DNA of 64,000 nt from Phocaeicola oris (GTDB lineage Bacteria > Bacteroidota > Bacteroidia > Bacteroidales > Bacteroidaceae), in NCBI RefSeq assembly GCF_021295095.1, contig NZ_JAJLQX010000002.1:62001-126000 (forward strand), read 5' to 3'. Both the position numbers and the translations under genes were made by a program. Shown here one piece after another: positions 1 through 64,000 of the stretch. The stretch's first letter is position 1, and each line of letters starts with the position of its first letter. Under the pieces are notes generated by a model. That model did no database searches. It saw only the letters and a list, made by a program, of their open reading frames with translations, and was not told the origin of the DNA.

Positions 1-816
1 CGCGCCACCATTTACAGACACATAACCCACTTTTACAGCTGAGTTAGTTGTTCCTGCTTTCGGATAAGGAAACCGTTGGATAATAGGATAAATAGAATCT
101 ACATTATTAATAATATCGAACCAGCCGGTTCCACTTGTATCACTCTGCCAATAAGCAATATACTGACCATCTGAGCTCCAACGGAATCCATCACGACAGC
201 CAAACTCCTCTTCATACACCCAATCGAAAGTTCCATTGACAATGATGTCACTGCCATCCGTAGTCAGAGCGGTAACAATTCCGTCGGCTATGTTTTCTAC
301 ATACACATTATTCTGCGATACATACGCAACTTTCGTTCCATCCGGAGAGAATTTCGCGAACATCAACGTTGATTCCGGAAACTCCTTCCCCAACTGCTGC
401 ATTTCTCCATTTTGAGTGTCAAGTACATAGTAATCGCCCCGTGTATCATAACGCCAAACCCGCTTCGAATTCGTATAAACCAAAGCCTTAGTATTTTCTT
501 TATTGAATACGATATTACGTACCGTCATAGGCTTTCCCGTCTTCGGGTTAACCAACATTTTAGCCGGAATCAACACCTCTTTTGAATTGTCCTTCGCCTT
601 GTAAGCCACCACATCAAATCCACCATTCGCATTCCGCTCCCACTTCCAATAACGCTCGCCATCAACCATCCAGTTCACACTTCCTCCGCCTTCTGTCTTA
701 ATCAGCGTCCGATTGACTGCTTCTTCCAATGTAGGAATATGCTGCGCATTCAAGCTGGATGGTAAACTCAAAAGTCCTGCCACCAGCATCATAATAAATC
801 TTCTATTCATATTCAT
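1..816 (-). CDS. Dipeptidyl peptidase IV (S9B), N-terminal part, cut by window edge
   Basis: The reading frame is open from the window edge and gives the first 272 residues of a secreted prolyl dipeptidyl peptidase. It starts with a signal peptide (MNMNRRFIIMMLVAGLLSL...) ending near an LNAQ cleavage site. Beta-propeller sequence follows. The diagnostic DPP-IV glutamate motif DWVYEEEF lies near residues 197-204, followed by CRDGFRWSSDG and YWQSD. In this family the two Glu residues bind the substrate N-terminus. The catalytic Ser-Asp-His domain lies beyond position 1 and cannot be checked. Start 816 (or the in-frame ATG at 810) is chosen because the signal peptide begins there. The family releases X-Pro dipeptides in the periplasm. 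Confidence 0.9.
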   Translation of the reverse strand, partial: MNMNRRFIMMLVAGLLSLPSSLNAQHIPTLEEAVNRTLIKTEGGGSVNWMVDGERYWKWERNANGGFDVVAYKAKDNSKEVLIPAKMLVNPKTGKPMTVRNIVFNKENTKALVYTNSKRVWRYDTRGDYYVLDTQNGEMQQLGKEFPESTLMFAKFSPDGTKVAYVSQNNVYVENIADGIVTALTTDGSDIIVNGTFDWVYEEEFGCRDGFRWSSDGQYIAYWQSDTSGTGWFDIINNVDSIYPIIQRFPYPKAGTTNSAVKVGYVSVNGGA

Positions 817-865
817 ATAATTTGAACTTCACAATTTGTTTTGTTCGTCATACCGAACTAATTTG

Positions 866-873
866 TAAAGATA
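866..873 (-). promoter_or_regulatory. Possible -7 element for the DPP-IV gene
   Basis: On the minus strand the sequence is TATCTTTA, one base from the Bacteroidetes TAnnTTTG -7 consensus, about 50 bp upstream of the DPP-IV start. No clear -33 TTTG is seen, so this is tentative. The remaining bases of the 817-959 gap show only a short GTTCG/CGAAC dyad. Confidence 0.3.
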
Positions 874-959
874 CAAAATTCGATTTATCGTGCTGATATA
901 TTCGGAAAAAAGATTCCATTTTCATCTCCTTTCCGGTAGGTAATAATAGCCGGCTCAAA

Positions 960-1754
960 CTATTTCACACCATAAATAATACCGATGTTTGTCATCATCC
1001 CGGGCAAGCGCATCCATTTAGGAACAGGAATCTCTTTCTCTACATTAGGTATATAGCGGATTTCCTTAAAGCCCTCCTTCTTCAATTGGTCTACAAAAGC
1101 ATCAAAATCCCCATAAAGAGACTTTTGGCTGAAAAAGTCTTGTAATGAAAAATATCCGCCTTTCTTTAATACTCTCAATGTTTCTCGAATAAGAAACTGC
1201 TTATCAGAAACATTTCTAACCTCATGATATACAAAATTACTCACCACCGCATCAAACGATTCATCAGGAAAAGAAAGTTTCGCGGCATCTCCTTTTTGAA
1301 AACTGCACCTATCTGCTACCCCCTCCAAACTTGCATTCTGATCGCACATCTCTTTATCATAATCCCATATTAACCCCCAATAATCAATGCCAACACATTG
1401 TGCGTCTGCCCATTTCTTGGCGCAACGGATAGTGAGTGCTCCTGAACCACATCCTACATCAAGAAGTTTTCCTTTTCCGTCCCAAAGCAAATGGTTTGCT
1501 ACAAATTCATGCACCTTTCCCATCTGGTTTCCCTTATCAAAGGCAAACGCTCTACGAAGAGCATAAAAGTAAAATGTAAAAAATACACTTATAAACAAAG
1601 CTATGCCAGCTAAGATTTTCCATAGCCCCCTTTCTACAGAAAAGAAAAATGCTAATACAAGAAGTAATGCACAGACAATATCAATGAGATACCAAATATA
1701 CATTACCTTAATAGGTAACCAATTACTGTAATTAAGTTTCATTTTTTGTTTCAT
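960..1754 (-). CDS. Class I SAM-dependent methyltransferase with N-terminal membrane anchor
   Basis: A 264-residue protein. Residues about 18-38 and 45-65 are hydrophobic and probably form a two-helix membrane anchor. A Rossmann methyltransferase domain follows, with motif I LLDVGCGSGAL near residues 97-107, an acidic residue after strand 2 (GIDYW), a DAVVSNF motif IV-like segment and LRVLKKGGYF after strand 5. This is the generic UbiE/Methyltransf_11 fold. The substrate cannot be told from sequence. It is monocistronic on the minus strand, with 143 bp to the DPP-IV gene downstream. A possible minus-strand -7 element TATTTTTG lies at 1886-1893, which would give a leader of about 125 nt. Confidence 0.85.
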   Translation of the reverse strand: MKQKMKLNYSNWLPIKVMYIWYLIDIVCALLLVLAFFFSVERGLWKILAGIALFISVFFTFYFYALRRAFAFDKGNQMGKVHEFVANHLLWDGKGKLLDVGCGSGALTIRCAKKWADAQCVGIDYWGLIWDYDKEMCDQNASLEGVADRCSFQKGDAAKLSFPDESFDAVVSNFVYHEVRNVSDKQFLIRETLRVLKKGGYFSLQDFFSQKSLYGDFDAFVDQLKKEGFKEIRYIPNVEKEIPVPKWMRLPGMMTNIGIIYGVK

Positions 1755-2073
1755 ATCATCCTATTTTTTTATTGATACTATAGATACATTTCGTTCTTTT
1801 CGATGAATACCTTCACTTGGCTGAAACCGGATGAAAGAAGAAAATACTTTCATATAATTATACGCATAATCGTTAACTTTATGTACAAAAATACGGTAGC
1901 TACAATCTAATGTCAATACCTAATAATTGGTAAATTAGAATTTCAACGTTTCACTTTTTTAATTAGCAAAAAGAACAATACATATTCATTCTGCGCTTAT
2001 TTTGTTAATAACATTAAATTTTGAAAACAAACAAAGCTCATTGTCTTAAAATCATTTAAATTATATCACTTTT

Positions 2074-2118
2074 ATAGTACTATGCAATACAAGGTACTAA
2101 GATTTATATATATCTTTG
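2074..2118 (+). promoter_or_regulatory. Promoter and likely autoregulatory operator of padR-pspC
   Basis: The -7 element TATCTTTG is at 2111-2118. Upstream, ATAGTACTAT at 2074-2083 is a perfect 10-bp palindrome, and TAGTAC (2075-2080) is repeated inverted as GTACTA at 2094-2099. Dyads of this kind are typical of PadR repressor sites, and the site abuts the promoter of a padR gene, so autoregulation is inferred. The rest of the 1755-2128 gap is AT-rich with nothing else recognisable. Confidence 0.55.
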
Positions 2119-2173
2119 TAACGCCAAGATGTATGAAGGCCTAAGATTCTTGATAATACTTAATAGAATAGAA

Positions 2174-2515
2174 ATGAATACAGAAAATGCAAAATCACAG
2201 ATGAGAAAAGGGATGCTTGAGTATTGCGTCATGCTCCTTTTACACCGTGCAGCTTCCTATGCAACCGACATCATTTCGCAGTTAAAAGATGCTGAACTGA
2301 TAGTTGTTGAAGGAACGCTGTATCCCCTGTTATCCCGTCTGAAAAATGACGGTCTACTGGCTTATGAATGGAAAGAATCAACTCAAGGCCCTCCAAGAAA
2401 ATATTACAAGTTGACAGATCAAGGCATCATCGCGCTAAAAGATATGGATGAAGCTTGGAGCGGACTGATCAGAACAGTTGATTTGTTAAAGGTAAACCAA
2501 GAATCTAATAACTGA
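2174..2515 (+). CDS. PadR-family transcriptional regulator
   Basis: A 113-residue winged-helix repressor. The block QMRKGMLEYCVMLLLHR, then GTLYPLLSRLKNDGLL and GPPRKYYKLTDQG, is the PadR signature of recognition helix and wing. An upstream in-frame ATG at 2129 exists but would begin only about 10 nt after the -7 element at 2111-2118. The ATG at 2174, where family homology begins (MNTENAKSQMRKG), is preferred. It lies 26 bp upstream of a PspC-domain gene. In Bacteroidetes this PadR-PspC pair is a common two-gene envelope-stress unit, and PadR probably represses both genes. Confidence 0.85.
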   Translation: MNTENAKSQMRKGMLEYCVMLLLHRAASYATDIISQLKDAELIVVEGTLYPLLSRLKNDGLLAYEWKESTQGPPRKYYKLTDQGIIALKDMDEAWSGLIRTVDLLKVNQESNN

Positions 2516-2541
2516 AACATTTAATATTAAAGTACACTACA

Positions 2542-4221
2542 ATGAAAAAGAATATAACCATCAACTTATTTGGTACTCTCTATTCAATTGACGAGGACGC
2601 ATACGAACTCCTGAAGAAATATGAGGACAATATGCGCAGTTACTACAGTCGCCGCGAAGGTGGTGAGGAAATAGCAGATGATGTGGAACATCGTGTTGCC
2701 GAACTTTTCGTCGAACTCCGCGAGCAAGGTATTGAAGCTATCACCATAGAACATGTGGAAGAGATTATTCGTCGCATCGGTGACCCTCAAGAAATGGAAG
2801 AAGGTTGTGAAGATGAAGAAGAGGATAATAAAAAGAAAACTGAGCAAAAGTCAGCTACCGCTTCCAATGAAGAAAAACCGGTTCACCGTCTGTTCCGCGA
2901 TCCGGAAGATAAGATGATTGGCGGAGTTATTTCAGGTATTACTAAATACTTCGGATGGAAAGACCCTTTGCCATGGCGAATTATCTTCGTCCTGCTTTGT
3001 ATCTTCTCTTATTCTATATTATTTTGGATTTACATTATCTGCTGGGCATTGATTCCGGAAGCGATTACTGCCGAAGAGCGTTTACAGATGAAAGGGGAAC
3101 CGGTAAATCCAAAGACGATTAACGAGGAGTTAATGAACGGAATTAATAAGACAAAAGAATATGTTAACAACCCGAATAACCAACATGCGGCACGTGGATG
3201 TTTGGCTACAGGAGTAAAAATCATTCTTTTCTGCATTGGAGCTTTCTTTGTATTTACTTTCGGAACAGCTTTAATAGGAGTCCTTATAGCATTAATAACA
3301 GCTGCAATAGCCACTATATTTGGCATTGGAGTGTTGGGGGCAGATATTCCTAATCTGATTACACCGGAAACCTATCAGTTTATATCCGGATTCCCTAAAT
3401 GGACTATTTGGGCATTCGCCATTTCATCCATATTAGTTCTTATTATTCCTATCATTCTCATTATCCGTGCCATGTTCAAAAAGCCCAACACCCCTTCTAT
3501 GACATGGGAAAGCAAAGTGGGTGTCTTTTTAACTTGGCTGATAGCCTTGGCCATAGCTATTGCATGCATCTGTTTAGCCGGAGCAAGAATCGCAGCTTAT
3601 GAAGAAAACTATCAAAAGATAGAAGCCGTTGATAATACCCGCGACGGTATCTACATGGAAAAACACAGTTGGGATTATCTGGATGATAACGGATGGAATA
3701 TTATTTCGTATGTCAACGGCAGTGATAGGATTCACGGATGGGGTGTAGACCCACGTACAAATGAGAATACGGAATGTCTCAGTATCAAAGGGAAAGAAGG
3801 CAATTCTTCGTCATTGAAGTATCAGCTTGAGAAGAACACCAATGTACGAAAAGGAGCTTATCGCATTGAAGCTATTGTCTATGCCAATGGTCAAGGCAAT
3901 GCCATCTACGCTTTACCCGATGATAAGAAAATAACCATCGGCATTCCAACATACAGCCATAGCAACTTTGCCAATATAGATTTTGCTTCCGCTTCTAAAA
4001 TCCCATATTTCAATCCTACGGATACAACAGATTGGAAAGGATTTCAAAATAGCGCAGAAGAACATAAATGGAATTACGTTTACAAAGAGTTTAACGTGAA
4101 AAGTGACGGTTCGTTAAAATATGGCGTAACGAATTCCATTGATTATAACTATAACCCTTGGACCGGTGGCAAATGTGATATAATGGACTTAAGATTGACA
4201 AGAATTGCAAATAGTAAATAA
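2542..4221 (+). CDS. PspC-domain membrane protein
   Basis: A 559-residue protein. The N-terminus (MKKNITINLFGTLYSID...) is a cytoplasmic domain with acidic helices up to residue 105. A PspC domain lies at about 112-175 (RLFRDPEDKMIGGVISGITKYFG, then a long membrane helix and CWALIPEA). Further hydrophobic stretches occur near residues 225-265, 290-310 and 330-350. The C-terminal 190 residues look extracytoplasmic. PspC proteins sense envelope stress in the phage-shock family; here the role is inferred from the domain and the PadR partner. It is probably co-transcribed with padR. Confidence 0.85.
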   Translation: MKKNITINLFGTLYSIDEDAYELLKKYEDNMRSYYSRREGGEEIADDVEHRVAELFVELREQGIEAITIEHVEEIIRRIGDPQEMEEGCEDEEEDNKKKTEQKSATASNEEKPVHRLFRDPEDKMIGGVISGITKYFGWKDPLPWRIIFVLLCIFSYSILFWIYIICWALIPEAITAEERLQMKGEPVNPKTINEELMNGINKTKEYVNNPNNQHAARGCLATGVKIILFCIGAFFVFTFGTALIGVLIALITAAIATIFGIGVLGADIPNLITPETYQFISGFPKWTIWAFAISSILVLIIPIILIIRAMFKKPNTPSMTWESKVGVFLTWLIALAIAIACICLAGARIAAYEENYQKIEAVDNTRDGIYMEKHSWDYLDDNGWNIISYVNGSDRIHGWGVDPRTNENTECLSIKGKEGNSSSLKYQLEKNTNVRKGAYRIEAIVYANGQGNAIYALPDDKKITIGIPTYSHSNFANIDFASASKIPYFNPTDTTDWKGFQNSAEEHKWNYVYKEFNVKSDGSLKYGVTNSIDYNYNPWTGGKCDIMDLRLTRIANSK

Positions 4222-4254
4222 ATCTGTAAGATAATTAATTATTATTGTTGATAA

Positions 4255-4290
4255 GTAGCACAAAGAAAAAAAACTTTATCTTTGTGCTAC
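4255..4290 (+). promoter_or_regulatory. 11-bp inverted repeat containing a -7 promoter element
   Basis: GTAGCACAAAG (4255-4265) and CTTTGTGCTAC (4280-4290) are perfect inverted copies separated by 14 nt. The promoter -7 element TATCTTTG (4277-4284) overlaps the right arm and lies 31 bp upstream of the barrel gene at 4315. The hairpin may also end the padR-pspC transcript, but no T-run follows. An operator or a combined terminator-promoter are both possible. Confidence 0.5.
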
Positions 4291-4314
4291 TATGAATTAA
4301 ACTTTTGTTAGTAA

Positions 4315-6792
4315 ATGAAAAACATATCGTCACTTTGCGCGCTCCTATTTCTCATTCTTTTAGGATACACACCTTTCATTTGCGCACAAACATTATCCGA
4401 CTACTCCGTGAAGGGAGTATTAGTCGACTCTATCACTCTCGAAAAAGAGCCGTATGCAACTATCCGCATTATGAAGCAAGCAGATCTGAAGAATCCGGTA
4501 AAACTTGCTGTAACCGACATCAACGGAAAGTTTAATGAAAGAATCCCCGCAATAGGAAAATTCCTTCTGACTATCACTTCCATTGGAAAGAAAACCGTCA
4601 TTAAGAACTTTGAGGTTACTCCAACTAAAAAACATATAGATTTAGGAACTCTTTACACAAAAGAATCGACTGAAGAATTAAAAGGTGTTGAGGTGGTGGC
4701 GCAGAAACCTTTGGTAAAAGCTGAAATAGATAAAATATCGTATAGCATAGAGGATGACCCGGACTCAAAGACAAATACGACGCTTGAAATGCTCCGGAAA
4801 GTTCCTCTGGTCACAGTAGACGGTGAGGATAATATTCAAGTTAACGGTTCAAGTAGCTTTAAAGTCTATGTAAACGGAAAACCGAATTCATTGATGAGCA
4901 ATAATCCTAAAGAGGTGTTACGTAGTTTGCCGGCTACCTCCATTAAAACTATTGAAGTCATCACTGAACCCGGAGCCAAATATGACGCCGAAGGTGTAGG
5001 CGGAATACTGAACATCATTACCACAGGGACAAAAATGGAAGGATATACCGCAACTCTCAGCGCAAGAGCTTCAAACACCGGCATAGGCGCCAATGCTTAT
5101 TCTACTGTTCAAATTGGTAAGGTTACGCTTACGGGGAACTACTCGTATAATTACGAAAATGAGCCTAAATCAATCATTGACGAAGGACGTGAAGATTATA
5201 CTTCGGATAAATACTATAACTTGGTATCTCATAATGAAAGAAAGAATAAAGGGAATTTTCAGCTTGGACAATTGGAGGGCAGTTATGAGATTGACTCTCT
5301 GAATTTGGTCACCTTTAATGCAAACATGTTCGGAGGCTCTTTCCGTTCACCTACCAATTGGTCTTCACACATGTTTAATAAAAGCGGTGATTTGATGTAC
5401 GCTTATCACAGAGGAGGTTATAGCAAAAATTCATTCGGTAATGTGGGCGCGAACTTAGATTACCAACACTCATTCAAAAAGAAAGGCAAATATCTGACTC
5501 TTTCATATAAATTAGATTACACTCCCAACGGATTTAAATCGGAGACAACATACGACAGTCTGTATCAAGTTCCTTACATCCTACGCGAACAGTATTCCGA
5601 TATTGATTCCCATACTACGGAGCATACCGCACAGTTGGATCTCGTTAATCCCATTACGGATAAACACTATATTGACTTCGGAGCCAAATATATCTACCGT
5701 ATCAACTATAGCGATGCTAAAATGTATCAGGCAAATGATAATGGGACATTGGAATATTATGAAGCAGGAAGTTCCAAGTATCAGCAAGACCGAAATATCA
5801 TAGCCGGTTATTTTGATTATCAACTGAAGCTGACAAAGTGGGGATTCAAGGCCGGTTTCCGATACGAACATACCTTTATGGATGTAAAATATGATCTCAC
5901 TCCGGAACGAAACTTTCATACGAATTATGACGATATTGTCCCTACAGTGAACATCTCGTACATGTTAGCACAGACCAAGACTCTCCGGTTTAATTACAAT
6001 TTAAGAATTAATCGTCCGAGTATCTGGTATCTGAACCCTTTCGTTGATAGGTCGGACCCTAATTCAATCAGCTATGGCAATCCTGATTTAGATACGGAAA
6101 AGGCACATAATTTAGGACTGACATTCAGCAGTTTCTCCCAAAAGTTTAATATAAACACAGGATTCAACTATTTCTTTATCAACAATGGAATAGAACGATA
6201 CCAATTTATAAACAACGGAGTATTGGAAACAACTTTCGGAAATGTAGGACATACGCAAAACGTGGGCTACAATATGTGGGTCAACTGGAATCCGACGAAT
6301 AACACCCGTATTTCTATTAATGGGAGCGAGAGATATTCGGACTATAAGAGTGATGAATTGAACGCGCGCCGACATGGTTGGTCTACCAACTTATTCGGTA
6401 ACATACAACAAACTCTGCCATGGAAACTCCGTTTTAGTATGTATGGAGGCGGTTCAACAAAACACGTCACGCTCCAAGGTACCGTTTCTTCCTCTCATTA
6501 CTATGGTATTAGCCTAAGCAAATCATTCCTGAAGGAGGATCGTTTGAACATATCCGCTTATGCTAATCATTTTCTTTCACAATATACCACATATCGCGAC
6601 GAGAAAACTACAGACACCTTCCATTCATGGAGTGAGTCAAGGTATCCGTCTCGCGGATTCGCCATCAATATCAGTTGGAGATTTGGTAAGCTGAATGCAC
6701 AAGTCAAGCATACAAACCGAAGCATCATCAATGATGATACAAAAGCCGGTGGAAACAGTCAAGGACAAAGTGAAACAGGTGGAGGGAATTAA
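4315..6792 (+). CDS. TonB-receptor-like outer-membrane beta-barrel protein (OMP_b-brl family)
   Basis: An 825-residue outer-membrane protein. A signal peptide occupies residues 1-25 (cut near FICAQ). A carboxypeptidase-regulatory-like beta-sandwich follows at about 30-115 (VKGVLVDSITLEKEPYATIRI), then a plug-like domain at about 120-235 (LEMLRKVPLVTVDGEDNIQVNG, INVITEPG-type ending IIEVITEPGAKYDAEGVGGILNIIT). The rest is a barrel ending in NISWRFGKL before a short hydrophilic tail. No TonB box is evident and there is no SusD partner, which fits the OMP_b-brl_3 branch rather than a nutrient SusC. The ligand is unknown. Its own promoter lies at 4277-4284. Confidence 0.85.
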   Translation: MKNISSLCALLFLILLGYTPFICAQTLSDYSVKGVLVDSITLEKEPYATIRIMKQADLKNPVKLAVTDINGKFNERIPAIGKFLLTITSIGKKTVIKNFEVTPTKKHIDLGTLYTKESTEELKGVEVVAQKPLVKAEIDKISYSIEDDPDSKTNTTLEMLRKVPLVTVDGEDNIQVNGSSSFKVYVNGKPNSLMSNNPKEVLRSLPATSIKTIEVITEPGAKYDAEGVGGILNIITTGTKMEGYTATLSARASNTGIGANAYSTVQIGKVTLTGNYSYNYENEPKSIIDEGREDYTSDKYYNLVSHNERKNKGNFQLGQLEGSYEIDSLNLVTFNANMFGGSFRSPTNWSSHMFNKSGDLMYAYHRGGYSKNSFGNVGANLDYQHSFKKKGKYLTLSYKLDYTPNGFKSETTYDSLYQVPYILREQYSDIDSHTTEHTAQLDLVNPITDKHYIDFGAKYIYRINYSDAKMYQANDNGTLEYYEAGSSKYQQDRNIIAGYFDYQLKLTKWGFKAGFRYEHTFMDVKYDLTPERNFHTNYDDIVPTVNISYMLAQTKTLRFNYNLRINRPSIWYLNPFVDRSDPNSISYGNPDLDTEKAHNLGLTFSSFSQKFNINTGFNYFFINNGIERYQFINNGVLETTFGNVGHTQNVGYNMWVNWNPTNNTRISINGSERYSDYKSDELNARRHGWSTNLFGNIQQTLPWKLRFSMYGGGSTKHVTLQGTVSSSHYYGISLSKSFLKEDRLNISAYANHFLSQYTTYRDEKTTDTFHSWSESRYPSRGFAINISWRFGKLNAQVKHTNRSIINDDTKAGGNSQGQSETGGGN

Positions 6793-6881
6793 ATAAAAGT
6801 GAGTTCAACGAATTAATTCTATAACTTTGCGATTGGTTGGACAACAACATCTAAATAGATAAGCATCGTTTCTATAAAACA

Positions 6882-7023
6882 TACTGATGAGTTAAAAAAG
6901 CGATACGCATGAATTACCCAACTCATACGCATGACTTGACAAACTCATACGCATCATTCGATCAACTCATACGCATGAGTTGATCAAAACTTCTGATGAT
7001 TTAAGCAACTCATGCGTATCACT
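6882..7023. repeat. 22-bp palindromic repeat array A
   Basis: About six units, with cores such as CATACGCATGA recurring at a 22-bp period; units starting at 6919, 6941 and 6963 are clearest. The unit at 6963 is nearly a full palindrome (AACTCATACGCATGAGTT). The array fills the gap between the convergent barrel gene (+) and S37 peptidase gene (-). It belongs to the same family as the arrays at 12544, 24791 and 33821. Confidence 0.8.
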
Positions 7024-8319
7024 TCACTCGTTCAACCAATCATTGAGCAAATTCTTAATCTGTGTCTGCTCCTTCTCCGGCATTGTTCCTATTCGGGTTG
7101 CATGACATCCGCCATCTTGAACAAATATGTGTAAATTCTTTTTATGTTTTAAATCCAGCCATTGGAATACCCCCGAAGCAGACCATGGGTCAATGCTGCC
7201 ATAGATATAAATCATCTTCGGATCGTTCTCTTTCAAGAACTTAGTAACCTTTTGGGCAACGGCCTTATCGAACTTCACCCCTTTTAATTCATCGGGTAAC
7301 ATCAGTCGGTTAACCCAACCTTTTGCCGATTTCAGGCGCAAATACTTTTTAAAAGGCTTGGTATCGTATCCATAATAACCAAGTTCTTTGGCCGCTTGAA
7401 CAAAGAAAGACTTGAAATAGCCTTCACGATTAAAGTTCGACGGATCAGACTGTTTCATCCAGTGGTCAAATATTTCCTTATCGGATGCCGTAACAGCAGG
7501 AATCTTATCCATGGTAACTCCCCACTGCCAAATAGCAAACGAGTATTCCAATACACAATAGTCGTACAGCTCATCTAAAGGAACCGAATAAGACAGTTTT
7601 TTATCGGCGATATACTCATCGAACATCGGCTGAAGCGTAGCACGCCGCTTCAGAACTTCCAACTGAAAATCCTGCACTTTCTTTCTATCCTCAGCTGTCG
7701 ATACATTATTGATGAACGGTTCATGACGCCCATCCTCTATTCCGTAATTCAACGGAGCAACATAAGGCACGGAAATATCGACATCATCCGGATAGAATGT
7801 ACGATAAAACATCGTAGTTTGTCCGCCTTTGCTGATACCTGTCGCTATCCATTTATTCGGATAAATAGCTTTAAAAGCATTTCGGACAGCATGTAAGTCA
7901 TCCACCGACTGCTCAACTGTCAGGTACTTCCAGTCTTTTGGTTGCGGAGTAGACTCTAAGAAATAACGATACTCTACTACAATTAAATTTGTATTATAAA
8001 GCTTTGAAATTTCTTCTTCATACTTAGGCCTTTCGGCATACATGGCTCCATACCCTTCAGTCACAATAACTGTTGGGCGATCGAAACCACGATGCATCAC
8101 ATACACCCGTTGAGTAAATGTACCCATCGCAGGATTCTTGTGATCGATAGGTTGTACGAAATAAGTCACATACTTCTCAGGGAAAACCGTTGATTCCAAA
8201 GGCTTGAACTCTTTTATCTCCGACATGGTTGAAAGTTTGTCTTTCAGCATATTCTGTGCAGAAAGCACACTGCAAACCATCGCCAACACGAAAAGTAAAC
8301 CAAATTTTATACTTCTCAT
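7024..8319 (-). CDS. Secreted S37-family peptidase (PS-10 type aminopeptidase)
   Basis: A 431-residue alpha/beta-hydrolase peptidase. The signal peptide is MRSIKFGLLFVLAMVCSVLS followed by AQN. The nucleophile elbow GISKGG carries the catalytic Ser. The Asp is probably in YGSIDPWSASG and the His in DGGCHATRIG near the C-terminus. Family members are secreted tripeptidyl or prolyl-type aminopeptidases. The longer frame starts at 8349, but the -7 element at 8347-8354 lies over that codon and the signal peptide begins at 8319, so 8319 is used. It is monocistronic, downstream of the gcvT terminator. Confidence 0.85.
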   Translation of the reverse strand: MRSIKFGLLFVLAMVCSVLSAQNMLKDKLSTMSEIKEFKPLESTVFPEKYVTYFVQPIDHKNPAMGTFTQRVYVMHRGFDRPTVIVTEGYGAMYAERPKYEEEISKLYNTNLIVVEYRYFLESTPQPKDWKYLTVEQSVDDLHAVRNAFKAIYPNKWIATGISKGGQTTMFYRTFYPDDVDISVPYVAPLNYGIEDGRHEPFINNVSTAEDRKKVQDFQLEVLKRRATLQPMFDEYIADKKLSYSVPLDELYDYCVLEYSFAIWQWGVTMDKIPAVTASDKEIFDHWMKQSDPSNFNREGYFKSFFVQAAKELGYYGYDTKPFKKYLRLKSAKGWVNRLMLPDELKGVKFDKAVAQKVTKFLKENDPKMIYIYGSIDPWSASGVFQWLDLKHKKNLHIFVQDGGCHATRIGTMPEKEQTQIKNLLNDWLNE

Positions 8320-8346
8320 AACAATATCAAAATTTAATATGATGCT

Positions 8347-8354
8347 CAAAGATA
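8347..8354 (-). promoter_or_regulatory. -7 element for the S37 peptidase gene
   Basis: The minus strand reads TATCTTTG, a perfect match to the Bacteroidetes -7 consensus, with a leader of about 20 nt to the start at 8319. Confidence 0.6.
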
Positions 8355-8360
8355 ATAAAA

Positions 8361-8387
8361 GCGGCTGAATTCATACAATTCAGCCGC
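8361..8387 (-). terminator. Rho-independent terminator of gcvT
   Basis: GCGGCTGAATT and AATTCAGCCGC form an 11-bp perfect stem with a 5-nt loop. On the minus strand TTTT follows directly. It lies 24 bp past the gcvT stop codon. Confidence 0.85.
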
Positions 8388-8410
8388 CAATATTTCAAAA
8401 AGAATTAACC

Positions 8411-9502
8411 TTATACACGGAAAGGCGGTTTAGCAACTACAGCTTTCAGCTTACGTCCTCGAACGTCAATATATATTTCAGTATCCAACTTAGCGTATGC
8501 TGTTTTTACATAACCCATTCCAATTCCAACTTTCAGAGTTGGAGAAACAGTACCACTGGTAACATGACCGATAATGTTACCCTCTGCGTCTACAAAATCA
8601 TAATGCTCACGTGGAATACCACGGTCTATCATTTTAAAATGAATCAGCTTACGCTCCACACCTTCTGCTTTCTGTTTCTCAAGATATGCACGATTAGTAA
8701 AGTTCTTCCCTTCGGCAAACTTGGTAATCCAGCCTAACCCTGCCTCAAGAGGAGAAGTTGTGTCATCCAAATCATTTCCATATAAACAGAAACCGGCTTC
8801 CAGACGTAATGTATCGCGGGCACCCAAACCGATTGGTTTGATTCCTTCCGGTTCACCTGCCTTAAATAAAGCCTCCCAAATAGTTTGAGCGTATTCCGGA
8901 TAAAAATAAAGTTCAAAACCTCCGGCACCCGTATAACCGGTAGCCGAGATGATGACCTGCTTCACACCGGCAACTTCTCCGACAGCAAATCCATAGAACG
9001 GAATATCTGCTAAATTAACTGCCGTCAACTTTTGAATTACCTCTTGTGCCTTCGGGCCTTGAATAGCCAGCTGAGCCATACGATCAGACGCATTCTCTAC
9101 TTCCGCGCCAATCCGGTTATGAGATGTTACCCAATTCCAGTCTTTTTCGATGTTAGCCGCATTAACTACCATCAAATACTTTTCAGGTTCAAAATGATAA
9201 ATCACGATATCGTCCACAATACCTCCCGTCTCATTCGGAAGACAAGAATACTGAGCCTTTCCAATAGGAAGAGTCGCTACATTATTTGATGTGATGCTCT
9301 GCAAAAGATCCAATGCTTTCGGACCTTTAAACCAGAACTCACCCATGTGAGAAACGTCAAATACGCCTACACCATGACAAACCGTAAGATGTTCCTCAAT
9401 GATGCTTGTATACTGAATAGGCATGTTATAACCGGCAAATTCATGCATCTTTGCTCCAAGCGCGATATGTATCGCTGTAAAAGGGGTTGTTTTTAATTCC
9501 AT
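8411..9502 (-). CDS. gcvT: Aminomethyltransferase (glycine cleavage T protein)
   Basis: A 363-residue cytoplasmic enzyme of standard T-protein length. It transfers the aminomethyl group from lipoyl-H protein to tetrahydrofolate, releasing ammonia. Visible hallmarks are [12 protein letters not shown] near the N-terminus, FDVSHMGE, the conserved [15 protein letters not shown] folate region, [13 protein letters not shown], and [22 protein letters not shown]. It is the second gene of a pepT-gcvT pair (23-bp gap) and is closed by the terminator at 8361-8387. No gcvH, gcvP or glycine riboswitch is visible nearby. Confidence 0.95.
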
Positions 9503-9525
9503 AGTTTAAATTATCTTGATTATTT

Positions 9526-10758
9526 TTATTTTGATTTTGCTACCAACTCACAAATCTTTATCACTACATTCATTGCTTTTTCCATAGATTGAACCGGAAC
9601 GTATTCAAAGCGTCCGTGCATATTCATTCCTCCGGCGAAGATATTCGGGCATGGTAAACCACGAAAAGAAAGTTGAGCGCCATCCGTACCGCCACGAATA
9701 GCATGTATAACAGGAGTAACACCGGCTTCTTGCATCGCTTTATATGCAATGTCAATAATATGTTTTACCGGTTCTATCTTCTCTTTCATATTATAATACT
9801 GATCTTTCAACTCAACCGTTACCGTCCCTTTGCCATATTTCTTATTCAGCTTATCAGCCCAAAGCAACACATTCTTCTTCCTGCTTTCAAAAATCTCCCT
9901 ATCATGGTCACGGATGATATAACTAACTGTTGTCTTCTCTACTTCGCCTTGCATACCTATCAAATGATAAAAGCCCTCGTAATTTTCAGTACACTCCGGA
10001 ACCTCATCTGTAGGAAGCAAAGAAATAAACTCGTTTGCTACCCGGATGGAATTAATCATTTTATCTTTCGCGGTTCCCGGGTGTACATTAACACCTTTGA
10101 CATGAACCTTAGCCGAAGCAGCATTAAAATTCTCATACTCCAACTCTCCTACTTCGCCGCCATCCATAGTATAAGCGAAATCACATCCGAATTTCTCAAC
10201 ATCGAACTTATGAGCACCCAGTCCTATTTCCTCATCCGGATTGAATCCGATTCGAATCTTCCCATGCTTAATTTCCGGATGCTCTTTCAAATACACCATT
10301 GCCGAAACAATTTCTGCTATTCCGGCCTTATCATCAGCACCCAATAAAGTGGTACCATCGGTTACAATCAAGTCTTCACCCTGATGCGCAAGTAATTCAG
10401 GAAACTGAATCGGAGAAAGTATTACATTCTCTTCCTTATTCAATAAGATGTCTCCTCCATCGTATTTCTCAACTATACGAGGTTTTACACTCGCCCCACT
10501 TGCGTCCGGAGCCGTATCCATGTGAGCAATAAAGCCAATGGTAGGTAGTTTCTTGTCTGTATTTGCCGGCAATGTAGCATAAACATAACCATACTGGTCG
10601 AGTTCAACATCATCAAAGCCGAGTTCTTTCAATTCCTTTTCCAAATAACGAGCCAGATTTAATTGCTTCGCTGTACTCGGAGTTGTCTCCGAGTTCTCGT
10701 CTGATTGGGTATCAAAACTGACATATTTAAAAAAGCGATCTATTAAAGTCATAGTCAT
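9526..10758 (-). CDS. pepT: Peptidase T (tripeptide aminopeptidase, M20B)
   Basis: A 410-residue zinc peptidase of the usual PepT length, cytoplasmic, removing the N-terminal residue from tripeptides. Metal and catalytic motifs are IAHMDTAPD (near residue 80), [13 protein letters not shown] (near 140), [11 protein letters not shown] (near 175), [14 protein letters not shown], and [21 protein letters not shown] near the C-terminus. The start could be either of two close in-frame ATGs (10758 or 10752). It is directly upstream of gcvT on the same strand and probably co-transcribed. Confidence 0.95.
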
Positions 10759-10792
10759 AGTATATTCATTATTCTGTTTTCCGTCAAAAATA

Positions 10793-10834
10793 AAAAAAGA
10801 GCACTGAATTTCAAAGTATTCAACGCTCTTTTTT
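10793..10834 (-). terminator. Terminator after the PurF-like gene
   Basis: AAAAGAGC and GCTCTTTT form the outer stem, with an inner TGAAT/ATTCA pairing and T-runs on both strands. It lies just downstream of the PurF-like stop at 10858 (minus) and could act in both directions. Confidence 0.7.
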
Positions 10835-10857
10835 ATGATTATTATTCTCTTATGTTA

Positions 10858-12264
10858 TTAAAAGTGGCTGGAACCATCAAAACAATGCGTACACAACTTA
10901 CACTTTGGCAAGCCTATGGACTCAACTAAGTTTTCTATCGTATTGAACTTCAACGAATCAATATTAAAATGTTTCTTTATCTTATCTACCATTGCATTGT
11001 ACTCAGGAGAGCCTGTTTCGGCATATTTTTCCAGATTTTTGTTCTCATCACCTTCAAATTCCTTAATAATACGACGAGTTATCAATTCTAAGTTCGACTT
11101 AGATGCCGTGAAACCAATAAAAGGACACGCGTACACCAATGGAGGACAAGAAATACGCACATGGACTTCTTTAACTCCGCAATCATATAGCATTCTGACA
11201 TTATCGCGCAACTGTGTTCCACGAACAATGGAATCATCACAGAAAACAAAACGCTTATCTGTCAAAAGATCTTTATTAGGAATCAACTTCATTTTGGCTA
11301 CCAGCGAGCGCATCTCCTGATTGGCAGGCATAAAACTACGCGGCCAAGTAGGGGTATATTTTGATATGGCTCGATGGTATGGTACACCTTTCCCCTCGGA
11401 ATAACCCAATGCCATTCCAACTCCGGAATCAGGGATACCACAAACGGCATCTGCTTCGATTTCATCTTCTTTTCCAACACAAACGCCTATATTCTTTCGA
11501 ACCTGCTCCACATTAATATTCTCGTACGAAGACGTTGGGAAACCATAATAAACCCAAAGGAAAGAACAAATCTGCATCTCTTTGTTCGGCTTTCGTAATT
11601 GCTCTATTCCGTCTTCATGAATATAAACAATCTCCCCCGGACCAATAAAACGTTCCAACTGATAATCAAGATTAGGTAAACTGGTTGATTCGCTGGTAGC
11701 GGCATACGCCCCATCTTTTTTACCTATTATAATAGGAGTTCTGCCCCACTTGTCGCGAGCTGCAATAATGCCATCCTCGGTTAGAAGCAACATAGAGCAA
11801 GAGCCTTTGATAGTATTAAAAACATTTTCAATGCCTTCGACAAAAGTTCTTCCCTGTGTAATGAGCAAAGCCACAAGTTCCGTCTGGTTTGTCGTATTCA
11901 GGCTCATCTCAGAAAAGTGCAGATTCTTCTGTAACAAGATAGCTTCCAACTCTTTAATGTTCGAAATCTTAGCTACAGTTACCAAAGCAAACTTACCTAA
12001 TCGGGAATTTATAATAATAGGCTGAGGATCGGTATCGCTAATCACCCCGATACCGGAATTACCTTGAAACTGTGAAAGCTCATCCTCAAACTTGGTTCTG
12101 AAATAGGAACTTTCTAAATTATGAATAGCTCTCATAAAACCTTTTCCTCGAGCGTACGTAGCTATACCGCCTCGCTTAGTTCCTAAATGCGAATTATAAT
12201 CTGTGCCGTAAAAGACATCAGCAATACATGCAGTTTTTGAAACTGTTCCAAAAAAACCTCCCAT
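10858..12264 (-). CDS. PurF-like amidophosphoribosyltransferase paralogue lacking the glutaminase cysteine
   Basis: A 468-residue protein with the PurF layout. An N-terminal Ntn-hydrolase domain (HLGTKRGGIATY, GNSGIGVISD, TNQTELVALLI, GSCSMLLLT, ARDKWGRTPIIIG) is followed by a phosphoribosyltransferase domain with the PRPP loop FCDDSIVRGTQLRDN near residues 338-352. C-terminal cysteines (CKLCTHC) resemble the Fe-S ligands of Bacillus-type PurF. The residue after Met, normally the catalytic Cys2 exposed by processing, is Gly (MGGFFG), so glutamine hydrolysis by the usual mechanism should be absent. It may use free ammonia or have a non-purine role. It stands alone, away from purine genes. Confidence 0.8.
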   Translation of the reverse strand: MGGFFGTVSKTACIADVFYGTDYNSHLGTKRGGIATYARGKGFMRAIHNLESSYFRTKFEDELSQFQGNSGIGVISDTDPQPIIINSRLGKFALVTVAKISNIKELEAILLQKNLHFSEMSLNTTNQTELVALLITQGRTFVEGIENVFNTIKGSCSMLLLTEDGIIAARDKWGRTPIIIGKKDGAYAATSESTSLPNLDYQLERFIGPGEIVYIHEDGIEQLRKPNKEMQICSFLWVYYGFPTSSYENINVEQVRKNIGVCVGKEDEIEADAVCGIPDSGVGMALGYSEGKGVPYHRAISKYTPTWPRSFMPANQEMRSLVAKMKLIPNKDLLTDKRFVFCDDSIVRGTQLRDNVRMLYDCGVKEVHVRISCPPLVYACPFIGFTASKSNLELITRRIIKEFEGDENKNLEKYAETGSPEYNAMVDKIKKHFNIDSLKFNTIENLVESIGLPKCKLCTHCFDGSSHF

Positions 12265-12293
12265 GCGTCGTCATTGTATTAAAAAGAATGCTG

Positions 12294-12301
12294 CAAAATT
12301 A
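12294..12301 (-). promoter_or_regulatory. -7 element for the PurF-like gene
   Basis: The minus strand reads TAATTTTG about 30 bp upstream of the start at 12264. Confidence 0.5.
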
Positions 12302-12543
12302 CTAAAAAACTTCGGCTTTCACGAACCGATTTAAGAAGAAAATTAGCATCTTTTGAAGACCTTTTTCTAATGTGTTAATACAAAATATTTTAGCAATAAA
12401 ATAATAATTATTCCTATTCGGAATAAGGTAACTTAACATCAAATGAATTATTCAATAGTGTTAATGACATATCCTGCAAGCGCAAAAAAAGTTCTGGAAA
12501 AATCAGCCTTATCAATTACTGCTTCGATATATAAGAATGTGAA

Positions 12544-12653
12544 AAGTGATACGTATAAGTTCTCGTTTTCATCAGAAGATTTTCTCGTTTCACTTATGTG
12601 AAACAAACGAATGACGCGTATGAGTTAAGCGATTCATACGGATGACTTTTTTC
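12544..12653. repeat. 22-bp palindromic repeat array B
   Basis: Five consecutive 22-mers starting at 12544, 12566, 12588, 12610 and 12632. The first four end in CG. The units have diverged (GATACGTATAAG, CATCAGAAGAT, CACTTATGTGAA, GACGCGTATGAG, CATACGGATGAC) but the period is exact. The array lies in the 463-bp gap between the recQ-like stop and the PurF-like promoter. The rest of that gap is AT-rich and featureless. Confidence 0.75.
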
Positions 12654-12727
12654 CGATCTCCTGATCGGTAAAGTTAATTAACACGATAAACATATATAAT
12701 AAAACAAATTAAACTAATCAGTGAATA

Positions 12728-15133
12728 TTATTCCTTACTATACAGCCTTTTAAGTTCCTCTACCGAACTACCGGTAAAGTATGATTCTATAAAATCCCAA
12801 CGATTTTCATCGGTCAGAGTTGTATTTCCAAAGAACAATCGGAAAAGTTCAATCTGTTCTTGAAAGACTTTTTCATTATTTTTCAGCACAAGATTCTCAT
12901 AGTTTCCATTCTCAACAATCCGATGAATAACATCCGGTTGGATAAAAGAGACATTAACCGACTGAATTCCACCTTCAACAGTATAATCAAGCAAGTCGAG
13001 CATTGATAGCAAATTCAATAACATATTCATATCACTAAACGGAGTGACAAAGAATAATAAACGGCTTCCTTTCTCTCCTATGATACACTTTTTACAAAGT
13101 TTCTCATACCTGTCTAATAATAAGTTGAACCCGCGACTAACCGTGAATATTAGTTTATCCTGATCTTTCTTCTTTTGACTGGTAATAAGCGACAAGCTCC
13201 TTCCTTCTTCAACTCTGGATTCAAGCAATGAGTAAATAAAATGTTTTGCCGAAGGAACCCCCATGTTATATTCCTTGAATATAGCCTCTAAATCTTCTTC
13301 CTCAAACTTACCTTTATTAGCTAACAGAGCCACGGTCAACATATCGGAGACGCGTTTCAATAAAGAGCAGAGTTGGGCATAGATAGTTTCCGCGTCTTCA
13401 AGCAATATAACCTCATGCTTTCCCACAGCAACGGCACAAACGCCATCAAAGAGCTTTCCATTATAAAGGTTGCGTTTAAACTCTCCATAAGGAACTTCAG
13501 AGAAACAGTCTTCCCATAGTCTTTCAAAGGTTACATGATATATACCTTCCTGACCATCAACCGGACGCAAATAATTTTTATATATATTAAAAAACGCAGT
13601 GTTACCGCTCTTCTCCTGAATAAATCCATCGGTAAACAGTTTCAACGGATTAATTTCCACTACCTGCTCTTTACTCCGTCTGTTCAAATCCTCCTCAATC
13701 CAAAGCAATGCCGTCTTTACTACCTGTGCCAAATCGGATTCGTATTCCACTTTATTTGGTTTACGAGGTATATGAACCGCAAACTCGAAATCAGACAAAG
13801 CAACTTGCATTTCTTTCTGTTTACCTTTCATGGCATAAATATCCCACATCTTCTTCAAGATTAGCCCTAACTGCTCTTGCGAGATACTGCTAATCATGTG
13901 TAATCTATTCATATAATAGAAATCCCGTTCTTCAAAATCGGTCGCGGAAACTCCAATAATACTTTTATCACGTGCAGCACGGCCAATCTCCTGAACATAA
14001 TCGACAAATGTACTCGATGGAGCTATATGATAAATCCTGTCAATATCGCTAATATCTATTCCCATTCCGAAAGCTTTCGTTGCAATAATCATACGTTTTG
14101 CGCCTTCACGGAACGCTTCTACAATCATCGACTTCTGCGCCTTATCCTTTTTCCCATAATAAGTTGATACTAAATGACGACCGGCAGGAGATACCCACAT
14201 TTTAACTCGATTATCAATACTTGCAGCAAACGGATAGTATAGAATGGTTTTATGATTAGCCAAGTAATCATCGGTTCGCTTCAGAATTACACTCTGCTTT
14301 GCACGTTCATAGGTCTGTCCTTCCCCTATCTCCATCTTCTTAATATCAAATTTGATATTATCACGCCTTACTTTTCCACCATATAACACACAAGGGGAAA
14401 GACGGAGTGAACGGATAGTCTCAAAAACCATATCATTATCCCCGTTCGGATTATACACAGCCGTTGCCGTCAATGCAAAAATAGGGAAGTCATATCCTAA
14501 ATAAGCTTTTAAATTTTTCAAATACCGGCCTAAAAACCAATAATCTACACGAAATTCTTTTCCCCATGTAGTAACAGTATGAGCTTCATCGACCACTAAA
14601 AGTCCAATTCTTCTGTTTCCTATAAAATGCTTAATATTATATGAAAGGAGTAACTCTGGAGACAAATAGAATAGATCTGTCTCTCCATTTTTAACACGTT
14701 CGTACACTGCGTTTTTTTCTTCCGGAGATAAATCGGATGAAGCATAATCCACTCTATCATATCCCACCTCGTGAAGATTATCAACCTGATCTTCTATTAA
14801 AGCTTTCAATGGAGAAACAACGATAGTCAGCCATTGGTGTTTCTTCCCTAAATAAATAGCCGGTATTTGAAACAAAAGAGATTTACCTGAACCGGTAGGC
14901 GCGGTCAGCATATAATTATGAATACTCCCATCCTCAACAGACTTTTCCGATTCACCAATCACCTCCTCTATCAGTTGATCCTGTGAAATAGTTATAGTCG
15001 TCTTATCAACACTTAAATCTTTATAGATATCAAATTGTCGAAACGCTTTATAGCCATAGATATCATATAGCAACTCTATTATTTCCCGCCTACAAACTTT
15101 TGGTAATTTACCTTTTGTGATAACAGTCTCCAT
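12728..15133 (-). CDS. RecQ-type superfamily 2 DNA helicase
   Basis: An 801-residue ATP-dependent helicase. Motif I is LTAPTGSGKSLLFQIP, motif II VVDEAHTVTTWG, motif III ALTATA, motif V ATKAFGMGID and motif VI QEIGRAARD, which is the RecQ-like arrangement. The C-terminal half (about 450-801) matches neither RQC nor HRDC visibly and may be a lineage-specific nucleic-acid domain. The start at 15133 is chosen over the longer frame because GGAGGAA, a rare good Shine-Dalgarno, sits 7 nt upstream, whereas the longer start lies inside the tRNA terminator stem. A role in DNA repair or recombination is inferred. Confidence 0.8.
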   Translation of the reverse strand: METVITKGKLPKVCRREIIELLYDIYGYKAFRQFDIYKDLSVDKTTITISQDQLIEEVIGESEKSVEDGSIHNYMLTAPTGSGKSLLFQIPAIYLGKKHQWLTIVVSPLKALIEDQVDNLHEVGYDRVDYASSDLSPEEKNAVYERVKNGETDLFYLSPELLLSYNIKHFIGNRRIGLLVVDEAHTVTTWGKEFRVDYWFLGRYLKNLKAYLGYDFPIFALTATAVYNPNGDNDMVFETIRSLRLSPCVLYGGKVRRDNIKFDIKKMEIGEGQTYERAKQSVILKRTDDYLANHKTILYYPFAASIDNRVKMWVSPAGRHLVSTYYGKKDKAQKSMIVEAFREGAKRMIIATKAFGMGIDISDIDRIYHIAPSSTFVDYVQEIGRAARDKSIIGVSATDFEERDFYYMNRLHMISSISQEQLGLILKKMWDIYAMKGKQKEMQVALSDFEFAVHIPRKPNKVEYESDLAQVVKTALLWIEEDLNRRSKEQVVEINPLKLFTDGFIQEKSGNTAFFNIYKNYLRPVDGQEGIYHVTFERLWEDCFSEVPYGEFKRNLYNGKLFDGVCAVAVGKHEVILLEDAETIYAQLCSLLKRVSDMLTVALLANKGKFEEEDLEAIFKEYNMGVPSAKHFIYSLLESRVEEGRSLSLITSQKKKDQDKLIFTVSRGFNLLLDRYEKLCKKCIIGEKGSRLLFFVTPFSDMNMLLNLLSMLDLLDYTVEGGIQSVNVSFIQPDVIHRIVENGNYENLVLKNNEKVFQEQIELFRLFFGNTTLTDENRWDFIESYFTGSSVEELKRLYSKE

Positions 15134-15161
15134 GAATGTTCCTCCCAAGCATTTATTAAAT

Positions 15162-15202
15162 AAAAAGGAAGGAATGAAGTGTCGCTTCATTCCTTCCTTT
15201 TT
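15162..15202 (-). terminator. Strong terminator after tRNA-Thr, inside the helicase leader
   Basis: An 18-bp perfect stem (15162-15179 with 15185-15202) with a TGTCG loop. On the minus strand it ends in TTTTT. It lies 1 nt past tRNA-Thr and 28 bp before the recQ-like start, leaving no room for a separate promoter between terminator and gene. Confidence 0.85.
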
Positions 15203-15203
15203 G

Positions 15204-15277
15204 AGCCTCTTGTCGGATTCGAACCAACGACCCCGAGATTACAAATCACGTGCTCTGGCCAACTGAGCTAAAGAGGC
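15204..15277 (-). tRNA. tRNA-Thr (UGU)
   Basis: A 74-nt cloverleaf on the minus strand. The acceptor stem GCCTCTT/AAGAGGC is perfect, the D arm is GCTCAGTTGGCCAGAGC, the anticodon loop TTTGTAA gives anticodon TGT, and the T arm is GTTGG-TTCGAAT-CCGAC. CCA is not encoded. It is 3 nt downstream of the SRP RNA and probably co-transcribed with it. Confidence 0.95.
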
Positions 15278-15280
15278 GGG

Positions 15281-15380
15281 TGGGTAAGCTATCTATATCG
15301 CGCCGCTACGACCTGCTACCTTTGCTGCGATCAAGCCCTGGAGGAATTCACAGGGAGCTGGCCGTATAGGACTTACCCAT
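15281..15380 (-). ncRNA. ffs: Signal recognition particle RNA (4.5S-type)
   Basis: About 100 nt on the minus strand. The ends pair perfectly (TGGGTAAG with CTTACCCA). The interior has the SRP layout: CTCCCTG...CCAGGG, the asymmetric loop AGG...AGCA around the apical hairpin, then AAAGGTAGCAGG. A -7 element lies just upstream, at 15398-15405. The apical segment between AGG and AGCA has the canonical 10-nt length but reads GCTTGATCGC instead of carrying a GGAA tetraloop. Exact ends are approximate. The RNA binds Ffh for co-translational targeting. Confidence 0.85.
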
Positions 15381-15397
15381 TTTTTAATTAGCGGATG

Positions 15398-15405
15398 CAA
15401 AGTTA
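15398..15405 (-). promoter_or_regulatory. -7 element of the SRP RNA-tRNA-Thr unit
   Basis: The minus strand reads TAACTTTG with an ATTG 19 nt upstream as a plausible -33 element. The expected transcription start is near the SRP RNA 5' end. Confidence 0.65.
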
Positions 15406-15508
15406 GCCATTTATTTCAAATAGACAATGAAACAGATACTTTTTTTCTGTTTTAACATAAAATTTATTTTTTACATCAAAAAACATTCAGCTATTCCACT
15501 AAAAGCAC

Positions 15509-15516
15509 TAATTTTG
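15509..15516 (+). promoter_or_regulatory. -7 element for the DUF4199-glycosyltransferase operon
   Basis: TAATTTTG, 20 bp upstream of the ATG at 15536. No convincing -33 element. Confidence 0.5.
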
Positions 15517-15535
15517 CAAAGCTAATATATATTTA

Positions 15536-16072
15536 ATGACAGATAACAAAGCGATATTAAGAAATGCAGCCATGCAATATGGAACAATCATGGGATTATT
15601 CTGGATAGCAAAGTTTGTTCTCATTCCTTTAGGAATTCAAGTTCCATCATTACATGTTCTTTTCTTCTTATTAACATTATGCGTTCCTTTTTTAGGTTAC
15701 TATTTTGCACGTCGCTTCAGAGTAAAAGAATGTAATAATGAGTTGAGTTACGGCCGGTCGTTTTTATTCTTGTTTCTAATGTACTTTTACGCTTCTATAT
15801 TAGTTGCCGTCATTCATTATATTTACTTCCGATTCTTTGATGAAGGAGCATTAATGGACTTTTATAAAAGTAGTCTTATAGAGTTCAAATCAATAGCAAC
15901 CGGACCGATGATCGACACAATCGATCAGATGGAGACCACGTTTGACGCATTTGCCACGATGTCTCCGTTGGATATAACATTTTACTTCCTATCAAATAAC
16001 ATGTTTTATTGTTTTATAATAACTGTCATAACTGCCTTTGTCGTCATGCGAAGAAAAATTAATACTATATAA
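15536..16072 (+). CDS. DUF4199-family integral membrane protein
   Basis: A 178-residue protein with about four hydrophobic helices (near residues 15-32, 38-58, 75-98 and 150-170), matching the four-helix DUF4199 family of Bacteroidetes, whose function is unknown. It is 1 bp upstream of a polyprenyl-phosphate-type glycosyltransferase. This pairing recurs in the phylum and suggests a role in envelope glycolipid synthesis, but no catalytic residues are seen. Confidence 0.75.
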   Translation: MTDNKAILRNAAMQYGTIMGLFWIAKFVLIPLGIQVPSLHVLFFLLTLCVPFLGYYFARRFRVKECNNELSYGRSFLFLFLMYFYASILVAVIHYIYFRFFDEGALMDFYKSSLIEFKSIATGPMIDTIDQMETTFDAFATMSPLDITFYFLSNNMFYCFIITVITAFVVMRRKINTI

Positions 16073-16073
16073 T

Positions 16074-17027
16074 ATGGATATTTCTGTTGTAGTGCCTTTA
16101 TATAATGAACAAGATTCACTTCGCGAATTGCATCAGTGGATAAAACGTGTGATGGGCGAGCATCATTTTACTTACGAAATAATTTTTGTGAATGATGGGA
16201 GTTCCGATAAATCCTGGTCTATCATTGAAGAGTTACATCAGCAATATCCTGAAGTAAAAGGAATTAAATTCCGCCGGAATTACGGAAAGTCCCCAGCTCT
16301 TTATTGTGGATTCAAGCGTGCAGAAGGTAATGTGGTCATTACTATGGACGCAGACCTTCAGGACAGCCCTGATGAAATACCTGAACTATACCGTATGATT
16401 ATGGAAGATGGTTATGACTTAGTATCCGGATACAAACAAAAAAGATATGATCCGTTATCGAAAACCCTACCAACAAAGTTATTTAATGCTACTGCCAGAA
16501 GAGTTTCAGGCATTCATAACTTACACGACTTTAACTGTGGACTGAAATCATACCGCAAAGAGGTGGTAAAGAATATTGAGGTGTTTGGTGAGATGCATCG
16601 ATATATTCCGTATTTAGCAAAGAATGCCGGCTTTTCAAAGATTGGAGAGAAAGTTGTTCACCATCAATCAAGGAAATATGGAAAAACAAAGTTCGGTGGT
16701 CTGAACCGTTTCTTCAACGGATATTTAGATTTAATCACTTTATGGTTTCTTTCGACATTCGGAGTTAAGCCAATGCATATATTCGGTTTCTTAGGATCAC
16801 TGATGTTTATTCTTGGATTCTTTCTGACATTGGGCATTGGTATCCATAAGTTATATGCTTTGGCAAATGGAATTCCGGCAGTTTTAATTACCGAATCTCC
16901 TTATTTCTACTTATCGCTTACATTAATGATTATAGGAACGCAACTTTTTGTTGCCGGATTCTTAGGTGAATTAATCGTTCGTCATGCCCCCGACCGAAAT
17001 AACTACAACATAGAGAAAGAAATCTGA
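16074..17027 (+). CDS. Family 2 glycosyltransferase (GtrB/DPM1-like) with two C-terminal membrane helices
   Basis: A 317-residue protein. The GT-A fold starts at residue 1 (MDISVVVPLYNEQDSL). The nucleotide-sugar site includes FVNDGSSDKSW and the metal-binding DxD at 92-94 (TMDADLQDSP). The NFCGLKSY-like segment (DFNCGLKSYR) and two helices near 230-255 and 270-295 are typical of enzymes that load a sugar onto polyprenyl phosphate at the inner membrane. The longer frame from 16038 overlaps DUF4199 and adds only 12 non-homologous residues, so 16074 is used. Confidence 0.9.
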   Translation: MDISVVVPLYNEQDSLRELHQWIKRVMGEHHFTYEIIFVNDGSSDKSWSIIEELHQQYPEVKGIKFRRNYGKSPALYCGFKRAEGNVVITMDADLQDSPDEIPELYRMIMEDGYDLVSGYKQKRYDPLSKTLPTKLFNATARRVSGIHNLHDFNCGLKSYRKEVVKNIEVFGEMHRYIPYLAKNAGFSKIGEKVVHHQSRKYGKTKFGGLNRFFNGYLDLITLWFLSTFGVKPMHIFGFLGSLMFILGFFLTLGIGIHKLYALANGIPAVLITESPYFYLSLTLMIIGTQLFVAGFLGELIVRHAPDRNNYNIEKEI

Positions 17028-17028
17028 T

Positions 17029-17580
17029 ATGAAGAAGTATCCGCTTATATTATTAATTTTACTATTTGGTATCACTCTTATCGGATTGAACAGTTGTAAT
17101 GACGATAATTGTTCTTTGACGACCACATCTGCTGCCACTTTTGATCTTCTGAGCAGCAACAGTCACTCTTCCATAGCCTTAACAGAAGCCGTTACTATTA
17201 CAGCCTCAACAACAGCCGATGTTATTGTCCGAGATACGCTTCCGGACGGATCTGTTGTTGATAAAGTTGTCAAGGACTCTATTTTAAACGATACTATTTA
17301 TAATGCTGAAAAAAAATTAAGCAAATTGAAAATACCACTCAGCTATTCAACGAAAACAACCATTACCATTCAATATACGGAATTGCTAAAAGATGAAATA
17401 GAAATAAAACACCGTCCTATTCCATTTGTCAGTGATATCAATTGCGGCGTTCTCATGTTTTATCAAATAGAAGATATAAAATATACTACGAATGCTTTAG
17501 ACTCCATTACCATCGCTAATCCAAAAGTTACCAATGAAGAAACAGTTAATTTCAATATGTATTATACTATTGCTGAATAG
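17029..17580 (+). CDS. DUF6452-type lipoprotein
   Basis: A 183-residue lipoprotein with a signal peptide and lipobox near LNSC (residues 20-23), followed by NDDNCSLTTTS. The remainder is predicted beta-rich and extracytoplasmic. It resembles the DUF6452 family of unknown function, which regularly precedes a DUF6048 protein, as here. It starts 1 bp after the glycosyltransferase stop and overlaps the next gene by 47 bp, so it is part of one operon. Confidence 0.7.
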   Translation: MKKYPLILLILLFGITLIGLNSCNDDNCSLTTTSAATFDLLSSNSHSSIALTEAVTITASTTADVIVRDTLPDGSVVDKVVKDSILNDTIYNAEKKLSKLKIPLSYSTKTTITIQYTELLKDEIEIKHRPIPFVSDINCGVLMFYQIEDIKYTTNALDSITIANPKVTNEETVNFNMYYTIAE

Positions 17581-18280
17581 CATTGTACTTGTTTCTTCAG
17601 CTTTCGGACAAGAAGAGAAGAAAATTCGCTTTAAGAAAGATGTGGAAAAAGAACAAGCAGAAGCGAAAACAGAGAGAAAAATACAGTATTCCAAGGTAAA
17701 GTTTTTTCAAGGAGTATCTGCCGGAGTGGATATCTTTGGGTTAATCAATAAAACTTTGGGTGGTGATTACAAAAATATCGAAACAACTTTCCAAGTCAAT
17801 TTAAAGAACCGATATATGCCTATTGTAGAAATAGGACAAGGCGCTATAGATATTACCAATAATGAAACAAATGTGCATTTTAAAACCTCCGCTCCCTATA
17901 TAAGAATAGGTATGGACATGAATATGATGTACAAAAAACCGGAACTGCCGGGTTACATTACTCTTGGAGTTCGGTTGGGACATACATCATTCTCATACGA
18001 TGTAAACGCGCCCAATTTAACTGATCCCAATTGGAAAAACATCACTATGCCATTCTCATATAAAGGCGTTAAATCGAATGCCAATTGGTTGGAAATAGTT
18101 GTTGGAGTTCGAGCTAAAATAATAAAAGGATTACGTATGGGATGGTCTGTTCGCTATAAATCACGATTGAGTATGAAGAAAAACGAGAATTCTGACCCAT
18201 ATTATATTCCCGGATATGGCAAAGGAAAAAAATCGACCTATGGATGTACTTATAATATATCCTATGATTTGCCATTCTGA
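17534..18280 (+). CDS. DUF6048-type predicted outer-membrane protein
   Basis: A 248-residue secreted protein. The signal peptide MKKQLISICIILLLNSIVLVSS is cleaved near AFGQE. A charged linker (KKIRFKKDVEKEQAEAKTERK) is followed by amphipathic strands with glycine/aromatic patterning (GVSAGVDIFG, YITLGVRLGHTSFSYD, IKGLRMGWSVRYKSRLS) ending in an aromatic residue, as in small outer-membrane barrels. Function unknown. The 47-bp overlap with the DUF6452 gene implies coupled translation. Confidence 0.7.
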   Translation: MKKQLISICIILLLNSIVLVSSAFGQEEKKIRFKKDVEKEQAEAKTERKIQYSKVKFFQGVSAGVDIFGLINKTLGGDYKNIETTFQVNLKNRYMPIVEIGQGAIDITNNETNVHFKTSAPYIRIGMDMNMMYKKPELPGYITLGVRLGHTSFSYDVNAPNLTDPNWKNITMPFSYKGVKSNANWLEIVVGVRAKIIKGLRMGWSVRYKSRLSMKKNENSDPYYIPGYGKGKKSTYGCTYNISYDLPF

Positions 18281-18295
18281 TAATGGATTACTTAT

Positions 18296-18874
18296 ATGAC
18301 AATATTTGAGATTTGGTTAGTTGCCATTAGTTTGGCTATAGATTGTCTCTCTGTTTCTATAACCTCCGGCGCTATATTAAAAGAAATCCGTTGGAAAACA
18401 TTTGTTACAATGGCTTTCTTTTTTGGTCTGTTCCAAAGTCTCATGCCTTTACTTGGCTGGATGGGTGCCAACAGTCTTAATGAATATATTCAGGATTATG
18501 ACCACTGGATCGCATTCGGATTATTGATCATTGTTGGAGGAAATATGATTAAAGAAAACTTTTCTAAAGAAGAAGAGCGCCACTTTAATCCATCTAATCT
18601 GAAAACAATTATATTGCTTGCCATTGCTACGAGCATTGATGCTATGGCTGTAGGGATTACGTTCGCATTTACCGGAATGAATACGTTAACTTCCATAGTG
18701 TTCCCTATTCTCATATTTGGTCTCGTGTCTTTTATCCTATCTATCGCAGGAAGCATGATTGGCGTTTTCTGTGGAAAACGTTGGAACTTGAATATGGAAT
18801 TATGGGGTGGCATCGTTTTAATATGTATTGGAATAAAAATATTAGTTGAACATCTTCATCTTTTCGACTTATGA
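18296..18874 (+). CDS. mntP: Manganese efflux pump MntP
   Basis: A 192-residue, six-helix membrane protein of standard MntP (DUF204) length. The two family repeats each carry a conserved Asp in a helix, in LAIDCLSVS and ATSIDAMAVG, used for Mn(II) passage. It exports manganese across the inner membrane. It overlaps apbE by 4 bp. No yybP-ykoY manganese riboswitch is evident upstream, and it seems to be transcribed from the preceding operon. Confidence 0.9.
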   Translation: MTIFEIWLVAISLAIDCLSVSITSGAILKEIRWKTFVTMAFFFGLFQSLMPLLGWMGANSLNEYIQDYDHWIAFGLLIIVGGNMIKENFSKEEERHFNPSNLKTIILLAIATSIDAMAVGITFAFTGMNTLTSIVFPILIFGLVSFILSIAGSMIGVFCGKRWNLNMELWGGIVLICIGIKILVEHLHLFDL

Positions 18875-19890
18875 ACAGAAAAAAAATTATTCTTGAAATT
18901 GGCTTTTTAATCCTACTATTAATAGGAACAATAATCATTCTGAATAGGCAACCACCATTCCGAACAGATGATGGAATGATATTTGGTACCATGTATCAGA
19001 TTACCTATCAGAGCAACAAAGAACTGAAGAATCAAATTGAGGAAGAATTAAAGAAAGTAGACTTTTCACTCTCCCCTTTTAATAAGAAATCGGTCATTAC
19101 AAAAGTTAATCAGAATCAAGATGTACCATTAGACACCATGTTCACTCATGTATTTAACCTCGCCCAAAAGGTATCACAAAATACAAACGGAGCCTTTGAC
19201 ATTACTGTTGCTCCGCTTGTTAATGCTTGGGGATTTGGATTTAAACATGATATTACCCCTGATTCAACGGCAATCGACAGTTTGAAAACCTTTATCGGGT
19301 ATAAAAAAGTTCGTTTGGAAAACGGAAAGGTTATTAAGGACGACCCTCGCATAATGCTTGACTGTAGTGCTATTGCAAAAGGATATGGCGTTGATATCGT
19401 TGCCGGCTTCCTCGATTCTAAAGGAATACAAAATTATATGGTGAATATCGGTGGCGAGATCGTAGTTAAAGGTAAAAATCCAAAAATGAATAATTGGCAT
19501 ATCGGTATCAATAAGCCCGAAGAAGATTCTCTCTCCATCAGTCAGGATATTGAAACAGTACTGTCCTTAACAAACAAAGGAATGGCAACCTCAGGCAACT
19601 ACCGCAACTTCTATTATAAAGGAGGCAAGCGATATGCTCATACCATTGATCCAAGAAGCGGCTATCCTGTTCAACACAGCATTCTATCGGCCACAGTATT
19701 AGCAAATGATTGTGCTACTGCCGATGCTTACGCTACTTCGTTTATGGTGATGGGACTTGACTCTGCCATGAACTTCTGTCGAGAGCACCCTGAAATAGAT
19801 GCCTATTTCATTTGCGCGGGCGAAGGAGAAAAATTCGATTTGCAATATACCGAAGGGATGAGTCGTTATCTCGTAAAGAAAAAGTATTAA
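18871..19890 (+). CDS. apbE: FAD:protein FMN transferase (ApbE)
   Basis: A 339-residue ApbE family enzyme with an N-terminal membrane anchor (residues 8-25), acting in the periplasm. It transfers FMN from FAD to Thr/Ser of target proteins such as NqrB/NqrC and RnfG. Motifs are FGTMYQITY, DCSAIAKGYGVD, TSGNYRNFY, HTIDPRSGYPV and ATADAYATSFMVMG (Mg-binding Asp). It overlaps mntP by 4 bp and converges on the histidine kinase gene with a 49-bp gap. Confidence 0.93.
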   Translation: MNRKKIILEIGFLILLLIGTIIILNRQPPFRTDDGMIFGTMYQITYQSNKELKNQIEEELKKVDFSLSPFNKKSVITKVNQNQDVPLDTMFTHVFNLAQKVSQNTNGAFDITVAPLVNAWGFGFKHDITPDSTAIDSLKTFIGYKKVRLENGKVIKDDPRIMLDCSAIAKGYGVDIVAGFLDSKGIQNYMVNIGGEIVVKGKNPKMNNWHIGINKPEEDSLSISQDIETVLSLTNKGMATSGNYRNFYYKGGKRYAHTIDPRSGYPVQHSILSATVLANDCATADAYATSFMVMGLDSAMNFCREHPEIDAYFICAGEGEKFDLQYTEGMSRYLVKKKY

Positions 19891-19939
19891 AGGAAAAATT
19901 GATACATACAGATTACATTTTATATCCATTGAATTCACT

Positions 19940-20881
19940 TTAGAATACGATAACAAAAGTTGTAATATACCCGCTTAAGGGTATATCGGCTAACATGATA
20001 TCGCCACCTTGTATAGCCATTATCTTCTTAGATAACGGCAACCCTATGCCACTTCCCCGATGTTTTGTAGTAAAGAATGGAATAAATATCTCGTTCCGTA
20101 CGTCAGCAGGAACCGGTGTACCATTATTGCTCACAAGCAACTTGCCTTTAGACACTGTCCCTGTATGGTCCTTACTTCTGCCATCAATCCCTTTTACCGC
20201 ATTATCTCTATTAATAGTCATCCATCGTATATCAATTTTAGTGGCACAGGCTTCTACAGCATTCTTAATTAAATTAACCAGCACCTGACGCAAAAAATTA
20301 ATATCAGTAAACACTACCACTGTTTCAGGTATACTGATTGTCCATTGCATACCGGAATAAAGCGGACGAACAGTGGCAATAAAATCTGCTAAAGATACAT
20401 TTTCAGGTGATGGAGCTTGTAATTGAGTGAGCTTGCGATAACTATCCACAAAGCTTGTCAATGAGATTCCTGTATGATGAATGGCTTGCAGACCTTCTTC
20501 CAAATCAGTGCCTTTGATTGAAGGATCAGAAAGATAAGCCTGACTGATACTATTTATCGGTGCAAGTGCATTCATAATCTCATGTGTCAAAACCCGTGTA
20601 AGCTTTTCCCATGATTCAATTTCATTCATAGTCACTTGCTTGGCAATTTCCTCACCAAAGCTGTTCAGTGCTTCTTGCATGGCACGCTCCCCGAATAATA
20701 AACCGTGCGTAGGCAGATGAAAAGTAAAATCGTGATTCTTTATAGCTTCTTGCATAAGCCATGCCATCAATTTAAGACGACGTTGGTGACGTATCATCAT
20801 ATATATAATGACAACTATAAACAGGATCATCGCAAATCCAACCAAAACTGTCAATGTGGGTGCTGCAAAAGCTGTTGCCAT
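19940..20881 (-). CDS. Sensor histidine kinase with a minimal sensor region
   Basis: A 313-residue kinase. One membrane helix (about 8-30) is followed by a linker, the H-box LTRVLTHEIMNALAPIN (phospho-acceptor His100), the N-box NLIKNAVEAC, and G-boxes IFIPFFTTKHRGSGIGLPLSKKI. The periplasmic region is essentially absent, so the protein probably senses within the membrane or cytoplasm. The D-box reads VSNNGTPV with Asn where DxGxG is usual. It starts 2 bp after the response-regulator stop, forming an operon. The adjacent divergent ABC exporter is the likely target. Confidence 0.88.
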   Translation of the reverse strand: MATAFAAPTLTVLVGFAMILFIVVIIYMMIRHQRRLKLMAWLMQEAIKNHDFTFHLPTHGLLFGERAMQEALNSFGEEIAKQVTMNEIESWEKLTRVLTHEIMNALAPINSISQAYLSDPSIKGTDLEEGLQAIHHTGISLTSFVDSYRKLTQLQAPSPENVSLADFIATVRPLYSGMQWTISIPETVVVFTDINFLRQVLVNLIKNAVEACATKIDIRWMTINRDNAVKGIDGRSKDHTGTVSKGKLLVSNNGTPVPADVRNEIFIPFFTTKHRGSGIGLPLSKKIMAIQGGDIMLADIPLSGYITTFVIVF

Positions 20882-20883
20882 AG

Positions 20884-21465
20884 TTATATTTTCTTTATTT
20901 TAGCATAGAGGGTCTGTCTCGTTATGCCAAGTAATTCGGCTGCCTTAGTTATATTACCATGACACTTATCCAGAACCTTCTGTATATGCCGAATCTCCAG
21001 TTCATCTAAAGGCATGACACTATTGGTACGATCAATGACATCTTTAAGTACACGAAGAAGTTCATCATTATCCCAAGGCTTGGTTACAAAATCGGCAGCC
21101 CCGCTCTTAAGCCCACGAACAGCCAATCGAATATCAGCATAAGCCGTGATAAGGACAACCGGAATATCGGGATGTCGTTTCTTGATGGCTTGAAGCCACA
21201 TTATACCTTCTTGTCCGGTGTTTGGCGACGCAGTATAGATAGAAGCACTCGTTAAAACATTCGAATCTTTCGGTTCTGAGCTTGTGGAAGGAAAGAAATT
21301 CATATCAAGTAATACAATATCCACAACCTCTTGCTGCATAGTAAGAAGAATCTTATCGGGAGTACTTAAAGTAAGTACCTTACTAAAGGTTCCTTTCAAA
21401 CATATCTTCAAGGCCGTGAGGATTTCTTCACTATCATCGACTACAAGTATCGTTCCGTACATCAT
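20884..21465 (-). CDS. Response regulator: receiver plus Fis-type HTH, without AAA+ domain
   Basis: A 193-residue regulator. The receiver has ILVVDDSEE, phosphorylation site Asp54 in IVLLDMNF, and VTKPWD lysine. The C-terminus is a Fis/NtrC helix-turn-helix (IRHIQKVLDKCHGNITKAAELLGITRQTLYAKI). NtrC-type relatives carry a central sigma-54 ATPase, which is missing, giving an ActR/PrrA-like layout. A serine/proline-rich insert of roughly 25 residues sits just after the phospho-Asp strand (residues 58-84). It is divergent from the ABC genes and probably regulates them. Confidence 0.88.
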   Translation of the reverse strand: MMYGTILVVDDSEEILTALKICLKGTFSKVLTLSTPDKILLTMQQEVVDIVLLDMNFFPSTSSEPKDSNVLTSASIYTASPNTGQEGIMWLQAIKKRHPDIPVVLITAYADIRLAVRGLKSGAADFVTKPWDNDELLRVLKDVIDRTNSVMPLDELEIRHIQKVLDKCHGNITKAAELLGITRQTLYAKIKKI

Positions 21466-21484
21466 CTGATTTAATTATATAATG

Positions 21485-21597
21485 CAAATATAGCATTTAC
21501 CGTCTAAAAAACATACAAGAAAGTGTCTAATATTCATACAATCAGCTTTTATAAGCTATATGAGAGATACATATTCTATTCAAAAGAGATACTTTTG
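21485..21597. promoter_or_regulatory. Divergent promoters between the response regulator and ABC exporter genes
   Basis: The minus-strand -7 element TATATTTG (21485-21492) faces the response regulator. The plus-strand TACTTTTG (21590-21597) faces the ABC genes. A dyad AGCTT-TTAT-AAGCT (21544-21557) sits about 35 bp upstream of the latter and is a candidate response-regulator site. Confidence 0.5.
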
Positions 21598-21642
21598 TTC
21601 AGGAAATAACGATAATCGAATCAAAAAAAACTTTAGCGAAAT

Positions 21643-22323
21643 ATGATAAAAACAGAACAATTGACCAAAATCTTCCGTACAGATGAGATGGAAACAACAG
21701 CCTTGAACGGCATTAATTTAGAAGTTGAAGAGGGCGAATTCGTAGCCATAATGGGACCATCAGGATGTGGGAAATCAACGTTATTGAATATCATAGGACT
21801 ACTTGACAACCCTACGTCCGGCAACTACTTTCTTGACGGGACGGAAGTAGGTCACCTTAAAGAAGGCGCACGAACTGAATTCCGTCGTGGCAAGATAGGA
21901 TTTGTCTTCCAATCGTTTAACCTTATCGACGAACTAAACGCGGAAGAGAATGTAGAGCTCCCACTCAAAGCCTTAGGCGTTCCTGAAAAAGAACGAAAAA
22001 AACGAGTGACTGAAATTTTACAGAAGATGCGTATCAGCCATAGGGCCAGACATTATCCGCAACAGCTATCGGGAGGACAGCAACAGCGAATAGCTATAGC
22101 AAGAGCTGTAGTTACCCATCCAAGCATTATACTCGCCGATGAGCCTACCGGTAATCTCGACTCCAAAAACGGACTTGAGGTCATGGAACTGTTGAGAGAG
22201 CTGAACCATAACGGCACAACGATTATCATGGTTACCCACTCACAGCACGATGCCACTTATGCCAATCGCATAATTAACTTATTCGATGGTTGTATTGTGG
22301 ACAATCTCGGTAATCTTCTTTAA
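21643..22323 (+). CDS. ABC transporter ATP-binding protein (MacB/LolD type)
   Basis: A 226-residue ATPase. Walker A is GPSGCGKST (near 38-46), Q-loop VFQSFNLIDELN, signature LSGGQQQRIAIARAV (near 142), Walker B ILADEPTGNLD and switch His in VTHSQHDA. EEGEFVAIMG and TEFRRGKIGFVFQ place it in the LolD/MacB/FtsE group, which serves mechanotransmission transporters rather than pore-forming importers. It is followed after 31 bp by its permease. Confidence 0.93.
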   Translation: MIKTEQLTKIFRTDEMETTALNGINLEVEEGEFVAIMGPSGCGKSTLLNIIGLLDNPTSGNYFLDGTEVGHLKEGARTEFRRGKIGFVFQSFNLIDELNAEENVELPLKALGVPEKERKKRVTEILQKMRISHRARHYPQQLSGGQQQRIAIARAVVTHPSIILADEPTGNLDSKNGLEVMELLRELNHNGTTIIMVTHSQHDATYANRIINLFDGCIVDNLGNLL

Positions 22324-22354
22324 AAACGCTCATTAAAAACAAACCTATAAAAAG

Positions 22355-24685
22355 ATGAAGACATTCTTCAAATTCTTACTTCAGAACAAACTTTATACAG
22401 CTATAGAGGCTTTCGGACTGTCTGTTGCTTTGGGTTTCGTGTTGCTATTGGTGTCCTACTCCAAAACGGAGTTTAATGTAGGCAACAACTTACCTAACTC
22501 AAATAATATCTATGCTTGCGGAACAGGCGATTTTATTGGCATGACCTTAGGAACGGCACCCGAACTTTTCCCATCCATCCCAGAGATAAAAGAATGGACG
22601 CGTATAGTGAACATGGGAGACGCGGACATCATGGTAGGTGATAACTATTATAAGGTGAAAAACACGGCTATAGACCAAAACTTCTTCCGATTCTTTGGCT
22701 ACCAAGTCAGTGGGAACGCATTGGTCGGAAAGGATGATGTCATCATCTCCTCTTCGTTTGCCCGAAAAGCTTTCAAGGAAGAAGACCCCGTTGGGAAAAC
22801 TATCCGCTATAACAAAAGCAATTTACGTGTCACCGCTATCGCTCAAGATTTCGGACCTGAAGATCTTTTTGAAAAAGTTGATATCATGTTCAACGCCGAT
22901 CGCATGAAAGATCAAATGTCATGGATGGATAACTTCGGTCCTACCGCCATATTCTTTACCATAGCACAGGGAACTTCTCCGGAAACAGTAGAAAAGAAGT
23001 TACTTGACAAATATTGCGACTACTGGAACTATTATAAACGCGATGGCAGCGACGGGTCTTTCATCTATGGCTCTACGATAACTCGAATGAACGATATCTA
23101 TTTTTGTAATCTGGACGTTAGTTCGCCATTGAGACACGGAAACAAGAATACCGTCAAAATACTCAGCATAGTTGCGCTAATTTTACTTGTTTCGGCCATA
23201 TTCAATTATATCAATCTGACCGTTGCGCAAACAGGTAAGCGTGCCAAAGAAATGGCTATTCGACAACTGATAGGACAACGTCAAAGTTACATACTGCGCC
23301 TTTATATGGAAGAGGCTTTTATCTTCACAGCCGTATGTTTCATCATAGGATATTTCATTGCATTGTTATTCCGATCTGTATTTAATCGTTTACTCAGCAC
23401 TGACATTGTTCTTGTCCCTGACACCTCAATGATGTTGATCATCTTAGCGATATTAATTACAGTCTCCTTTGCGTCAGGACTAATTCCGGCACTCTTCGCC
23501 TTACGCTTTAAGCCTATTGATGTGGTAAAAGGGAATTTTCGCTTCAAAAGCAAAATGGTATTCAGCCGAATATTCATCCTATTGCAGAACGTAATCAGTG
23601 CTGTTCTCATAGCTATCGCTATCACCATGACCATGCAAATACACCATTTGGCTACCTTACCCATGGGATATAATACGAAAGATGTTATTGAAGTATGGTC
23701 TTACAGCATCGGATTTGGTCATGAGAAACAACAAATCTTACAGCAAAGACTCAAGGCTTTACCACAAGTTGTGGAGATCGGTATAGGATCGAATACTCCT
23801 ATGCAATGTGGGATAAACGGCTTGATGACAGACAACAGTGAAAAATATTCGTTTATGAAAACGGCTTATATGGACAGCACTTCGTTCCATATACTCGGAT
23901 TTAAAGTATTGGAACAATACAGTGACCCTTTGCCCGGAAAGACATGGATTGACGAGGAAACCAAACAACGTTACGGAGTTACGGCGAATAACAATATAAT
24001 TGGAAAAAAGAACAAAGGCGATGTATATGATGTGTGTGGCATTGTGGCGAATTATCGCAGCGGAACAGCCGTAGATACTCCTTATAGCGATCAACATAAT
24101 GCTATCTACATAATGGGAGATGAGAACGATAGGTATGGAGTGCAATATGTAAAAATCCGAGGAGACCACAGTAAGGCATTGGCTGCCGTCAAAAAAGTCT
24201 GCGCCGATGTAGCCAAAGAAATTGTTGGTATGCCCATTGACGTAACAGCGACATACTTAGACGAACACTTAAACGACAGCCTAACGGAAAATCGCAATAC
24301 AATGGCATTGGTGATAACATTTATGACCATTTCTATCATCATTTCCACTTTAGGCTTAATAGCCATGTCAACATACTACACCGGACAGCAGAGAAGACAG
24401 ATAGCTTTGCGTAAAGTATTCGGCTACAAGACAAACTCAGTTGCCAAATGGTTATCGCTTAACTTCTTTAAACTTACTGTCACGTCTGTAGTAATTGCAG
24501 TTCCCATAAGTATCCAAATCATAAGGCATTATCTTGAAGGTTTTTATTATTCCATTGCTTTTCCATGGATAGCCATTCTTTTATCTGTAATCATAACAGT
24601 CATTATAACATTGGTCTCTACTACAGAACAAACTATACAAGCAGCTTTAAAAAATCCTGTAAAGACCTTAAAACAGAACGACTGA
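22355..24685 (+). CDS. ABC transporter permease, duplicated FtsX/MacB type
   Basis: A 776-residue permease. A first membrane helix (about 20-37) is followed by a periplasmic MacB_PCD domain (about 50-265), three helices of an FtsX domain near 270-400 (VKILSIVALILLVSAIFNYINLTVAQTGKRAKEMAIRQLIGQ), then a second unit with another periplasmic domain (about 445-640) and FtsX helices ending GYKTNSVAKW and the C-terminal helices. In Bacteroidetes such double-FtsX permeases accompany the divergent NtrC-like two-component pairs. The exported substrate is unknown; lipids, peptides or antimicrobials are all possible. Confidence 0.88.
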   Translation: MKTFFKFLLQNKLYTAIEAFGLSVALGFVLLLVSYSKTEFNVGNNLPNSNNIYACGTGDFIGMTLGTAPELFPSIPEIKEWTRIVNMGDADIMVGDNYYKVKNTAIDQNFFRFFGYQVSGNALVGKDDVIISSSFARKAFKEEDPVGKTIRYNKSNLRVTAIAQDFGPEDLFEKVDIMFNADRMKDQMSWMDNFGPTAIFFTIAQGTSPETVEKKLLDKYCDYWNYYKRDGSDGSFIYGSTITRMNDIYFCNLDVSSPLRHGNKNTVKILSIVALILLVSAIFNYINLTVAQTGKRAKEMAIRQLIGQRQSYILRLYMEEAFIFTAVCFIIGYFIALLFRSVFNRLLSTDIVLVPDTSMMLIILAILITVSFASGLIPALFALRFKPIDVVKGNFRFKSKMVFSRIFILLQNVISAVLIAIAITMTMQIHHLATLPMGYNTKDVIEVWSYSIGFGHEKQQILQQRLKALPQVVEIGIGSNTPMQCGINGLMTDNSEKYSFMKTAYMDSTSFHILGFKVLEQYSDPLPGKTWIDEETKQRYGVTANNNIIGKKNKGDVYDVCGIVANYRSGTAVDTPYSDQHNAIYIMGDENDRYGVQYVKIRGDHSKALAAVKKVCADVAKEIVGMPIDVTATYLDEHLNDSLTENRNTMALVITFMTISIIISTLGLIAMSTYYTGQQRRQIALRKVFGYKTNSVAKWLSLNFFKLTVTSVVIAVPISIQIIRHYLEGFYYSIAFPWIAILLSVIITVIITLVSTTEQTIQAALKNPVKTLKQND

Positions 24686-24790
24686 TGGCAAATCACTTCA
24701 AAACTCCTACCTGAAAGTATGCTAAACACATACAGATATTTTTAACAAGATGTCTTTCAGACCTTTAATGCCGATATATACAATCGAGTA

Positions 24791-24922
24791 AACTGATACG
24801 TATGAATCATTCAATTCATGCGGATCAGTTGCTCAATTGATGCGGATGAGTTGCTCGATTCATGCGGATGAGTTGTTCGGTTCATGCGGATGAGTTGTTC
24901 AACTGACGCGTATCAGTTTGAC
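24791..24922. repeat. 22-bp palindromic repeat array C
   Basis: Six consecutive 22-mers starting at 24791, 24813, 24835, 24857, 24879 and 24901. Inner units share CATGCGGATGAGTTG; outer units carry GATACGTATGA and GACGCGTATCAG. The two ends are inverted copies of each other (AAACTGATACG at 24789-24799, rc at 24908-24918). It lies in the 455-bp gap between the permease and the Crp-type gene. The rest of that gap is AT-rich, with only the Crp promoter recognised. Confidence 0.85.
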
Positions 24923-25096
24923 TTTTTATTAATATGACATTATAAAATGATTCTAATTCGTTGATCTCATGTTAACATAAGCATAAAATATCAAAAACCA
25001 TCATTCCCTGAATTCACGTTAGTTTAATTACATGTACATTAAACATAAAAAAAGATAAAACCTTTTACTTTTAACAAGTTATTTGTTTATAATAGT

Positions 25097-25104
25097 TATA
25101 TTTG
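25097..25104 (+). promoter_or_regulatory. -7 element for the Crp-type regulator
   Basis: TATATTTG, 36 bp upstream of the ATG at 25141, in an AT-rich leader. Confidence 0.55.
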
Positions 25105-25140
25105 CATGTTAAATAATTAACTTAAAGCGTCAATTTAAAT

Positions 25141-25815
25141 ATGGAATCTTCAATGTACGATACCTTACTTCAGTTACCCCTCTTTCAAGGACTTGGGAAA
25201 ACTGATCTGACAAACATCTTGAGTAAGGTAAAACTATCATTTCACACTTATGCCCCTGAAGAAACTATAGTTAAACAAGGTGACAAATGTGAAGAATTAA
25301 TGTTTTTTCTAAGCGGACAACTTGTTGCCGAGACAGAACACGCAGATGGTAATTATACTTTTTCCGAGGTATTCTTAAAACCTATGGTAATAGAGCCCTA
25401 TTCCCTTTTCGGACTTCACCCGAACTATCATTCAACTTATAAGGCACGTCATGAAGTCAGAATGTTGATTATCAATAAAAAGTATATGCTGACGGAATTA
25501 AATCATTATGAAATATTCCGCATCAACTACTTGAATATTCTTAGTAACCAAGTTCAAAATGAACATAATAAGTTGCATAAAGTTTATACAACAGGAATCA
25601 GAAAAAAGATTATAAACTTTTTAGCTATACAAGCATTAAAACCGGAAGGAGAAAAGTCAATCCGGATAAAGATGGAAGACTTGGCCAATATCATAGACGA
25701 GACACGTATCAACGTATCTCGGGAGTTGAATGACATGCAGGATAAAGGTTTGATAGAATTAAAACGCAAATCAATTATCATTCCTGCTTTGGAAAAACTT
25801 ATCAACGCCAACTAA
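25141..25815 (+). CDS. Crp/Fnr-family transcriptional regulator
   Basis: A 224-residue regulator. A cyclic-nucleotide-binding fold lies at about 8-120 (LPLFQGLGKTDL, VKQGDKCEELMFFLSGQLVAE) and a winged helix at about 150-220 (RKKIINFLAIQAL, MEDLANIIDETRINVSRELNDMQDKGLIELKRKSIII). No Fe-S cysteine cluster is seen and the cNMP phosphate-cassette arginine motif is not evident, so the effector is unknown. It is 33 bp upstream of dcp and may be co-transcribed with it. Confidence 0.88.
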   Translation: MESSMYDTLLQLPLFQGLGKTDLTNILSKVKLSFHTYAPEETIVKQGDKCEELMFFLSGQLVAETEHADGNYTFSEVFLKPMVIEPYSLFGLHPNYHSTYKARHEVRMLIINKKYMLTELNHYEIFRINYLNILSNQVQNEHNKLHKVYTTGIRKKIINFLAIQALKPEGEKSIRIKMEDLANIIDETRINVSRELNDMQDKGLIELKRKSIIIPALEKLINAN

Positions 25816-25848
25816 CAGCTACTCCTTTTATCATATTTATTCATAACA

Positions 25849-27888
25849 ATGAGCGAACAAAATCCGTTTCTAACTATATATCAGACACCACATCAGACTG
25901 TCCCGTTTAACCTTATCAAGGTAGAGCACTACGAACCTGCCATGAGAGAAGGAATGAAAAGGGAAGAGGATGAAATTAACGCTATTATTAATAATCCCGA
26001 AGAACCTACGTTTCAAAATACCATTGAAGCACTTGATCGATCGGGGCAGTTATTGGAAAATGTCACAACGGTATTCGGTAATTTAATGAGTGCCGATACC
26101 AATGATGACATGGAAGCCATCGCGGAGAAGATGATTCCTATCCTCACAGAGCACAGTAACAATATTACATTGAACGACCGACTTTTCCAACGCATAAAAA
26201 CAGTCTACACCCAACGTGAATCATTGAATCTCAATGCGGAGCAACTTATGTTGTTGGAAAAAACATACGACGGATTCATTCGTAATGGAGCTAACCTTTC
26301 GGAGGAGGACAAGCAAACATTCCGCAAATTAAACGCGGAAATGGGAATGCTCACTTTACAGTTCTCCCAGAACTTATTAAAAGAGACTCACAACTACGAA
26401 ATGGAAATTAGCAAAGAGCAGTTGGATGGAGTTCCCGATAATATTATTGAAAGCTTTGCAGAGAATGCCAAAGAGCGAGGTAAGGAAGGTTACATAGTAA
26501 CACTTGACGCGCCCAGCTATGGTCCTTTCATGAAATATGAGAAAGACCGTGAACTGCGAAAAGAGATATACATGGCCTACTCTACCCGATGCACCCATGA
26601 TAACGAGTTCAACAATCAGGAAATTGTAAAGAAACTGATTAATACACGATTGGCATTAGCCCAACTATTAGGTTATCCGACCTTTGCCGATTATGTTCTG
26701 AAAAAGCGAATGGCAGAGAACAAAGAAAACGTCTACCGGTTACTCCGGCAATTGCTTGACGCCTATTTGCCTAAAGCAAAAGAAGAAGTGGCCAAAGTAG
26801 AATCGGTTGCAAAAGAGCAAGAAGGAAAAGAATTCAAGCTGATGCCATGGGATTGGGCTTTTTATTCGAATATATTGAAAAATAAGGAATACCAGCTGAA
26901 TGACGAAGAGCTCCGCCCATACTTTGAGTTAAGTCAGGTAAAGAAAGGTGTATTCGGATTAGCAACTCGTTTATATGGCATCACATTCAAAGAGAATAAA
27001 GATATTCCTGTATTCAATAAGGATGTAACAGCATACGAAGTTTACGATAAAGACGGTCAATATTTAGCGGTGCTGTATGTCGATTTCTTCCCAAGGAAAG
27101 GCAAGCACGCCGGCGCATGGGAAACCGGTTACAAAGAGCAATGGATAGAGAATGGAATCAACAGTCGTCCACATGCTTCTCTGACTATGAACTTCACAAA
27201 GCCTACGGCAGATAAGCCCGCGCTTCTCACATTCGGCGAAGTAGAGACTTTCTTGCATGAGTTCGGGCACTCATTACACAGCATGTTTGCCAATACCACC
27301 TATGCCAGCTTAAGCGGAACAAACGTGTATTGGGACTTTGTCGAGCTGCCATCGCAATTCATGGAGAACTTTGCGTACGAGAAAGAATTCCTCAATACTT
27401 TTGCACGTCATTATAAAACCGGCGAACCCATCCCGGACGAATTGATTCAAAAAATAAAGAATACAGCTAATTATAACATTGCGTACGCCTGTATCCGTCA
27501 ACTCAGCTTCGGATTCCTCGATATGGCTTGGTACACACACACCACTCCGTTCACAGAAAATATCATGGAATATGAAAAAAGCATCGGAGATAAGACACGT
27601 CTGCTCCCGAAAGTTGAAGGCACTTGTATGACGGTTCAGTTTTCTCATATCATGGCCGGAGGTTATGCTGCAGGATATTACAGTTATAAATGGGCAGAAG
27701 TACTGGATGCAGACGCATTCTCCTTATTTAAAGAAAAAGGGATTTTCAATCAAGAAGTTGCCACTTCATTCCGAGAGAATATTCTCTCGAAAGGTGGAAC
27801 AGAACCTCCTATGGTATTATATAAAAGATTCAGAGGACAAGCAGCGTCCATCAATGCTTTACTCCGAAGAAACGGGATAATTAAATAA
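25849..27888 (+). CDS. dcp: Peptidyl-dipeptidase Dcp (M3 metallopeptidase)
   Basis: A 679-residue zinc peptidase of Dcp/oligopeptidase A length with no signal peptide, so cytoplasmic. The zinc motif HEFGHSLH starts at residue 470, and the third ligand region is FVELPSQFMENFAYE. The conserved FSHIMAGGYAAGYYSYKWAEVLDADAF block near the C-terminus binds substrate. It removes C-terminal dipeptides from short peptides. The NPFLTIYQTPHQTVPF start is typical. Confidence 0.95.
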   Translation: MSEQNPFLTIYQTPHQTVPFNLIKVEHYEPAMREGMKREEDEINAIINNPEEPTFQNTIEALDRSGQLLENVTTVFGNLMSADTNDDMEAIAEKMIPILTEHSNNITLNDRLFQRIKTVYTQRESLNLNAEQLMLLEKTYDGFIRNGANLSEEDKQTFRKLNAEMGMLTLQFSQNLLKETHNYEMEISKEQLDGVPDNIIESFAENAKERGKEGYIVTLDAPSYGPFMKYEKDRELRKEIYMAYSTRCTHDNEFNNQEIVKKLINTRLALAQLLGYPTFADYVLKKRMAENKENVYRLLRQLLDAYLPKAKEEVAKVESVAKEQEGKEFKLMPWDWAFYSNILKNKEYQLNDEELRPYFELSQVKKGVFGLATRLYGITFKENKDIPVFNKDVTAYEVYDKDGQYLAVLYVDFFPRKGKHAGAWETGYKEQWIENGINSRPHASLTMNFTKPTADKPALLTFGEVETFLHEFGHSLHSMFANTTYASLSGTNVYWDFVELPSQFMENFAYEKEFLNTFARHYKTGEPIPDELIQKIKNTANYNIAYACIRQLSFGFLDMAWYTHTTPFTENIMEYEKSIGDKTRLLPKVEGTCMTVQFSHIMAGGYAAGYYSYKWAEVLDADAFSLFKEKGIFNQEVATSFRENILSKGGTEPPMVLYKRFRGQAASINALLRRNGIIK

Positions 27889-27896
27889 ACCTGTCG

Positions 27897-28364
27897 ATGA
27901 TGAAAATAAAACAAATACTTTTATTACTTTTGATAGTCCCTTTTTTCTGCAATTGCAGTACAAAAGACGATGTGAATGAAATTTTTATCTCAGGAACATG
28001 GACTGTAGTGAACTTTTTTACAACCTCTAATTGGAATAATACCAAAAAGGCTATACCTGAATATACATCAACAAGCGATATAGCTCAGCTAAAGAGCCTG
28101 AAACTGACATTCAATGAAGCCGGTAGTTTTATCGGCAGCCTGACTAATGGAACAACCTTTGATGGAACTTGGACGGCCAACGGAAGCAATCGAACGATTA
28201 CCTTTCCTATTAACATTAAGACCTCAGGAACATTGAATAAAATGGATAGAGAATTCATCAATGCCTTGCAAAACGCTAAATATTATAAAGGAGACTCGAA
28301 AACCTTATTAATCGGTAACAACGATAAGAACAGTTACGTACAACTTACGCATTATAATTATTAA
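27897..28364 (+). CDS. Small lipoprotein, lipocalin-like/DUF4847 type
   Basis: A 155-residue lipoprotein. The signal sequence ends at the lipobox FCNCS (Cys near residue 20). The mature part (SGTWTVVNFF, LTFNEAGSFIGSLTNGTTFDGTWTANGSNRTITFPI) has a glycine-tryptophan rhythm typical of small beta-barrel lipocalin-like domains. It resembles the DUF4847 group, function unknown. It is 8 bp after dcp and 1 bp before the deaminase gene, so it sits inside an operon. Confidence 0.65.
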   Translation: MMKIKQILLLLLIVPFFCNCSTKDDVNEIFISGTWTVVNFFTTSNWNNTKKAIPEYTSTSDIAQLKSLKLTFNEAGSFIGSLTNGTTFDGTWTANGSNRTITFPINIKTSGTLNKMDREFINALQNAKYYKGDSKTLLIGNNDKNSYVQLTHYNY

Positions 28365-28365
28365 G

Positions 28366-28818
28366 ATGACTAAAGCAGAAGAAAAACAGCATATATTAGA
28401 TAAGAGATACCTCCGGATGGCAGAAATCTGGTCGGAAAATTCTTATTGCCAACGGAGAAAAGTTGGAGCTTTAATTGTAAAAAACAAAATGATCATTTCG
28501 GATGGCTATAACGGAACACCTTCCGGATTTGAAAATATTTGTGAAGATGACCATAATATGACAAAACCTTATGTGTTACATGCCGAAGCTAATGCCATTA
28601 CAAAAATTGCACGTTCGAATAACAGTAGCGATGGAGCAACAATGTATATCACCGATTCTCCATGCATTGAGTGTGCAAAACTGATTATTCAAGCAGGTAT
28701 TAAGCGAGTCGTCTATTGTAAAAAATACCGTCTGGATGACGGACTAAATCTGTTGAAAAAAGCTAATATTGAGGTTGTTTATATTGATTACGAGAATGAT
28801 ATTAATAAAAGCAAATGA
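28366..28818 (+). CDS. Deoxycytidylate (dCMP) deaminase
   Basis: A 150-residue zinc deaminase. The zinc motif is HAEANAI (His ligand and catalytic Glu) plus PCIECAK (two Cys ligands). KVGALIVKNKMIISDGYNGTPSGFEN is the dCMP-deaminase nucleotide site. It converts dCMP to dUMP for thymidylate synthesis. Its stop overlaps the next ATG (ATGA). Confidence 0.9.
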   Translation: MTKAEEKQHILDKRYLRMAEIWSENSYCQRRKVGALIVKNKMIISDGYNGTPSGFENICEDDHNMTKPYVLHAEANAITKIARSNNSSDGATMYITDSPCIECAKLIIQAGIKRVVYCKKYRLDDGLNLLKKANIEVVYIDYENDINKSK

Positions 28819-30473
28819 CCATGGATAAAAAAAATAAATCACATTTTATTCCTATTATAGCAGCAGTATGCATCGTACTGGGCATTCTTATTGGAACCTT
28901 TTACGCTAATCATTTTTCAGGAAACCGATTAGGTATCATTAATGTTTCATCAAATAAGTTGAACGCATTATTGCGCATCGTTGAAGATCAATATGTCGAT
29001 GAGGTAAAGATGGACGACTTAGTTGAAGATGCCATGCCTCAAATATTGGGAGAACTTGATCCTCATTCCGCGTATATTCCGGCAAAAGATCTGGAAATCG
29101 TGAACGATGAACTGTCTGCCAGCTTCAGTGGAATTGGCGTTCAATTCACTATTAATAATGACACTATACATATTAATAACGTTATCCACGGCGGACCATC
29201 CGAAAAAGTAGGCCTTATGGCCGGCGATCGAATAGTAGCTGTCAATGATACAGCTTTTGTTGGAAAAGAGGTAACAAACACCAGTGTCCAAAAGAAATTA
29301 AAAGGACCAAAAGGCAGCTCTGTTAAGATAGGCATTTACCGTCAGGGAGAGAAAGACATGCTCAACTTCACCGTTGTCCGTGGTGATATTCCTCAAAAAA
29401 GCATCAACGCATGTTACATGATTGATGATAAATACGGATACATAAAAGTTGATAAGTTTGCTGAAAACACATACGGTGAACTGCTTTTCGCACTTGCTAA
29501 GTTAAATAAAAAAGATTGCCAAGGGCTAATCATCGACCTTCGAGAGAATGTCGGTGGATTTATGGCTGCTGCCATCCAAATGATTAATGAATTTCTACCG
29601 AAAGACAGGCTGATTGTATATACACAGGGACGCAAATCCCCTCGAAAAAATTATTTCTCGAATGGAACCGGCTCTAATCAGAGTATGCCTATTGTCGTGT
29701 TGATAGATGAAGGCTCTGCTTCTGCAAGCGAAATCTTCTCAGGTGCTATTCAAGACAACGACCGTGGTATAATTGTCGGACGCCGCTCTTTCGGAAAGGG
29801 GCTGGTACAACAGCCTATTGAATTCAGCGATGGCTCGGCCGTCCGTCTGACTATCGCTCGTTATTACACCCCATCGGGAAGATGCATTCAGAAACCATAT
29901 AATAAAGGTAATGACGAAGCTTACGAAATGGATATCATGACGCGTTTCGAACATGGCGAGTTCTTCTCACAAGACAGCATCAAACAAGATGAAAGTAAAG
30001 TTTATTATACATCGCTCGGACGTCCTGTTTACGGAGGCGGAGGCATTATGCCCGATTACTTTATTCCGGCAGATACTACAGGAATGACCTCATATTTCCA
30101 GATGGCACGCAATCGTCGGTTAATTGTTCAATACAGCTTCGACTATACGGATAAAAACCGTGAAAAGTTATCAAAGTATAATGATTGGCCTTCGTTACTG
30201 AAATATTTGAAGACACAAAACTTACTTGAAAAGTTTGCCCAATATGCTGAAAAGAAAGGGCTAAAGCGTCGGAATATACTGATGAACAAAAGTAAAGAAC
30301 TTTTCGATTTGAACATTTATGGAAACATCATATATAACATGATGGACATGGAAGCTTACATTGAATACTTAAACCAATCGGATACGACAGTAAAAAAAGC
30401 ACTTGATATTCTGGAAAAGAATGAAGCTTTCCCAAAAGCTCCCGAGCAGAAAAATAAAAAAGATGCTGCTTAA
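28815..30473 (+). CDS. S41-family C-terminal processing peptidase
   Basis: A 552-residue serine peptidase. An N-terminal signal anchor (about 12-30) is followed by a CTP N-domain, a PDZ domain at about 95-190 (LSASFSGIGVQF, GGPSEKVGLMAGDRIVAVND), and the S41 core with LIIDLRENVGGFM, catalytic Ser in IDEGSASASEIFSGAI (near residue 300) and Lys in GRRSFGKGLVQ. The C-terminal region beyond 450 is helical. It probably trims or degrades periplasmic proteins. It overlaps its neighbours by 4 bp and 1 bp, indicating tight coupling. Confidence 0.92.
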   Translation: MTMDKKNKSHFIPIIAAVCIVLGILIGTFYANHFSGNRLGIINVSSNKLNALLRIVEDQYVDEVKMDDLVEDAMPQILGELDPHSAYIPAKDLEIVNDELSASFSGIGVQFTINNDTIHINNVIHGGPSEKVGLMAGDRIVAVNDTAFVGKEVTNTSVQKKLKGPKGSSVKIGIYRQGEKDMLNFTVVRGDIPQKSINACYMIDDKYGYIKVDKFAENTYGELLFALAKLNKKDCQGLIIDLRENVGGFMAAAIQMINEFLPKDRLIVYTQGRKSPRKNYFSNGTGSNQSMPIVVLIDEGSASASEIFSGAIQDNDRGIIVGRRSFGKGLVQQPIEFSDGSAVRLTIARYYTPSGRCIQKPYNKGNDEAYEMDIMTRFEHGEFFSQDSIKQDESKVYYTSLGRPVYGGGGIMPDYFIPADTTGMTSYFQMARNRRLIVQYSFDYTDKNREKLSKYNDWPSLLKYLKTQNLLEKFAQYAEKKGLKRRNILMNKSKELFDLNIYGNIIYNMMDMEAYIEYLNQSDTTVKKALDILEKNEAFPKAPEQKNKKDAA

Positions 30474-31012
30474 TGGATAAGAAAGAACTCCGAAAACAAA
30501 TAGCATTAGAAAAAAAGAAACATGAAGCAGCGGAACTGAAAAAGAAATCGGTTACGTTGCTTTCTGCTTTGGAACAATCGGAACGATTCCAAAGCGCAAA
30601 GACTATTCTGCTCTACTATTCCCTACCCGATGAAGTCTACACGCACGACTTTATCAGTCAATGGTATACAAAGAAAAATATCCTTCTTCCCGTAGTGAAA
30701 GGCAATGATTTAGAATTAAGGAAATATACCGGTCCGGACAGCCTGCATTTAGGAGCTTTTCACATAGAAGAACCGGAAGGTGAACCTTTTGTCGATTATC
30801 GACAAATTGATATAGCCATTATTCCCGGAATCTCATTCGATGCTTACGGGCACCGGTTAGGGCGCGGACGCGGATACTACGATCGACTCCTGCTAAAACT
30901 CTCAACTTATAACATAGGTATATGCTTTTCTTTTCAAGTCTGCGCAAAAGTACCTACTGAAGCATTTGATAAAACGATGGATGAAGTCTGGACAGAGAAC
31001 GGCCGACTTTAA
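30473..31012 (+). CDS. 5-formyltetrahydrofolate cyclo-ligase
   Basis: A 179-residue enzyme of normal length that converts 5-formyl-THF to 5,10-methenyl-THF using ATP. Hallmarks are the N-terminal DKKELRKQIALEKK segment, LPDEVYTH, and the ATP/Mg loop GHRLGRGRGYYDRLL near residue 130. The ATG overlaps the last base of the S41 peptidase stop. It converges with dciA with 4 bp overlap. Confidence 0.92.
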   Translation: MDKKELRKQIALEKKKHEAAELKKKSVTLLSALEQSERFQSAKTILLYYSLPDEVYTHDFISQWYTKKNILLPVVKGNDLELRKYTGPDSLHLGAFHIEEPEGEPFVDYRQIDIAIIPGISFDAYGHRLGRGRGYYDRLLLKLSTYNIGICFSFQVCAKVPTEAFDKTMDEVWTENGRL

Positions 31013-31299
31013 TGAAATATAATGTCTACAATAACTTGAGAGCCTACTTTCTCATTCAGGCTTTTCACGAGGATTTTACGAGCCATCATCAATTCCTGAC
31101 GAAGCGGAGCGGAAGTAACATGCACATGTAATGTCTGATTCTTGATAAACAAATCAGTGGTATATTTAACAATGACGGAACCTACCACCTCCCCCCACGA
31201 GTTAATAAGCCGGTGCTCGTTTAATGGTGCCTCCAGTCCCTGCATCCGCAAGAACTTCATCACCAGATTACCTATATTTTGCGCTTTATTCCTCTCCAT
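31009..31299 (-). CDS. DUF721/DciA-like protein
   Basis: A 96-residue protein beginning MERNKAQNIGNLVMKFL, with the DUF721 pattern NSWGEVVGSVIVKYTTDLFIKNQTLHVHVTSAPLRQELMMARKILVKSLNEKVG. DciA proteins help load the replicative helicase in many bacteria. The start at 31299 overlaps the recF end by 14 bp; a longer frame starting at 31335 is less likely. The recF-DUF721 order is common in Bacteroidetes and supports a replication role. Confidence 0.8.
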   Translation of the reverse strand: MERNKAQNIGNLVMKFLRMQGLEAPLNEHRLINSWGEVVGSVIVKYTTDLFIKNQTLHVHVTSAPLRQELMMARKILVKSLNEKVGSQVIVDIIFH

Positions 31300-32410
31300 T
31301 ATTCTTATGATTCCGTTCTGTAACCAATCCGTCAACTACATCAAACACTTTATATTCACCTTGAATCTTCTGAAGAATATAATCCAAATGATCGCGGTTG
31401 GTATCTGTCATAAAAATTTGCCCGAACTGATCACCGGCCACCAACTTTACAATCTGCTCCACACGCGAAGCATCCAATTTATCAAATATATCATCTAATA
31501 ATAATATAGGAGTCGTTTTTCTACCCGTCCGCTTCAAAAACTCAAACTGAGCCAACTTCAACGCAATCAAATAAGTCTTATTCTGTCCCTGAGAACCTTC
31601 ACGACGAATAGGAAAGTTAGCCAGTTGCATAATCAAATCATCCTTATGAACGCCTTTCAAAGAAAAGCCAAGGATACGGTCTTTCGGGCGGCTCTCACGA
31701 ATTTGATTTAATAACAAACCATTCGCGGCGTGCGACTCATAAGCAAGATTAACTTGCTCTCTATCAAGAGAGATATGACTATAAAAATTTTGGAAGATAG
31801 GAATAAACTCGTTGATAAACTCGTTTCGTTTGTAGAAAACCTCCTCACCGGCTTGAGCCATCATCTCCTCGCACACCGAAACCAAAGAATCGTCCGGCTC
31901 TTCTTCCTGCTTCATCAACGCGTTCCGTTGAGCCAAAGCCCGATTATAGCGAATCAACGCCTCCAGATAGTTCCGATCATACTGCGAGATAACCACATCC
32001 ATAAACCGGCGACGTTCATCACTGCCTCCGGAAATCAGCTCGGAATCGGAAGGTGACACCATAACCAAAGGAATCAATCCGATATGATCGGACAACCGCC
32101 CATAATCTTTCTTGTTTCTTTTAAAACGTTTCTTTGAGCGAGGCTTTAACCCACAATAAATATCCTCCTTATCACCATCCTCATGAATATATTCGCCTTG
32201 AATGACAAAGAAGTCTTGTTCATGCCTGATATTCTGAGAATCAATGGGATTAGAGGCACTTTTACAAAAAGAAAGATAATAAATCGCATCCAACAGATTT
32301 GTCTTCCCTACCCCGTTCTGCCCTATAAAACAGTTCATCTTAGGTGAAAAATTCAAATCCACCTGTTCCAAATTCTTGTAATTCAATATAGAAATGCGGT
32401 TTAATATCAT
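31286..32410 (-). CDS. recF: DNA replication and repair protein RecF
   Basis: A 374-residue SMC-like ATPase of normal RecF length. Walker A is IGQNGVGKTNLLDAIYYLS (near 29-47). The central region includes SPSDSELISGGSDERRRFMD and the signature is RREGSQGQNKTYLIALKLAQ. Walker B is PILLLDDIFDKLDASRV and the D-loop follows. RecF loads RecA at gaps through RecOR. The gene overlaps dciA and has its own upstream -7 element. Confidence 0.95.
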   Translation of the reverse strand: MILNRISILNYKNLEQVDLNFSPKMNCFIGQNGVGKTNLLDAIYYLSFCKSASNPIDSQNIRHEQDFFVIQGEYIHEDGDKEDIYCGLKPRSKKRFKRNKKDYGRLSDHIGLIPLVMVSPSDSELISGGSDERRRFMDVVISQYDRNYLEALIRYNRALAQRNALMKQEEEPDDSLVSVCEEMMAQAGEEVFYKRNEFINEFIPIFQNFYSHISLDREQVNLAYESHAANGLLLNQIRESRPKDRILGFSLKGVHKDDLIMQLANFPIRREGSQGQNKTYLIALKLAQFEFLKRTGRKTTPILLLDDIFDKLDASRVEQIVKLVAGDQFGQIFMTDTNRDHLDYILQKIQGEYKVFDVVDGLVTERNHKNNGEE

Positions 32411-32430
32411 CCTCTTCTTTATTTGCTGTA

Positions 32431-32438
32431 CAAATTTA
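32431..32438 (-). promoter_or_regulatory. -7 element for recF-dciA
   Basis: The minus strand reads TAAATTTG, 21 bp upstream of the recF start. Confidence 0.5.
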
Positions 32439-32502
32439 ACTCAAATAAGCGGAATTCATAAAAAAAATAGCTCTTAAATTTTATTTATACACATAAAAGA
32501 TT

Positions 32503-32510
32503 TACTTTTG
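32503..32510 (+). promoter_or_regulatory. -7 element for the TPR protein gene
   Basis: TACTTTTG, about 40 bp upstream of the ATG at 32551. Confidence 0.5.
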
Positions 32511-32550
32511 CATCCAAATCATTCAATAGATAATAATAAGAATATATAAA

Positions 32551-33228
32551 ATGGCAAAGAAAGCAGAAATTAAAGATCCACTGAACGTGGATGAAGCCCT
32601 TGGCACATCAGAAGCATTCCTTTTGAAGTATAGAAAAATTATCTTAGGTGTCGTAATTGGCATTGTAATCATTCTTTTAGCAATTATGGGATATAAGCAT
32701 TTTATCTCAGATCCACGTGAACTCCACGCTTCCGAGACAATGTTTAAGGCTGAAGAACTCTTTCGTGCCGATAATTATGAGGCTGCTTTAAATGGAGACA
32801 GCCTTGGCGCAAAAGGTTTTCTGTATGTAGCTAAAGAATATAGTGGAACTAAAGCCGGCAACTTATCTTACGCTTATGCCGGACTCTGCTGTGCTCAGTT
32901 GGGCAAATATGAAGATGCTTTAAAGTTATTAGATAAATTCAAGGCAGAAGATCGGTTAGTTAATCCGGCTATCATGGCTGCTACAGGCAATTGTTACGCT
33001 CAGATTGGCAAATTGGATAAAGGTGCCGACTTATTGGTTAAGGCTGCCGATATTGCCGACAGTCAGGCTTTAAGTCCTATCTATCTGATTCAGGCTGGTG
33101 AAATATATGAGAAATTGGGCAAGAACAGCGAAGCTTTAAAAGCATATCAGTTGGTTAAAGATAAGTACTTCAATTCTTATCAGGCAATGGAGATTGATAA
33201 GTACATCGAACGTGCTCAAATAAAATAA
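32551..33228 (+). CDS. Membrane-anchored tetratricopeptide repeat protein (YfgM-like)
   Basis: A 225-residue protein with an N-terminal cytoplasmic tail, one membrane helix at about 30-50 (ILGVVIGIVIILLAIMGY) and TPR-like helices in the rest (GNLSYAYAGLCCAQLGKYEDALKLLDKF, GNCYAQIGKLDKGADLL, IYEKLGKNSEALKAYQLV). This layout matches YfgM-like periplasmic TPR proteins, which work near the Sec translocon. It precedes ribH, but a hairpin separates the two genes. Confidence 0.8.
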   Translation: MAKKAEIKDPLNVDEALGTSEAFLLKYRKIILGVVIGIVIILLAIMGYKHFISDPRELHASETMFKAEELFRADNYEAALNGDSLGAKGFLYVAKEYSGTKAGNLSYAYAGLCCAQLGKYEDALKLLDKFKAEDRLVNPAIMAATGNCYAQIGKLDKGADLLVKAADIADSQALSPIYLIQAGEIYEKLGKNSEALKAYQLVKDKYFNSYQAMEIDKYIERAQIK

Positions 33229-33249
33229 AGAATCAATTAAATCCATATA

Positions 33250-33274
33250 AAGGGCGGATCAACTATCCGCCCTT
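33250..33274 (+). terminator. Hairpin between the TPR gene and ribH
   Basis: AAGGGCGGAT and ATCCGCCCTT form a perfect 10-bp stem with a CAACT loop. The following GTTTGT is only a weak T-tract, so partial termination or a processing structure is possible. Confidence 0.65.
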
Positions 33275-33296
33275 GTTTGTCTAAACAAATAGAATT

Positions 33297-33797
33297 ATGT
33301 CAACAGTTTATCATAATTTATCGGATTACGACTTAACCACTGTGCCAAATGCATCAGATATGCGATTCGGAATTGTTGTTGCCGAATGGAATGAAAACAT
33401 CACATTTCCACTATTGAATGGAGCAGTGGATACCCTGAAAGCCAACGGAACAAAAGAAGATAACATCATCGTCCAAACCGTTCCCGGCAGCTATGAACTG
33501 ACTTATGGCGCAGCCCGGATGATAAAATCGGGGAAAGTAGATGCCGTTATTGCTATTGGTTGCGTTGTTCGAGGAGACACTCCTCACTTCGATTATATCT
33601 GCGAAGGAGTAACCAATGGCCTCAGTTTTTTAAATGCCACAAGTGATGTGCCTGTCATCTTCAGTTTGCTCACCACAAACAACATGCAGCAAGCCGAAGA
33701 AAGAGCCGGTGGAAAGTTAGGCAACAAAGGCATTGAGGGCGCAATAACAGCTATCAAGATGATAGCCTTCAAACGTAAGCTCAATACAAGGAAATAA
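33297..33797 (+). CDS. ribH: 6,7-dimethyl-8-ribityllumazine synthase
   Basis: A 166-residue lumazine synthase, the penultimate step of riboflavin synthesis, condensing 3,4-dihydroxy-2-butanone-4-phosphate with the ribityl-pyrimidine. Motifs are [43 protein letters not shown] (catalytic His region) and [21 protein letters not shown]. Length is normal. No other rib gene is adjacent and no FMN riboswitch is evident upstream. Confidence 0.95.
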
Positions 33798-33820
33798 AAC
33801 ACTATCCTTCAGCACCAGAG

Positions 33821-33974
33821 CAACTCATACGTATGAACAAGTAAAGTGACGCTGATGAGTTGGACGATTCATGCTGATGAGTTGGACGATTCATGCGGAT
33901 GAGTTGAACGATTCATGCGGATGAGTTGAACGATTCATGCGGATGAGTTGAACCGTTCATACGTATCAGTTTAA
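33821..33974. repeat. 22-bp palindromic repeat array D
   Basis: Seven consecutive 22-mers from 33821. Units 4, 5 and 6 (33887, 33909, 33931) are identical, and unit 3 differs at only a few bases. Inner core is CATGCGGATGAGTTG; the outer units carry CATACGTATGA and CATACGTATCAG. First and last units are near-perfect reverse complements, matching at about 16 of 18 positions. It lies between ribH and the tRNA-Tyr promoter. The rest of this gap is AT-rich. Confidence 0.88.
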
Positions 33975-34090
33975 GAAATGATCCGCGTCATTCTGAAACA
34001 TATTACTCTCATATTATTGCCCCCTACTATTATCCTAAACTTTTATAAGAAGAAAATATAGATTTTCCTCTCAAAAAAATCTTTCATTCT

Positions 34091-34121
34091 TTTGCCGAAT
34101 TTAAAATAAATACTATCTTTG
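34091..34121 (+). promoter_or_regulatory. Promoter of the tRNA-Tyr/tRNA-Gly unit
   Basis: TTTG (34091-34094), 19 bp, then TATCTTTG (34114-34121). This is a complete match to the Bacteroidetes -33/-7 promoter, 22 bp upstream of tRNA-Tyr. Confidence 0.8.
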
Positions 34122-34142
34122 CAACGCATAAAAAAATGACTC

Positions 34143-34228
34143 GGGCAAATTCCAGAGCGGCCAAATGGGGCAGACTGTAAATCTGCTGGTTTATACCTTC
34201 GGTGGTTCGAATCCATCTTTGCCCACCA
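34143..34228 (+). tRNA. tRNA-Tyr (GUA)
   Basis: Acceptor stem GGGCAAA/TTTGCCC, long variable arm (type II), anticodon loop CTGTAAA with anticodon GTA, T arm GGTGG-TTCGAAT-CCATC with a wobble. Discriminator A at 34225 and an encoded CCA at 34226-34228. Confidence 0.95.
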
Positions 34229-34234
34229 CTTCAC

Positions 34235-34310
34235 AAGGAAGTACAGAAATCTGACAGACCTTTGGTGTTATATAGGAGTAGATTCAGGTAGATGTTTACT
34301 TCCTTTTTTT
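34235..34310 (+). other. Long-range inverted repeat between the two tRNAs
   Basis: AAGGAAGTA (34235-34243) pairs with TACTTCCTT (34297-34305), followed by a T-run. The loop is 53 nt. It may be a spacer hairpin or partial terminator between tRNA-Tyr and tRNA-Gly. Confidence 0.4.
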
Positions 34311-34313
34311 AAC

Positions 34314-34386
34314 GCGGAAATAGCTCAGTTGATAGAGCATTAGCCTTCCAAGCTGAGGGTCGCGGGTTTGAGTCCCGTTTTCCGCT
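34314..34386 (+). tRNA. tRNA-Gly (UCC)
   Basis: Acceptor GCGGAAA/TTTCCGC perfect, D arm GCTCAGTTGATAGAGC, anticodon loop CTTCCAA with anticodon TCC, T arm GCGGG-TTTGAGT-CCCGT. Discriminator T; CCA not encoded. Confidence 0.95.
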
Positions 34387-34393
34387 CTTAATT

Positions 34394-34434
34394 AAAGGCT
34401 TCAGTACTCTGTTGATAGTATTGAAGCCTTTTTA
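34394..34434 (+). terminator. Terminator of the tRNA unit
   Basis: AAAGGCTTCAGTACT pairs with AGTATTGAAGCCTTT around an 8-nt loop and ends in a T-run. Confidence 0.85.
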
Positions 34435-34489
34435 ATATATCCGGATTAAAAATAAAAAGATAAAGAATATATACAAAACAAAAAATCTT

Positions 34490-34497
34490 TATCTTTG
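34490..34497 (+). promoter_or_regulatory. -7 element for the Lys-rich protein-xth pair
   Basis: TATCTTTG, 41 bp upstream of the ATG at 34538. Confidence 0.6.
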
Positions 34498-34537
34498 CCC
34501 CAAAGAACTAAGGTTATAACAAATAAATAAAAACAAA

Positions 34538-34870
34538 ATGAAGAAATTTATTTATGTATGTGTATTTGCATTGATAGGATCAATGGCAGTACCATCTGTT
34601 CAAGCTGCTGAATTATTACTTGATAATGAGATTATGTCGCAAACTAATCAAGAACCCTTAAGTGAAAAACAAATAAAAGAACTGAAGAAGCAGCAAAAAG
34701 AGGCAAAGAAAGCCCAGAAAAAAGCAAAGAAAGCTGCTAAAGAAGCAAAAAAAGCTCAGAAGAAAGCCAAAAAGCAAGCTAAAGAATTGAAGAGACAACA
34801 AAAAGCTCAAAAAAAAGCAGCTAAAGAGGCTGCAATGCAGGCTGAACAGTCCGCGACCCAACAACAATAA
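34538..34870 (+). CDS. Small secreted lysine/alanine-rich coiled-coil protein
   Basis: A 110-residue protein. Signal peptide MKKFIYVCVFALIGSMAVP, cut near VQAAE. Mature residues 40-100 are almost only Lys, Ala, Glu and Gln in KKAKKAAKEAKKAQ-like heptads, predicting a single long, strongly basic helix. It resembles low-complexity periplasmic proteins common in Bacteroidetes, with no known function. It lies 4 bp upstream of xth and likely shares its transcript. Confidence 0.65.
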   Translation: MKKFIYVCVFALIGSMAVPSVQAAELLLDNEIMSQTNQEPLSEKQIKELKKQQKEAKKAQKKAKKAAKEAKKAQKKAKKQAKELKRQQKAQKKAAKEAAMQAEQSATQQQ

Positions 34871-34874
34871 AGAT

Positions 34875-35660
34875 ATGCTGAAATTTATATCATGGAACGT
34901 GAACGGACTGCGAGCCGTGTATACCAAAGGGTTTGAAGACATATTCAAATCACTTGATGCCGACTTCTTCTGTCTGCAGGAGACCAAAATGCAAGCTGGC
35001 CAACTTGACGCACGTTTTGAAGGTTATGAATCGTATTGGAACTATGCCGACAAAAAAGGCTACTCAGGAACAGCTATATTTACCAAACATAAACCGTTGA
35101 GCGTAACCTATGGAATAGGCATAGACGAACATGACCATGAAGGACGCGTAATAACATTGGAATACGAAAACTTCTACTTCATCACCTGCTACACGCCCAA
35201 TTCGGGTGAAACTCCGGAACCAAGAAGACAGAATATGCCAAAGCGTCTGGACTACCGTATGGAATGGGAAAAAGATTTTCAAGCCTATTTGAAACAGTTG
35301 GACAAGAAAAAGCCCATCATTCTATGCGGTGACTTGAATGTGGCACACGAAGAGATTGATGTCAAAGACCCGAAGAAACATCGTGCAAACCACGATTCCG
35401 GATTTACCGATGAGGAACGTGAAAAGATGACAAACTTGTTAAATAACGGATTTACCGATACTTTCCGTTTCTTATATCCGGAGCAAGTAACCTATAGCTA
35501 CTGGTCATACCGATTCCACGCCCGTGAAAATAATGCGGGGTGGCGACTGGATTACTTTATCATTTCCAACCGCCTGAAAAATAAACTAAAGGACTCAACG
35601 ATTCATACCGATATTTTCGGCAGTGATCACTGTCCTGTAGAACTCAAACTTGACATTTAG
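34875..35660 (+). CDS. xth: Exodeoxyribonuclease III / AP endonuclease
   Basis: A 261-residue EEP-fold nuclease of normal length. Motifs are ISWNVNGLRAVYTKGF, CLQETKMQ (metal Glu), YTPNSGE, LCGDLNVAHEEIDVKDPKKHRANHDSGFTDEER and catalytic SDHCPVELKL at the C-terminus. It cuts DNA at abasic sites and removes 3' blocks in base-excision repair. A hairpin terminator follows. Confidence 0.95.
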   Translation: MLKFISWNVNGLRAVYTKGFEDIFKSLDADFFCLQETKMQAGQLDARFEGYESYWNYADKKGYSGTAIFTKHKPLSVTYGIGIDEHDHEGRVITLEYENFYFITCYTPNSGETPEPRRQNMPKRLDYRMEWEKDFQAYLKQLDKKKPIILCGDLNVAHEEIDVKDPKKHRANHDSGFTDEEREKMTNLLNNGFTDTFRFLYPEQVTYSYWSYRFHARENNAGWRLDYFIISNRLKNKLKDSTIHTDIFGSDHCPVELKLDI

Positions 35661-35667
35661 AGAAATA

Positions 35668-35700
35668 AGAAAGGGACCTCGTCATGAGATCCCTTCTTTT
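35668..35700. terminator. Bidirectional terminator between xth and secG
   Basis: AAGGGA-c-CTC and GAG-a-TCCCTT form the stem with a GTCAT loop. CTTTT follows on the plus strand and an A/T tract on the other side. It lies between convergent genes. Confidence 0.75.
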
Positions 35701-35723
35701 ATGTTTGTTTTGTAGAGATTATC

Positions 35724-36128
35724 TTACTTTGCAGGAGTTTCAGCATTATCGCTTTCTGTAGAAGTCGCAGGAGCAGCCTCTGCAGGAGTAGCGGTTCCGG
35801 CATCAGGAGTAGTAGAAGAACCAAAGCCCTGTTTTGTATTCAATGGGTTCGTAGCCTGATCTTGCAACGCATTCTGCTGTATGACAGAAGTGTCAGCTGC
35901 AGCTCTCGGAATAACATAAGCAGAAGCAACGCTTAACACAACCATAACAATAGCTAATCCCCATGTAGCTTTCTCAATAAAATCTGTGGTTTTACGCACA
36001 CCCATAATCTGATTCGATGAAGCAAAAGCTGATGACAAACCTCCACCCTTTGAATTCTGAATCAATACGATGAAACACATCAGTAAAGACGCGAAAACAA
36101 TTAATCCAATTAATAGTAAATACAACAT
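35724..36128 (-). CDS. secG: Preprotein translocase subunit SecG
   Basis: A 134-residue inner-membrane protein with two helices (about 3-22 and 55-75) around the SecG signature VLIQNSKGGGLSSAFASSNQIMGVRKTTDFIEKATWGLAI. A long alanine/threonine/proline tail after residue 85 is typical of Bacteroidetes SecG. It assists SecYE in protein export. It is the last gene of the sigma-54 regulator-lptE-TPR-secG operon. Confidence 0.92.
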   Translation of the reverse strand: MLYLLLIGLIVFASLLMCFIVLIQNSKGGGLSSAFASSNQIMGVRKTTDFIEKATWGLAIVMVVLSVASAYVIPRAAADTSVIQQNALQDQATNPLNTKQGFGSSTTPDAGTATPAEAAPATSTESDNAETPAK

Positions 36129-36129
36129 T

Positions 36130-37002
36130 TTATTTATTTGTTTTTTCGTTAATAATCAATTTCTCTAAAAATCTGATTTGGTCTGCAAAGTAACTATTTT
36201 TTTTCGGATATTTCAAATTTAATTTTTTAATTATTTTCAATGCTTTCGAATATCTTCTCTGCTTAACATATATTTTTGCCAAAGTCTCAGTAAAATAGCT
36301 CTCATCCAACGAATCTTCATCGTCTTCTATTTCTTCGACAGCATCCTCATTATTTGGTTTCTTAATTTCCTCGGCAACCTTATCTGCGTCCAAAACCGGT
36401 TCTGCTTTCACCGGAACGAGTGACACCTCTCCCCTTGCCTCTGCTTCTAATTCTTCCAGCGTCTGCGGTAATTCTTCCACATTACCCGACTTTGCCAAAT
36501 AGTTCTCTATTAAATTTTCCTGTTCCGATAATGTCTTTTCAGACTCTATTGTTTTCGATTCCGGTTTTATTTTAGGCAAAACAGCCTCTTTCCCCTCATC
36601 TCGCAAGAAATATGAAGTATAATCTGCCATCAAATCTATAGGAACAGCATTGCCATGTTCTTCTTGCGTCGGTTGCTCCGCAAGAAAGGCATCTATCAGA
36701 GTTAAAGTGCGGTCGCCTAAAGAATCCTCATCTTTAGCAGGTATTAATTCTTGTGGATGGATAATATAGCGGTCACCTTCAATCATATAAAAAAGTATTT
36801 TACGATCGGAGACCAATATAGCAGCCTTACGTAGCTCCTCGCTAAACGAAGAGTCATGCAATAGAAACAGATTCTTTAAATAAAGTAATCGAACCGTTTG
36901 ATAGTACGGATAACGTGCGAGCAATGTACGCAACTCGTATAATGTATCCTGATTCAACTTTTCAGGATGTTTAATTAAATGATATATCTGCTGATGATCC
37001 AT
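36130..37002 (-). CDS. Conserved hypothetical protein with C-terminal TPR-like helices
   Basis: A 290-residue soluble protein. The N-terminus (IYHLIKHPEKLNQDTLYELRTLLARYPYYQTVRLLYLKNL) and C-terminus (SYFTETLAKIYVKQRRYSKALKIIKKLNLKYPKKNSYFADQIRFLEKLI) form tetratricopeptide-like helical pairs separated by an acidic linker (about 165-235). It sits between lptE and secG, 1 bp from each. This position is conserved in related genomes and suggests an envelope-biogenesis link, but the function is not known. Confidence 0.7.
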   Translation of the reverse strand: MDHQQIYHLIKHPEKLNQDTLYELRTLLARYPYYQTVRLLYLKNLFLLHDSSFSEELRKAAILVSDRKILFYMIEGDRYIIHPQELIPAKDEDSLGDRTLTLIDAFLAEQPTQEEHGNAVPIDLMADYTSYFLRDEGKEAVLPKIKPESKTIESEKTLSEQENLIENYLAKSGNVEELPQTLEELEAEARGEVSLVPVKAEPVLDADKVAEEIKKPNNEDAVEEIEDDEDSLDESYFTETLAKIYVKQRRYSKALKIIKKLNLKYPKKNSYFADQIRFLEKLIINEKTNK

Positions 37003-37526
37003 TACCAGTTTGCAACTGAAGCGTTAAAAATCTGTTCGGTGATATCTTTTATCATCTGAGTAACCAAATCCTCTTGAACAGAGGAAAGTTGCTGTGATGA
37101 TTTATACTCTTTACTTGCCGTGAAAGTCTGCTTAAAGTTATCGTGCGGATTCACATTATTTATAAACTCCACTCGTACAGACATACGCAACTCCACCATG
37201 TTTGAATAACCGTCAGAGCCGACTCCCTTATTAATGGCATCATAATTCGTGATTTCACCCTGAAATTGCAAATCACCTCCACGTTTTACTTGACGAAGCT
37301 TTGTCTGATTAAGGAAAATATCAACGAGCGCTGTATTAAACATACTCTCCATAGGTCCCCAAACAAATCCTGACGAACGATTTGCAAATCTCTCAAACGA
37401 AATGGTTTTCACTTTCGTATAGTCAATACTTGATCCATTGAAACTATACGAGATAGAGCAAGCCGTCACCACTACAACAAGTAATGAAATCAGGCCGATA
37501 AGCTTAATCTTTATTCTCCAAGCCAT
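37002..37526 (-). CDS. lptE: LptE-family LPS-assembly lipoprotein
   Basis: A 174-residue lipoprotein with lipobox VVTAC (Cys near residue 23) and the LptE/LptE-like body (SISYSFNGSSIDYTKVKTISFERFANRS, LDVFLNQTKLRQVKRGGDLQFQGEITNYD). It plugs the LptD barrel that inserts lipopolysaccharide in the outer membrane. The start at 37526 overlaps the sigma-54 regulator by 23 bp, implying coupled translation. Confidence 0.85.
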   Translation of the reverse strand: MAWRIKIKLIGLISLLVVVVTACSISYSFNGSSIDYTKVKTISFERFANRSSGFVWGPMESMFNTALVDIFLNQTKLRQVKRGGDLQFQGEITNYDAINKGVGSDGYSNMVELRMSVRVEFINNVNPHDNFKQTFTASKEYKSSQQLSSVQEDLVTQMIKDITEQIFNASVANW

Positions 37527-38766
37527 ATTCTTTTATCTTTCTGTAGAGAGTTCGTTCCGAAATATTTAAATCTTTCGCGGCATTCTTCCGCTTACCATGA
37601 TGACGCTCCAACGCACGCTTTATCATTTCTTTCTCCACATCATCAAGTGACATAGGTGCCTCTTCAACATATTCTTCCGGTTCCGAAATCTCTTCATCCT
37701 GACTTTTCATTGAAGTAATAATTTTAGAGACAGAAGGCTGAGCAACATTCACAACCGATTGTGTTGAAGGTATATATGCAACTTGTTGACCGGCAACAAT
37801 CTGATGACTGCGGTCTGCAATCAAGTTTTTCACGGTAGCTTTTAACTCTGCGACTTCACCTTTCAGCTCAAAAAGAGCTTTATAATCAGAAAGTACTTTA
37901 TAAAGTAACTCTCTTTCACTTGCCTTATCCTGAGTTCCTTTTTCTCCACTAAGAAGAATAGGCAGATTCGACTTGATAGGCATATCTTGCAAATAATTCT
38001 GCAATATATCAGGAGTTATCTCACGGTCAGATTCTATAATAGAAATCTGTTCTGTCACATTTTTCAATTGACGGACATTTCCGGGCCACGTATATTTCTT
38101 CAGAATAGTCTTTGCTTCCTCAGTCAATTGAATAGCCGGCATCTGATATTTCTCTGCAAAATCGGATGCGAATTTACGAAATAACAGCACCATATCATCT
38201 CCACGCTCTCTTAATGGCGGAATCTTAATTGGCACGGTATTCAATCGGAAATACAAATCTTCACGAAAACGCCCGTCTGCAATAGCTTGAGCCAGATTCA
38301 CATTAGTAGCGGCAACGATTCGTACATCCGTTTTCTCCACTTTCGAAGAGCCTACCTTAATATATTCTCCGCTTTCCAACACACGTAACAAACGTGCCTG
38401 AGTAGCAAGAGGCAATTCTCCTACTTCGTCTAAAAAGATAGTTCCTCCGTTGGCCTCCGCAAAGTACCCGTTACGCTCACTGATGGCACCGGTGAAAGCT
38501 CCCTTCTCATGACCAAACAACTCTGAATCAATCGTCCCCTCTGGTATCGCACCACAGTTAACAGCTATATATTGCCCATGCTTACGACGACTATATTGGT
38601 GTATAATCTGTGGAAAACTTTCCTTACCGACACCGCTCTCACCGGTAATAAGAACCGATAAGTCGGTAGGAGCTACTTGCATGGCTATATCAATATCACG
38701 CAATAATCGGTTATCATTTCCGATAATGCCAAAGCGCAACTTCACATTCTGTATATCGTTTTTCAT
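37504..38766 (-). CDS. Sigma-54-dependent transcriptional regulator without receiver domain
   Basis: A 420-residue activator. The AAA+ domain begins near residue 12. Walker A is GESGVGKES (near 41), the sigma-54 contact loop GAFTGA lies in GHEKGAFTGAISERNG, Walker B is GTIFLDEVGELP, and the arginine finger region is RFREDLYFRLN. A long linker (290-370) precedes a Fis-type HTH (MSLDDVEKEMIKRALERHHGKRKNAAKDLNISERTLYRKIKEY). No receiver or GAF domain is present, so control is probably by level or a partner protein. It heads the lptE-secG operon. Confidence 0.92.
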   Translation of the reverse strand: MKNDIQNVKLRFGIIGNDNRLLRDIDIAMQVAPTDLSVLITGESGVGKESFPQIIHQYSRRKHGQYIAVNCGAIPEGTIDSELFGHEKGAFTGAISERNGYFAEANGGTIFLDEVGELPLATQARLLRVLESGEYIKVGSSKVEKTDVRIVAATNVNLAQAIADGRFREDLYFRLNTVPIKIPPLRERGDDMVLLFRKFASDFAEKYQMPAIQLTEEAKTILKKYTWPGNVRQLKNVTEQISIIESDREITPDILQNYLQDMPIKSNLPILLSGEKGTQDKASERELLYKVLSDYKALFELKGEVAELKATVKNLIADRSHQIVAGQQVAYIPSTQSVVNVAQPSVSKIITSMKSQDEEISEPEEYVEEAPMSLDDVEKEMIKRALERHHGKRKNAAKDLNISERTLYRKIKEYGLENKD

Positions 38767-38792
38767 TTTATCCTTTTTCTATATGTAAATGA

Positions 38793-38800
38793 CAAAATTA
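38793..38800 (-). promoter_or_regulatory. -7 element of the sigma-54 regulator-lptE-secG operon
   Basis: The minus strand reads TAATTTTG, 27 bp upstream of the start at 38766. Confidence 0.5.
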
Positions 38801-38940
38801 CAAATAAAGAGGATAAAACAAGCAATTTTGACAGAATTTATTATTTGTTCAAAGCTTATATATTTCGGTTCGAACATTATTTGAAACAAGTTTAGTAGAA
38901 TGACTTTTCCTAAAGAATCTAACTATCACGTGCAAAACGT

Positions 38941-38956
38941 GCCAACTTATGTTGGC
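38941..38956. other. Perfect hairpin near the element junction
   Basis: GCCAAC-TTAT-GTTGGC is a perfect 6-bp stem. Next to it, CACGT and ACGTG (38934-38938 region) form another dyad. The 38801-38981 stretch has no convincing gene. Confidence 0.45.
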
Positions 38957-38981
38957 TCGATAACAAACCATCTGCACAAAT

Positions 38982-39012
38982 AAAAAAGACTCCCGAAATT
39001 CTTTCGGAAGCC
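38982..39012 (-). terminator. Rho-independent terminator
   Basis: On the minus strand, GGCTTCCGAAAG-AA-TTTCGGGAGTC followed by TTTTTT. It ends the candidate small RNA. Confidence 0.75.
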
Positions 39013-39179
39013 TTTCCAGCGGAGAGAGAGGTTTGTGAACCAAACTCTCGTATCTCGTTGTATATAAACTTTCTATATGTTTTGACAAATCATCAGTGTA
39101 GCATTTTTGTAGCAGTATTCTGACCGCTTAATGACTACCATTCTGACTACCTATTGAAAGCTCAACCGCTCTCTTTTCT
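38982..39179 (-). ncRNA. Candidate small RNA at the left junction of the mobile element
   Basis: A full promoter (TTTG-20 bp-TATCTTTG, minus strand, 39186-39217) fires into a stretch ending in a strong terminator (stem CTTCCGAAA/TTTCGGGAG with T6, 38982-39012). The predicted transcript is about 195 nt and contains a hairpin GAGAG-TTTG-gttca-CAAA-CCTCTC and an AGCGG/CCGCT pairing that could close the whole structure. The only open frame across it (79 codons) runs through the terminator stem and resembles nothing known. Alternatively this is a truncated gene leader or the attachment region of the element. Confidence 0.4.
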
Positions 39180-39255
39180 TGGGTACAAAGATATATAAAA
39201 ATGTACTACCATCCAAATCTTTGCGTCATAAATATTTAGAGATTTTACTGCTACA
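39097..39255. repeat. Cluster of short direct and inverted repeats (possible integrase arm sites)
   Basis: TGTAGCA occurs at 39097-39103 and 39108-39114 (11-bp step) and inverted at 39249-39255. GACTACC occurs at 39133-39139 and 39145-39151 (12-bp step). ATTCTGAC occurs at 39117-39124 and 39140-39147. Clustered heptamers at helical spacing beside a backbone/element junction resemble tyrosine-integrase arm sites; this is inference. Confidence 0.45.
39186..39217 (-). promoter_or_regulatory. Promoter of the candidate small RNA
   Basis: On the minus strand, TTTG (39214-39217), 20 bp, TATCTTTG (39186-39193). Confidence 0.65.
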
Positions 39256-39261
39256 TTTTCC

Positions 39262-39309
39262 AGTGCAAGGTGCAAGCCCTTATATATAAAGGGTCTTGCA
39301 CCTTGCACT
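39262..39309. repeat. 48-bp palindrome upstream of the element's first genes
   Basis: AGTGCAAGGTGCAAG (39262-39276) and CTTGCACCTTGCACT (39295-39309) are perfect 15-bp inverted copies; the centre CCCTTATATATAAAGGG is nearly palindromic too. The arms contain TGCAAG as a direct repeat. A T-run (39315-39319) follows, so it could be a terminator hairpin, a protein-binding site or a replication/transfer structure. The 39310-39396 stretch has nothing else recognisable. Confidence 0.7.
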
Positions 39310-39396
39310 GCGTGTTTTTAAAGCAATTTTAATTGTCTAAACCGTATTTCATATTGTCTTTTTTCAGATTAAAATCATTATATTAGCCAATATATT

Positions 39397-39510
39397 ATGT
39401 GTTCCGCTACTGTTAAACAAACTTGCACTGGCTGCAAGACAGATTGCATAGTATGCAAACATTTTCATGTAGCGGGTTGCTCTTGTGACAGTGCTTTAGT
39501 AATTTTATAA
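39397..39510 (+). CDS. 37-aa cysteine-rich microprotein
   Basis: A complete ATG-to-TAA frame ending 2 bp before the next gene. It encodes 37 residues with seven cysteines at 2, 10, 13, 17, 20, 28 and 30, arranged CxxC-x3-CxxC-x7-CxC, plus His22 and His24. This pattern suggests a zinc- or iron-sulfur-binding knuckle. The close coupling to the HTH gene at 39513 supports translation. I do not recognise the family. It could be a regulator partner, a metal-binding microprotein, or a chance frame. Confidence 0.55.
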   Translation: MCSATVKQTCTGCKTDCIVCKHFHVAGCSCDSALVIL

Positions 39511-39512
39511 GT

Positions 39513-39854
39513 ATGAAAGAATTATTGGAAATGCTGAAGTCGGCAAGAGTGAAAAATGGTTATTCGCAGGAGTATCTGTCTGTTATTCTGAAAGTTAGTT
39601 CGAGCCGAATCTCGCGCTGGGAAAAAGGAAAGACAGCAATGACCCTTGATCAAGTTCTGATGTACGCTTCTAAAGTGGACATCCAGCCTACCAAAATATT
39701 CGAGTTTCTTGCACGTAATGGGCAGACTGATCCTTTACCTATAGCAGAAATTCACCTGGAGGTTTTCACTGAGGAAGCATTCAGAAGACTTTCACAGTTA
39801 GTCTGTGAACTCGGAATAGAACATGTAACAATTAAAACCAAACGATTACGCTGA
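39513..39854 (+). CDS. XRE-family helix-turn-helix regulator
   Basis: A 113-residue DNA-binding protein. The Cro/CI-type HTH is at about 6-64 (LKSARVKNGYSQEYLSVILKVSSSRISRWEKGKTAMTLDQVLMYASKVDI). The rest is a small C-terminal domain. Its stop codon overlaps the start of the next gene by 1 bp. It is probably the control protein of the element's left-end operon. Confidence 0.8.
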   Translation: MKELLEMLKSARVKNGYSQEYLSVILKVSSSRISRWEKGKTAMTLDQVLMYASKVDIQPTKIFEFLARNGQTDPLPIAEIHLEVFTEEAFRRLSQLVCELGIEHVTIKTKRLR

Positions 39855-40228
39855 TGGAAATAATCGCAGTAGAAAGCCAAGCCTATCAAGAACTGATAGA
39901 CAAGCTCAATCGTATTGAGCAGTATGTTGAGCGCACCTCCCGTCTTATCCAAGACATTGACGACGAGCTGGAGATGACCACGAAAGACCTAATCGGGACT
40001 CTGAATGTTTCAGAGTCCACCCTTTACCGCTGGCGCAAGAAGCAGCTGGTGCGTTACCGCTACACGGAGGGCGGCGATGTGCGTTATTTTTTCAAATCAA
40101 TCATTATTGCCGTGAAATGTAACCGGCTCCGTGTATCAGGGATGAGGAACGATGAGATTCTCGGACGACTCAACCGCTTCAAGGACAATCTTATAATGAG
40201 TTCTTGCCTTAATCCTAAAAATAGATAA
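39854..40228 (+). CDS. Helix-turn-helix DNA-binding protein of the mobile element
   Basis: A 124-residue protein with an N-terminal coiled-coil segment (KLNRIEQYVERTSRLIQDIDDELEM) and an excisionase/MerR-like HTH at about 45-85 (TTKDLIGTLNVSESTLYRWRKKQLVRYRYTEGGDVRYFF). Similar small HTH proteins sit in the excision operons of Bacteroides conjugative transposons. Its stop is 3 bp before the primase-helicase gene. Confidence 0.75.
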   Translation: MEIIAVESQAYQELIDKLNRIEQYVERTSRLIQDIDDELEMTTKDLIGTLNVSESTLYRWRKKQLVRYRYTEGGDVRYFFKSIIIAVKCNRLRVSGMRNDEILGRLNRFKDNLIMSSCLNPKNR

Positions 40229-40231
40229 AGT

Positions 40232-42298
40232 ATGATAGATAAAGAACAAATACTTTTGCTTACACAAGGAGGGTTGAACGTGTTCTCCCATTTCCTTGGT
40301 TTTGAGGTGAACCTTCATCGCAACTTCCGCAGTCCTTTCTATGATGACAGGCGGGCTTCCTGTCATATTTTCTATGACAGGAAGAGCTCATCCTATAAGT
40401 TCTATGATCATGGCGATACCGCCTATTCAGGAGACTGTTTCTGGTTTGTGGCAACCTTGCACAGCCTAAACCTGAAAACCGATTTCCCAAAAGTCTTGAA
40501 AATCATCGTACAAGAACTGGGACTGTATTCTTTGTATGACGGTGAGAGGTGTAGCGAGGGCCAAATTGCTACGCCGATTCAGAAAAGTCTAGTCATCCCA
40601 AGTTCAAAGGCTGACATTACCGAAAGTAAGGAAGAACGTCCATACAGTTTCGAGATACAGCCATTTGACAATGGGCTGCTGAACTATTGGGGGCATTATG
40701 GCATCCATGAGGATACACTCCGCCTTTTTCGGGTACGGAGTCTTAAACGCTATGAGAGTATTTCTTCTGATGGAAGAAAATTTGAACTTTATGGCTCACC
40801 TACGGAACCTATCTTTGCTTATATCGGAAACGGGTATGTCAAAATATACCGTCCCCACAGCCCGAAAATCCGCTTTCTTTATGGTGGGCGGATGCCTGCC
40901 ACCTATTGCTTCGGAATGGAGCAGATTCCTGCCAAAGGAGATATGCTCTTCATTACAGGTGGGGAAAAGGATGTACTCTCATTGTATGCACACGGCTTCA
41001 ATGCAATCTGCTTCAACAGTGAAACGGCACAGATACCGACAAGCATCATCGAGAGCCTTCAGCTTCGCTTTCGGCATATCATACTTCTGTATGATGCTGA
41101 CGAGACAGGCGTACGCGAGAGTCACAGACAAGCAGAACATCTGGCAGAATACAAAGTATTGAACCTTTCACTTCCGCTAAGTGGTACGAAGTCTGAAAAA
41201 GACATTTCAGATTTCTTTGCCTTGGGCAACGGTGCAAAGGAACTGAAAGAGCTGCTTGCCAAGATGTTCTCAGACCTATACAGCCAAACCATGATGATGT
41301 TACGTTCCTGTGAGATTGACTATGAGAATCCACCGGACATTTCCAAATCAGTAGTAGCAGTAAACGGTGTGCCACTCGGCACGCAGGATAACCTGTTCTG
41401 CATTACCGGAGGTGAGGGGACAGGCAAGAGCAACTATGTCGGAGCCATCCTTGCCGGAGCGTTGGGAGAAAAACGATTGCCGATAGAGAATACCTTGGGA
41501 TTGGAGATTACCGCCAATCCCAAAGGCTTGGCAGTCCTGCACTATGACACGGAACAGTCCGAGGCACAGCTGCACAAGAACTTGGGTAAGACACTGCGTA
41601 GGGCTTCTTTGACGGCAGTACCGGAGTTTTGCCATTCCCTGTATCTTGCCTCTCTGTCCCGCAAGGACAGGCTGAAGCTTATCCGCGAGAGTATGGACTT
41701 GTTCCATCACAGGCATGGAGGCATCCATCTTGTGGTGATTGACGGAATAGCCGACTTAATACGTTCCGCCAACGATGAAACGGAAAGTATTGCCATTGTG
41801 GACGAGCTTTATCGCTTGGCGGGGATTTATAATACCTGTATCATCTGCGTGCTGCACTTCGTACCGAATGGTATCAAACTCCGTGGTCATATAGGCTCGG
41901 AACTGCAACGCAAGGCGGCCGGTATTCTCTCCATTGAGAAAGACGACAATCCCGAATACTCTGTGGTGAAGGCATTGAAAGTCCGTGACGGAAGTCCGTT
42001 GGACGTACCGATGATGCTTTTCGGCTGGGATAAGACAGAGGACATGCACGTCTATCGTGGTGAGAAGTCCAAGGAGGACAAGGAAAAGCGCAAGACTGAT
42101 GAGCTTATTGGCGTTGTCAAAGAAGCCTTCCGAAATTCTTTCAAGCTCACTTACCAAGAACTTTGTGAGGTTCTGATGCGAGAGATGGAAATCAAGGACA
42201 GGACCGCAAAGAAATATATTGCCTATATGAAGGAGCAGCGTATTTTGATACAAGATACAAGTGGTAACTATCAAAAAGGAGAATTATGCCATACTTAG
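40232..42298 (+). CDS. Toprim/AAA primase-helicase-like protein of the mobile element
   Basis: A 688-residue protein. The N-terminus has a CHC2-like mini-domain ([30 protein letters not shown]). A toprim domain lies at about 240-320 ([33 protein letters not shown]). A RepA/KaiC-like ATPase follows with Walker [10 protein letters not shown] near residue 393 and Walker [14 protein letters not shown] helical C-terminus ([22 protein letters not shown]...) ends it. This layout fits replication of excised elements. It overlaps the following HTH gene by 13 bp. Confidence 0.85.
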
Positions 42299-42594
42299 AT
42301 CAACAGCCAGAAGATACATGGCAGAAACGCCTGTTTGATAAACTGAAGAATATGGAAGACAAGCTCGACCGTCTGCTTGTCCTACGGGAACAGGAAGTAG
42401 ATACGACCGTTCACCCTCCATTGAAACCCGAATACTTGGATATCATAGATGTCTCCAAAATTTTGAAGGTGGAACAAAAGACCATTTACAACTGGGTTTG
42501 GGCAGGGAAAATACCCTACCTCAAAGCCAATGGTCGATTGCTTTTCCTTCGGGAAGAGATAGATGAAATGTTGCATAAACGAGATGGTTGGTAA
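42286..42594 (+). CDS. Excisionase-like HTH protein
   Basis: A 102-residue protein with an N-terminal coiled coil ([33 protein letters not shown]) and an Xis/HTH_17 domain at about 45-100 ([46 protein letters not shown]). It resembles the small Xis proteins of CTnDOT-like elements and may bend DNA at the attachment site. It is the last gene of the left operon. Confidence 0.85.
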
Positions 42595-42615
42595 CGGCAG
42601 GTAGTATACCGACAT

Positions 42616-42666
42616 GTTAGATTTTGGCAATATATTTGTTTTATTGCCAAAATCTAACTATCTTTG
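42616..42666 (+). promoter_or_regulatory. 17-bp inverted repeat and promoter of the AbiE cassette
   Basis: GTTAGATTTTGGCAATA (42616-42632) and its perfect reverse complement (42642-42658) flank a 9-nt loop and lie directly upstream of the -7 element TATCTTTG (42659-42666). AbiEi antitoxins repress their own promoter through inverted repeats, so this is the likely operator. The same palindrome recurs downstream of the cassette. Confidence 0.75.
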
Positions 42667-42690
42667 CACCGAACCATTAATGATAGCAGA

Positions 42691-43401
42691 ATGAATGTCA
42701 GTAATATCATTGTAGATTTTGCAAACGCCAACAAGGAATTCAAGACGAATGACTTGTCTGAGTATCTTTCCGGGAAGATTGAACTTTCCAAGAAGATGCT
42801 GTCCTGGCATTTACGCAAGTTGTTGGACGAAAAAAAAATATTCAGAATAAGCAAAGGAGTATATACGACAACCCCAAAAATCATTTTCCGTCCTGTTCCT
42901 AATGCTCACTCCATTCGGTTGTATAAGAAATTAAAAGCGGTATATCCCTTATTGGACTTTTGTGTCTATAACGGTGAAATACTGTCTGACTTGCAGCATC
43001 ACCTGTCGTACAACAACAATATCTATATAGAAACGGAGCGTGATGCCACTGAAACCATTTTCCACTTTGTACAGGATATGCACGAACGCAGTTTCCTTTC
43101 GCCAAAGGAGGATATTATGTCCGATTATATCCGGTTGGACAAAAGATCCTTTATTGTGAAGCCTCTTGTTTCAGAATCGCCCATACAGGAAGTAAACGGC
43201 ATAAATGTACCAAGAATTGAGAAACTCTTGGTTGATATCCAATGTGACAGGGATTTCTTCTACCTGCAAGGTCAAGAGTCCTTGTACATGATGCAGAATG
43301 CCTTTGCCAACTATAATGTGAATATTGGCATGTTACTGCGATATGCCTCACGGCGCAATATTAAACCGCAAATAGAAAAATATATCAAGGAATTTGTATG
43401 A
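42691..43401 (+). CDS. AbiEi-like antitoxin of a type IV toxin-antitoxin system
   Basis: A 236-residue protein. The N-terminal winged HTH (FKTNDLSEYLSGKIELSKKMLSWHLRKLLDEKKIFRISKGVYTT) is followed by the AbiEi-type domain (SIRLYKKLKAVYPLLDFCVYNGEILSDLQHHL). A longer frame from 42664 begins inside the -7 element, so the ATG at 42691 is used. It overlaps the toxin gene by 4 bp (ATGA). In known systems the antitoxin acts by repressing transcription and countering the toxin without direct binding. Confidence 0.82.
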   Translation: MNVSNIIVDFANANKEFKTNDLSEYLSGKIELSKKMLSWHLRKLLDEKKIFRISKGVYTTTPKIIFRPVPNAHSIRLYKKLKAVYPLLDFCVYNGEILSDLQHHLSYNNNIYIETERDATETIFHFVQDMHERSFLSPKEDIMSDYIRLDKRSFIVKPLVSESPIQEVNGINVPRIEKLLVDIQCDRDFFYLQGQESLYMMQNAFANYNVNIGMLLRYASRRNIKPQIEKYIKEFV

Positions 43402-44465
43402 TCAAGAAAGAATGTATGACCGCCGAGTGGATAAAATCCATTTCTGTGCGTAACAAGTATAAAGACCTGAATCTGATAGAGAAAGTCATCAGGGCAATGT
43501 ACCTGTTGGAGATGCTGAGATTGTCCGGTTGCCCTTTCTGTTTCAAGGGTGGTTCGGCTCTGATGCTTATTTTGGGTGAGTCCGCTCACCGACTATCCAT
43601 AGACATTGACATTATCTGCCCGCCCGGGACGGATATTGAGCCCTATCTGAAAGATATAGAAAAGTTCGGGTTCATATCCAAAACCCTTGAAGAACGGCAG
43701 CAGAGGGACACGAATATTCCCAAGAGTCACTCGAAATTCTTTTATCACATCGCTTATAAGAACGATGATAAACCTGCGTATATACTGCTTGATGTCCTGT
43801 ACGAGGATTTACAATATCACGCTACTGAAGAAGTCGAGATTAAAGGACCTTTTATAGAATTGGACGATGAGCCGTTGAAGGTAACCGTGCCATCCGCTGA
43901 TGATATTCTCGGTGATAAACTTACGGCATTTGCTCCCAATACCTCTGGCATTCCTTATATCAAGGGAGACAGGGATTGCTCACTGGAAATCATCAAGCAG
44001 CTATACGATGTAGGCAGGCTGTTTGAACATTCCGGTAACTTTCAGCACACTAAGGATACTTTCACCCAAATCGGGAAAATAGAATTGCAATATCGGGGCT
44101 TACCCGCTGAACTGTCACTCATTTATGAGGATATTAGGGAGACCGCCTTGTGTCTGGGCACTAGAGGGCAGATGGGTAAAGGTGATTTCAAAATGCTGCA
44201 AAGTGGCATTAAGAAAATAGACGGCTACATCTACAAAGGGAAATATCGCATAGAAGAAGCTATCGTAGATTCGGCTCGTGCGGCTTACCTTGCTACCTCA
44301 ATAGAAAAATCAAGCACAAGAATTGAGAAATACGATGGAAATCCAAACACCATACTTGCCATGGAATTGTCTCCTTCCGTCAATAATAAACTCAACAAAT
44401 TGAAGAAAATACTACCTGAAGCTTTCTTCTATTGGGTCAAGACAAGCGAACTATTACAAAAATAA
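43398..44465 (+). CDS. AbiEii/AbiGii-type nucleotidyltransferase toxin
   Basis: A 355-residue protein with the nucleotidyltransferase signature CFKGGSALMLILGESAHRLSIDIDIICP (GG-S motif and two metal Asp in DIDI) near residues 48-75, then DVLYEDL, and DDILGDKLTAFAPNTSGI, the third conserved block of AbiEii/MenT-like enzymes. Family toxins transfer nucleotides to tRNA acceptor ends or other targets and cause growth arrest or abortive phage infection. It lies between the XIS-like gene and the large helicase as a self-contained cassette. Confidence 0.85.
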   Translation: MIKKECMTAEWIKSISVRNKYKDLNLIEKVIRAMYLLEMLRLSGCPFCFKGGSALMLILGESAHRLSIDIDIICPPGTDIEPYLKDIEKFGFISKTLEERQQRDTNIPKSHSKFFYHIAYKNDDKPAYILLDVLYEDLQYHATEEVEIKGPFIELDDEPLKVTVPSADDILGDKLTAFAPNTSGIPYIKGDRDCSLEIIKQLYDVGRLFEHSGNFQHTKDTFTQIGKIELQYRGLPAELSLIYEDIRETALCLGTRGQMGKGDFKMLQSGIKKIDGYIYKGKYRIEEAIVDSARAAYLATSIEKSSTRIEKYDGNPNTILAMELSPSVNNKLNKLKKILPEAFFYWVKTSELLQK

Positions 44466-44468
44466 CCA

Positions 44469-44511
44469 GTTAAATTTTGGCAATAATACTCGTTTATTGC
44501 CAAAATCTAAC
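44469..44511. repeat. Second copy of the AbiE palindrome, downstream of the toxin
   Basis: GTTAAATTTTGGCAATAA (44469-44486) and TTATTGCCAAAATCTAAC (44494-44511) form an 18-bp inverted repeat with one mismatch and a 7-nt loop. The arms are nearly identical to those at 42616-42658. It starts 3 bp after the toxin stop codon, so the cassette is bracketed by the same palindrome. Confidence 0.8.
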
Positions 44512-44543
44512 CGGCTCGACAAATAATTACAAATACACTTCCA

Positions 44544-47500
44544 TTAGTGTCTCCACTTGGGTCTGAAACTCTGTAACCGGCTATCCTCTTCTTTATCTTG
44601 GACAGGGTTGTTTTCATTTTTTATTTTGGCAGAATAATTATTGTTGGGTAAATTCTCTTCTTGCTCCTTTTCTTCCGTTTCATCTTTTTCCTCATCAGGT
44701 GGAGCAAGTGTAAGTGCAATCTTTCTGTCCAGCTCCGCAGCTTCACTTTTAAGTGAGCGAAGCTCGTCCTCTTTTTTCCACGAGCTGTTTGCAATAGTAA
44801 TGTAAACCTCCTTACCAGCTGTTACTTTCTCCATTTCCTTCTCGTGCGATTCTATCACCTTTGGAATACGCTCCAAGGCATTAACGAAGTTCTGACATGC
44901 GAGTTTCGGGTCTGTTGCCAACTTTCCATTATTGTAAGTGTAGTAGATAGACTCCTGCCCTTTCACAAAGAAGCGGTTCACCGAGCAGTCGAACAAGTCC
45001 TTGGAAGTGCTCTCTGTCTTGACCATGATAGAGAAACCATAAATATCACCGATTTTGTTGTACTCGCCCTTGGTTCGTGCCTTCTCGTCTATCTCCTGCA
45101 AACGTGCGGCGATGATCTTGATGTCGGTGCAGTCCTCCACACCTTTGATTGTCAGTTTATTGACGGGCAGTCCTTCCTTGTCACGCTCCACACGCTTCTC
45201 AAAACACTCCAAATCCGCCTTGGCTTCCTTGATCTTATCCGAATGGAAGGACACGGAACTGTCAATCTCCGCCAACTTCCCCGTCGCGGCATCACGCTCA
45301 CGGAGGAAATTCTTGCGCTCGGATTCCAAGGTGGTAATCTTCTTGTCCAGTCTTGCTTTCTCCAAAAGGTCGGTATTGCCAGAAAGCACCGCTACGTATT
45401 CGGAGAAGTTCATGCCGCTGTCCTCGTCCATTGAACCCTCGTCAATGGTACGACTGCCAAGCGTGTTTGTCTTTAGCTGATTGATGAAAAGCTGCTTGTT
45501 GTGAAGCAGGTTGAACTTATAACTGTCTAGCGATCGCTCTACGGCATAGATAATCACATCGACCTTGTTGTCGGCAAACTCCTTGGCAACAAGGTTTCCT
45601 TTACGGATGGCACGCCCGTTACGCTGTTCCAGATCCGATGGTCGCCACGGCGTGTCAAGTTGATGGACCGCAACGGCACGTTGCTGGGCATTCACACCAG
45701 TACCCAACATAGAGGTAGAACCGAAGATAATGCGAATGTCACCACGGTTCATGGCATCTACCATCGCTTTCTTTGCCTTCTCGTTCTTGCACTCCTGAAT
45801 GAAGCGTATCTCGTAGGACGGGATATGATAGTCTTCTACCAGCTTACGCTTGATTTCCGAATAGACATTGAAATCTCCACCGGGCTTATAAGTCCCCAAA
45901 TCAGAGAAAACAAACTGCGTTCCTTTCTGTGCATCGTACTTTTGGTAATAGTCATTGAGCAGCTTCGCACAATGACTTGCCTTGTTGTCAATATGATCTG
46001 AGTACACATTTTCATCAATCATGCGTAAATCAAGGCTCATCTTTCTGGCGTAGTCGGTTGCAATGAGCATCTTCGCCCTTTCCTCACTCTCGCTCAGCGG
46101 CGCACGACCTAAGATTGTGGCATCGCCACTCTTGGCAAACTCCATCAGCTTTCCGATAAAAACCTCCTGTTCGGGTGTCGGTGGTATGTTATGCAGTATC
46201 TCATTCTTCTCCGGTCTGTCAATACCGATGTCCTTGGCTGTACGGAAGTCGCAAATCTCCGCGTAGAAAGCAGCCAGCTCCGGAACCTTGATAAATGTCC
46301 TGAAGCGTTCCTTCTGAATAATCTCATTCGTGATGGAAAACTCATAGTCGGTGGACTTCTTGGCAAAGACAGCAGCCCATGCGTCAAAACTATTGATGCC
46401 TTGCCTTTCCAAGGCTTGCGGGCGCAGATACTTGAAAAGCAGATAAAGTTCCGTCAGACTGTTGGAAATAGTTGTGCCTGAAAGGAAGGTTGCGCCCAAG
46501 TCCTTTCCCGACCGCTCCTGTATGGTGCGAATGGCAAAGAGCATATTGAGCGCACGCTGCGAACCGTCCGGATTGCCCAAGCCCGACACCCTGTCGTGGC
46601 GAGTGTTGAACATCAGGTTCTTGAATTGGTGGCTCTCGTCCACAAAAAGGTGGTCAATACCCATCATCTTGAAGTCCACGGCATCGTCTTTTCTTTCGGC
46701 GATGCTGTCCTGTATGTTCTGCAGCTTTGCTTCCAGTGTCTGCTTGCGTTTTTCCAAGCCTTTGAGCATCCCACGGGAGATGTCTCTTCCTTGTTGTCGC
46801 AACACTTCGAGATTCTCTTCCACGGAATCCAGTTCCTTTTGCATAATCGCTTCCTGTATCTCCAAGGCCTGCGGTATCATGCCGAACTGCTCGTGCGTGA
46901 GGATGATGCAGTCCCAATCGTTGTTCTTGATGTCGTTAAAAATACGCTGGCGGTTCTGCTTATTGAAATCGTTCTTGCCTGGATAGAGTACCTTAGCATT
47001 GGGATAAGCTTTCCTAAAGGTGTCGGCAATATCGAATACGTTTGCCTTCAGCCCGATAATCATCGGCTTGTTTGCCAGTCCCAATCGCTTCATCTCGTAG
47101 GCAGCCGTACACATGATGAGTGTCTTTCCCGCTCCCACCTCGTGGTCGCAGATGCCGCCACCGTTGGTTTTGAGCATCCACACGGCATCCTTCTGACTCT
47201 TGTAAAGGTCGGCAATGCCCAACCGTCTGAGGTCAAGGTCGGGGAAAGTTTGGTGCGTACCGTCAAAATTAGGGCGTACAAAACAGTTGAAAAGGCGGTT
47301 GTACCTGTCGGAGAGTTGCTGTTTGAAGGTATCAGGTGTGCGTCCGAGCCAATCGACAAAGCCCTGTCTGATTTCTTCAATCTTGGCATTTGCCATCTGT
47401 ATGGCATGTCCGTCCCTTACTTTGATGGTCTTGGTCTCTCCCGTAACCTTATCTGTCACCTCCTTGCTCTTGTTGATGTCGGGAATGGTATTGTGCAGGG

Positions 47501-50500
47501 CGTGCTTCAGGAGATTGATGCCGTCATAGCGGCGGAACTCACCTTGTACGGCATACTTGTGCCAGATATTGGCATTCTTATGGTCGCAGATAATGCTGTA
47601 CTCGTCCATGTTGGAATGGTAGGATACACCAATATCCGTCCCGAAAAACTCTGAGGCAAACCTGCCATAGACTTTGGCAGGTATCCAGCGTTCACCGAGA
47701 TTGAAGTCAAGGTCCGCAAAAGGAATGGGTGTTGGCGTGGCTGCACGCAGGGCAGCAAGGCTCTGCTTTGCTTCTTCGTGTTCAGGATGGTCCAAGAGCC
47801 ACGACTCGATACGCTCCGCCTTTTCTATTACATTGCCCGAAATGAACTTGTCCGCCACTTCATAGGCATTCTCTTCGGGATTGTAATAGATGCGACCTTC
47901 CAAGGAAGAAACAATGTCGCTTTCCTCCATATCAGGTAAAAGTGAACTCATGTAGTCAAGTTCCACCGTACCATACTTGTTGAGCGATGCACCCAGTGCC
48001 TCCATCGGGTCGGCAGCAATGGAAAGTTCGGTAGTAGAAAATGCCGTAGGATGGTCAAAGATGTCCGCCTTGACGTACCTGCCGTTTTCGGAGCGTTCCA
48101 AGAAGAGCATTTCCACGCCTGTGGCATCCATCTTGATGATGTCGGTGTTCGCCTTCTGGTTAAAGTAGCCCCAGCGTGCAACATAGTCATTATAAAGGTG
48201 GTTGAGCCTGCTGCGGTCTTCCCTGTCTTCTGCATGGTTCTCTGCCTCGTAGTCATAGAGACGATGATAGCACTCCCGTATCTCAATATAGCTTTTTAGA
48301 CGGGAGAGCTGGGCATACGGCAAGTCCATCGGGTTGAAGATCGGATGTCGCTTCAGGTCAGAAAGAAAGCCTACCTGCCCTTTCTGCACGACAATGGAGC
48401 CGTCTCTTAGGTGTGAGTCTGGCGAAGAGAGAAAAGGGCGCGGGGAAGCATCAAACTCCTTTCTGACTTCCGCTATCGGTTTTGGCTTGCGCTCCTCGGC
48501 TTCGTTCATGAAGTCGAAAAGTGACGGCTCACGTGAAGAGGAAGAAGCTGCTTTCCTGCTACTACGGGTACGCCGTTGAGGAGAGGTTACTGCCTTTTGC
48601 ATTTTGAACTCCGATGGTTTCTGGGGAGCAGTTTGAGTTATAGGACGGCGCGCCTGTGAAGTGCCTGAATTATCCTTAATTTCATGGTTCACACGGGTAA
48701 CTTCTCTTGTCCAAAGGCTGTATTCCTCCGGGGCAAACAATGACAGCTGCTCCGGTTGTCCGATGTCTTCCATGTTATTGTCCACCACCGGATGATGATC
48801 GTCGTCAAAGAATATCGTCTGCCCGTTCATCTCTCTCGGGGCTTCAATATCCGTACGGATTTCCTGTGGTTCCTGCTCGTATTGATGATGAAGTGTCAAG
48901 GTGGGTACGCCTTCGGGTGCAGGTTCAATAGCCATGGAAGGCTGTTCTGATACTAATTGTTGTGGGGCGGACTCTGATGATGACGGCTGTAATGGAATTG
49001 TCTCTCCGCTAGGAACGGTATCTTCCATTATCTGCGTATCGTTCTCAGAAGTAATGGTCGCAGTCTCCTTAACCTTATCCTCTGTTTCTACCTTTGTTAC
49101 CACTTCTTCCTTGATTTCCTCTGCCACCACTTCTTCTTTGGTATATTGTCCCCTGACTATTTCTTCCAGTTCGGCTATCTCGTGCAGTTTCTTAGGAGAG
49201 AAGTACAGATCACGTTCAATCCCCAATCCTCTTACCTTCACGCCTTCCATCTCGTCGAGGGACATGTTGCCAAGCTCCCAGCCATAACCCATCGTCACGG
49301 CACCGAAACCAATACGGCTCTTGGGGTCATATTCCAGAAGGTAGGCAGTGTATGCTCCCATCGGGAAGAAATAGCGTGCATAGGCTATCTTATCACCAAT
49401 GAGTTCCTTTTCCGTGCTGTAAAGTTTTGGCAGTTGCTTCCTGATATTGTCGGGCATGAGGTTATAGGCATCGTTTATACCCTTGTCTTCAGTCTTTGTC
49501 TTCTCTGTTTCTTCTTTCCGACTTATGGTAATACCCAACTTGCGAAGCTGTTTCTCTGCTTCTGCCTCTCGCTCTGCCTCTGTCATCGGTATACCTGTTT
49601 CATATAGTTTACGGTCGATACGTTGTCCCATTTCAAGGGAGAGTTGTGTTCGGAGACTTTCTGCCATTTCCTCAATCCCTCCCGTGAACCGATACTCCCA
49701 TGCAGGTCTTCCATAAGGGTCTGTACCCATTATGCGCTCTGTGGCAATGGTGCGATGAGATATGTCTTTCCAATCTCCTACAAAAAGAGAGTTATGCTTG
49801 AAGACGACCGAAGAACCTTCTTCCTTGGGAACGGAAACAGTTTCTACGAACTGCTGTTCAATTCCTTCGCTGATTTCTTTACCCGTCTGCTTTTGCAGTA
49901 CGATGAGGTCACTGCCTACGTCCGTTCCAGCATTGTCTGAAAACATACCCGATGGTAGGCGGAGGGCGGAGATAAGGCGGCTGTTCTGCATGAGGTAACG
50001 GCGTATGGCTTCATTGCGGGGACTGTCTAATACGCCCTGTGAGGTGATGAATGCCAAAATTCCACCTTCCTTGATGCAGTCCAGACCTTTCACGAAGAAG
50101 TAATTGTGAATGGCACGTGTGGACTCACGTTTAAGAGTGTCCTTACCTTTGCTGTATTCTCGGTCATAGACCATGAAATCACCGAAAGGAATGTTACTTG
50201 TAATAAGGTCGTACTTGTCTTTGTTTTCTAACTCCCCTATAGCTTCAAAAGGCTCATTTCGGACGAAGATATTGCCTTTGCCATAGGGGTGCAGGGCTTG
50301 ACTGATGCGGGCAGTGAGCAAGTCCTTCTCCATTGCATCTACAACTCCTGCTTGCTTTGCAAAGGTCTCGGCAAAGGCACCCATACCAGCCGAAGGATCC
50401 AAACATCGGCGTATGGGTACATTTACAGAAGTGAGAGCATCGGCAATGGCGGTAACGATACGGGTATCAGTATAGAAGGAGGTCAGTACGCTTGCCTTGA

Positions 50501-50789
50501 TGCTCTCCCAATACCGCTTGGCGGTGTTGGCATCTACGGCTTCTCGATAAATCATCTGCTTGAGCTGTTGGGTTGGTTCAAAGAGATTCTGCTCCGACTT
50601 GCTCCAATAGCGTATGTCATCGGGATTGTCTGTGCGGTTGAGTACACATTTCAAGCCACCGAAGCCCTGATAGTTCCGCAAGATACTTTTCTCAGTTTCG
50701 GTGGCTTCACGACGTTCTTTCTCTAGGCGCAAGACCACACGGATGGCTTCCGTGTTGGCTTGCAGGACTTCTTTCTTATTGTATGCCAT
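44544..50789 (-). CDS. Giant N6-DNA methylase / SNF2-type helicase fusion of conjugative elements
   Basis: A 2081-residue protein. The N-terminal methyltransferase domain has [15 protein letters not shown] (near 131) and SNIPFGDF, an NPPF-like motif IV (near 197). A low-complexity linker (about 550-800) follows. The helicase core has Walker [13 protein letters not shown] (near 1215), DESHQFKNL (near 1383) and [37 protein letters not shown] (motif VI). A C-terminal coiled coil ends it. Similar proteins occur in Bacteroides conjugative elements and large phages; methylation protecting the element or anti-restriction has been suggested. It is GC-richer than the backbone and the last gene of the topB operon. 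Confidence 0.88.
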
Positions 50790-50882
50790 AGTGTTTTCTT
50801 TTAATAAAGTGGAGGTAAAAAGGTCGGGAGGTAGTACTTGTATCTCCCGACCTATATCTATTCCTCGTTGTTTTTGCCAGGA

Positions 50883-52970
50883 TTATCTCCCTCTTTGTTT
50901 TCCTTTCTTATTCTCAAACTCAAAGAAAGTGATGTAATCTTCGCCCAGAACAAGTCGGGCATTGAATTTCTTGCCTGCCTTGCTGGTCAGCCCTTTAAGG
51001 GTAGACGTACGACCGGAGCTTATCAAGTCACGGATGTTATCTTCAGAGAGATGTATGCCGCAGACTTCACGAAATACGTGGAAGCCACAGGTCTCATGCC
51101 TGCACTTGGCTACCTTGGCATAGATGCCGACACTCTGCTGTCCGCATTTTGGGCAGCGGTAGACAGGATAGGACTTTTGTTCGGGAGTAAGTGAAAGGAG
51201 TTCCTCACAGATGGTACTTACATAAGAATTAATGCCTTGTGAAAACTTTTCAGATGGCATCTTTCCTGCTTCAATAGCGGCAAGGGCAAGTTCCCAACTG
51301 CCTGTCATCTCCGCATTGGCTATCTTCTTATCCTTGACAATCTCATAGACAGCTAGGCCTTTTTCTGTCGGTATGATGGCTTTCTTGTCCCTTTGGATAT
51401 AATCACGGAGAATAAGCGTTTCGATGATGTTGGCACGGGTGGCAGGTGTTCCGATACCGCACTCCGCCATTGCTTTCTTACTTTCTGCATCTTCGACCTC
51501 TTTTCCTGCGTTCTCCATAGCAGAAAGCAGTGTCGCTTCTGTGTAGAGAGGTTTAGGTTTGGTCTTATGCGCGGTTATCTCGGCAGAAACAAGTGGTAAA
51601 ACCTCTTCTTCTGTCAAACTAGGCAATGGAGACAAAATCTGTTCATCACCATCTTCTTTCTTCTCTACTTCAGTTGCCTGCTCTTTCTGCACGGCTTTCC
51701 AACCTAAAGAGATTTGTCGGCATGCTTTCCAAGTAAAGATGTTGGTACCGTCAGTGAATCGCACCTGCATACGTTCTTCCTCTGAATCGGGGGAAAAGGC
51801 TTCGACAAAGCGATTGCTCACCATCTGGTAGACGGTCGCTTCATCTGCCGACAATCCTGATGGTGTTTCACCAGTCGGGATGATGGCGTGGTGGTCGGTT
51901 ACTTTTGCGTTGTCCACCGAATGGCGGTTAAGCGGAGTCGGAAGTGTTTCTCTTATCTTGCGCAGTAGGGCGGGTACTTCCTCGAAGACATCCTCGCTGA
52001 TATATCGGCTGCCTGTGCGGGGATAGGTCGTGATTTTCTTCTCATAGAGGCTTTGGGCTATTGAGAGGGTCTTGTCTGCTGAAAAGCCGTGGCATCTGTT
52101 GGCTTCTTTCTGCAAAGCAGTGAGGTCGTACAAGGGTGGTGGCGGTGTACTGCCCACCTTTCTTGCGACCGATTCAACTTTAAGCCGGCTCTGACTGCGG
52201 AGCGTAGTGAGGGCTGTCTGTGCCGATGCTTCACTCTCATAGTCTGTAATGCCAATGGCTTTCAGCGACACGCCCTCTTTCTCCATGAGAGCGGAGAGTT
52301 TCCAATAAGGCATGGAAGAAAAATCACGGTTCTCTATGTACCGACGGCAGACCATAGCAAGTGTTGGGGTCTGTACCCGTCCCAAAGAATAGCCGCCTTT
52401 GCGGGCGATAGACAATGCACGGCTTGCATTGATACCTACCAGCCAGTCGGCTTCGCTTCTTGCTTTGGCGGAATAATAGAGATTGTCGTAACAGTTTCCA
52501 GGTTTGAGATTGGAAAGTCCTTCACGGATAGCCTTGTCTGTGAGTGAACTTATCCAAAGGCGGTCGAAAGGCTTTCGACAATCAAGATATTGATAGATGT
52601 AGCGGAAGATGAGCTCACCCTCCCGCCCTGCATCGGTGGCGACAATAATGCGGTCTGCCTTGTCAAAGCAGGAGCGTATTACCTTGAGTTGTTTTAGTGC
52701 TGCTGGGTCTGATACATATTCCTTATCCTTACGTACTTGTCGTACCACTAACTGAAAGGGATTGGGACGGATGGGCAAGTCCTCGGCTTTGTAGGCAGAA
52801 AAACCGTAGGCTTCGGGCATGGCAAGGGAGATGAGGTGTCCCATTGCCCAAGTAACGACATAGCCGCAGCCTTCCATATATCCGTCTTGCTTGCTCGTTG
52901 CTCCTACGATGCGGGCTATATCTCTGGCTACCGAGGGTTTCTCGGCAATAATACAAGTTATCATAGTCAA
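50883..52970 (-). CDS. topB: DNA topoisomerase III of the mobile element
   Basis: A 695-residue type IA topoisomerase. Toprim motif IIVATDAGREGELIFRYIY is near residue 112 and the catalytic tyrosine is in TTYPRTGSRYI near 313. HAIIPTG and ENAGKEVED follow. A C-terminal zinc segment (CPKCGQ...CRHETC) precedes a last 60 residues (CGIHLSEDNIRDLISSGRT...) that match the repeated domain of the neighbouring DUF3945 protein. Equivalent to Exc of CTnDOT-type elements, where it aids excision. It is 15 bp downstream of the DUF3945 gene. Confidence 0.92.
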   Translation of the reverse strand: MTMITCIIAEKPSVARDIARIVGATSKQDGYMEGCGYVVTWAMGHLISLAMPEAYGFSAYKAEDLPIRPNPFQLVVRQVRKDKEYVSDPAALKQLKVIRSCFDKADRIIVATDAGREGELIFRYIYQYLDCRKPFDRLWISSLTDKAIREGLSNLKPGNCYDNLYYSAKARSEADWLVGINASRALSIARKGGYSLGRVQTPTLAMVCRRYIENRDFSSMPYWKLSALMEKEGVSLKAIGITDYESEASAQTALTTLRSQSRLKVESVARKVGSTPPPPLYDLTALQKEANRCHGFSADKTLSIAQSLYEKKITTYPRTGSRYISEDVFEEVPALLRKIRETLPTPLNRHSVDNAKVTDHHAIIPTGETPSGLSADEATVYQMVSNRFVEAFSPDSEEERMQVRFTDGTNIFTWKACRQISLGWKAVQKEQATEVEKKEDGDEQILSPLPSLTEEEVLPLVSAEITAHKTKPKPLYTEATLLSAMENAGKEVEDAESKKAMAECGIGTPATRANIIETLILRDYIQRDKKAIIPTEKGLAVYEIVKDKKIANAEMTGSWELALAAIEAGKMPSEKFSQGINSYVSTICEELLSLTPEQKSYPVYRCPKCGQQSVGIYAKVAKCRHETCGFHVFREVCGIHLSEDNIRDLISSGRTSTLKGLTSKAGKKFNARLVLGEDYITFFEFENKKGKQRGR

Positions 52971-52985
52971 TAATAGAATTAAGGG

Positions 52986-54389
52986 TTACATCTTACGTCC
53001 ACGGGATTTCTTCTGTTTGTTCTCGTCCTGCTTCTGTTTTTGGGCAGCAGTAGGCTGTGTCTGTCCAGTCTTCAGTGGTTCATTTACATGCTTCGTGGCT
53101 TCGTTGGTCTTGCCGTGATTGTTCACCGCTACCTGTGTTTTGTGTTCTTCCGCCACGGCTTCCACCTTGCCGCTTTTCTGGCTCTTGTCCGGATTCCATT
53201 TATAGAAGCGTGGGCGGTTCTGTTCCTTGTCCATGCGGACGTATGCGTTGAAAGGTTGTCCCTGTTTGTCCACCATATTCTTTAGATATAGTGTGCGACC
53301 GCTATCCAAGGCTTCACGCTGTTTTTCTGATAACTCCAGTCCACAGAGCTTATGGGGTACACCTTGCTGCTGTTTATGTTTGTGTTCCTGTCGTTCTCTT
53401 AAACTCTTGTTGTCGCCAAAGATAAACTCAATGCCCTTTCGCTCGGCATTGACTTGCAGGGTTGCATTGAATGTCTTACCACTCTTGGCAGTCATTCCTT
53501 CCACCTTCACGGCTTTGCCCTCCACAAGGTCTTTATACTGAGTGTCAGAGAGCGTTACACCCTTGATTTCCTTGGGGATATTCACACGGTCAGCACGCAG
53601 GGCGATAATCTCATTGGTCTGCGGATCGATAGATACGTAGGCCGAGAAAGGCTCTCCGTTCTTAGGTGTTACCTCAATGGTCTTACCAAGATTACCCGTA
53701 GCAAGGAGTTGCTCCTTTTCTTCGGGAGAGAACTTGTAACCCATATAGGGAAAGTCAAGCTGTGGTTCTTTTCTCAAAGGATGAATTGCCAAGCCGATAT
53801 TGCCGCTATCGTCCGTGCGAAACGCTAGGCGAGCTTCGGTGTAGATGGTAGTGTCTCCAATAGGTACGGCAATCGTCAAGAGGTTACTCTTCTGCCAGTT
53901 AAGCAGTTTCTCCAATTCTCCGCTCTGTTCCAATCGCTCACGGGAAAGACCGAGATCGTCAAGTTGCTTCCAATCAACCTTCGACTCATCGATGGCAGTA
54001 GCATTCTTCTGCTGGGGCAGATAGTCCTCAAAGGGAACGCCCATCTCTGCCAGTTGTTGTTTGTTTTCGGGCTTCTCGCGGTTTTGCAGCATGGTACGCA
54101 GGTTGTCCACGCCCTGTTCCACTTTGTCTGCCACGACCTTGTACAACCCGAAATGAGTCGGATTATTGAACTGTTTGAGGAAGTTGGTCATGAAGTTTTT
54201 GAGAAGTCCATCCTTGTTGTTGAATTTCAAGAACGCTGCCTGATTGGCAGCGATTGCCTCGGTGGTTTTAAGGTTTCCCTTGTCGTCAACACCGGAAACA
54301 ACAGAAAGCTTGCCTACTTCCTGTTCATTTTTCACTTCCGTGCGGTCTTCCAGGACCAGCACGTAATTGTCATTGCTGTTTGATTCCAT
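52986..54389 (-). CDS. DUF3945/DUF4099-domain protein of the mobile element
   Basis: A 467-residue protein. The N-terminal third holds a helical region (VADKVEQGVDNLRTMLQN). A DUF4099-like middle follows (WKQLDDLGLSRERLEQSGELEKLLNW). Two DUF3945-type repeats lie near 275-335 (GVTLSDTQYKDLVEGKAV) and 350-405 (GLELSEKQREALDSGRTL), with a lysine-rich tail ending KKSRGRKM. Proteins of this kind regularly accompany TopB in Bacteroides conjugative elements. The function is unknown; the basic tail suggests nucleic-acid binding. It is the first gene of the DUF3945-topB-helicase operon. Confidence 0.82.
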   Translation of the reverse strand: MESNSNDNYVLVLEDRTEVKNEQEVGKLSVVSGVDDKGNLKTTEAIAANQAAFLKFNNKDGLLKNFMTNFLKQFNNPTHFGLYKVVADKVEQGVDNLRTMLQNREKPENKQQLAEMGVPFEDYLPQQKNATAIDESKVDWKQLDDLGLSRERLEQSGELEKLLNWQKSNLLTIAVPIGDTTIYTEARLAFRTDDSGNIGLAIHPLRKEPQLDFPYMGYKFSPEEKEQLLATGNLGKTIEVTPKNGEPFSAYVSIDPQTNEIIALRADRVNIPKEIKGVTLSDTQYKDLVEGKAVKVEGMTAKSGKTFNATLQVNAERKGIEFIFGDNKSLRERQEHKHKQQQGVPHKLCGLELSEKQREALDSGRTLYLKNMVDKQGQPFNAYVRMDKEQNRPRFYKWNPDKSQKSGKVEAVAEEHKTQVAVNNHGKTNEATKHVNEPLKTGQTQPTAAQKQKQDENKQKKSRGRKM

Positions 54390-54694
54390 TGCTTGATAAT
54401 TTTAATGATGAATACTGTTATCAAGCAGCTAAATTATAGGTATATGAAGAGATTAAAAAGTTTTCGGGAAAAGTGGGAAATAAAAGGAAATTATGTGAAA
54501 TAACCTATTGTACTTAGTTTACAGGATGACCTCAAAAATCACTTAGCTAGAATATCGCTTCCATAATAAGAATATTCAATTGCTGTCCGCAAAAAATAAA
54601 CGGAAAGTCTGCAAACCGTTTATCTATAGGCGATACAGGCACTTTTACTCTATGGGGACTTATATTTTAGCTCCAAATAGTAAGCATCACAAAA
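54390..54694. other. Intergenic region right of the topB operon, no gene seen
   Basis: AT-rich leader of the DUF3945 operon. One hairpin is visible: AAACGG/CCGTTT near 54597-54623. No perfect TAnnTTTG promoter is found for the DUF3945 gene; TATAATTTAG on the minus strand near 54430 is the closest. Confidence 0.4.
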
Positions 54695-54808
54695 ATGCTT
54701 GTTTTATTAGAAAATGACTTGTGTTTTGGATTTAATGTCAAAATAAATGGTGTTAAAGACGGTTTCTCTTACACAGATTGGAAGAAAAAAGTTTTACTGG
54801 ACGACTAA
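54695..54808 (+). CDS. Possible 37-aa ORF or C-terminal gene remnant
   Basis: A complete frame of 37 residues (MLVLLENDLCFGFNVKING then VKDGFSYTDWKKKVLLDD) with natural-looking composition, convergent with the TetR terminator. No start signal is apparent. It may be the tail of a deleted gene. I do not recognise it. Confidence 0.25.
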   Translation: MLVLLENDLCFGFNVKINGVKDGFSYTDWKKKVLLDD

Positions 54809-54842
54809 AAAATCCCCCAATTATCACGCTAGATAAGTGGGG
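54807..54842 (-). terminator. Terminator of the TetR gene
   Basis: On the minus strand CCCC-TTATC pairs with GATAA-GGGG around a 6-nt loop, followed by TTTTTT. It begins 21 bp past the TetR stop. Confidence 0.8.
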
Positions 54843-54863
54843 AATATCCTTGTTATGTATCGT

Positions 54864-55562
54864 TCAATTAAGGCACTTTTTAATGATTTCATCACTGATG
54901 CCGTTTTCTTTCATTTTCTCTGCAACAGTATGCTTGTAATCAGTCAAATCTTGATAGTGGAATATCATATGCCCTAAATTTTTCAATGCTCTTTCTATAC
55001 GTTTCTGACCTAACTCTGTATTTAAATCTATCTCCGCGAAATTAGAGCGATCTCTATGCAGGTTAAGATAATATATGCCCCCAATAATCAGTGCAGATAT
55101 GGCAGAGATGTCTATATCCTTAAATTTCGCCTCATAGATATTGGCAAGAGGCAATGTGTGCATTTCCCTGAGCATGGCTGTGCGGACCGTGGTCTCATTT
55201 CCCTCTGCAATTTCCCAACGTAATAGTTCTAACATCACAGATTTTTCTTGAAGTTCTTTCTGTAGATTTTTGAGAATATTGATATACCCCAATTCTGAAT
55301 CTGTCGGAAATTCAATTTCTGTCAGGACATCCTTAAACCAATAGTCATATCTCTTAACGAATTCATCATAAAACTCGCTAAGATTGTCATATCTGTTATA
55401 GAAGACAAGCGGTTCAATTCTGGCTTTCTTAATAAGTTCTGTCACCAGCATTGATGCAAAGCCTTTTTTCTTAATCAGACTTTCTGCTGCCTTGATAATG
55501 TCTGCCTGTATATCGACGTTTGTCCTTCTGTATCTTTTGGTTTTGTTTTCTTCTTCTGTCAT
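54864..55562 (-). CDS. TetR/AcrR-family transcriptional regulator
   Basis: A 232-residue regulator. The N-terminal HTH is ADIIKAAESLIKKKGFASMLVTELIKKARIEPLVFYNRYDNLSEFYDEFVKRYD (about 18-72), with the TetR F/YYxxFxxKxxL pattern. The C-terminal ligand domain is helical and unassigned. It directly follows an aminotransferase fragment on the same strand (1-bp spacing), so it was probably the second gene of an operon whose first gene has been mostly deleted. Confidence 0.85.
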   Translation of the reverse strand: MTEEENKTKRYRRTNVDIQADIIKAAESLIKKKGFASMLVTELIKKARIEPLVFYNRYDNLSEFYDEFVKRYDYWFKDVLTEIEFPTDSELGYINILKNLQKELQEKSVMLELLRWEIAEGNETTVRTAMLREMHTLPLANIYEAKFKDIDISAISALIIGGIYYLNLHRDRSNFAEIDLNTELGQKRIERALKNLGHMIFHYQDLTDYKHTVAEKMKENGISDEIIKKCLN

Positions 55563-55742
55563 CTAAAAAAGTATTGATTTTCTGATTTCCACAAGAGCGG
55601 TCACCAATTGCTCCAGTTGTACTGTTTCATGGGAAGCCAACACACTGACTCTAAGCCGTGCTTCCTTGGTTCTTACCGCAGGATATGTGATACCGCTTAC
55701 AAAGATACATCTTTTCTGCAATTCTCGTGCTATTTTATACAT
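55563..55742 (-). pseudogene. C-terminal fragment of an AONS/serine-palmitoyltransferase-type aminotransferase
   Basis: The last 59 residues of a PLP-dependent alpha-oxoamine synthase (class II aminotransferase): KIARELQKRCIFVSGI, TYPAVRTKEARLRVSVLAS, then HETVQLEQLVTALVEI. The segment GITYPAVRTKEARLRVSV is the family's conserved C-terminal arginine block. No catalytic lysine region is present; an in-frame stop lies 18 bp upstream of the ATG. It is the remnant of a full gene that preceded tetR. Confidence 0.7.
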
Positions 55743-56149
55743 TTTTCTATTATCATCCTGTTAGCTTGAGTTGCATTTATCCTCGCGCTATATTTTAGCG
55801 AGATTTATATTATTTAGAATCTTCATTCCTAATACTCGTTGGAAATATATGCAGAGGTCTCATTTTCTTAATCTTCTTTTTGCATCTTGACTAAAACCTC
55901 CATCCTTGCTATGCTCCAATAACTCTTACAGCCGCACCTATCCATCTGATTAATGTAGCTTTTGGAGGAAAGTCTCGCTCGATAACTTTCCATCCGGAGT
56001 CATCTCAATATTCTCCAATAAGTAGTATATAGGTAATTACAAATAGTATATGAAATTTATAAATAGAATTAATAATAATATAATTTTAGATATTGCTATT
56101 CAAGTTCTGCCGGATAGCAAAAAAAATAGCAGAAACAAAACAGTTTATA
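55743..56149. other. Gene-less region with coding-like debris
   Basis: No intact gene is seen. Minus-strand frames at 55950-56036 end in MTPDGKLSSETFLQKLH and stop, which looks like a true protein C-terminus without a body. A hairpin TCGCTA/TAGCGA-like dyad lies near 55781-55800. The stretch is consistent with decayed genes between the element core and the barrel/C39 cluster. Confidence 0.35.
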
Positions 56150-56180
56150 TTGTTTTAAACAATATAAATATGTATATTTG
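56150..56180 (+). promoter_or_regulatory. Promoter with palindromic -33 region for the barrel/C39 operon
   Basis: TTGTTTTAAACAATATAAAT (56150-56169), whose left part is a near-perfect palindrome (ATATTGTTT-T-AAACAATAT from 56147), is followed by the -7 element TATATTTG at 56173-56180. The same 20 bases and -7 element occur at 62246-62276. The leader to the ATG at 56311 is about 125 nt and contains a 23-codon frame (56229-56300) of doubtful reality. Confidence 0.65.
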
Positions 56181-56310
56181 CAGCGTCAAAAAGATAATGA
56201 ATAGACATGATTATTGAATAGACTTTAATGTACAAAGTAAAGCAATGTTGTCAATATGACGATGGAATGAGGTGTTTTTTGAAGCATTCACTTTTATAAA
56301 ATTGTGTAAT

Positions 56311-58572
56311 ATGAGAAAATTATTAACTTTTTTGATGTTGTTGCTATTATCTGTAAGATTGTCAGCACAAGAGATAAACGGAAGGGTGGTTGACGAGAAA
56401 GGTGGACCACTGGCATTTGTAAATGTGGTGCTGCTTTCAAGGCAAGATTCCTCGCTGGTGAAAGGAACGATGACACGTGAGGATGGCTCCTTCACGATAG
56501 AGCCCTCTGGCAGTGTAGGTATCGTGAAGTTTTCGTTCATTGGCTATCAGACAGTTTATAGAGATTGCAACGAGCGAGAGATGGGTACCATACGCATGAA
56601 GATGGATGCCACGGAGTTGAGCGGTGTTATAGTGAAAGGGAAAAGAACTACAGTAAAAGTAGGATTGAACAAGATAACAGTGGATGTGGCACATTCATAT
56701 TTGCAATATATGGGCAAGGTGATCGACGTGCTGGGTAGGATTCCAGGTTTGACCTCCGACTTGCAGTTGTTGGAGGGTGGAACGCCCACGTTCGTACTCA
56801 ACGGAAGACCTGTAGACATGGCGGAGCTGAAAGTTATTCCTGCATCGGAAATAAATAAGATAGTGGTAGACTCCAACCCAACCGTAGAATATAGTGCCAG
56901 CAATAATGGAGTTGTGTATATCACCACCAAGTCGGCATTGGGGAACACACTCTCTTCGGAAGTAAGCAATACGTCTGTCTTTGCTAGAGACTATATGAAT
57001 ATAGCGAATGTGACTATCAACGAGAAATATAAGAAGGTGAGCAATATTCTTACGGCAGGGTTCTCGTATGTGAACACAACGCAGATAGACAATACTACCG
57101 AGACTGTGTTCCTGCCACAAAAGACTATAGAGAGTGCAAAAGAAAGACATACGCATGGGAATGCCCGGAAGTTCGACTGGTTCTATTCCATGAACTGGGA
57201 TATCAGCCGACATCAGTTGTTCAGCTTCCAATATACAGGTAATGTAGGTAACACCCATCTCAACGAACCTACTAGGCAGACGATGGATGGAAACGACATG
57301 GCTTTCGGTCAAAAGAAACGAGGAACCGACTTTCTGCACAGTGCCAGCGTGAACTACAGGAACGAAATAGACTCCACACGTACTCTATCATTCATTGCCG
57401 ATTATGCGCTACGCCGCTCCGATGAGACAGGATTGGCTTCCACTGTTCCTGCTGTTGCTACAGAAAGTGAAGGAAAATATCATATCGGTGGTGCACGCCT
57501 ATCATACAATAGCCACCGCAAGTGGGCCGATGTGTCGATGGGACTTTTCTTCTCGGCCATGAGCAACAAGGGTAACTATGCCTACAATACAGATGCAGAG
57601 GCGTACGATGCTCACGAGAGCCTATATGGTGCATACTTGTCACTGTCGAGACAAATTAAGAGCTTTTATCTGCAAGGTGGCTTGAGAATGGAAGCCGACC
57701 ATCGAAAGCTGGAGACCAACGTATCAGGAGCGTTTGCAGACTCTACAGAATGGAGACTGTTCCCTAATTTGGTAGTTACGAGGAGACTGACTGCTAAGTC
57801 ATCGGTGGGTCTATCTGTGGGGCAGACCATTGGGCGCCCGTCGTTTGCCAATTTGAATCCCGGGCTTTATTATTATGATGCCATCTCATATAAGGTAGGC
57901 AATCCGCAGTTGAAGCCAAATGTTACCACTAACGTGAAACTAAGCTACAACTATGGCGATTTGTTCACCTCGATAGCTTATAATAGAAATCATGATAAAA
58001 TAGTGGAACTCCCTTTATGGACGGAGACATCAGTTGACAATAAGAATATTAAGTGGATGCCTGTGAACTTCAATAAGGCAGAGAATATTGTGGCTACTGT
58101 TATTTATTACTATTCGCTCGGTCCTGTTCGAGGTGACGTAACAGGTTCGTTTACCCAACCTTTTGTCAAGGCAAACTATCTAGGGGAAGAACATTCGTGG
58201 AACAAGGCATCCTGGTATATTGATGCGAATGCGCAGTGGACATTTAATAACCATTCGCTAGTTGTATTTAATGCTTCTTTCGACAGTGGAGGTACAAGCA
58301 CGTTGTTCGATCATGAGAGTTCGTGGACTGTGAATCTTGCCTACATACTTCGCCTGATGAAGGATAGGCTGAACGTGACAGTTGCTGCTAATGACATATT
58401 CCATACTGACAGGTCGAACAACTGGGCAATGAAATACAATAATATACGTACAACGATGGATACCAGCGGTGATACCCAACGCCTGATAGTGAAATTGAGT
58501 TACAATTTTGGTAAGTTGAAACTCGACAGCAGCAAGAAAATCGCTTCTAAGGAATTCTTAAATAGATTATAA
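56311..58572 (+). CDS. Outer-membrane beta-barrel protein with carboxypeptidase-regulatory domain
   Basis: A 753-residue outer-membrane protein. Signal peptide MRKLLTFLMLLLLSVRLS, cut near AQEING. A carboxypeptidase-regulatory beta-sandwich (about 22-105) and plug (LGRIPGLTSDLQLLEGGTPTFVLNGRPVDMAELKVIPASEINKIVV) precede an OMP_b-brl_3-type barrel ending LIVKLSYNFGKLKL. The frame can be read from 56272, but the signal peptide begins at 56311. It is 5 bp upstream of the C39 gene and evidently in operon with it, so it may handle the processed peptide. Confidence 0.82.
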   Translation: MRKLLTFLMLLLLSVRLSAQEINGRVVDEKGGPLAFVNVVLLSRQDSSLVKGTMTREDGSFTIEPSGSVGIVKFSFIGYQTVYRDCNEREMGTIRMKMDATELSGVIVKGKRTTVKVGLNKITVDVAHSYLQYMGKVIDVLGRIPGLTSDLQLLEGGTPTFVLNGRPVDMAELKVIPASEINKIVVDSNPTVEYSASNNGVVYITTKSALGNTLSSEVSNTSVFARDYMNIANVTINEKYKKVSNILTAGFSYVNTTQIDNTTETVFLPQKTIESAKERHTHGNARKFDWFYSMNWDISRHQLFSFQYTGNVGNTHLNEPTRQTMDGNDMAFGQKKRGTDFLHSASVNYRNEIDSTRTLSFIADYALRRSDETGLASTVPAVATESEGKYHIGGARLSYNSHRKWADVSMGLFFSAMSNKGNYAYNTDAEAYDAHESLYGAYLSLSRQIKSFYLQGGLRMEADHRKLETNVSGAFADSTEWRLFPNLVVTRRLTAKSSVGLSVGQTIGRPSFANLNPGLYYYDAISYKVGNPQLKPNVTTNVKLSYNYGDLFTSIAYNRNHDKIVELPLWTETSVDNKNIKWMPVNFNKAENIVATVIYYYSLGPVRGDVTGSFTQPFVKANYLGEEHSWNKASWYIDANAQWTFNNHSLVVFNASFDSGGTSTLFDHESSWTVNLAYILRLMKDRLNVTVAANDIFHTDRSNNWAMKYNNIRTTMDTSGDTQRLIVKLSYNFGKLKLDSSKKIASKEFLNRL

Positions 58573-58577
58573 CTAAT

Positions 58578-59312
58578 ATGGCTTTTCCTTTTTCCTATCA
58601 AAAAGATTCTATGCAATGTGGTATTGCTTGCTTGTGTATGATTAGTAAGCATTATGGGAAAACAATACCTATGTTTTTTTTATCCAAGATATGCTTTGTG
58701 ACCACAGAGGGTGTTTCCCTGAAAGGAATCGGAGAGGCTGCAGAAAATTTGGGTATAAAAACAATCGCGGGAAATATTAAAATTACTAAATTAAGCGATT
58801 CACCTCTCCCCTGCATCCTCCACTGGAATCAGAACCATTTTGTGGTGCTGTATAAAGTAAAAAAAGGTGAAATATTCTATGTAGCTGACCCAGCAAAAGG
58901 ACTTGTAAAATACAATATCGAAGACTTTAAGAAGCATTGGATTAGCACACTTTCGAGCGGTGAGGAGAAAGGAATAGCTATGTTCTTAGAGCCCACACCT
59001 GCATTTTATGAAAGGCAGATAGACGAGCAGCCAATAGAAGAACGCTCGTTTAAGTTCCTCTTTGGCTACATAAGACAATACCGCAGGTACTTCGGGCAGA
59101 TTGTCTTAGGGCTATTAGTGGGCTGCCTTTTGCAACTCATTCTGCCTTTCCTCACCCAAGCCATAGTGGATGTGGGCATCAAAAAACAAAACATCGGTTT
59201 TATGACGGATTTATCAAAAGATAACCAAGAAAGTTTTTGCAAGGCAAAAAGAAAAGGTGTCATTGATAAGCTCAAAAGATATATTGATTTTAAGTATAAA
59301 GTAATTCAATAG
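58578..59312 (+). CDS. C39 peptidase-ABC transporter (PCAT), truncated after its first membrane helix
   Basis: A 244-residue protein. The C39 double-glycine leader peptidase domain (1-140) is complete, with Cys14 (MQCGIACLCM), His87 (WNQNHFVVLYKV) and Asp104 (VADPAKG). The start of the ABC membrane domain follows (IVLGLLVGCLLQLILPFLTQAIVDVGIKKQNIGF, to about 208). Homologues then continue for about 500 residues of helices and ATPase. Here 36 unrelated basic residues (CKAKRKGVIDKLKRYI...) and a stop occur. Full PCATs cleave and export bacteriocin-like peptides. This product could still cleave but not pump. Confidence 0.8.
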   Translation: MAFPFSYQKDSMQCGIACLCMISKHYGKTIPMFFLSKICFVTTEGVSLKGIGEAAENLGIKTIAGNIKITKLSDSPLPCILHWNQNHFVVLYKVKKGEIFYVADPAKGLVKYNIEDFKKHWISTLSSGEEKGIAMFLEPTPAFYERQIDEQPIEERSFKFLFGYIRQYRRYFGQIVLGLLVGCLLQLILPFLTQAIVDVGIKKQNIGFMTDLSKDNQESFCKAKRKGVIDKLKRYIDFKYKVIQ

Positions 59313-61373
59313 ATGAAAACATTATTTGTTATTATTATGTGCTTATGTTTCAACGTATCATATGCACAGGAACCTGACACAACGAAAACATCGGTTCAAA
59401 CCAAAGAACTTGAAGAAGTGGTTGTCAAAGCATTTTATCTCGCACGTGAGAAAGATCATATCCTTGCGATTCCAACAAAAGAGCAACGTAAACATGCTGT
59501 GACTGGTTATGACCTATTGAACAATCTTATGGTCCCAGGAGTATCTGTTGAGCGTTCGACTGGCAGTGTAACAACTCCAGCTGGTGCTGCCACTCTCTAC
59601 ATTGATGGGCGCGAGGCTGATTTCCGGGAGGTGCAGTCATTGAGACCGAAGGATATCTCTCGCGTGGAATATTTTGACGTACCGAACGGTAAATACGCCA
59701 AAGACGCATACGCTATAAACATTGTAATGAAACCAATCAACAACGGTGGCTATACCCATCTGGATGCGTCTCAAGGTATAGGGTTTCTTTATGGTAACTA
59801 TAACCTTATTTCAAAATTTGTCACAGGAACAAAAAGTCTGAATCTTTGGGCAGGATATTCTTTGGAAAATCCCAAATCATCAATGAATGAAAATGAGTTT
59901 TTAAAATTTCCTGATTATCAGTTAAACAGGCAACAATATTACAATAATGCTGGAAATAAGGAAACGGGAAAATATGTGCAAGCTTCGATAAGTAACCGAG
60001 GAAGAAAATATATATGGATGCTTCGTGGTGGTATGGCATGGGATGATAAAAGAAACAACGTCAATGGCGGAAGGATTAACTATTGGCACACAAACACATC
60101 CATCAAGAATAGCAGTATTTTAAATATTGACAGTCGAAACAAATCTTATCGTCCGAGTGTTTATTTCTACGGACTGCACACTTTTTCCGATACAAAGTCA
60201 TTAGATTATGTATTTGATGGATATTATTCTCGGAACGACTATAACCGTTTTTATAATGAGGATGATGAGTCATTTCATTCACTTGTCAAAGAAGATTATT
60301 ATTACGTCAAAGCGAATGCTAACTATTCAATGGCGTTCAGTCATAGGAACAGATTGGCTTTCAGCTTATTCGAGTTCATGAGAATTAGTGATTCTGAATA
60401 CACGGGAACTTCGATATATAATCAAAATTTGCATTCTTCGGAAACAATCCTTTTTGCTGACTATTCCCAGCGTTTAGGAAGATTTTTCTTTGATATCAAC
60501 CCTGGATTATCTTTTCTTACATATAGTTTAAAGGGGATGGAGCCTATTAATCACCTTACGCCAAGACTTCAGACAAGAGCAGCATATAAGATAGATAAAG
60601 TACAGCAACTTCAATTTACATTTGCTTTGGGAAATACTTATCCGAGGATTAATACTATTAACAATGTCGAACAACAGATTGATCCTATCATTATTCTTAA
60701 AGGTAACCCGGATATGGACAACTCAATTCTTTTAAACCCACGATTAAGTCATACATTGAATCTTAATAAATTCGCTTTACAAACAGGGGTGTCATACTTC
60801 TACCAAAATCATTCAATTATTTCGGATTACTACATACGGGACGGACACCTCATCAGCACTTTTAGAGATGATTGTATCTATCATCGCCCCAGTGCTGATA
60901 TATCTATGACCTATAAACCTTCCGGTTCACTCAATATGAAATTATCCAGTCAATGGATTGAACATTTGGTGCGGGGAGGGACTGAACATCGTAACTTGTC
61001 CTCAATCTCAGGATCTGCTATGGTAAACTACTATATTCAGGATTTTTCTTTCAGTGTATCTTTGGCGACACCATCCCGTGATTTAATAGACAGCCAAATT
61101 AGTAGGAAGACTTATTGGCAATATCAACTGTCGGCAATGTGGAAACATGGGAATTGGGCTATCGAAGCTAATGCAAACAACTTATTCATGATGAAGAATA
61201 ATATTGTGGATGAATTGTCAACACCATATTATTCCTTCAAACAAATAAATCAAAGTCGCAGTTACAACCAGTACGCAACATTGAAAATTGTTTATAGTTT
61301 TGATTACGGCAAGAAGACATCCAAAACACCTGATTATGAACATAAAAATAGTGAAAGTGCAATCTTAAAATAA
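59313..61373 (+). CDS. Second outer-membrane beta-barrel protein of the C39 cluster
   Basis: A 686-residue protein. Signal peptide MKTLFVIIMCLCFNVSY, cut near AQEPD. A short plug-like domain (TKELEEVVVKAFYLAREKDHILAIPTKEQRKHAVTGYDLLNNLMVPGVSVERST, IDGREADFREVQSLRPKDISRVEYFDVP) lacks the carboxypeptidase-regulatory N-domain of the first barrel. The barrel ends LKIVYSFDYGKK, followed by a hydrophilic tail. The start ATG directly follows the C39 stop and is 6 bp from the HlyD stub, so all four are one operon. Ligand unknown. Confidence 0.8.
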   Translation: MKTLFVIIMCLCFNVSYAQEPDTTKTSVQTKELEEVVVKAFYLAREKDHILAIPTKEQRKHAVTGYDLLNNLMVPGVSVERSTGSVTTPAGAATLYIDGREADFREVQSLRPKDISRVEYFDVPNGKYAKDAYAINIVMKPINNGGYTHLDASQGIGFLYGNYNLISKFVTGTKSLNLWAGYSLENPKSSMNENEFLKFPDYQLNRQQYYNNAGNKETGKYVQASISNRGRKYIWMLRGGMAWDDKRNNVNGGRINYWHTNTSIKNSSILNIDSRNKSYRPSVYFYGLHTFSDTKSLDYVFDGYYSRNDYNRFYNEDDESFHSLVKEDYYYVKANANYSMAFSHRNRLAFSLFEFMRISDSEYTGTSIYNQNLHSSETILFADYSQRLGRFFFDINPGLSFLTYSLKGMEPINHLTPRLQTRAAYKIDKVQQLQFTFALGNTYPRINTINNVEQQIDPIIILKGNPDMDNSILLNPRLSHTLNLNKFALQTGVSYFYQNHSIISDYYIRDGHLISTFRDDCIYHRPSADISMTYKPSGSLNMKLSSQWIEHLVRGGTEHRNLSSISGSAMVNYYIQDFSFSVSLATPSRDLIDSQISRKTYWQYQLSAMWKHGNWAIEANANNLFMMKNNIVDELSTPYYSFKQINQSRSYNQYATLKIVYSFDYGKKTSKTPDYEHKNSESAILK

Positions 61374-61379
61374 ATCACA

Positions 61380-61571
61380 ATGAAAAAAGAAACAGGAATA
61401 GAATTACGCTCTGAAAAGGTTCGTAGTCTTCTAGGTGAAATACCTTCACCTTTTTTAAGATGGGGAACAGTGATAATAGTTGTCATCATCTTAGTTTTAT
61501 TATTAGTTATTTGTATCATACCTTATCCTGATTTGAAAAGTGAAAGTATTTTACATTATTTATTGATGTGA
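61380..61571 (+). pseudogene. N-terminal stub of an HlyD-family membrane fusion protein
   Basis: A 63-residue frame with the typical HlyD start in Bacteroidetes: IELRSEKVRSLLGEIPSPFLRWG, then a membrane helix (about 30-48) and PYPDL. Family members continue with about 350 residues of coiled coil, lipoyl and barrel domains, which are absent; the frame stops after SESILHYLLM. In intact systems this protein bridges the PCAT to the outer membrane. It is probably a remnant, though a short membrane protein could be made. Confidence 0.7.
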
Positions 61572-61676
61572 CTTTCTACCAAAACATGTTAGTTTTTCTG
61601 CAATTTTATTCCTCTAAAAAACAATAACATCTTGAAGAATATGTAAGAACTAAATATCACGCATAAAATTAGAGAA

Positions 61677-62018
61677 TTATTCTTTGATAAGGTGTGTCAA
61701 TGTCGGATCTGCTTTGATACGTTCAATCTCACTCTTCACAAAAGTCTGCACATCTCGTTTGACAGATTTATAGTTGGCTTCGATAGTCTCTTTGAGATTG
61801 TCGGAGCCATCTTCGTTTTTGAAGTCTGCGATTGTGGGTATAGACTGATAAACTTTCATTTCAGCGGAAACTTTGGCAATATCCACGACAATCTCGGCAT
61901 GGAAAATCTTTTGGTCGATACGTTTATCGAAGTTATCGGATACTACACCTTCAAACATACCCTGACCCGTTGGCGGAATTAAGACCGAGTTTACCAAGTC
62001 TTTTGAAAAGAATTGCAT
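61677..62018 (-). CDS. Hypothetical protein of 113 residues
   Basis: I do not recognise this protein. It is soluble, with an N-terminal mixed segment (FSKDLVNSVLIPPTGQGMFEG), a central strand-rich part (KIFHAEIVVDIAKVSAEMKVYQ) and a C-terminal amphipathic helix (ETIEANYKSVKRDVQTFVKSEIERIKAD). It is the only minus-strand gene in the 56-64 kb block. Its leader (62030-62135) holds three dyads and a possible 11-codon leader frame, suggesting regulation. Confidence 0.5.
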   Translation of the reverse strand: MQFFSKDLVNSVLIPPTGQGMFEGVVSDNFDKRIDQKIFHAEIVVDIAKVSAEMKVYQSIPTIADFKNEDGSDNLKETIEANYKSVKRDVQTFVKSEIERIKADPTLTHLIKE

Positions 62019-62033
62019 ATATTAAGGATTTTT

Positions 62034-62134
62034 GCGAAATTCGCATATAAGTTGTGCATACGGATTATTGAACTTAGTGTGTTGGTTATTACTAAGTTAC
62101 AAAACATCTTTTATATGCAACTTTTCTTGCATAT
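62034..62134. promoter_or_regulatory. Three tandem dyads in the leader of the 113-aa gene
   Basis: GCGAA-A-TTCGC (62034-62044), AACTTAGT/ACTAAGTT (62071-62098) and ATATGCAA-CTTTTC-TTGCATAT (62113-62134). On the minus strand an 11-codon frame (62097-62132) ends at the middle hairpin. This looks like an operator or attenuator cluster. The remaining 62135-62245 stretch is AT-rich without features. Confidence 0.4.
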
Positions 62135-62245
62135 TAATTTATCCTTTAATTTAATTCCGCCAACGAGTTATATATAATAAATAATACAGCAAATATAGTG
62201 AAAATACTAAGGAAATACATTTTTTTTGAAAAAAACTTGTTTTTC

Positions 62246-62276
62246 TTGTTTTAAACAATATAAATTTATATATTTG
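62246..62276 (+). promoter_or_regulatory. Promoter with the same palindromic -33 region, for the Ig-like/lipoprotein operon
   Basis: TTGTTTTAAACAATATAAAT (62246-62265) is identical to 56150-56169, and TATATTTG follows at 62269-62276. The spacing differs by only 0-1 bp from the first copy, while flanking bases differ. Confidence 0.65.
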
Positions 62277-62382
62277 TGACAGAATATCTTATTCAGATAG
62301 TTAAAGGAACAATAAGGCTTTAATCGGTCTTAGATGCTAAGATAATAATGCTAAAAATAATAAAAACTTAAAATAAGATTCT

Positions 62383-63272
62383 ATGGTACAGATATTTAAA
62401 AAGCTGGTGAAATTAGATGCATATAAATATGCCTATATATTTGTTATAGTTATTTTATTTGTAAGTTATTTTTCTGATGCGAAAAGAACTGTTGTATGGA
62501 GTACGTCGGATGCATCAATTGGAACCATTAATCAAAATGGGATACTTACCATATCTAAAAATGGTTGTGTATATGTAATTGGTGAAACTAATGGGATGAA
62601 GTTTAGCAAATTGGTATATATAGGAGTCCCAACTTATTTGCTTTCTTCCAAACATAAACCAGATGGTTTTGAAATTGAAGCAAAATGCATAGATGAAACC
62701 TACAAAGCCAATATTGATAATATAAATGCATCGTTAATATTTAGATGGGGAGTAAAATTTCCAAACAAAGATATACGATGGATTGATACCAATAGCCCAT
62801 CAGTATTCATACCTATAGAAGACAAAGATGCTGTTGTATTTCTTAAAATTATAGACAGTAATGGAAAAGAATCTCCACTTCAATCTGTAAAGTGTACAGC
62901 GACGGATATTTTTTACGCATCAAATAATAGGCTGTTACTTGACACAGCAAAAAAATATACAAAGAAGATGGGACTACGTATTCATACAAATACGGCAAGA
63001 TATACCTTACTAGAGATATTTCTTTGTCTAAAGAATATGAAGGTGACATCTGGACTTCTACGAAAGCTAAAGTATATAGCCCGTTTAATAGTACCTACAT
63101 AATACCTGTGTCAAGAGGGGAAATGTCCATTAAAGATGTTCTTCCACAAGAAGAATTGGACTATATTGCACACAACATGCAGGTTGATCATACATGCCTT
63201 TATACGATAGCATTGCTAAACCCGGAGGACAAGTTTATACAAATTATTCCTGTAACTATAAAAATAAAATAA
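62383..63272 (+). pseudogene. Membrane-anchored Ig-like (BIG2) protein, split by a frameshift in an A7 tract
   Basis: Two overlapping frames form one protein of about 295 residues. The first frame has a membrane helix (about 17-34), then a BIG2-like domain (WSTSDASIGTINQNGILTISKNG) and a PKD-like part (LIFRWGVKFPNKDIRW, VFLKIIDSNGKESP). It stays open to 63102 but the sequence becomes unnatural after the seven adenines at 62949-62955. The other frame reads IYKEDGTTYSYKYGKIYLTR through to the stop at 63272, with a natural composition. The cause may be mutation, phase variation or a sequencing error. It heads the lipoprotein operon. Confidence 0.65.
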
Positions 63273-63273
63273 T

Positions 63274-63909
63274 ATGTTCAAGTACATTTTAATTTTCTCT
63301 ACAACATTGCTTATTACGTGTAGCTTGATAGGTTGTTCAAAAGATAAAGATGGAACCATTACTGTGTATGGATATGCTAGCGTTAATGGTGTCGCATATA
63401 AAGATTATGTGTCTATACATGATGCTTTCCACCCTGATCTTCCAATAAAGCCAACATTGTTCAATGGTGATAGATTAGGTGTTTATAACGATAGTATTTT
63501 TATTTTCCAATTTATGTTTAGAAGTATTCAAAGTCAAACACCATTATGGTTGTTTGGAGCTTTTCGTATCCCTCAAGGTGAAGTCTTTCCAAATTTGGAT
63601 AAATCTTACCAATTATCAAAGAATTTAATGTACGATAAAGACAGAACTATCTTTGAAGATTTCTTGAAATATATACCAGTTTCTGAAAACAACAATGATA
63701 GTAGGGGTATCGCTATTATTATAGATTATAATAAGTTGCCATCAGCAACATCTATAGATGGCACTATTATTTTTAAGAAATTTAATAATAGAACTAAAAA
63801 GTTAGACGGTGAGATTTATCTCTATTCCAATGATGAATTCCCTATTTCATATAAGTTAGAGGGACATTTTTCTGATGTTTTATCCTATAACAAAGTACAA
63901 TTACAATGA
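63274..63909 (+). CDS. Lipoprotein of unknown function
   Basis: A 211-residue lipoprotein. The signal sequence MFKYILIFSTTLLITCSLI leads to a lipobox ending at Cys21 (LIGCSKD). The mature part (GTITVYGYASVNGVAYKDYVSIHD, TIIFKKFNNRTKKLDGEIYLYSNDEFPISYKLEGHF) is beta-rich. It resembles small surface lipoproteins of Bacteroidales without a firm family. It starts 1 bp after the Ig-like gene and overlaps the next lipoprotein gene, so the three form an operon. Confidence 0.7.
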   Translation: MFKYILIFSTTLLITCSLIGCSKDKDGTITVYGYASVNGVAYKDYVSIHDAFHPDLPIKPTLFNGDRLGVYNDSIFIFQFMFRSIQSQTPLWLFGAFRIPQGEVFPNLDKSYQLSKNLMYDKDRTIFEDFLKYIPVSENNNDSRGIAIIIDYNKLPSATSIDGTIIFKKFNNRTKKLDGEIYLYSNDEFPISYKLEGHFSDVLSYNKVQLQ

Positions 63910-64000
63910 AAAAAGTGTTTTTAGAATTATTCCGTTATTTGCTCTAATGTTTTTCTTTACAGCTTGCCATGACGATATTTACTCAGATATAACTAATGGC
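63875..64000 (+). CDS. Lipoprotein N-terminus, cut by window edge
   Basis: An in-frame ATG at 63875 (overlapping the previous gene by 35 bp) opens a frame that runs off the window. The segment FRIIPLFALMFFFTACHDD is a clear type II signal peptide with lipobox FTAC (Cys31 from this start). Only 42 residues are visible, so no family can be named. An internal ATG at 63947 would leave too short a signal. Confidence 0.6.
   Translation, partial: MFYPITKYNYNEKSVFRIIPLFALMFFFTACHDDIYSDITNG

What the first reader, a model, noticed from the sequence alone, without database searches (positions are those of the whole stretch)
24791..24922. A dispersed family of intergenic arrays with an exact 22-bp period
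Four gaps (6882-7023, 12544-12653, 24791-24922, 33821-33974) hold 5-7 units of a 22-mer built around the near-palindrome TSATRCGKATSA with AACT/AGTT flanks. All are in gaps beside unrelated housekeeping genes. There are no spacers, no cas genes and no coding potential (22 is not a multiple of 3). The 22-bp step is two helical turns, which would put every palindrome on the same DNA face, as expected for a protein-binding array. A REP/BIME-like family, a nucleoid or condensation site, or a 3'-end RNA structure are possible. I do not know of a described equivalent.
Basis: seen in the sequence. Interest (0 to 1): 0.7.

Follow-up and report, generated by a model that had tools for sequence, protein, structure and literature searches.

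The report
Phased 22-bp dyad arrays between genes
This gut bacterium carries an estimated two hundred short DNA arrays between its genes, each a row of mirror-like sites repeated every 22 letters (two turns of the helix), and other Bacteroidales carry arrays with nearly the same spacing but unrelated letters, which suggests that the spacing rather than the sequence is what is kept.

Summary
All four arrays exist. The same family occurs 32 times in 462.7 kb of this Bacteroidales MAG (about 206 per genome by extrapolation). Neighbouring dyad axes lie exactly 22 bp apart in 285 of 297 pairs. A second, different dyad (GTTTCACnnnnGTGAAAC) sits in the same register. In intergenic samples of 55 other Bacteroidales genomes, tandem arrays with periods of 17-60 bp are mostly 21-23 bp (40 of 45). 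Between species their units are no more alike than shuffled sequence. Variable positions of the dyad do not covary, and array ends lack T-runs, so RNA hairpins or terminators are unlikely. No RAYT domain was found. Some arrays sit in a MITE-like chassis. An IS3-type element abuts an array at 11 of 11 right ends, against 3 of 10 left ends with even one dyad nearby; 9 of the 11 junctions share one lattice phase. Best reading: a helically phased lattice of DNA sites, probably protein-bound, that also serves as an IS target. The close rival is a selfish minisatellite whose unit length is merely inherited. Nearest relative in print that I found: the BrickBuilt MITE of Porphyromonas gingivalis.

The parts
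6896..7027 (+). array 1: dyads at 6901, 6923, 6945, 6967 (22-bp steps), a CTTCTGATGA tail unit, last dyad at 7010 (43-bp step)
12542..12650 (-). array 2: family-1 dyads at 12547, 12612 and 12634 with decayed middle units
12587..12604 (.). family-2 dyad GTTTCACTTATGTGAAAC inside array 2; its axis is 22 bp from the neighbouring family-1 axis
   Evidence: axis arithmetic from the sequence
24790..24920 (-). array 3: six dyads at 24794, 24816, 24838, 24860, 24882, 24904
33821..33973 (-). array 4: dyads at 33825, 33869, 33891, 33913, 33935, 33957 (44-bp then 22-bp steps), plus the 33847 position decayed

Best explanation
The arrays are DNA-level lattices: 3-8 dyad-like sites whose axes are held 22 bp (two helical turns) apart, so that all sites face the same way. 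SHOWN: the lattice, two different dyads sharing it, recurrence of a 21-23 bp period with unrelated units in other Bacteroidales, absence of pairing covariation, carriage of some arrays by a MITE-like chassis, and in-phase insertion of an IS3-type element beside arrays with one end facing them. INFERRED: the lattice is occupied in the cell by a dimeric DNA-binding protein that oligomerises along one face, the IS inserts at the edge of the occupied stretch, and the protein's target letters change from species to species while the geometry stays. The protein is not identified.
For: Axis distances up to 48 bp: family1-family1 22 bp in 285 of 297; family2-family2 22 bp in 42 of 56; mixed pairs 22 bp in 14 of 33, no other mixed distance above 3. 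Intergenic tandem periods of 17-60 bp: 24 of 27 are 21-22 bp in 25 congeners; 13 of 14 in 10 species of other genera of the family; 3 of 4 are 22-23 bp in 20 other families of the order. Five Markov shuffles together gave 4 of period 21-22 for genus and family. E. coli (23.3 kb intergenic) none of period 17-60. Unit similarity between species equals shuffled units (0.516, 0.506) but is higher within species (0.609, n=24 pairs; 0 of 2000 permutations reach it), 43 arrays in 26 species. In 183 internal units pairing across the axis is at or just below expectation at 8 of 9 positions (4 of these nearly invariant, so uninformative) and avoided at the ninth, 0.06 against 0.30. All 132 exact cores in 462.7 kb lie in arrays, none solitary. 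IS3-type element: 11 of 11 right-end places abut an array; axis-to-junction distance mod 22 is 5-7 in 9 and 16 in 2; 7 of 10 left-end places have no family-1 dyad within 40 bp.
Against: No binding protein, occupancy or expression data. Unit length could simply be inherited: five chassis copies with closely similar left arms carry 2, 3, 4, 4 and 5 family-2 dyads, and G065 and G011 differ by 43 bp in one array. IS specificity may lie in the transposase, as reported for IS1397 and ISKpn1 (PMC1525189, passages read). Only 15 of 39 genus and family units are palindromic at p<=0.05, and 0 of 4 at order level. Of 12 other species with two or more arrays, several (G005, G069, G084, G106, most pairs of G023) hold units no more alike than chance, so one family per species is not general.
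Confidence: 0.5

Rival explanations
1. Selfish minisatellite and MITE without host function: a mobile chassis spreads arrays, slippage or unequal exchange copies whole units so that the period is inherited while letters drift, and the IS3-type transposase recognises the dyad (or the end unit) directly, as IS1397 does with REPs.
For: MITE-like chassis with inverted ends; unit-number variation between similar copies and between two related species; adjacent internal units more alike (0.820) than units of other arrays (0.744); IS3-family precedent for palindrome targeting (PMC1525189, passages).
Against: The period stays 21-23 bp while unit sequence between species is at chance level; different dyads share one register (descent of one dyad from the other within the array could explain this); chassis arms are detectable at only 9 of 32 arrays, plus one weak hit, although array cores remain intact (biased, since arrays were found by their cores).
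Confidence: 0.36
2. RNA element: transcribed arrays form hairpins that end transcription or protect mRNA 3' ends.
For: Three of four window arrays fold better than dinucleotide shuffles (z -6.65, -4.35, -6.04; the fourth -0.64); in tandem gaps arrays lie nearer the stop than the next start in 20 of 25, 13 of 18 in the unbiased sample.
Against: No covariation at the variable positions and avoidance of pairing at one; mirror units hardly more complementary (13.98 vs 13.53); first and last units of one array not more complementary than those of different arrays (13.35 vs 13.69). T-runs at 15 of 64 array ends against 0.216 of background 25-mers. 5 of 32 arrays lie in divergent gaps.
Confidence: 0.06
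3. REP/BIME-type family: either RAYT-mobilised, or of the CGTC-tagged kind that lacks a dedicated transposase.
For: Intergenic, palindrome-like, more than 100 copies by extrapolation, beside an IS3-type element; CGTC-tagged REPs are reported in Bacteroidetes and lack a dedicated transposase (PMC3733652, passages).
Against: No Y1_Tnp (PF01797) match in the own genome while 5 of 14 control genomes match; no conserved GTAG or CGTC tag in the internal-unit profile; gapless head-to-tail units; no hairpin covariation.
Confidence: 0.03
4. The arrays are made by, or are part of, the IS3-type element and are scars left where it was lost.
For: Every right end found (11 of 11) abuts an array.
Against: At L255 the left flank is the chassis leader cut at its first unit, i.e. 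insertion into an existing element; a 3-bp target duplication fits (6 of 10 left 3-mers find a right partner; 3, 1, 1 for shifted controls); by extrapolation arrays far outnumber the IS.
Confidence: 0.03

Closest known systems
BrickBuilt MITE / 23-nt minisatellite of Porphyromonas gingivalis (PMC4596501; abstract and passages read)
   Same: Same order (recalled); intergenic; gapless tandem units of 23 nt, 1 to 22.8 copies; leader and tail with small inverted ends; dispersed (19 forms in ATCC 33277). The paper also mentions 22-, 23- and 41-nt tandem repeats noted earlier in strain W83.
   Different: Its unit consensus (AGAYCATARTATCCTCTCRTRTG) is unlike ours and shows no strong dyad by eye; its TIRs match IS5-family ISPg elements, while no partner transposase was found here in the little that was examined; our family is much denser by extrapolation, holds two dyad types in one register, and most arrays have no recognisable arms.
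REP / BIME and REPINs (PMC3733652, PMC1525189: passages read)
   Same: Short extragenic palindromes in high copy; species-specific families; IS3-family elements among those that target them.
   Different: No RAYT domain and no GTAG/CGTC tag found; gapless 22-bp head-to-tail lattice; no pairing covariation; the IS lies mostly at an array edge with one end facing the array.
CRISPR arrays
   Same: Repeated, partly palindromic units in an array, some with a leader-like arm.
   Different: No spacers; units are contiguous. cas genes were not searched for.
Operator or iteron-type arrays (recalled)
   Same: Repeats near two helical turns apart, bound on one face.
   Different: About two hundred dispersed intergenic copies by extrapolation; no cognate protein known.

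Membership tests
REP/BIME (RAYT-associated) | REP-associated tyrosine transposase (Y1_Tnp) in the genome | tested here: not met
   0 matches in own genome (95% complete); 5 of 14 controls match
REP/BIME | unit maintained as a hairpin (compensatory changes) | tested here: not met
   no excess pairing at the variable positions (4 of 9 pairs nearly invariant and uninformative), pairing avoided at one
REP/BIME | GTAG or CGTC tag at one end | tested here: not met
   internal-unit profile, shows no such conserved tag (read by eye)
BrickBuilt MITE | AGAYCATARTATCCTCTCRTRTG 23-nt unit | tested here: not met
   units here are 22 bp with another sequence; compared by eye with the consensus in PMC4596501
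BrickBuilt MITE | leader and tail with inverted ends round a gapless minisatellite | tested here: met
   for the chassis-bearing subset only; leader motif with at most 1 mismatch in 16 of 52 elements
MITE | terminal inverted repeats, dispersed copies, no transposase inside | tested here: met
   inverted ends about TTAACGTGAGTTCGATGAAATAA, read by eye in the better-preserved copies; 38 leader matches, 40 of 56 candidates scored
MITE | target-site duplication and a partner transposase with the same ends | tested here: inconclusive
   TTAA-like junctions make a duplication ambiguous (by eye); no TIR-sharing transposase in three weak-hit loci; no genome-wide test
CRISPR | unique spacers between repeats | tested here: not met
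   axes 22 bp apart without gaps
CRISPR | cas genes | not tested
   no search made
ParB parS sites | TGTTTCACGTGAAACA (recalled consensus) | tested here: not met
   no match with at most 2 mismatches in 462.7 kb
Intrinsic terminator | hairpin followed by T-run | tested here: not met
   T-runs at 15 of 64 array ends, as in background (0.216)

The most novel reading that the evidence does not exclude
Bacteroidales chromosomes carry a class of intergenic nucleoprotein lattices defined by geometry rather than sequence: dyad-like sites every 21-23 bp on one helical face, bound by fast-evolving DNA-binding proteins whose target letters differ between species. IS3-type insertions at lattice edges act as a natural footprint of occupancy.
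Probability: 0.33. Interest if true: 0.87.

Novelty: new variant of a known kind. Interest (0 to 1): 0.68.

Why it matters
A repeat class whose period is nearly fixed while its letters turn over points to a structural constraint on DNA and would be an unusual bacterial parallel to length-conserved satellites. It suggests a protein to look for in abundant gut bacteria, gives a ready pull-down bait, and shows an insertion sequence that uses such arrays as oriented, mostly edge-placed landing sites.

Tried and rejected
Considered and rejected or left open: RNA hairpin or terminator; RAYT-driven REP; parS; regular chromosomal spacing (CV 0.76 on C22, within the random range 0.60-1.27; CV 0.52 on C11, below the random 5% point of 0.67, so some evenness is possible there); orientation relative to transcription (17 opposite, 8 same in 25 tandem gaps, suggestive only); solitary sites near a regulator gene (none). 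The G029 hit is a single unit without an array. A typed consensus array gave only chance-like hits in 8 relatives (best E 0.066). The one genome-contig scan went to the recQ-like protein: five named relatives at 60-62% identity (Candidatus Bacteroides MAGs, uncultured Bacteroides, uncultured Mediterranea) and one distant Saprospiraceae hit; a DNA pattern would have been a better use. The genus name Phocaeicola is my recollection from genome sizes, not a tool result. One search printed about half of its loci on the wrong strand; one search repeats them.

Dropped or merged rows: overlapping TRF rows were collapsed to the best, and two rows of one G023 gap remain counted apart; periods under 17 and over 60 were left out of the counts given; own rows of period 33, 41 and 44 (7) are not counted as 22; some order-level stretches are very short (two under 1.3 kb). 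In one search, 48 of 52 elements had genes called on both sides. In one search two 20-bp-only left matches (L263, L264) were left out, and L249/L250 are one place. In one search, 3 of 16 fetched loci had no leader hit.

Full report
WHAT IS THERE. The four arrays were read directly and found by TRF or a dyad scan. All exact dyad matches of the window lie in them, on either strand reading (15 and 7). The window is part of contig 22 of a 2.98-Mb, 50-contig genome. In 462.7 kb of that genome (contig 22 except 2 kb, and the first 220 kb of contig 11) there are 32 arrays of at least three dyads; six mononucleotide shuffles gave none. All 132 exact cores in this DNA lie in the arrays. That is 69 arrays per Mb, about 206 per genome by extrapolation. 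Arrays have 3 to 8 recognised dyads, most often 5 or 6. The 32 lie between called ORFs, two with end overlaps of 2 and 36 bp: 18 in tandem gaps, 9 convergent, 5 divergent, against 16.0, 6.4 and 9.6 expected from intergenic length. In tandem gaps 13 of 18 are nearer the stop than the next start, 20 of 25 in a larger set. Gene calls are greedy ORF calls.

ANATOMY. In 52 elements (287 units) the internal unit is asymmetric at its edges: AACTCAT on the left, RRTTCAT on the right. The outer half of the first and of the last unit tends to AAGTGAT. Axis distances are 22 bp in 285 of 297 family-1 pairs within 48 bp. A second dyad, GTTTCACnnnnGTGAAAC, forms its own arrays (22 bp in 42 of 56 pairs) and lies 22 bp from a family-1 dyad in 14 of 33 mixed pairs, no other mixed distance exceeding 3 (loose scan with chance matches). 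Window array 2 holds one such dyad. Some elements have arms: a leader ending TCATAAAGAGA with at most one mismatch in 16 of 52, and left and right arms with inverted ends near TTAACGTGAGTTCGATGAAATAA in better-preserved copies. A leader query gives 38 matches, 40 of 56 candidates being scored. Of 16 further loci fetched from that list, 13 have a leader profile score of 12 bits or more; 12 of these carry dyad units after the leader and one (L224) does not. Five copies with closely similar left arms carry 2, 3, 4, 4 and 5 second-family dyads. Among the unbiased 32 arrays, arms are detected at 9, plus one weak hit.

OTHER SPECIES. A DNA query with array 3 finds nothing in 35 congeners except one single unit in G029, so the letters are not shared. 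TRF on intergenic DNA tells more. In 25 other species of the genus (144 kb intergenic) periods of 17-60 bp are 21 (8), 22 (16), 24 (2) and 41 (1). In 10 species of other genera of the family (70 kb) they are 21 (1), 22 (12) and 32 (1), with a further array at 65. In 20 other families of the order (34 kb) they are 20 (1), 22 (1) and 23 (2). In all, 40 of 45 are 21-23 bp. Five Markov shuffles together gave 3 (genus) and 1 (family) of period 21-22. E. coli (23.3 kb intergenic, a small control) gave none in this range. For 43 arrays in 26 species, unit similarity between species equals shuffled units (0.516, 0.506), while within species it is higher (0.609, 24 pairs; 0 of 2000 permutations). Within-species likeness is uneven: strong in G053, G083, G087 and three arrays of G112, at chance in G005, G069, G084, G106 and most pairs of G023. 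Of 39 genus and family units 15 are palindromic at p<=0.05, of 4 order-level units none, so symmetry is frequent, not universal. G065 and G011 differ by 43 bp, two units, in one array.

HOW IT WORKS. RNA pairing was tested in 183 internal units. Watson-Crick pairing across the axis is at or slightly below the product of column frequencies at eight of nine positions; four of these are nearly invariant and say nothing. At the ninth, pairing is avoided (0.06 against 0.30). Mirror units and first-last units are not notably complementary. T-runs are not enriched at array ends. Folding z-scores are strongly negative for three of four window arrays, but any array of near-palindromes tends to give that. 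The evidence favours a double-stranded DNA feature with independent half-sites.

AN IN VIVO HINT. An IS3-type element has 11 right-end places in the genome. Its OrfB piece matches the NCBIfam IS3 transposase at E=1e-32, below the curated cut-off, as a fragment would, and Pfam rve_3; OrfA matches HTH_Tnp_1. All 11 right ends abut an array. The distance from the nearest dyad axis to the junction, modulo 22, is 5-7 in nine and 16 in two (chance of nine in one three-position window about 1.5e-5 after free choice of window). Of ten left-end places, seven have no family-1 dyad within 40 bp, one of these (L255) ending in the chassis leader; three have one (L253, L257, L260). So the element lies mostly at an array's edge, with its right end towards the array, in lattice phase. 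Six of ten left 3-mers find a right partner, against 3, 1 and 1 for shifted controls, fitting a 3-bp duplication. IS3-family elements that target REPs are known (PMC1525189, passages), where the transposases themselves appear responsible. Edge preference is what an occupied interior would give, but recognition of the end unit by the transposase would give it too.

VERDICT. A geometry-locked lattice of dyad-like sites, probably protein-bound, is the best reading (0.5). A selfish minisatellite with inherited unit length is close behind (0.36). It fails the REP features tested. Nearest in build is BrickBuilt (PMC4596501, abstract and passages), whose paper also mentions 22-nt tandem repeats noted earlier in P. 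gingivalis W83. Ten literature searches (open-access PMC only, listings of at most 20 papers, some out of very many) showed no other equivalent that I recognised from titles and abstract openings. PMC7585543 (tandem repeats in Bacteroides fragilis) was seen in a listing only and could bear on this.

Noticed in passing
L239-L249 and L253-L262 (IS ends in the own genome): IS3-type element abutting 22-bp arrays at 11 of 11 right ends; 20 of its 21 end places lie within 1 kb of a contig end, so it breaks the assembly (the length of contig C17 was not seen).
   Followed up: partly
L198, L211, L214, L222-L233: A second 22-bp dyad family (GTTTCACnnnnGTGAAAC), whose halves resemble parS (recalled) but 4 bp further apart, in most of these loci, in the same MITE-like chassis and register.
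   Followed up: partly
window 39500-62000: Region with conjugative-element-like ORFs (a 2081-aa protein, a topoisomerase-like protein and others, judged from translations by eye) has no array of three or more dyads.
   Followed up: no
internal units, central four bases: Among 287 units CCGC (97), ACGC (58) and GCGG (40) are common while self-complementary GCGC (5) and CCGG (1) are rare, though ACGT (31) is not; restriction-site avoidance or half-site asymmetry could explain it.
   Followed up: no
L189 (order-level relative G053): Two arrays of one 23-bp family (CTCACAAGCTTGTCA...) show the class at another period in another family of the order.
   Followed up: no
L199: A tail unit around CATCCGCGTCACTTTTCATCTT is itself repeated at about 22 bp, seemingly a third unit type (by eye).
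   Followed up: no
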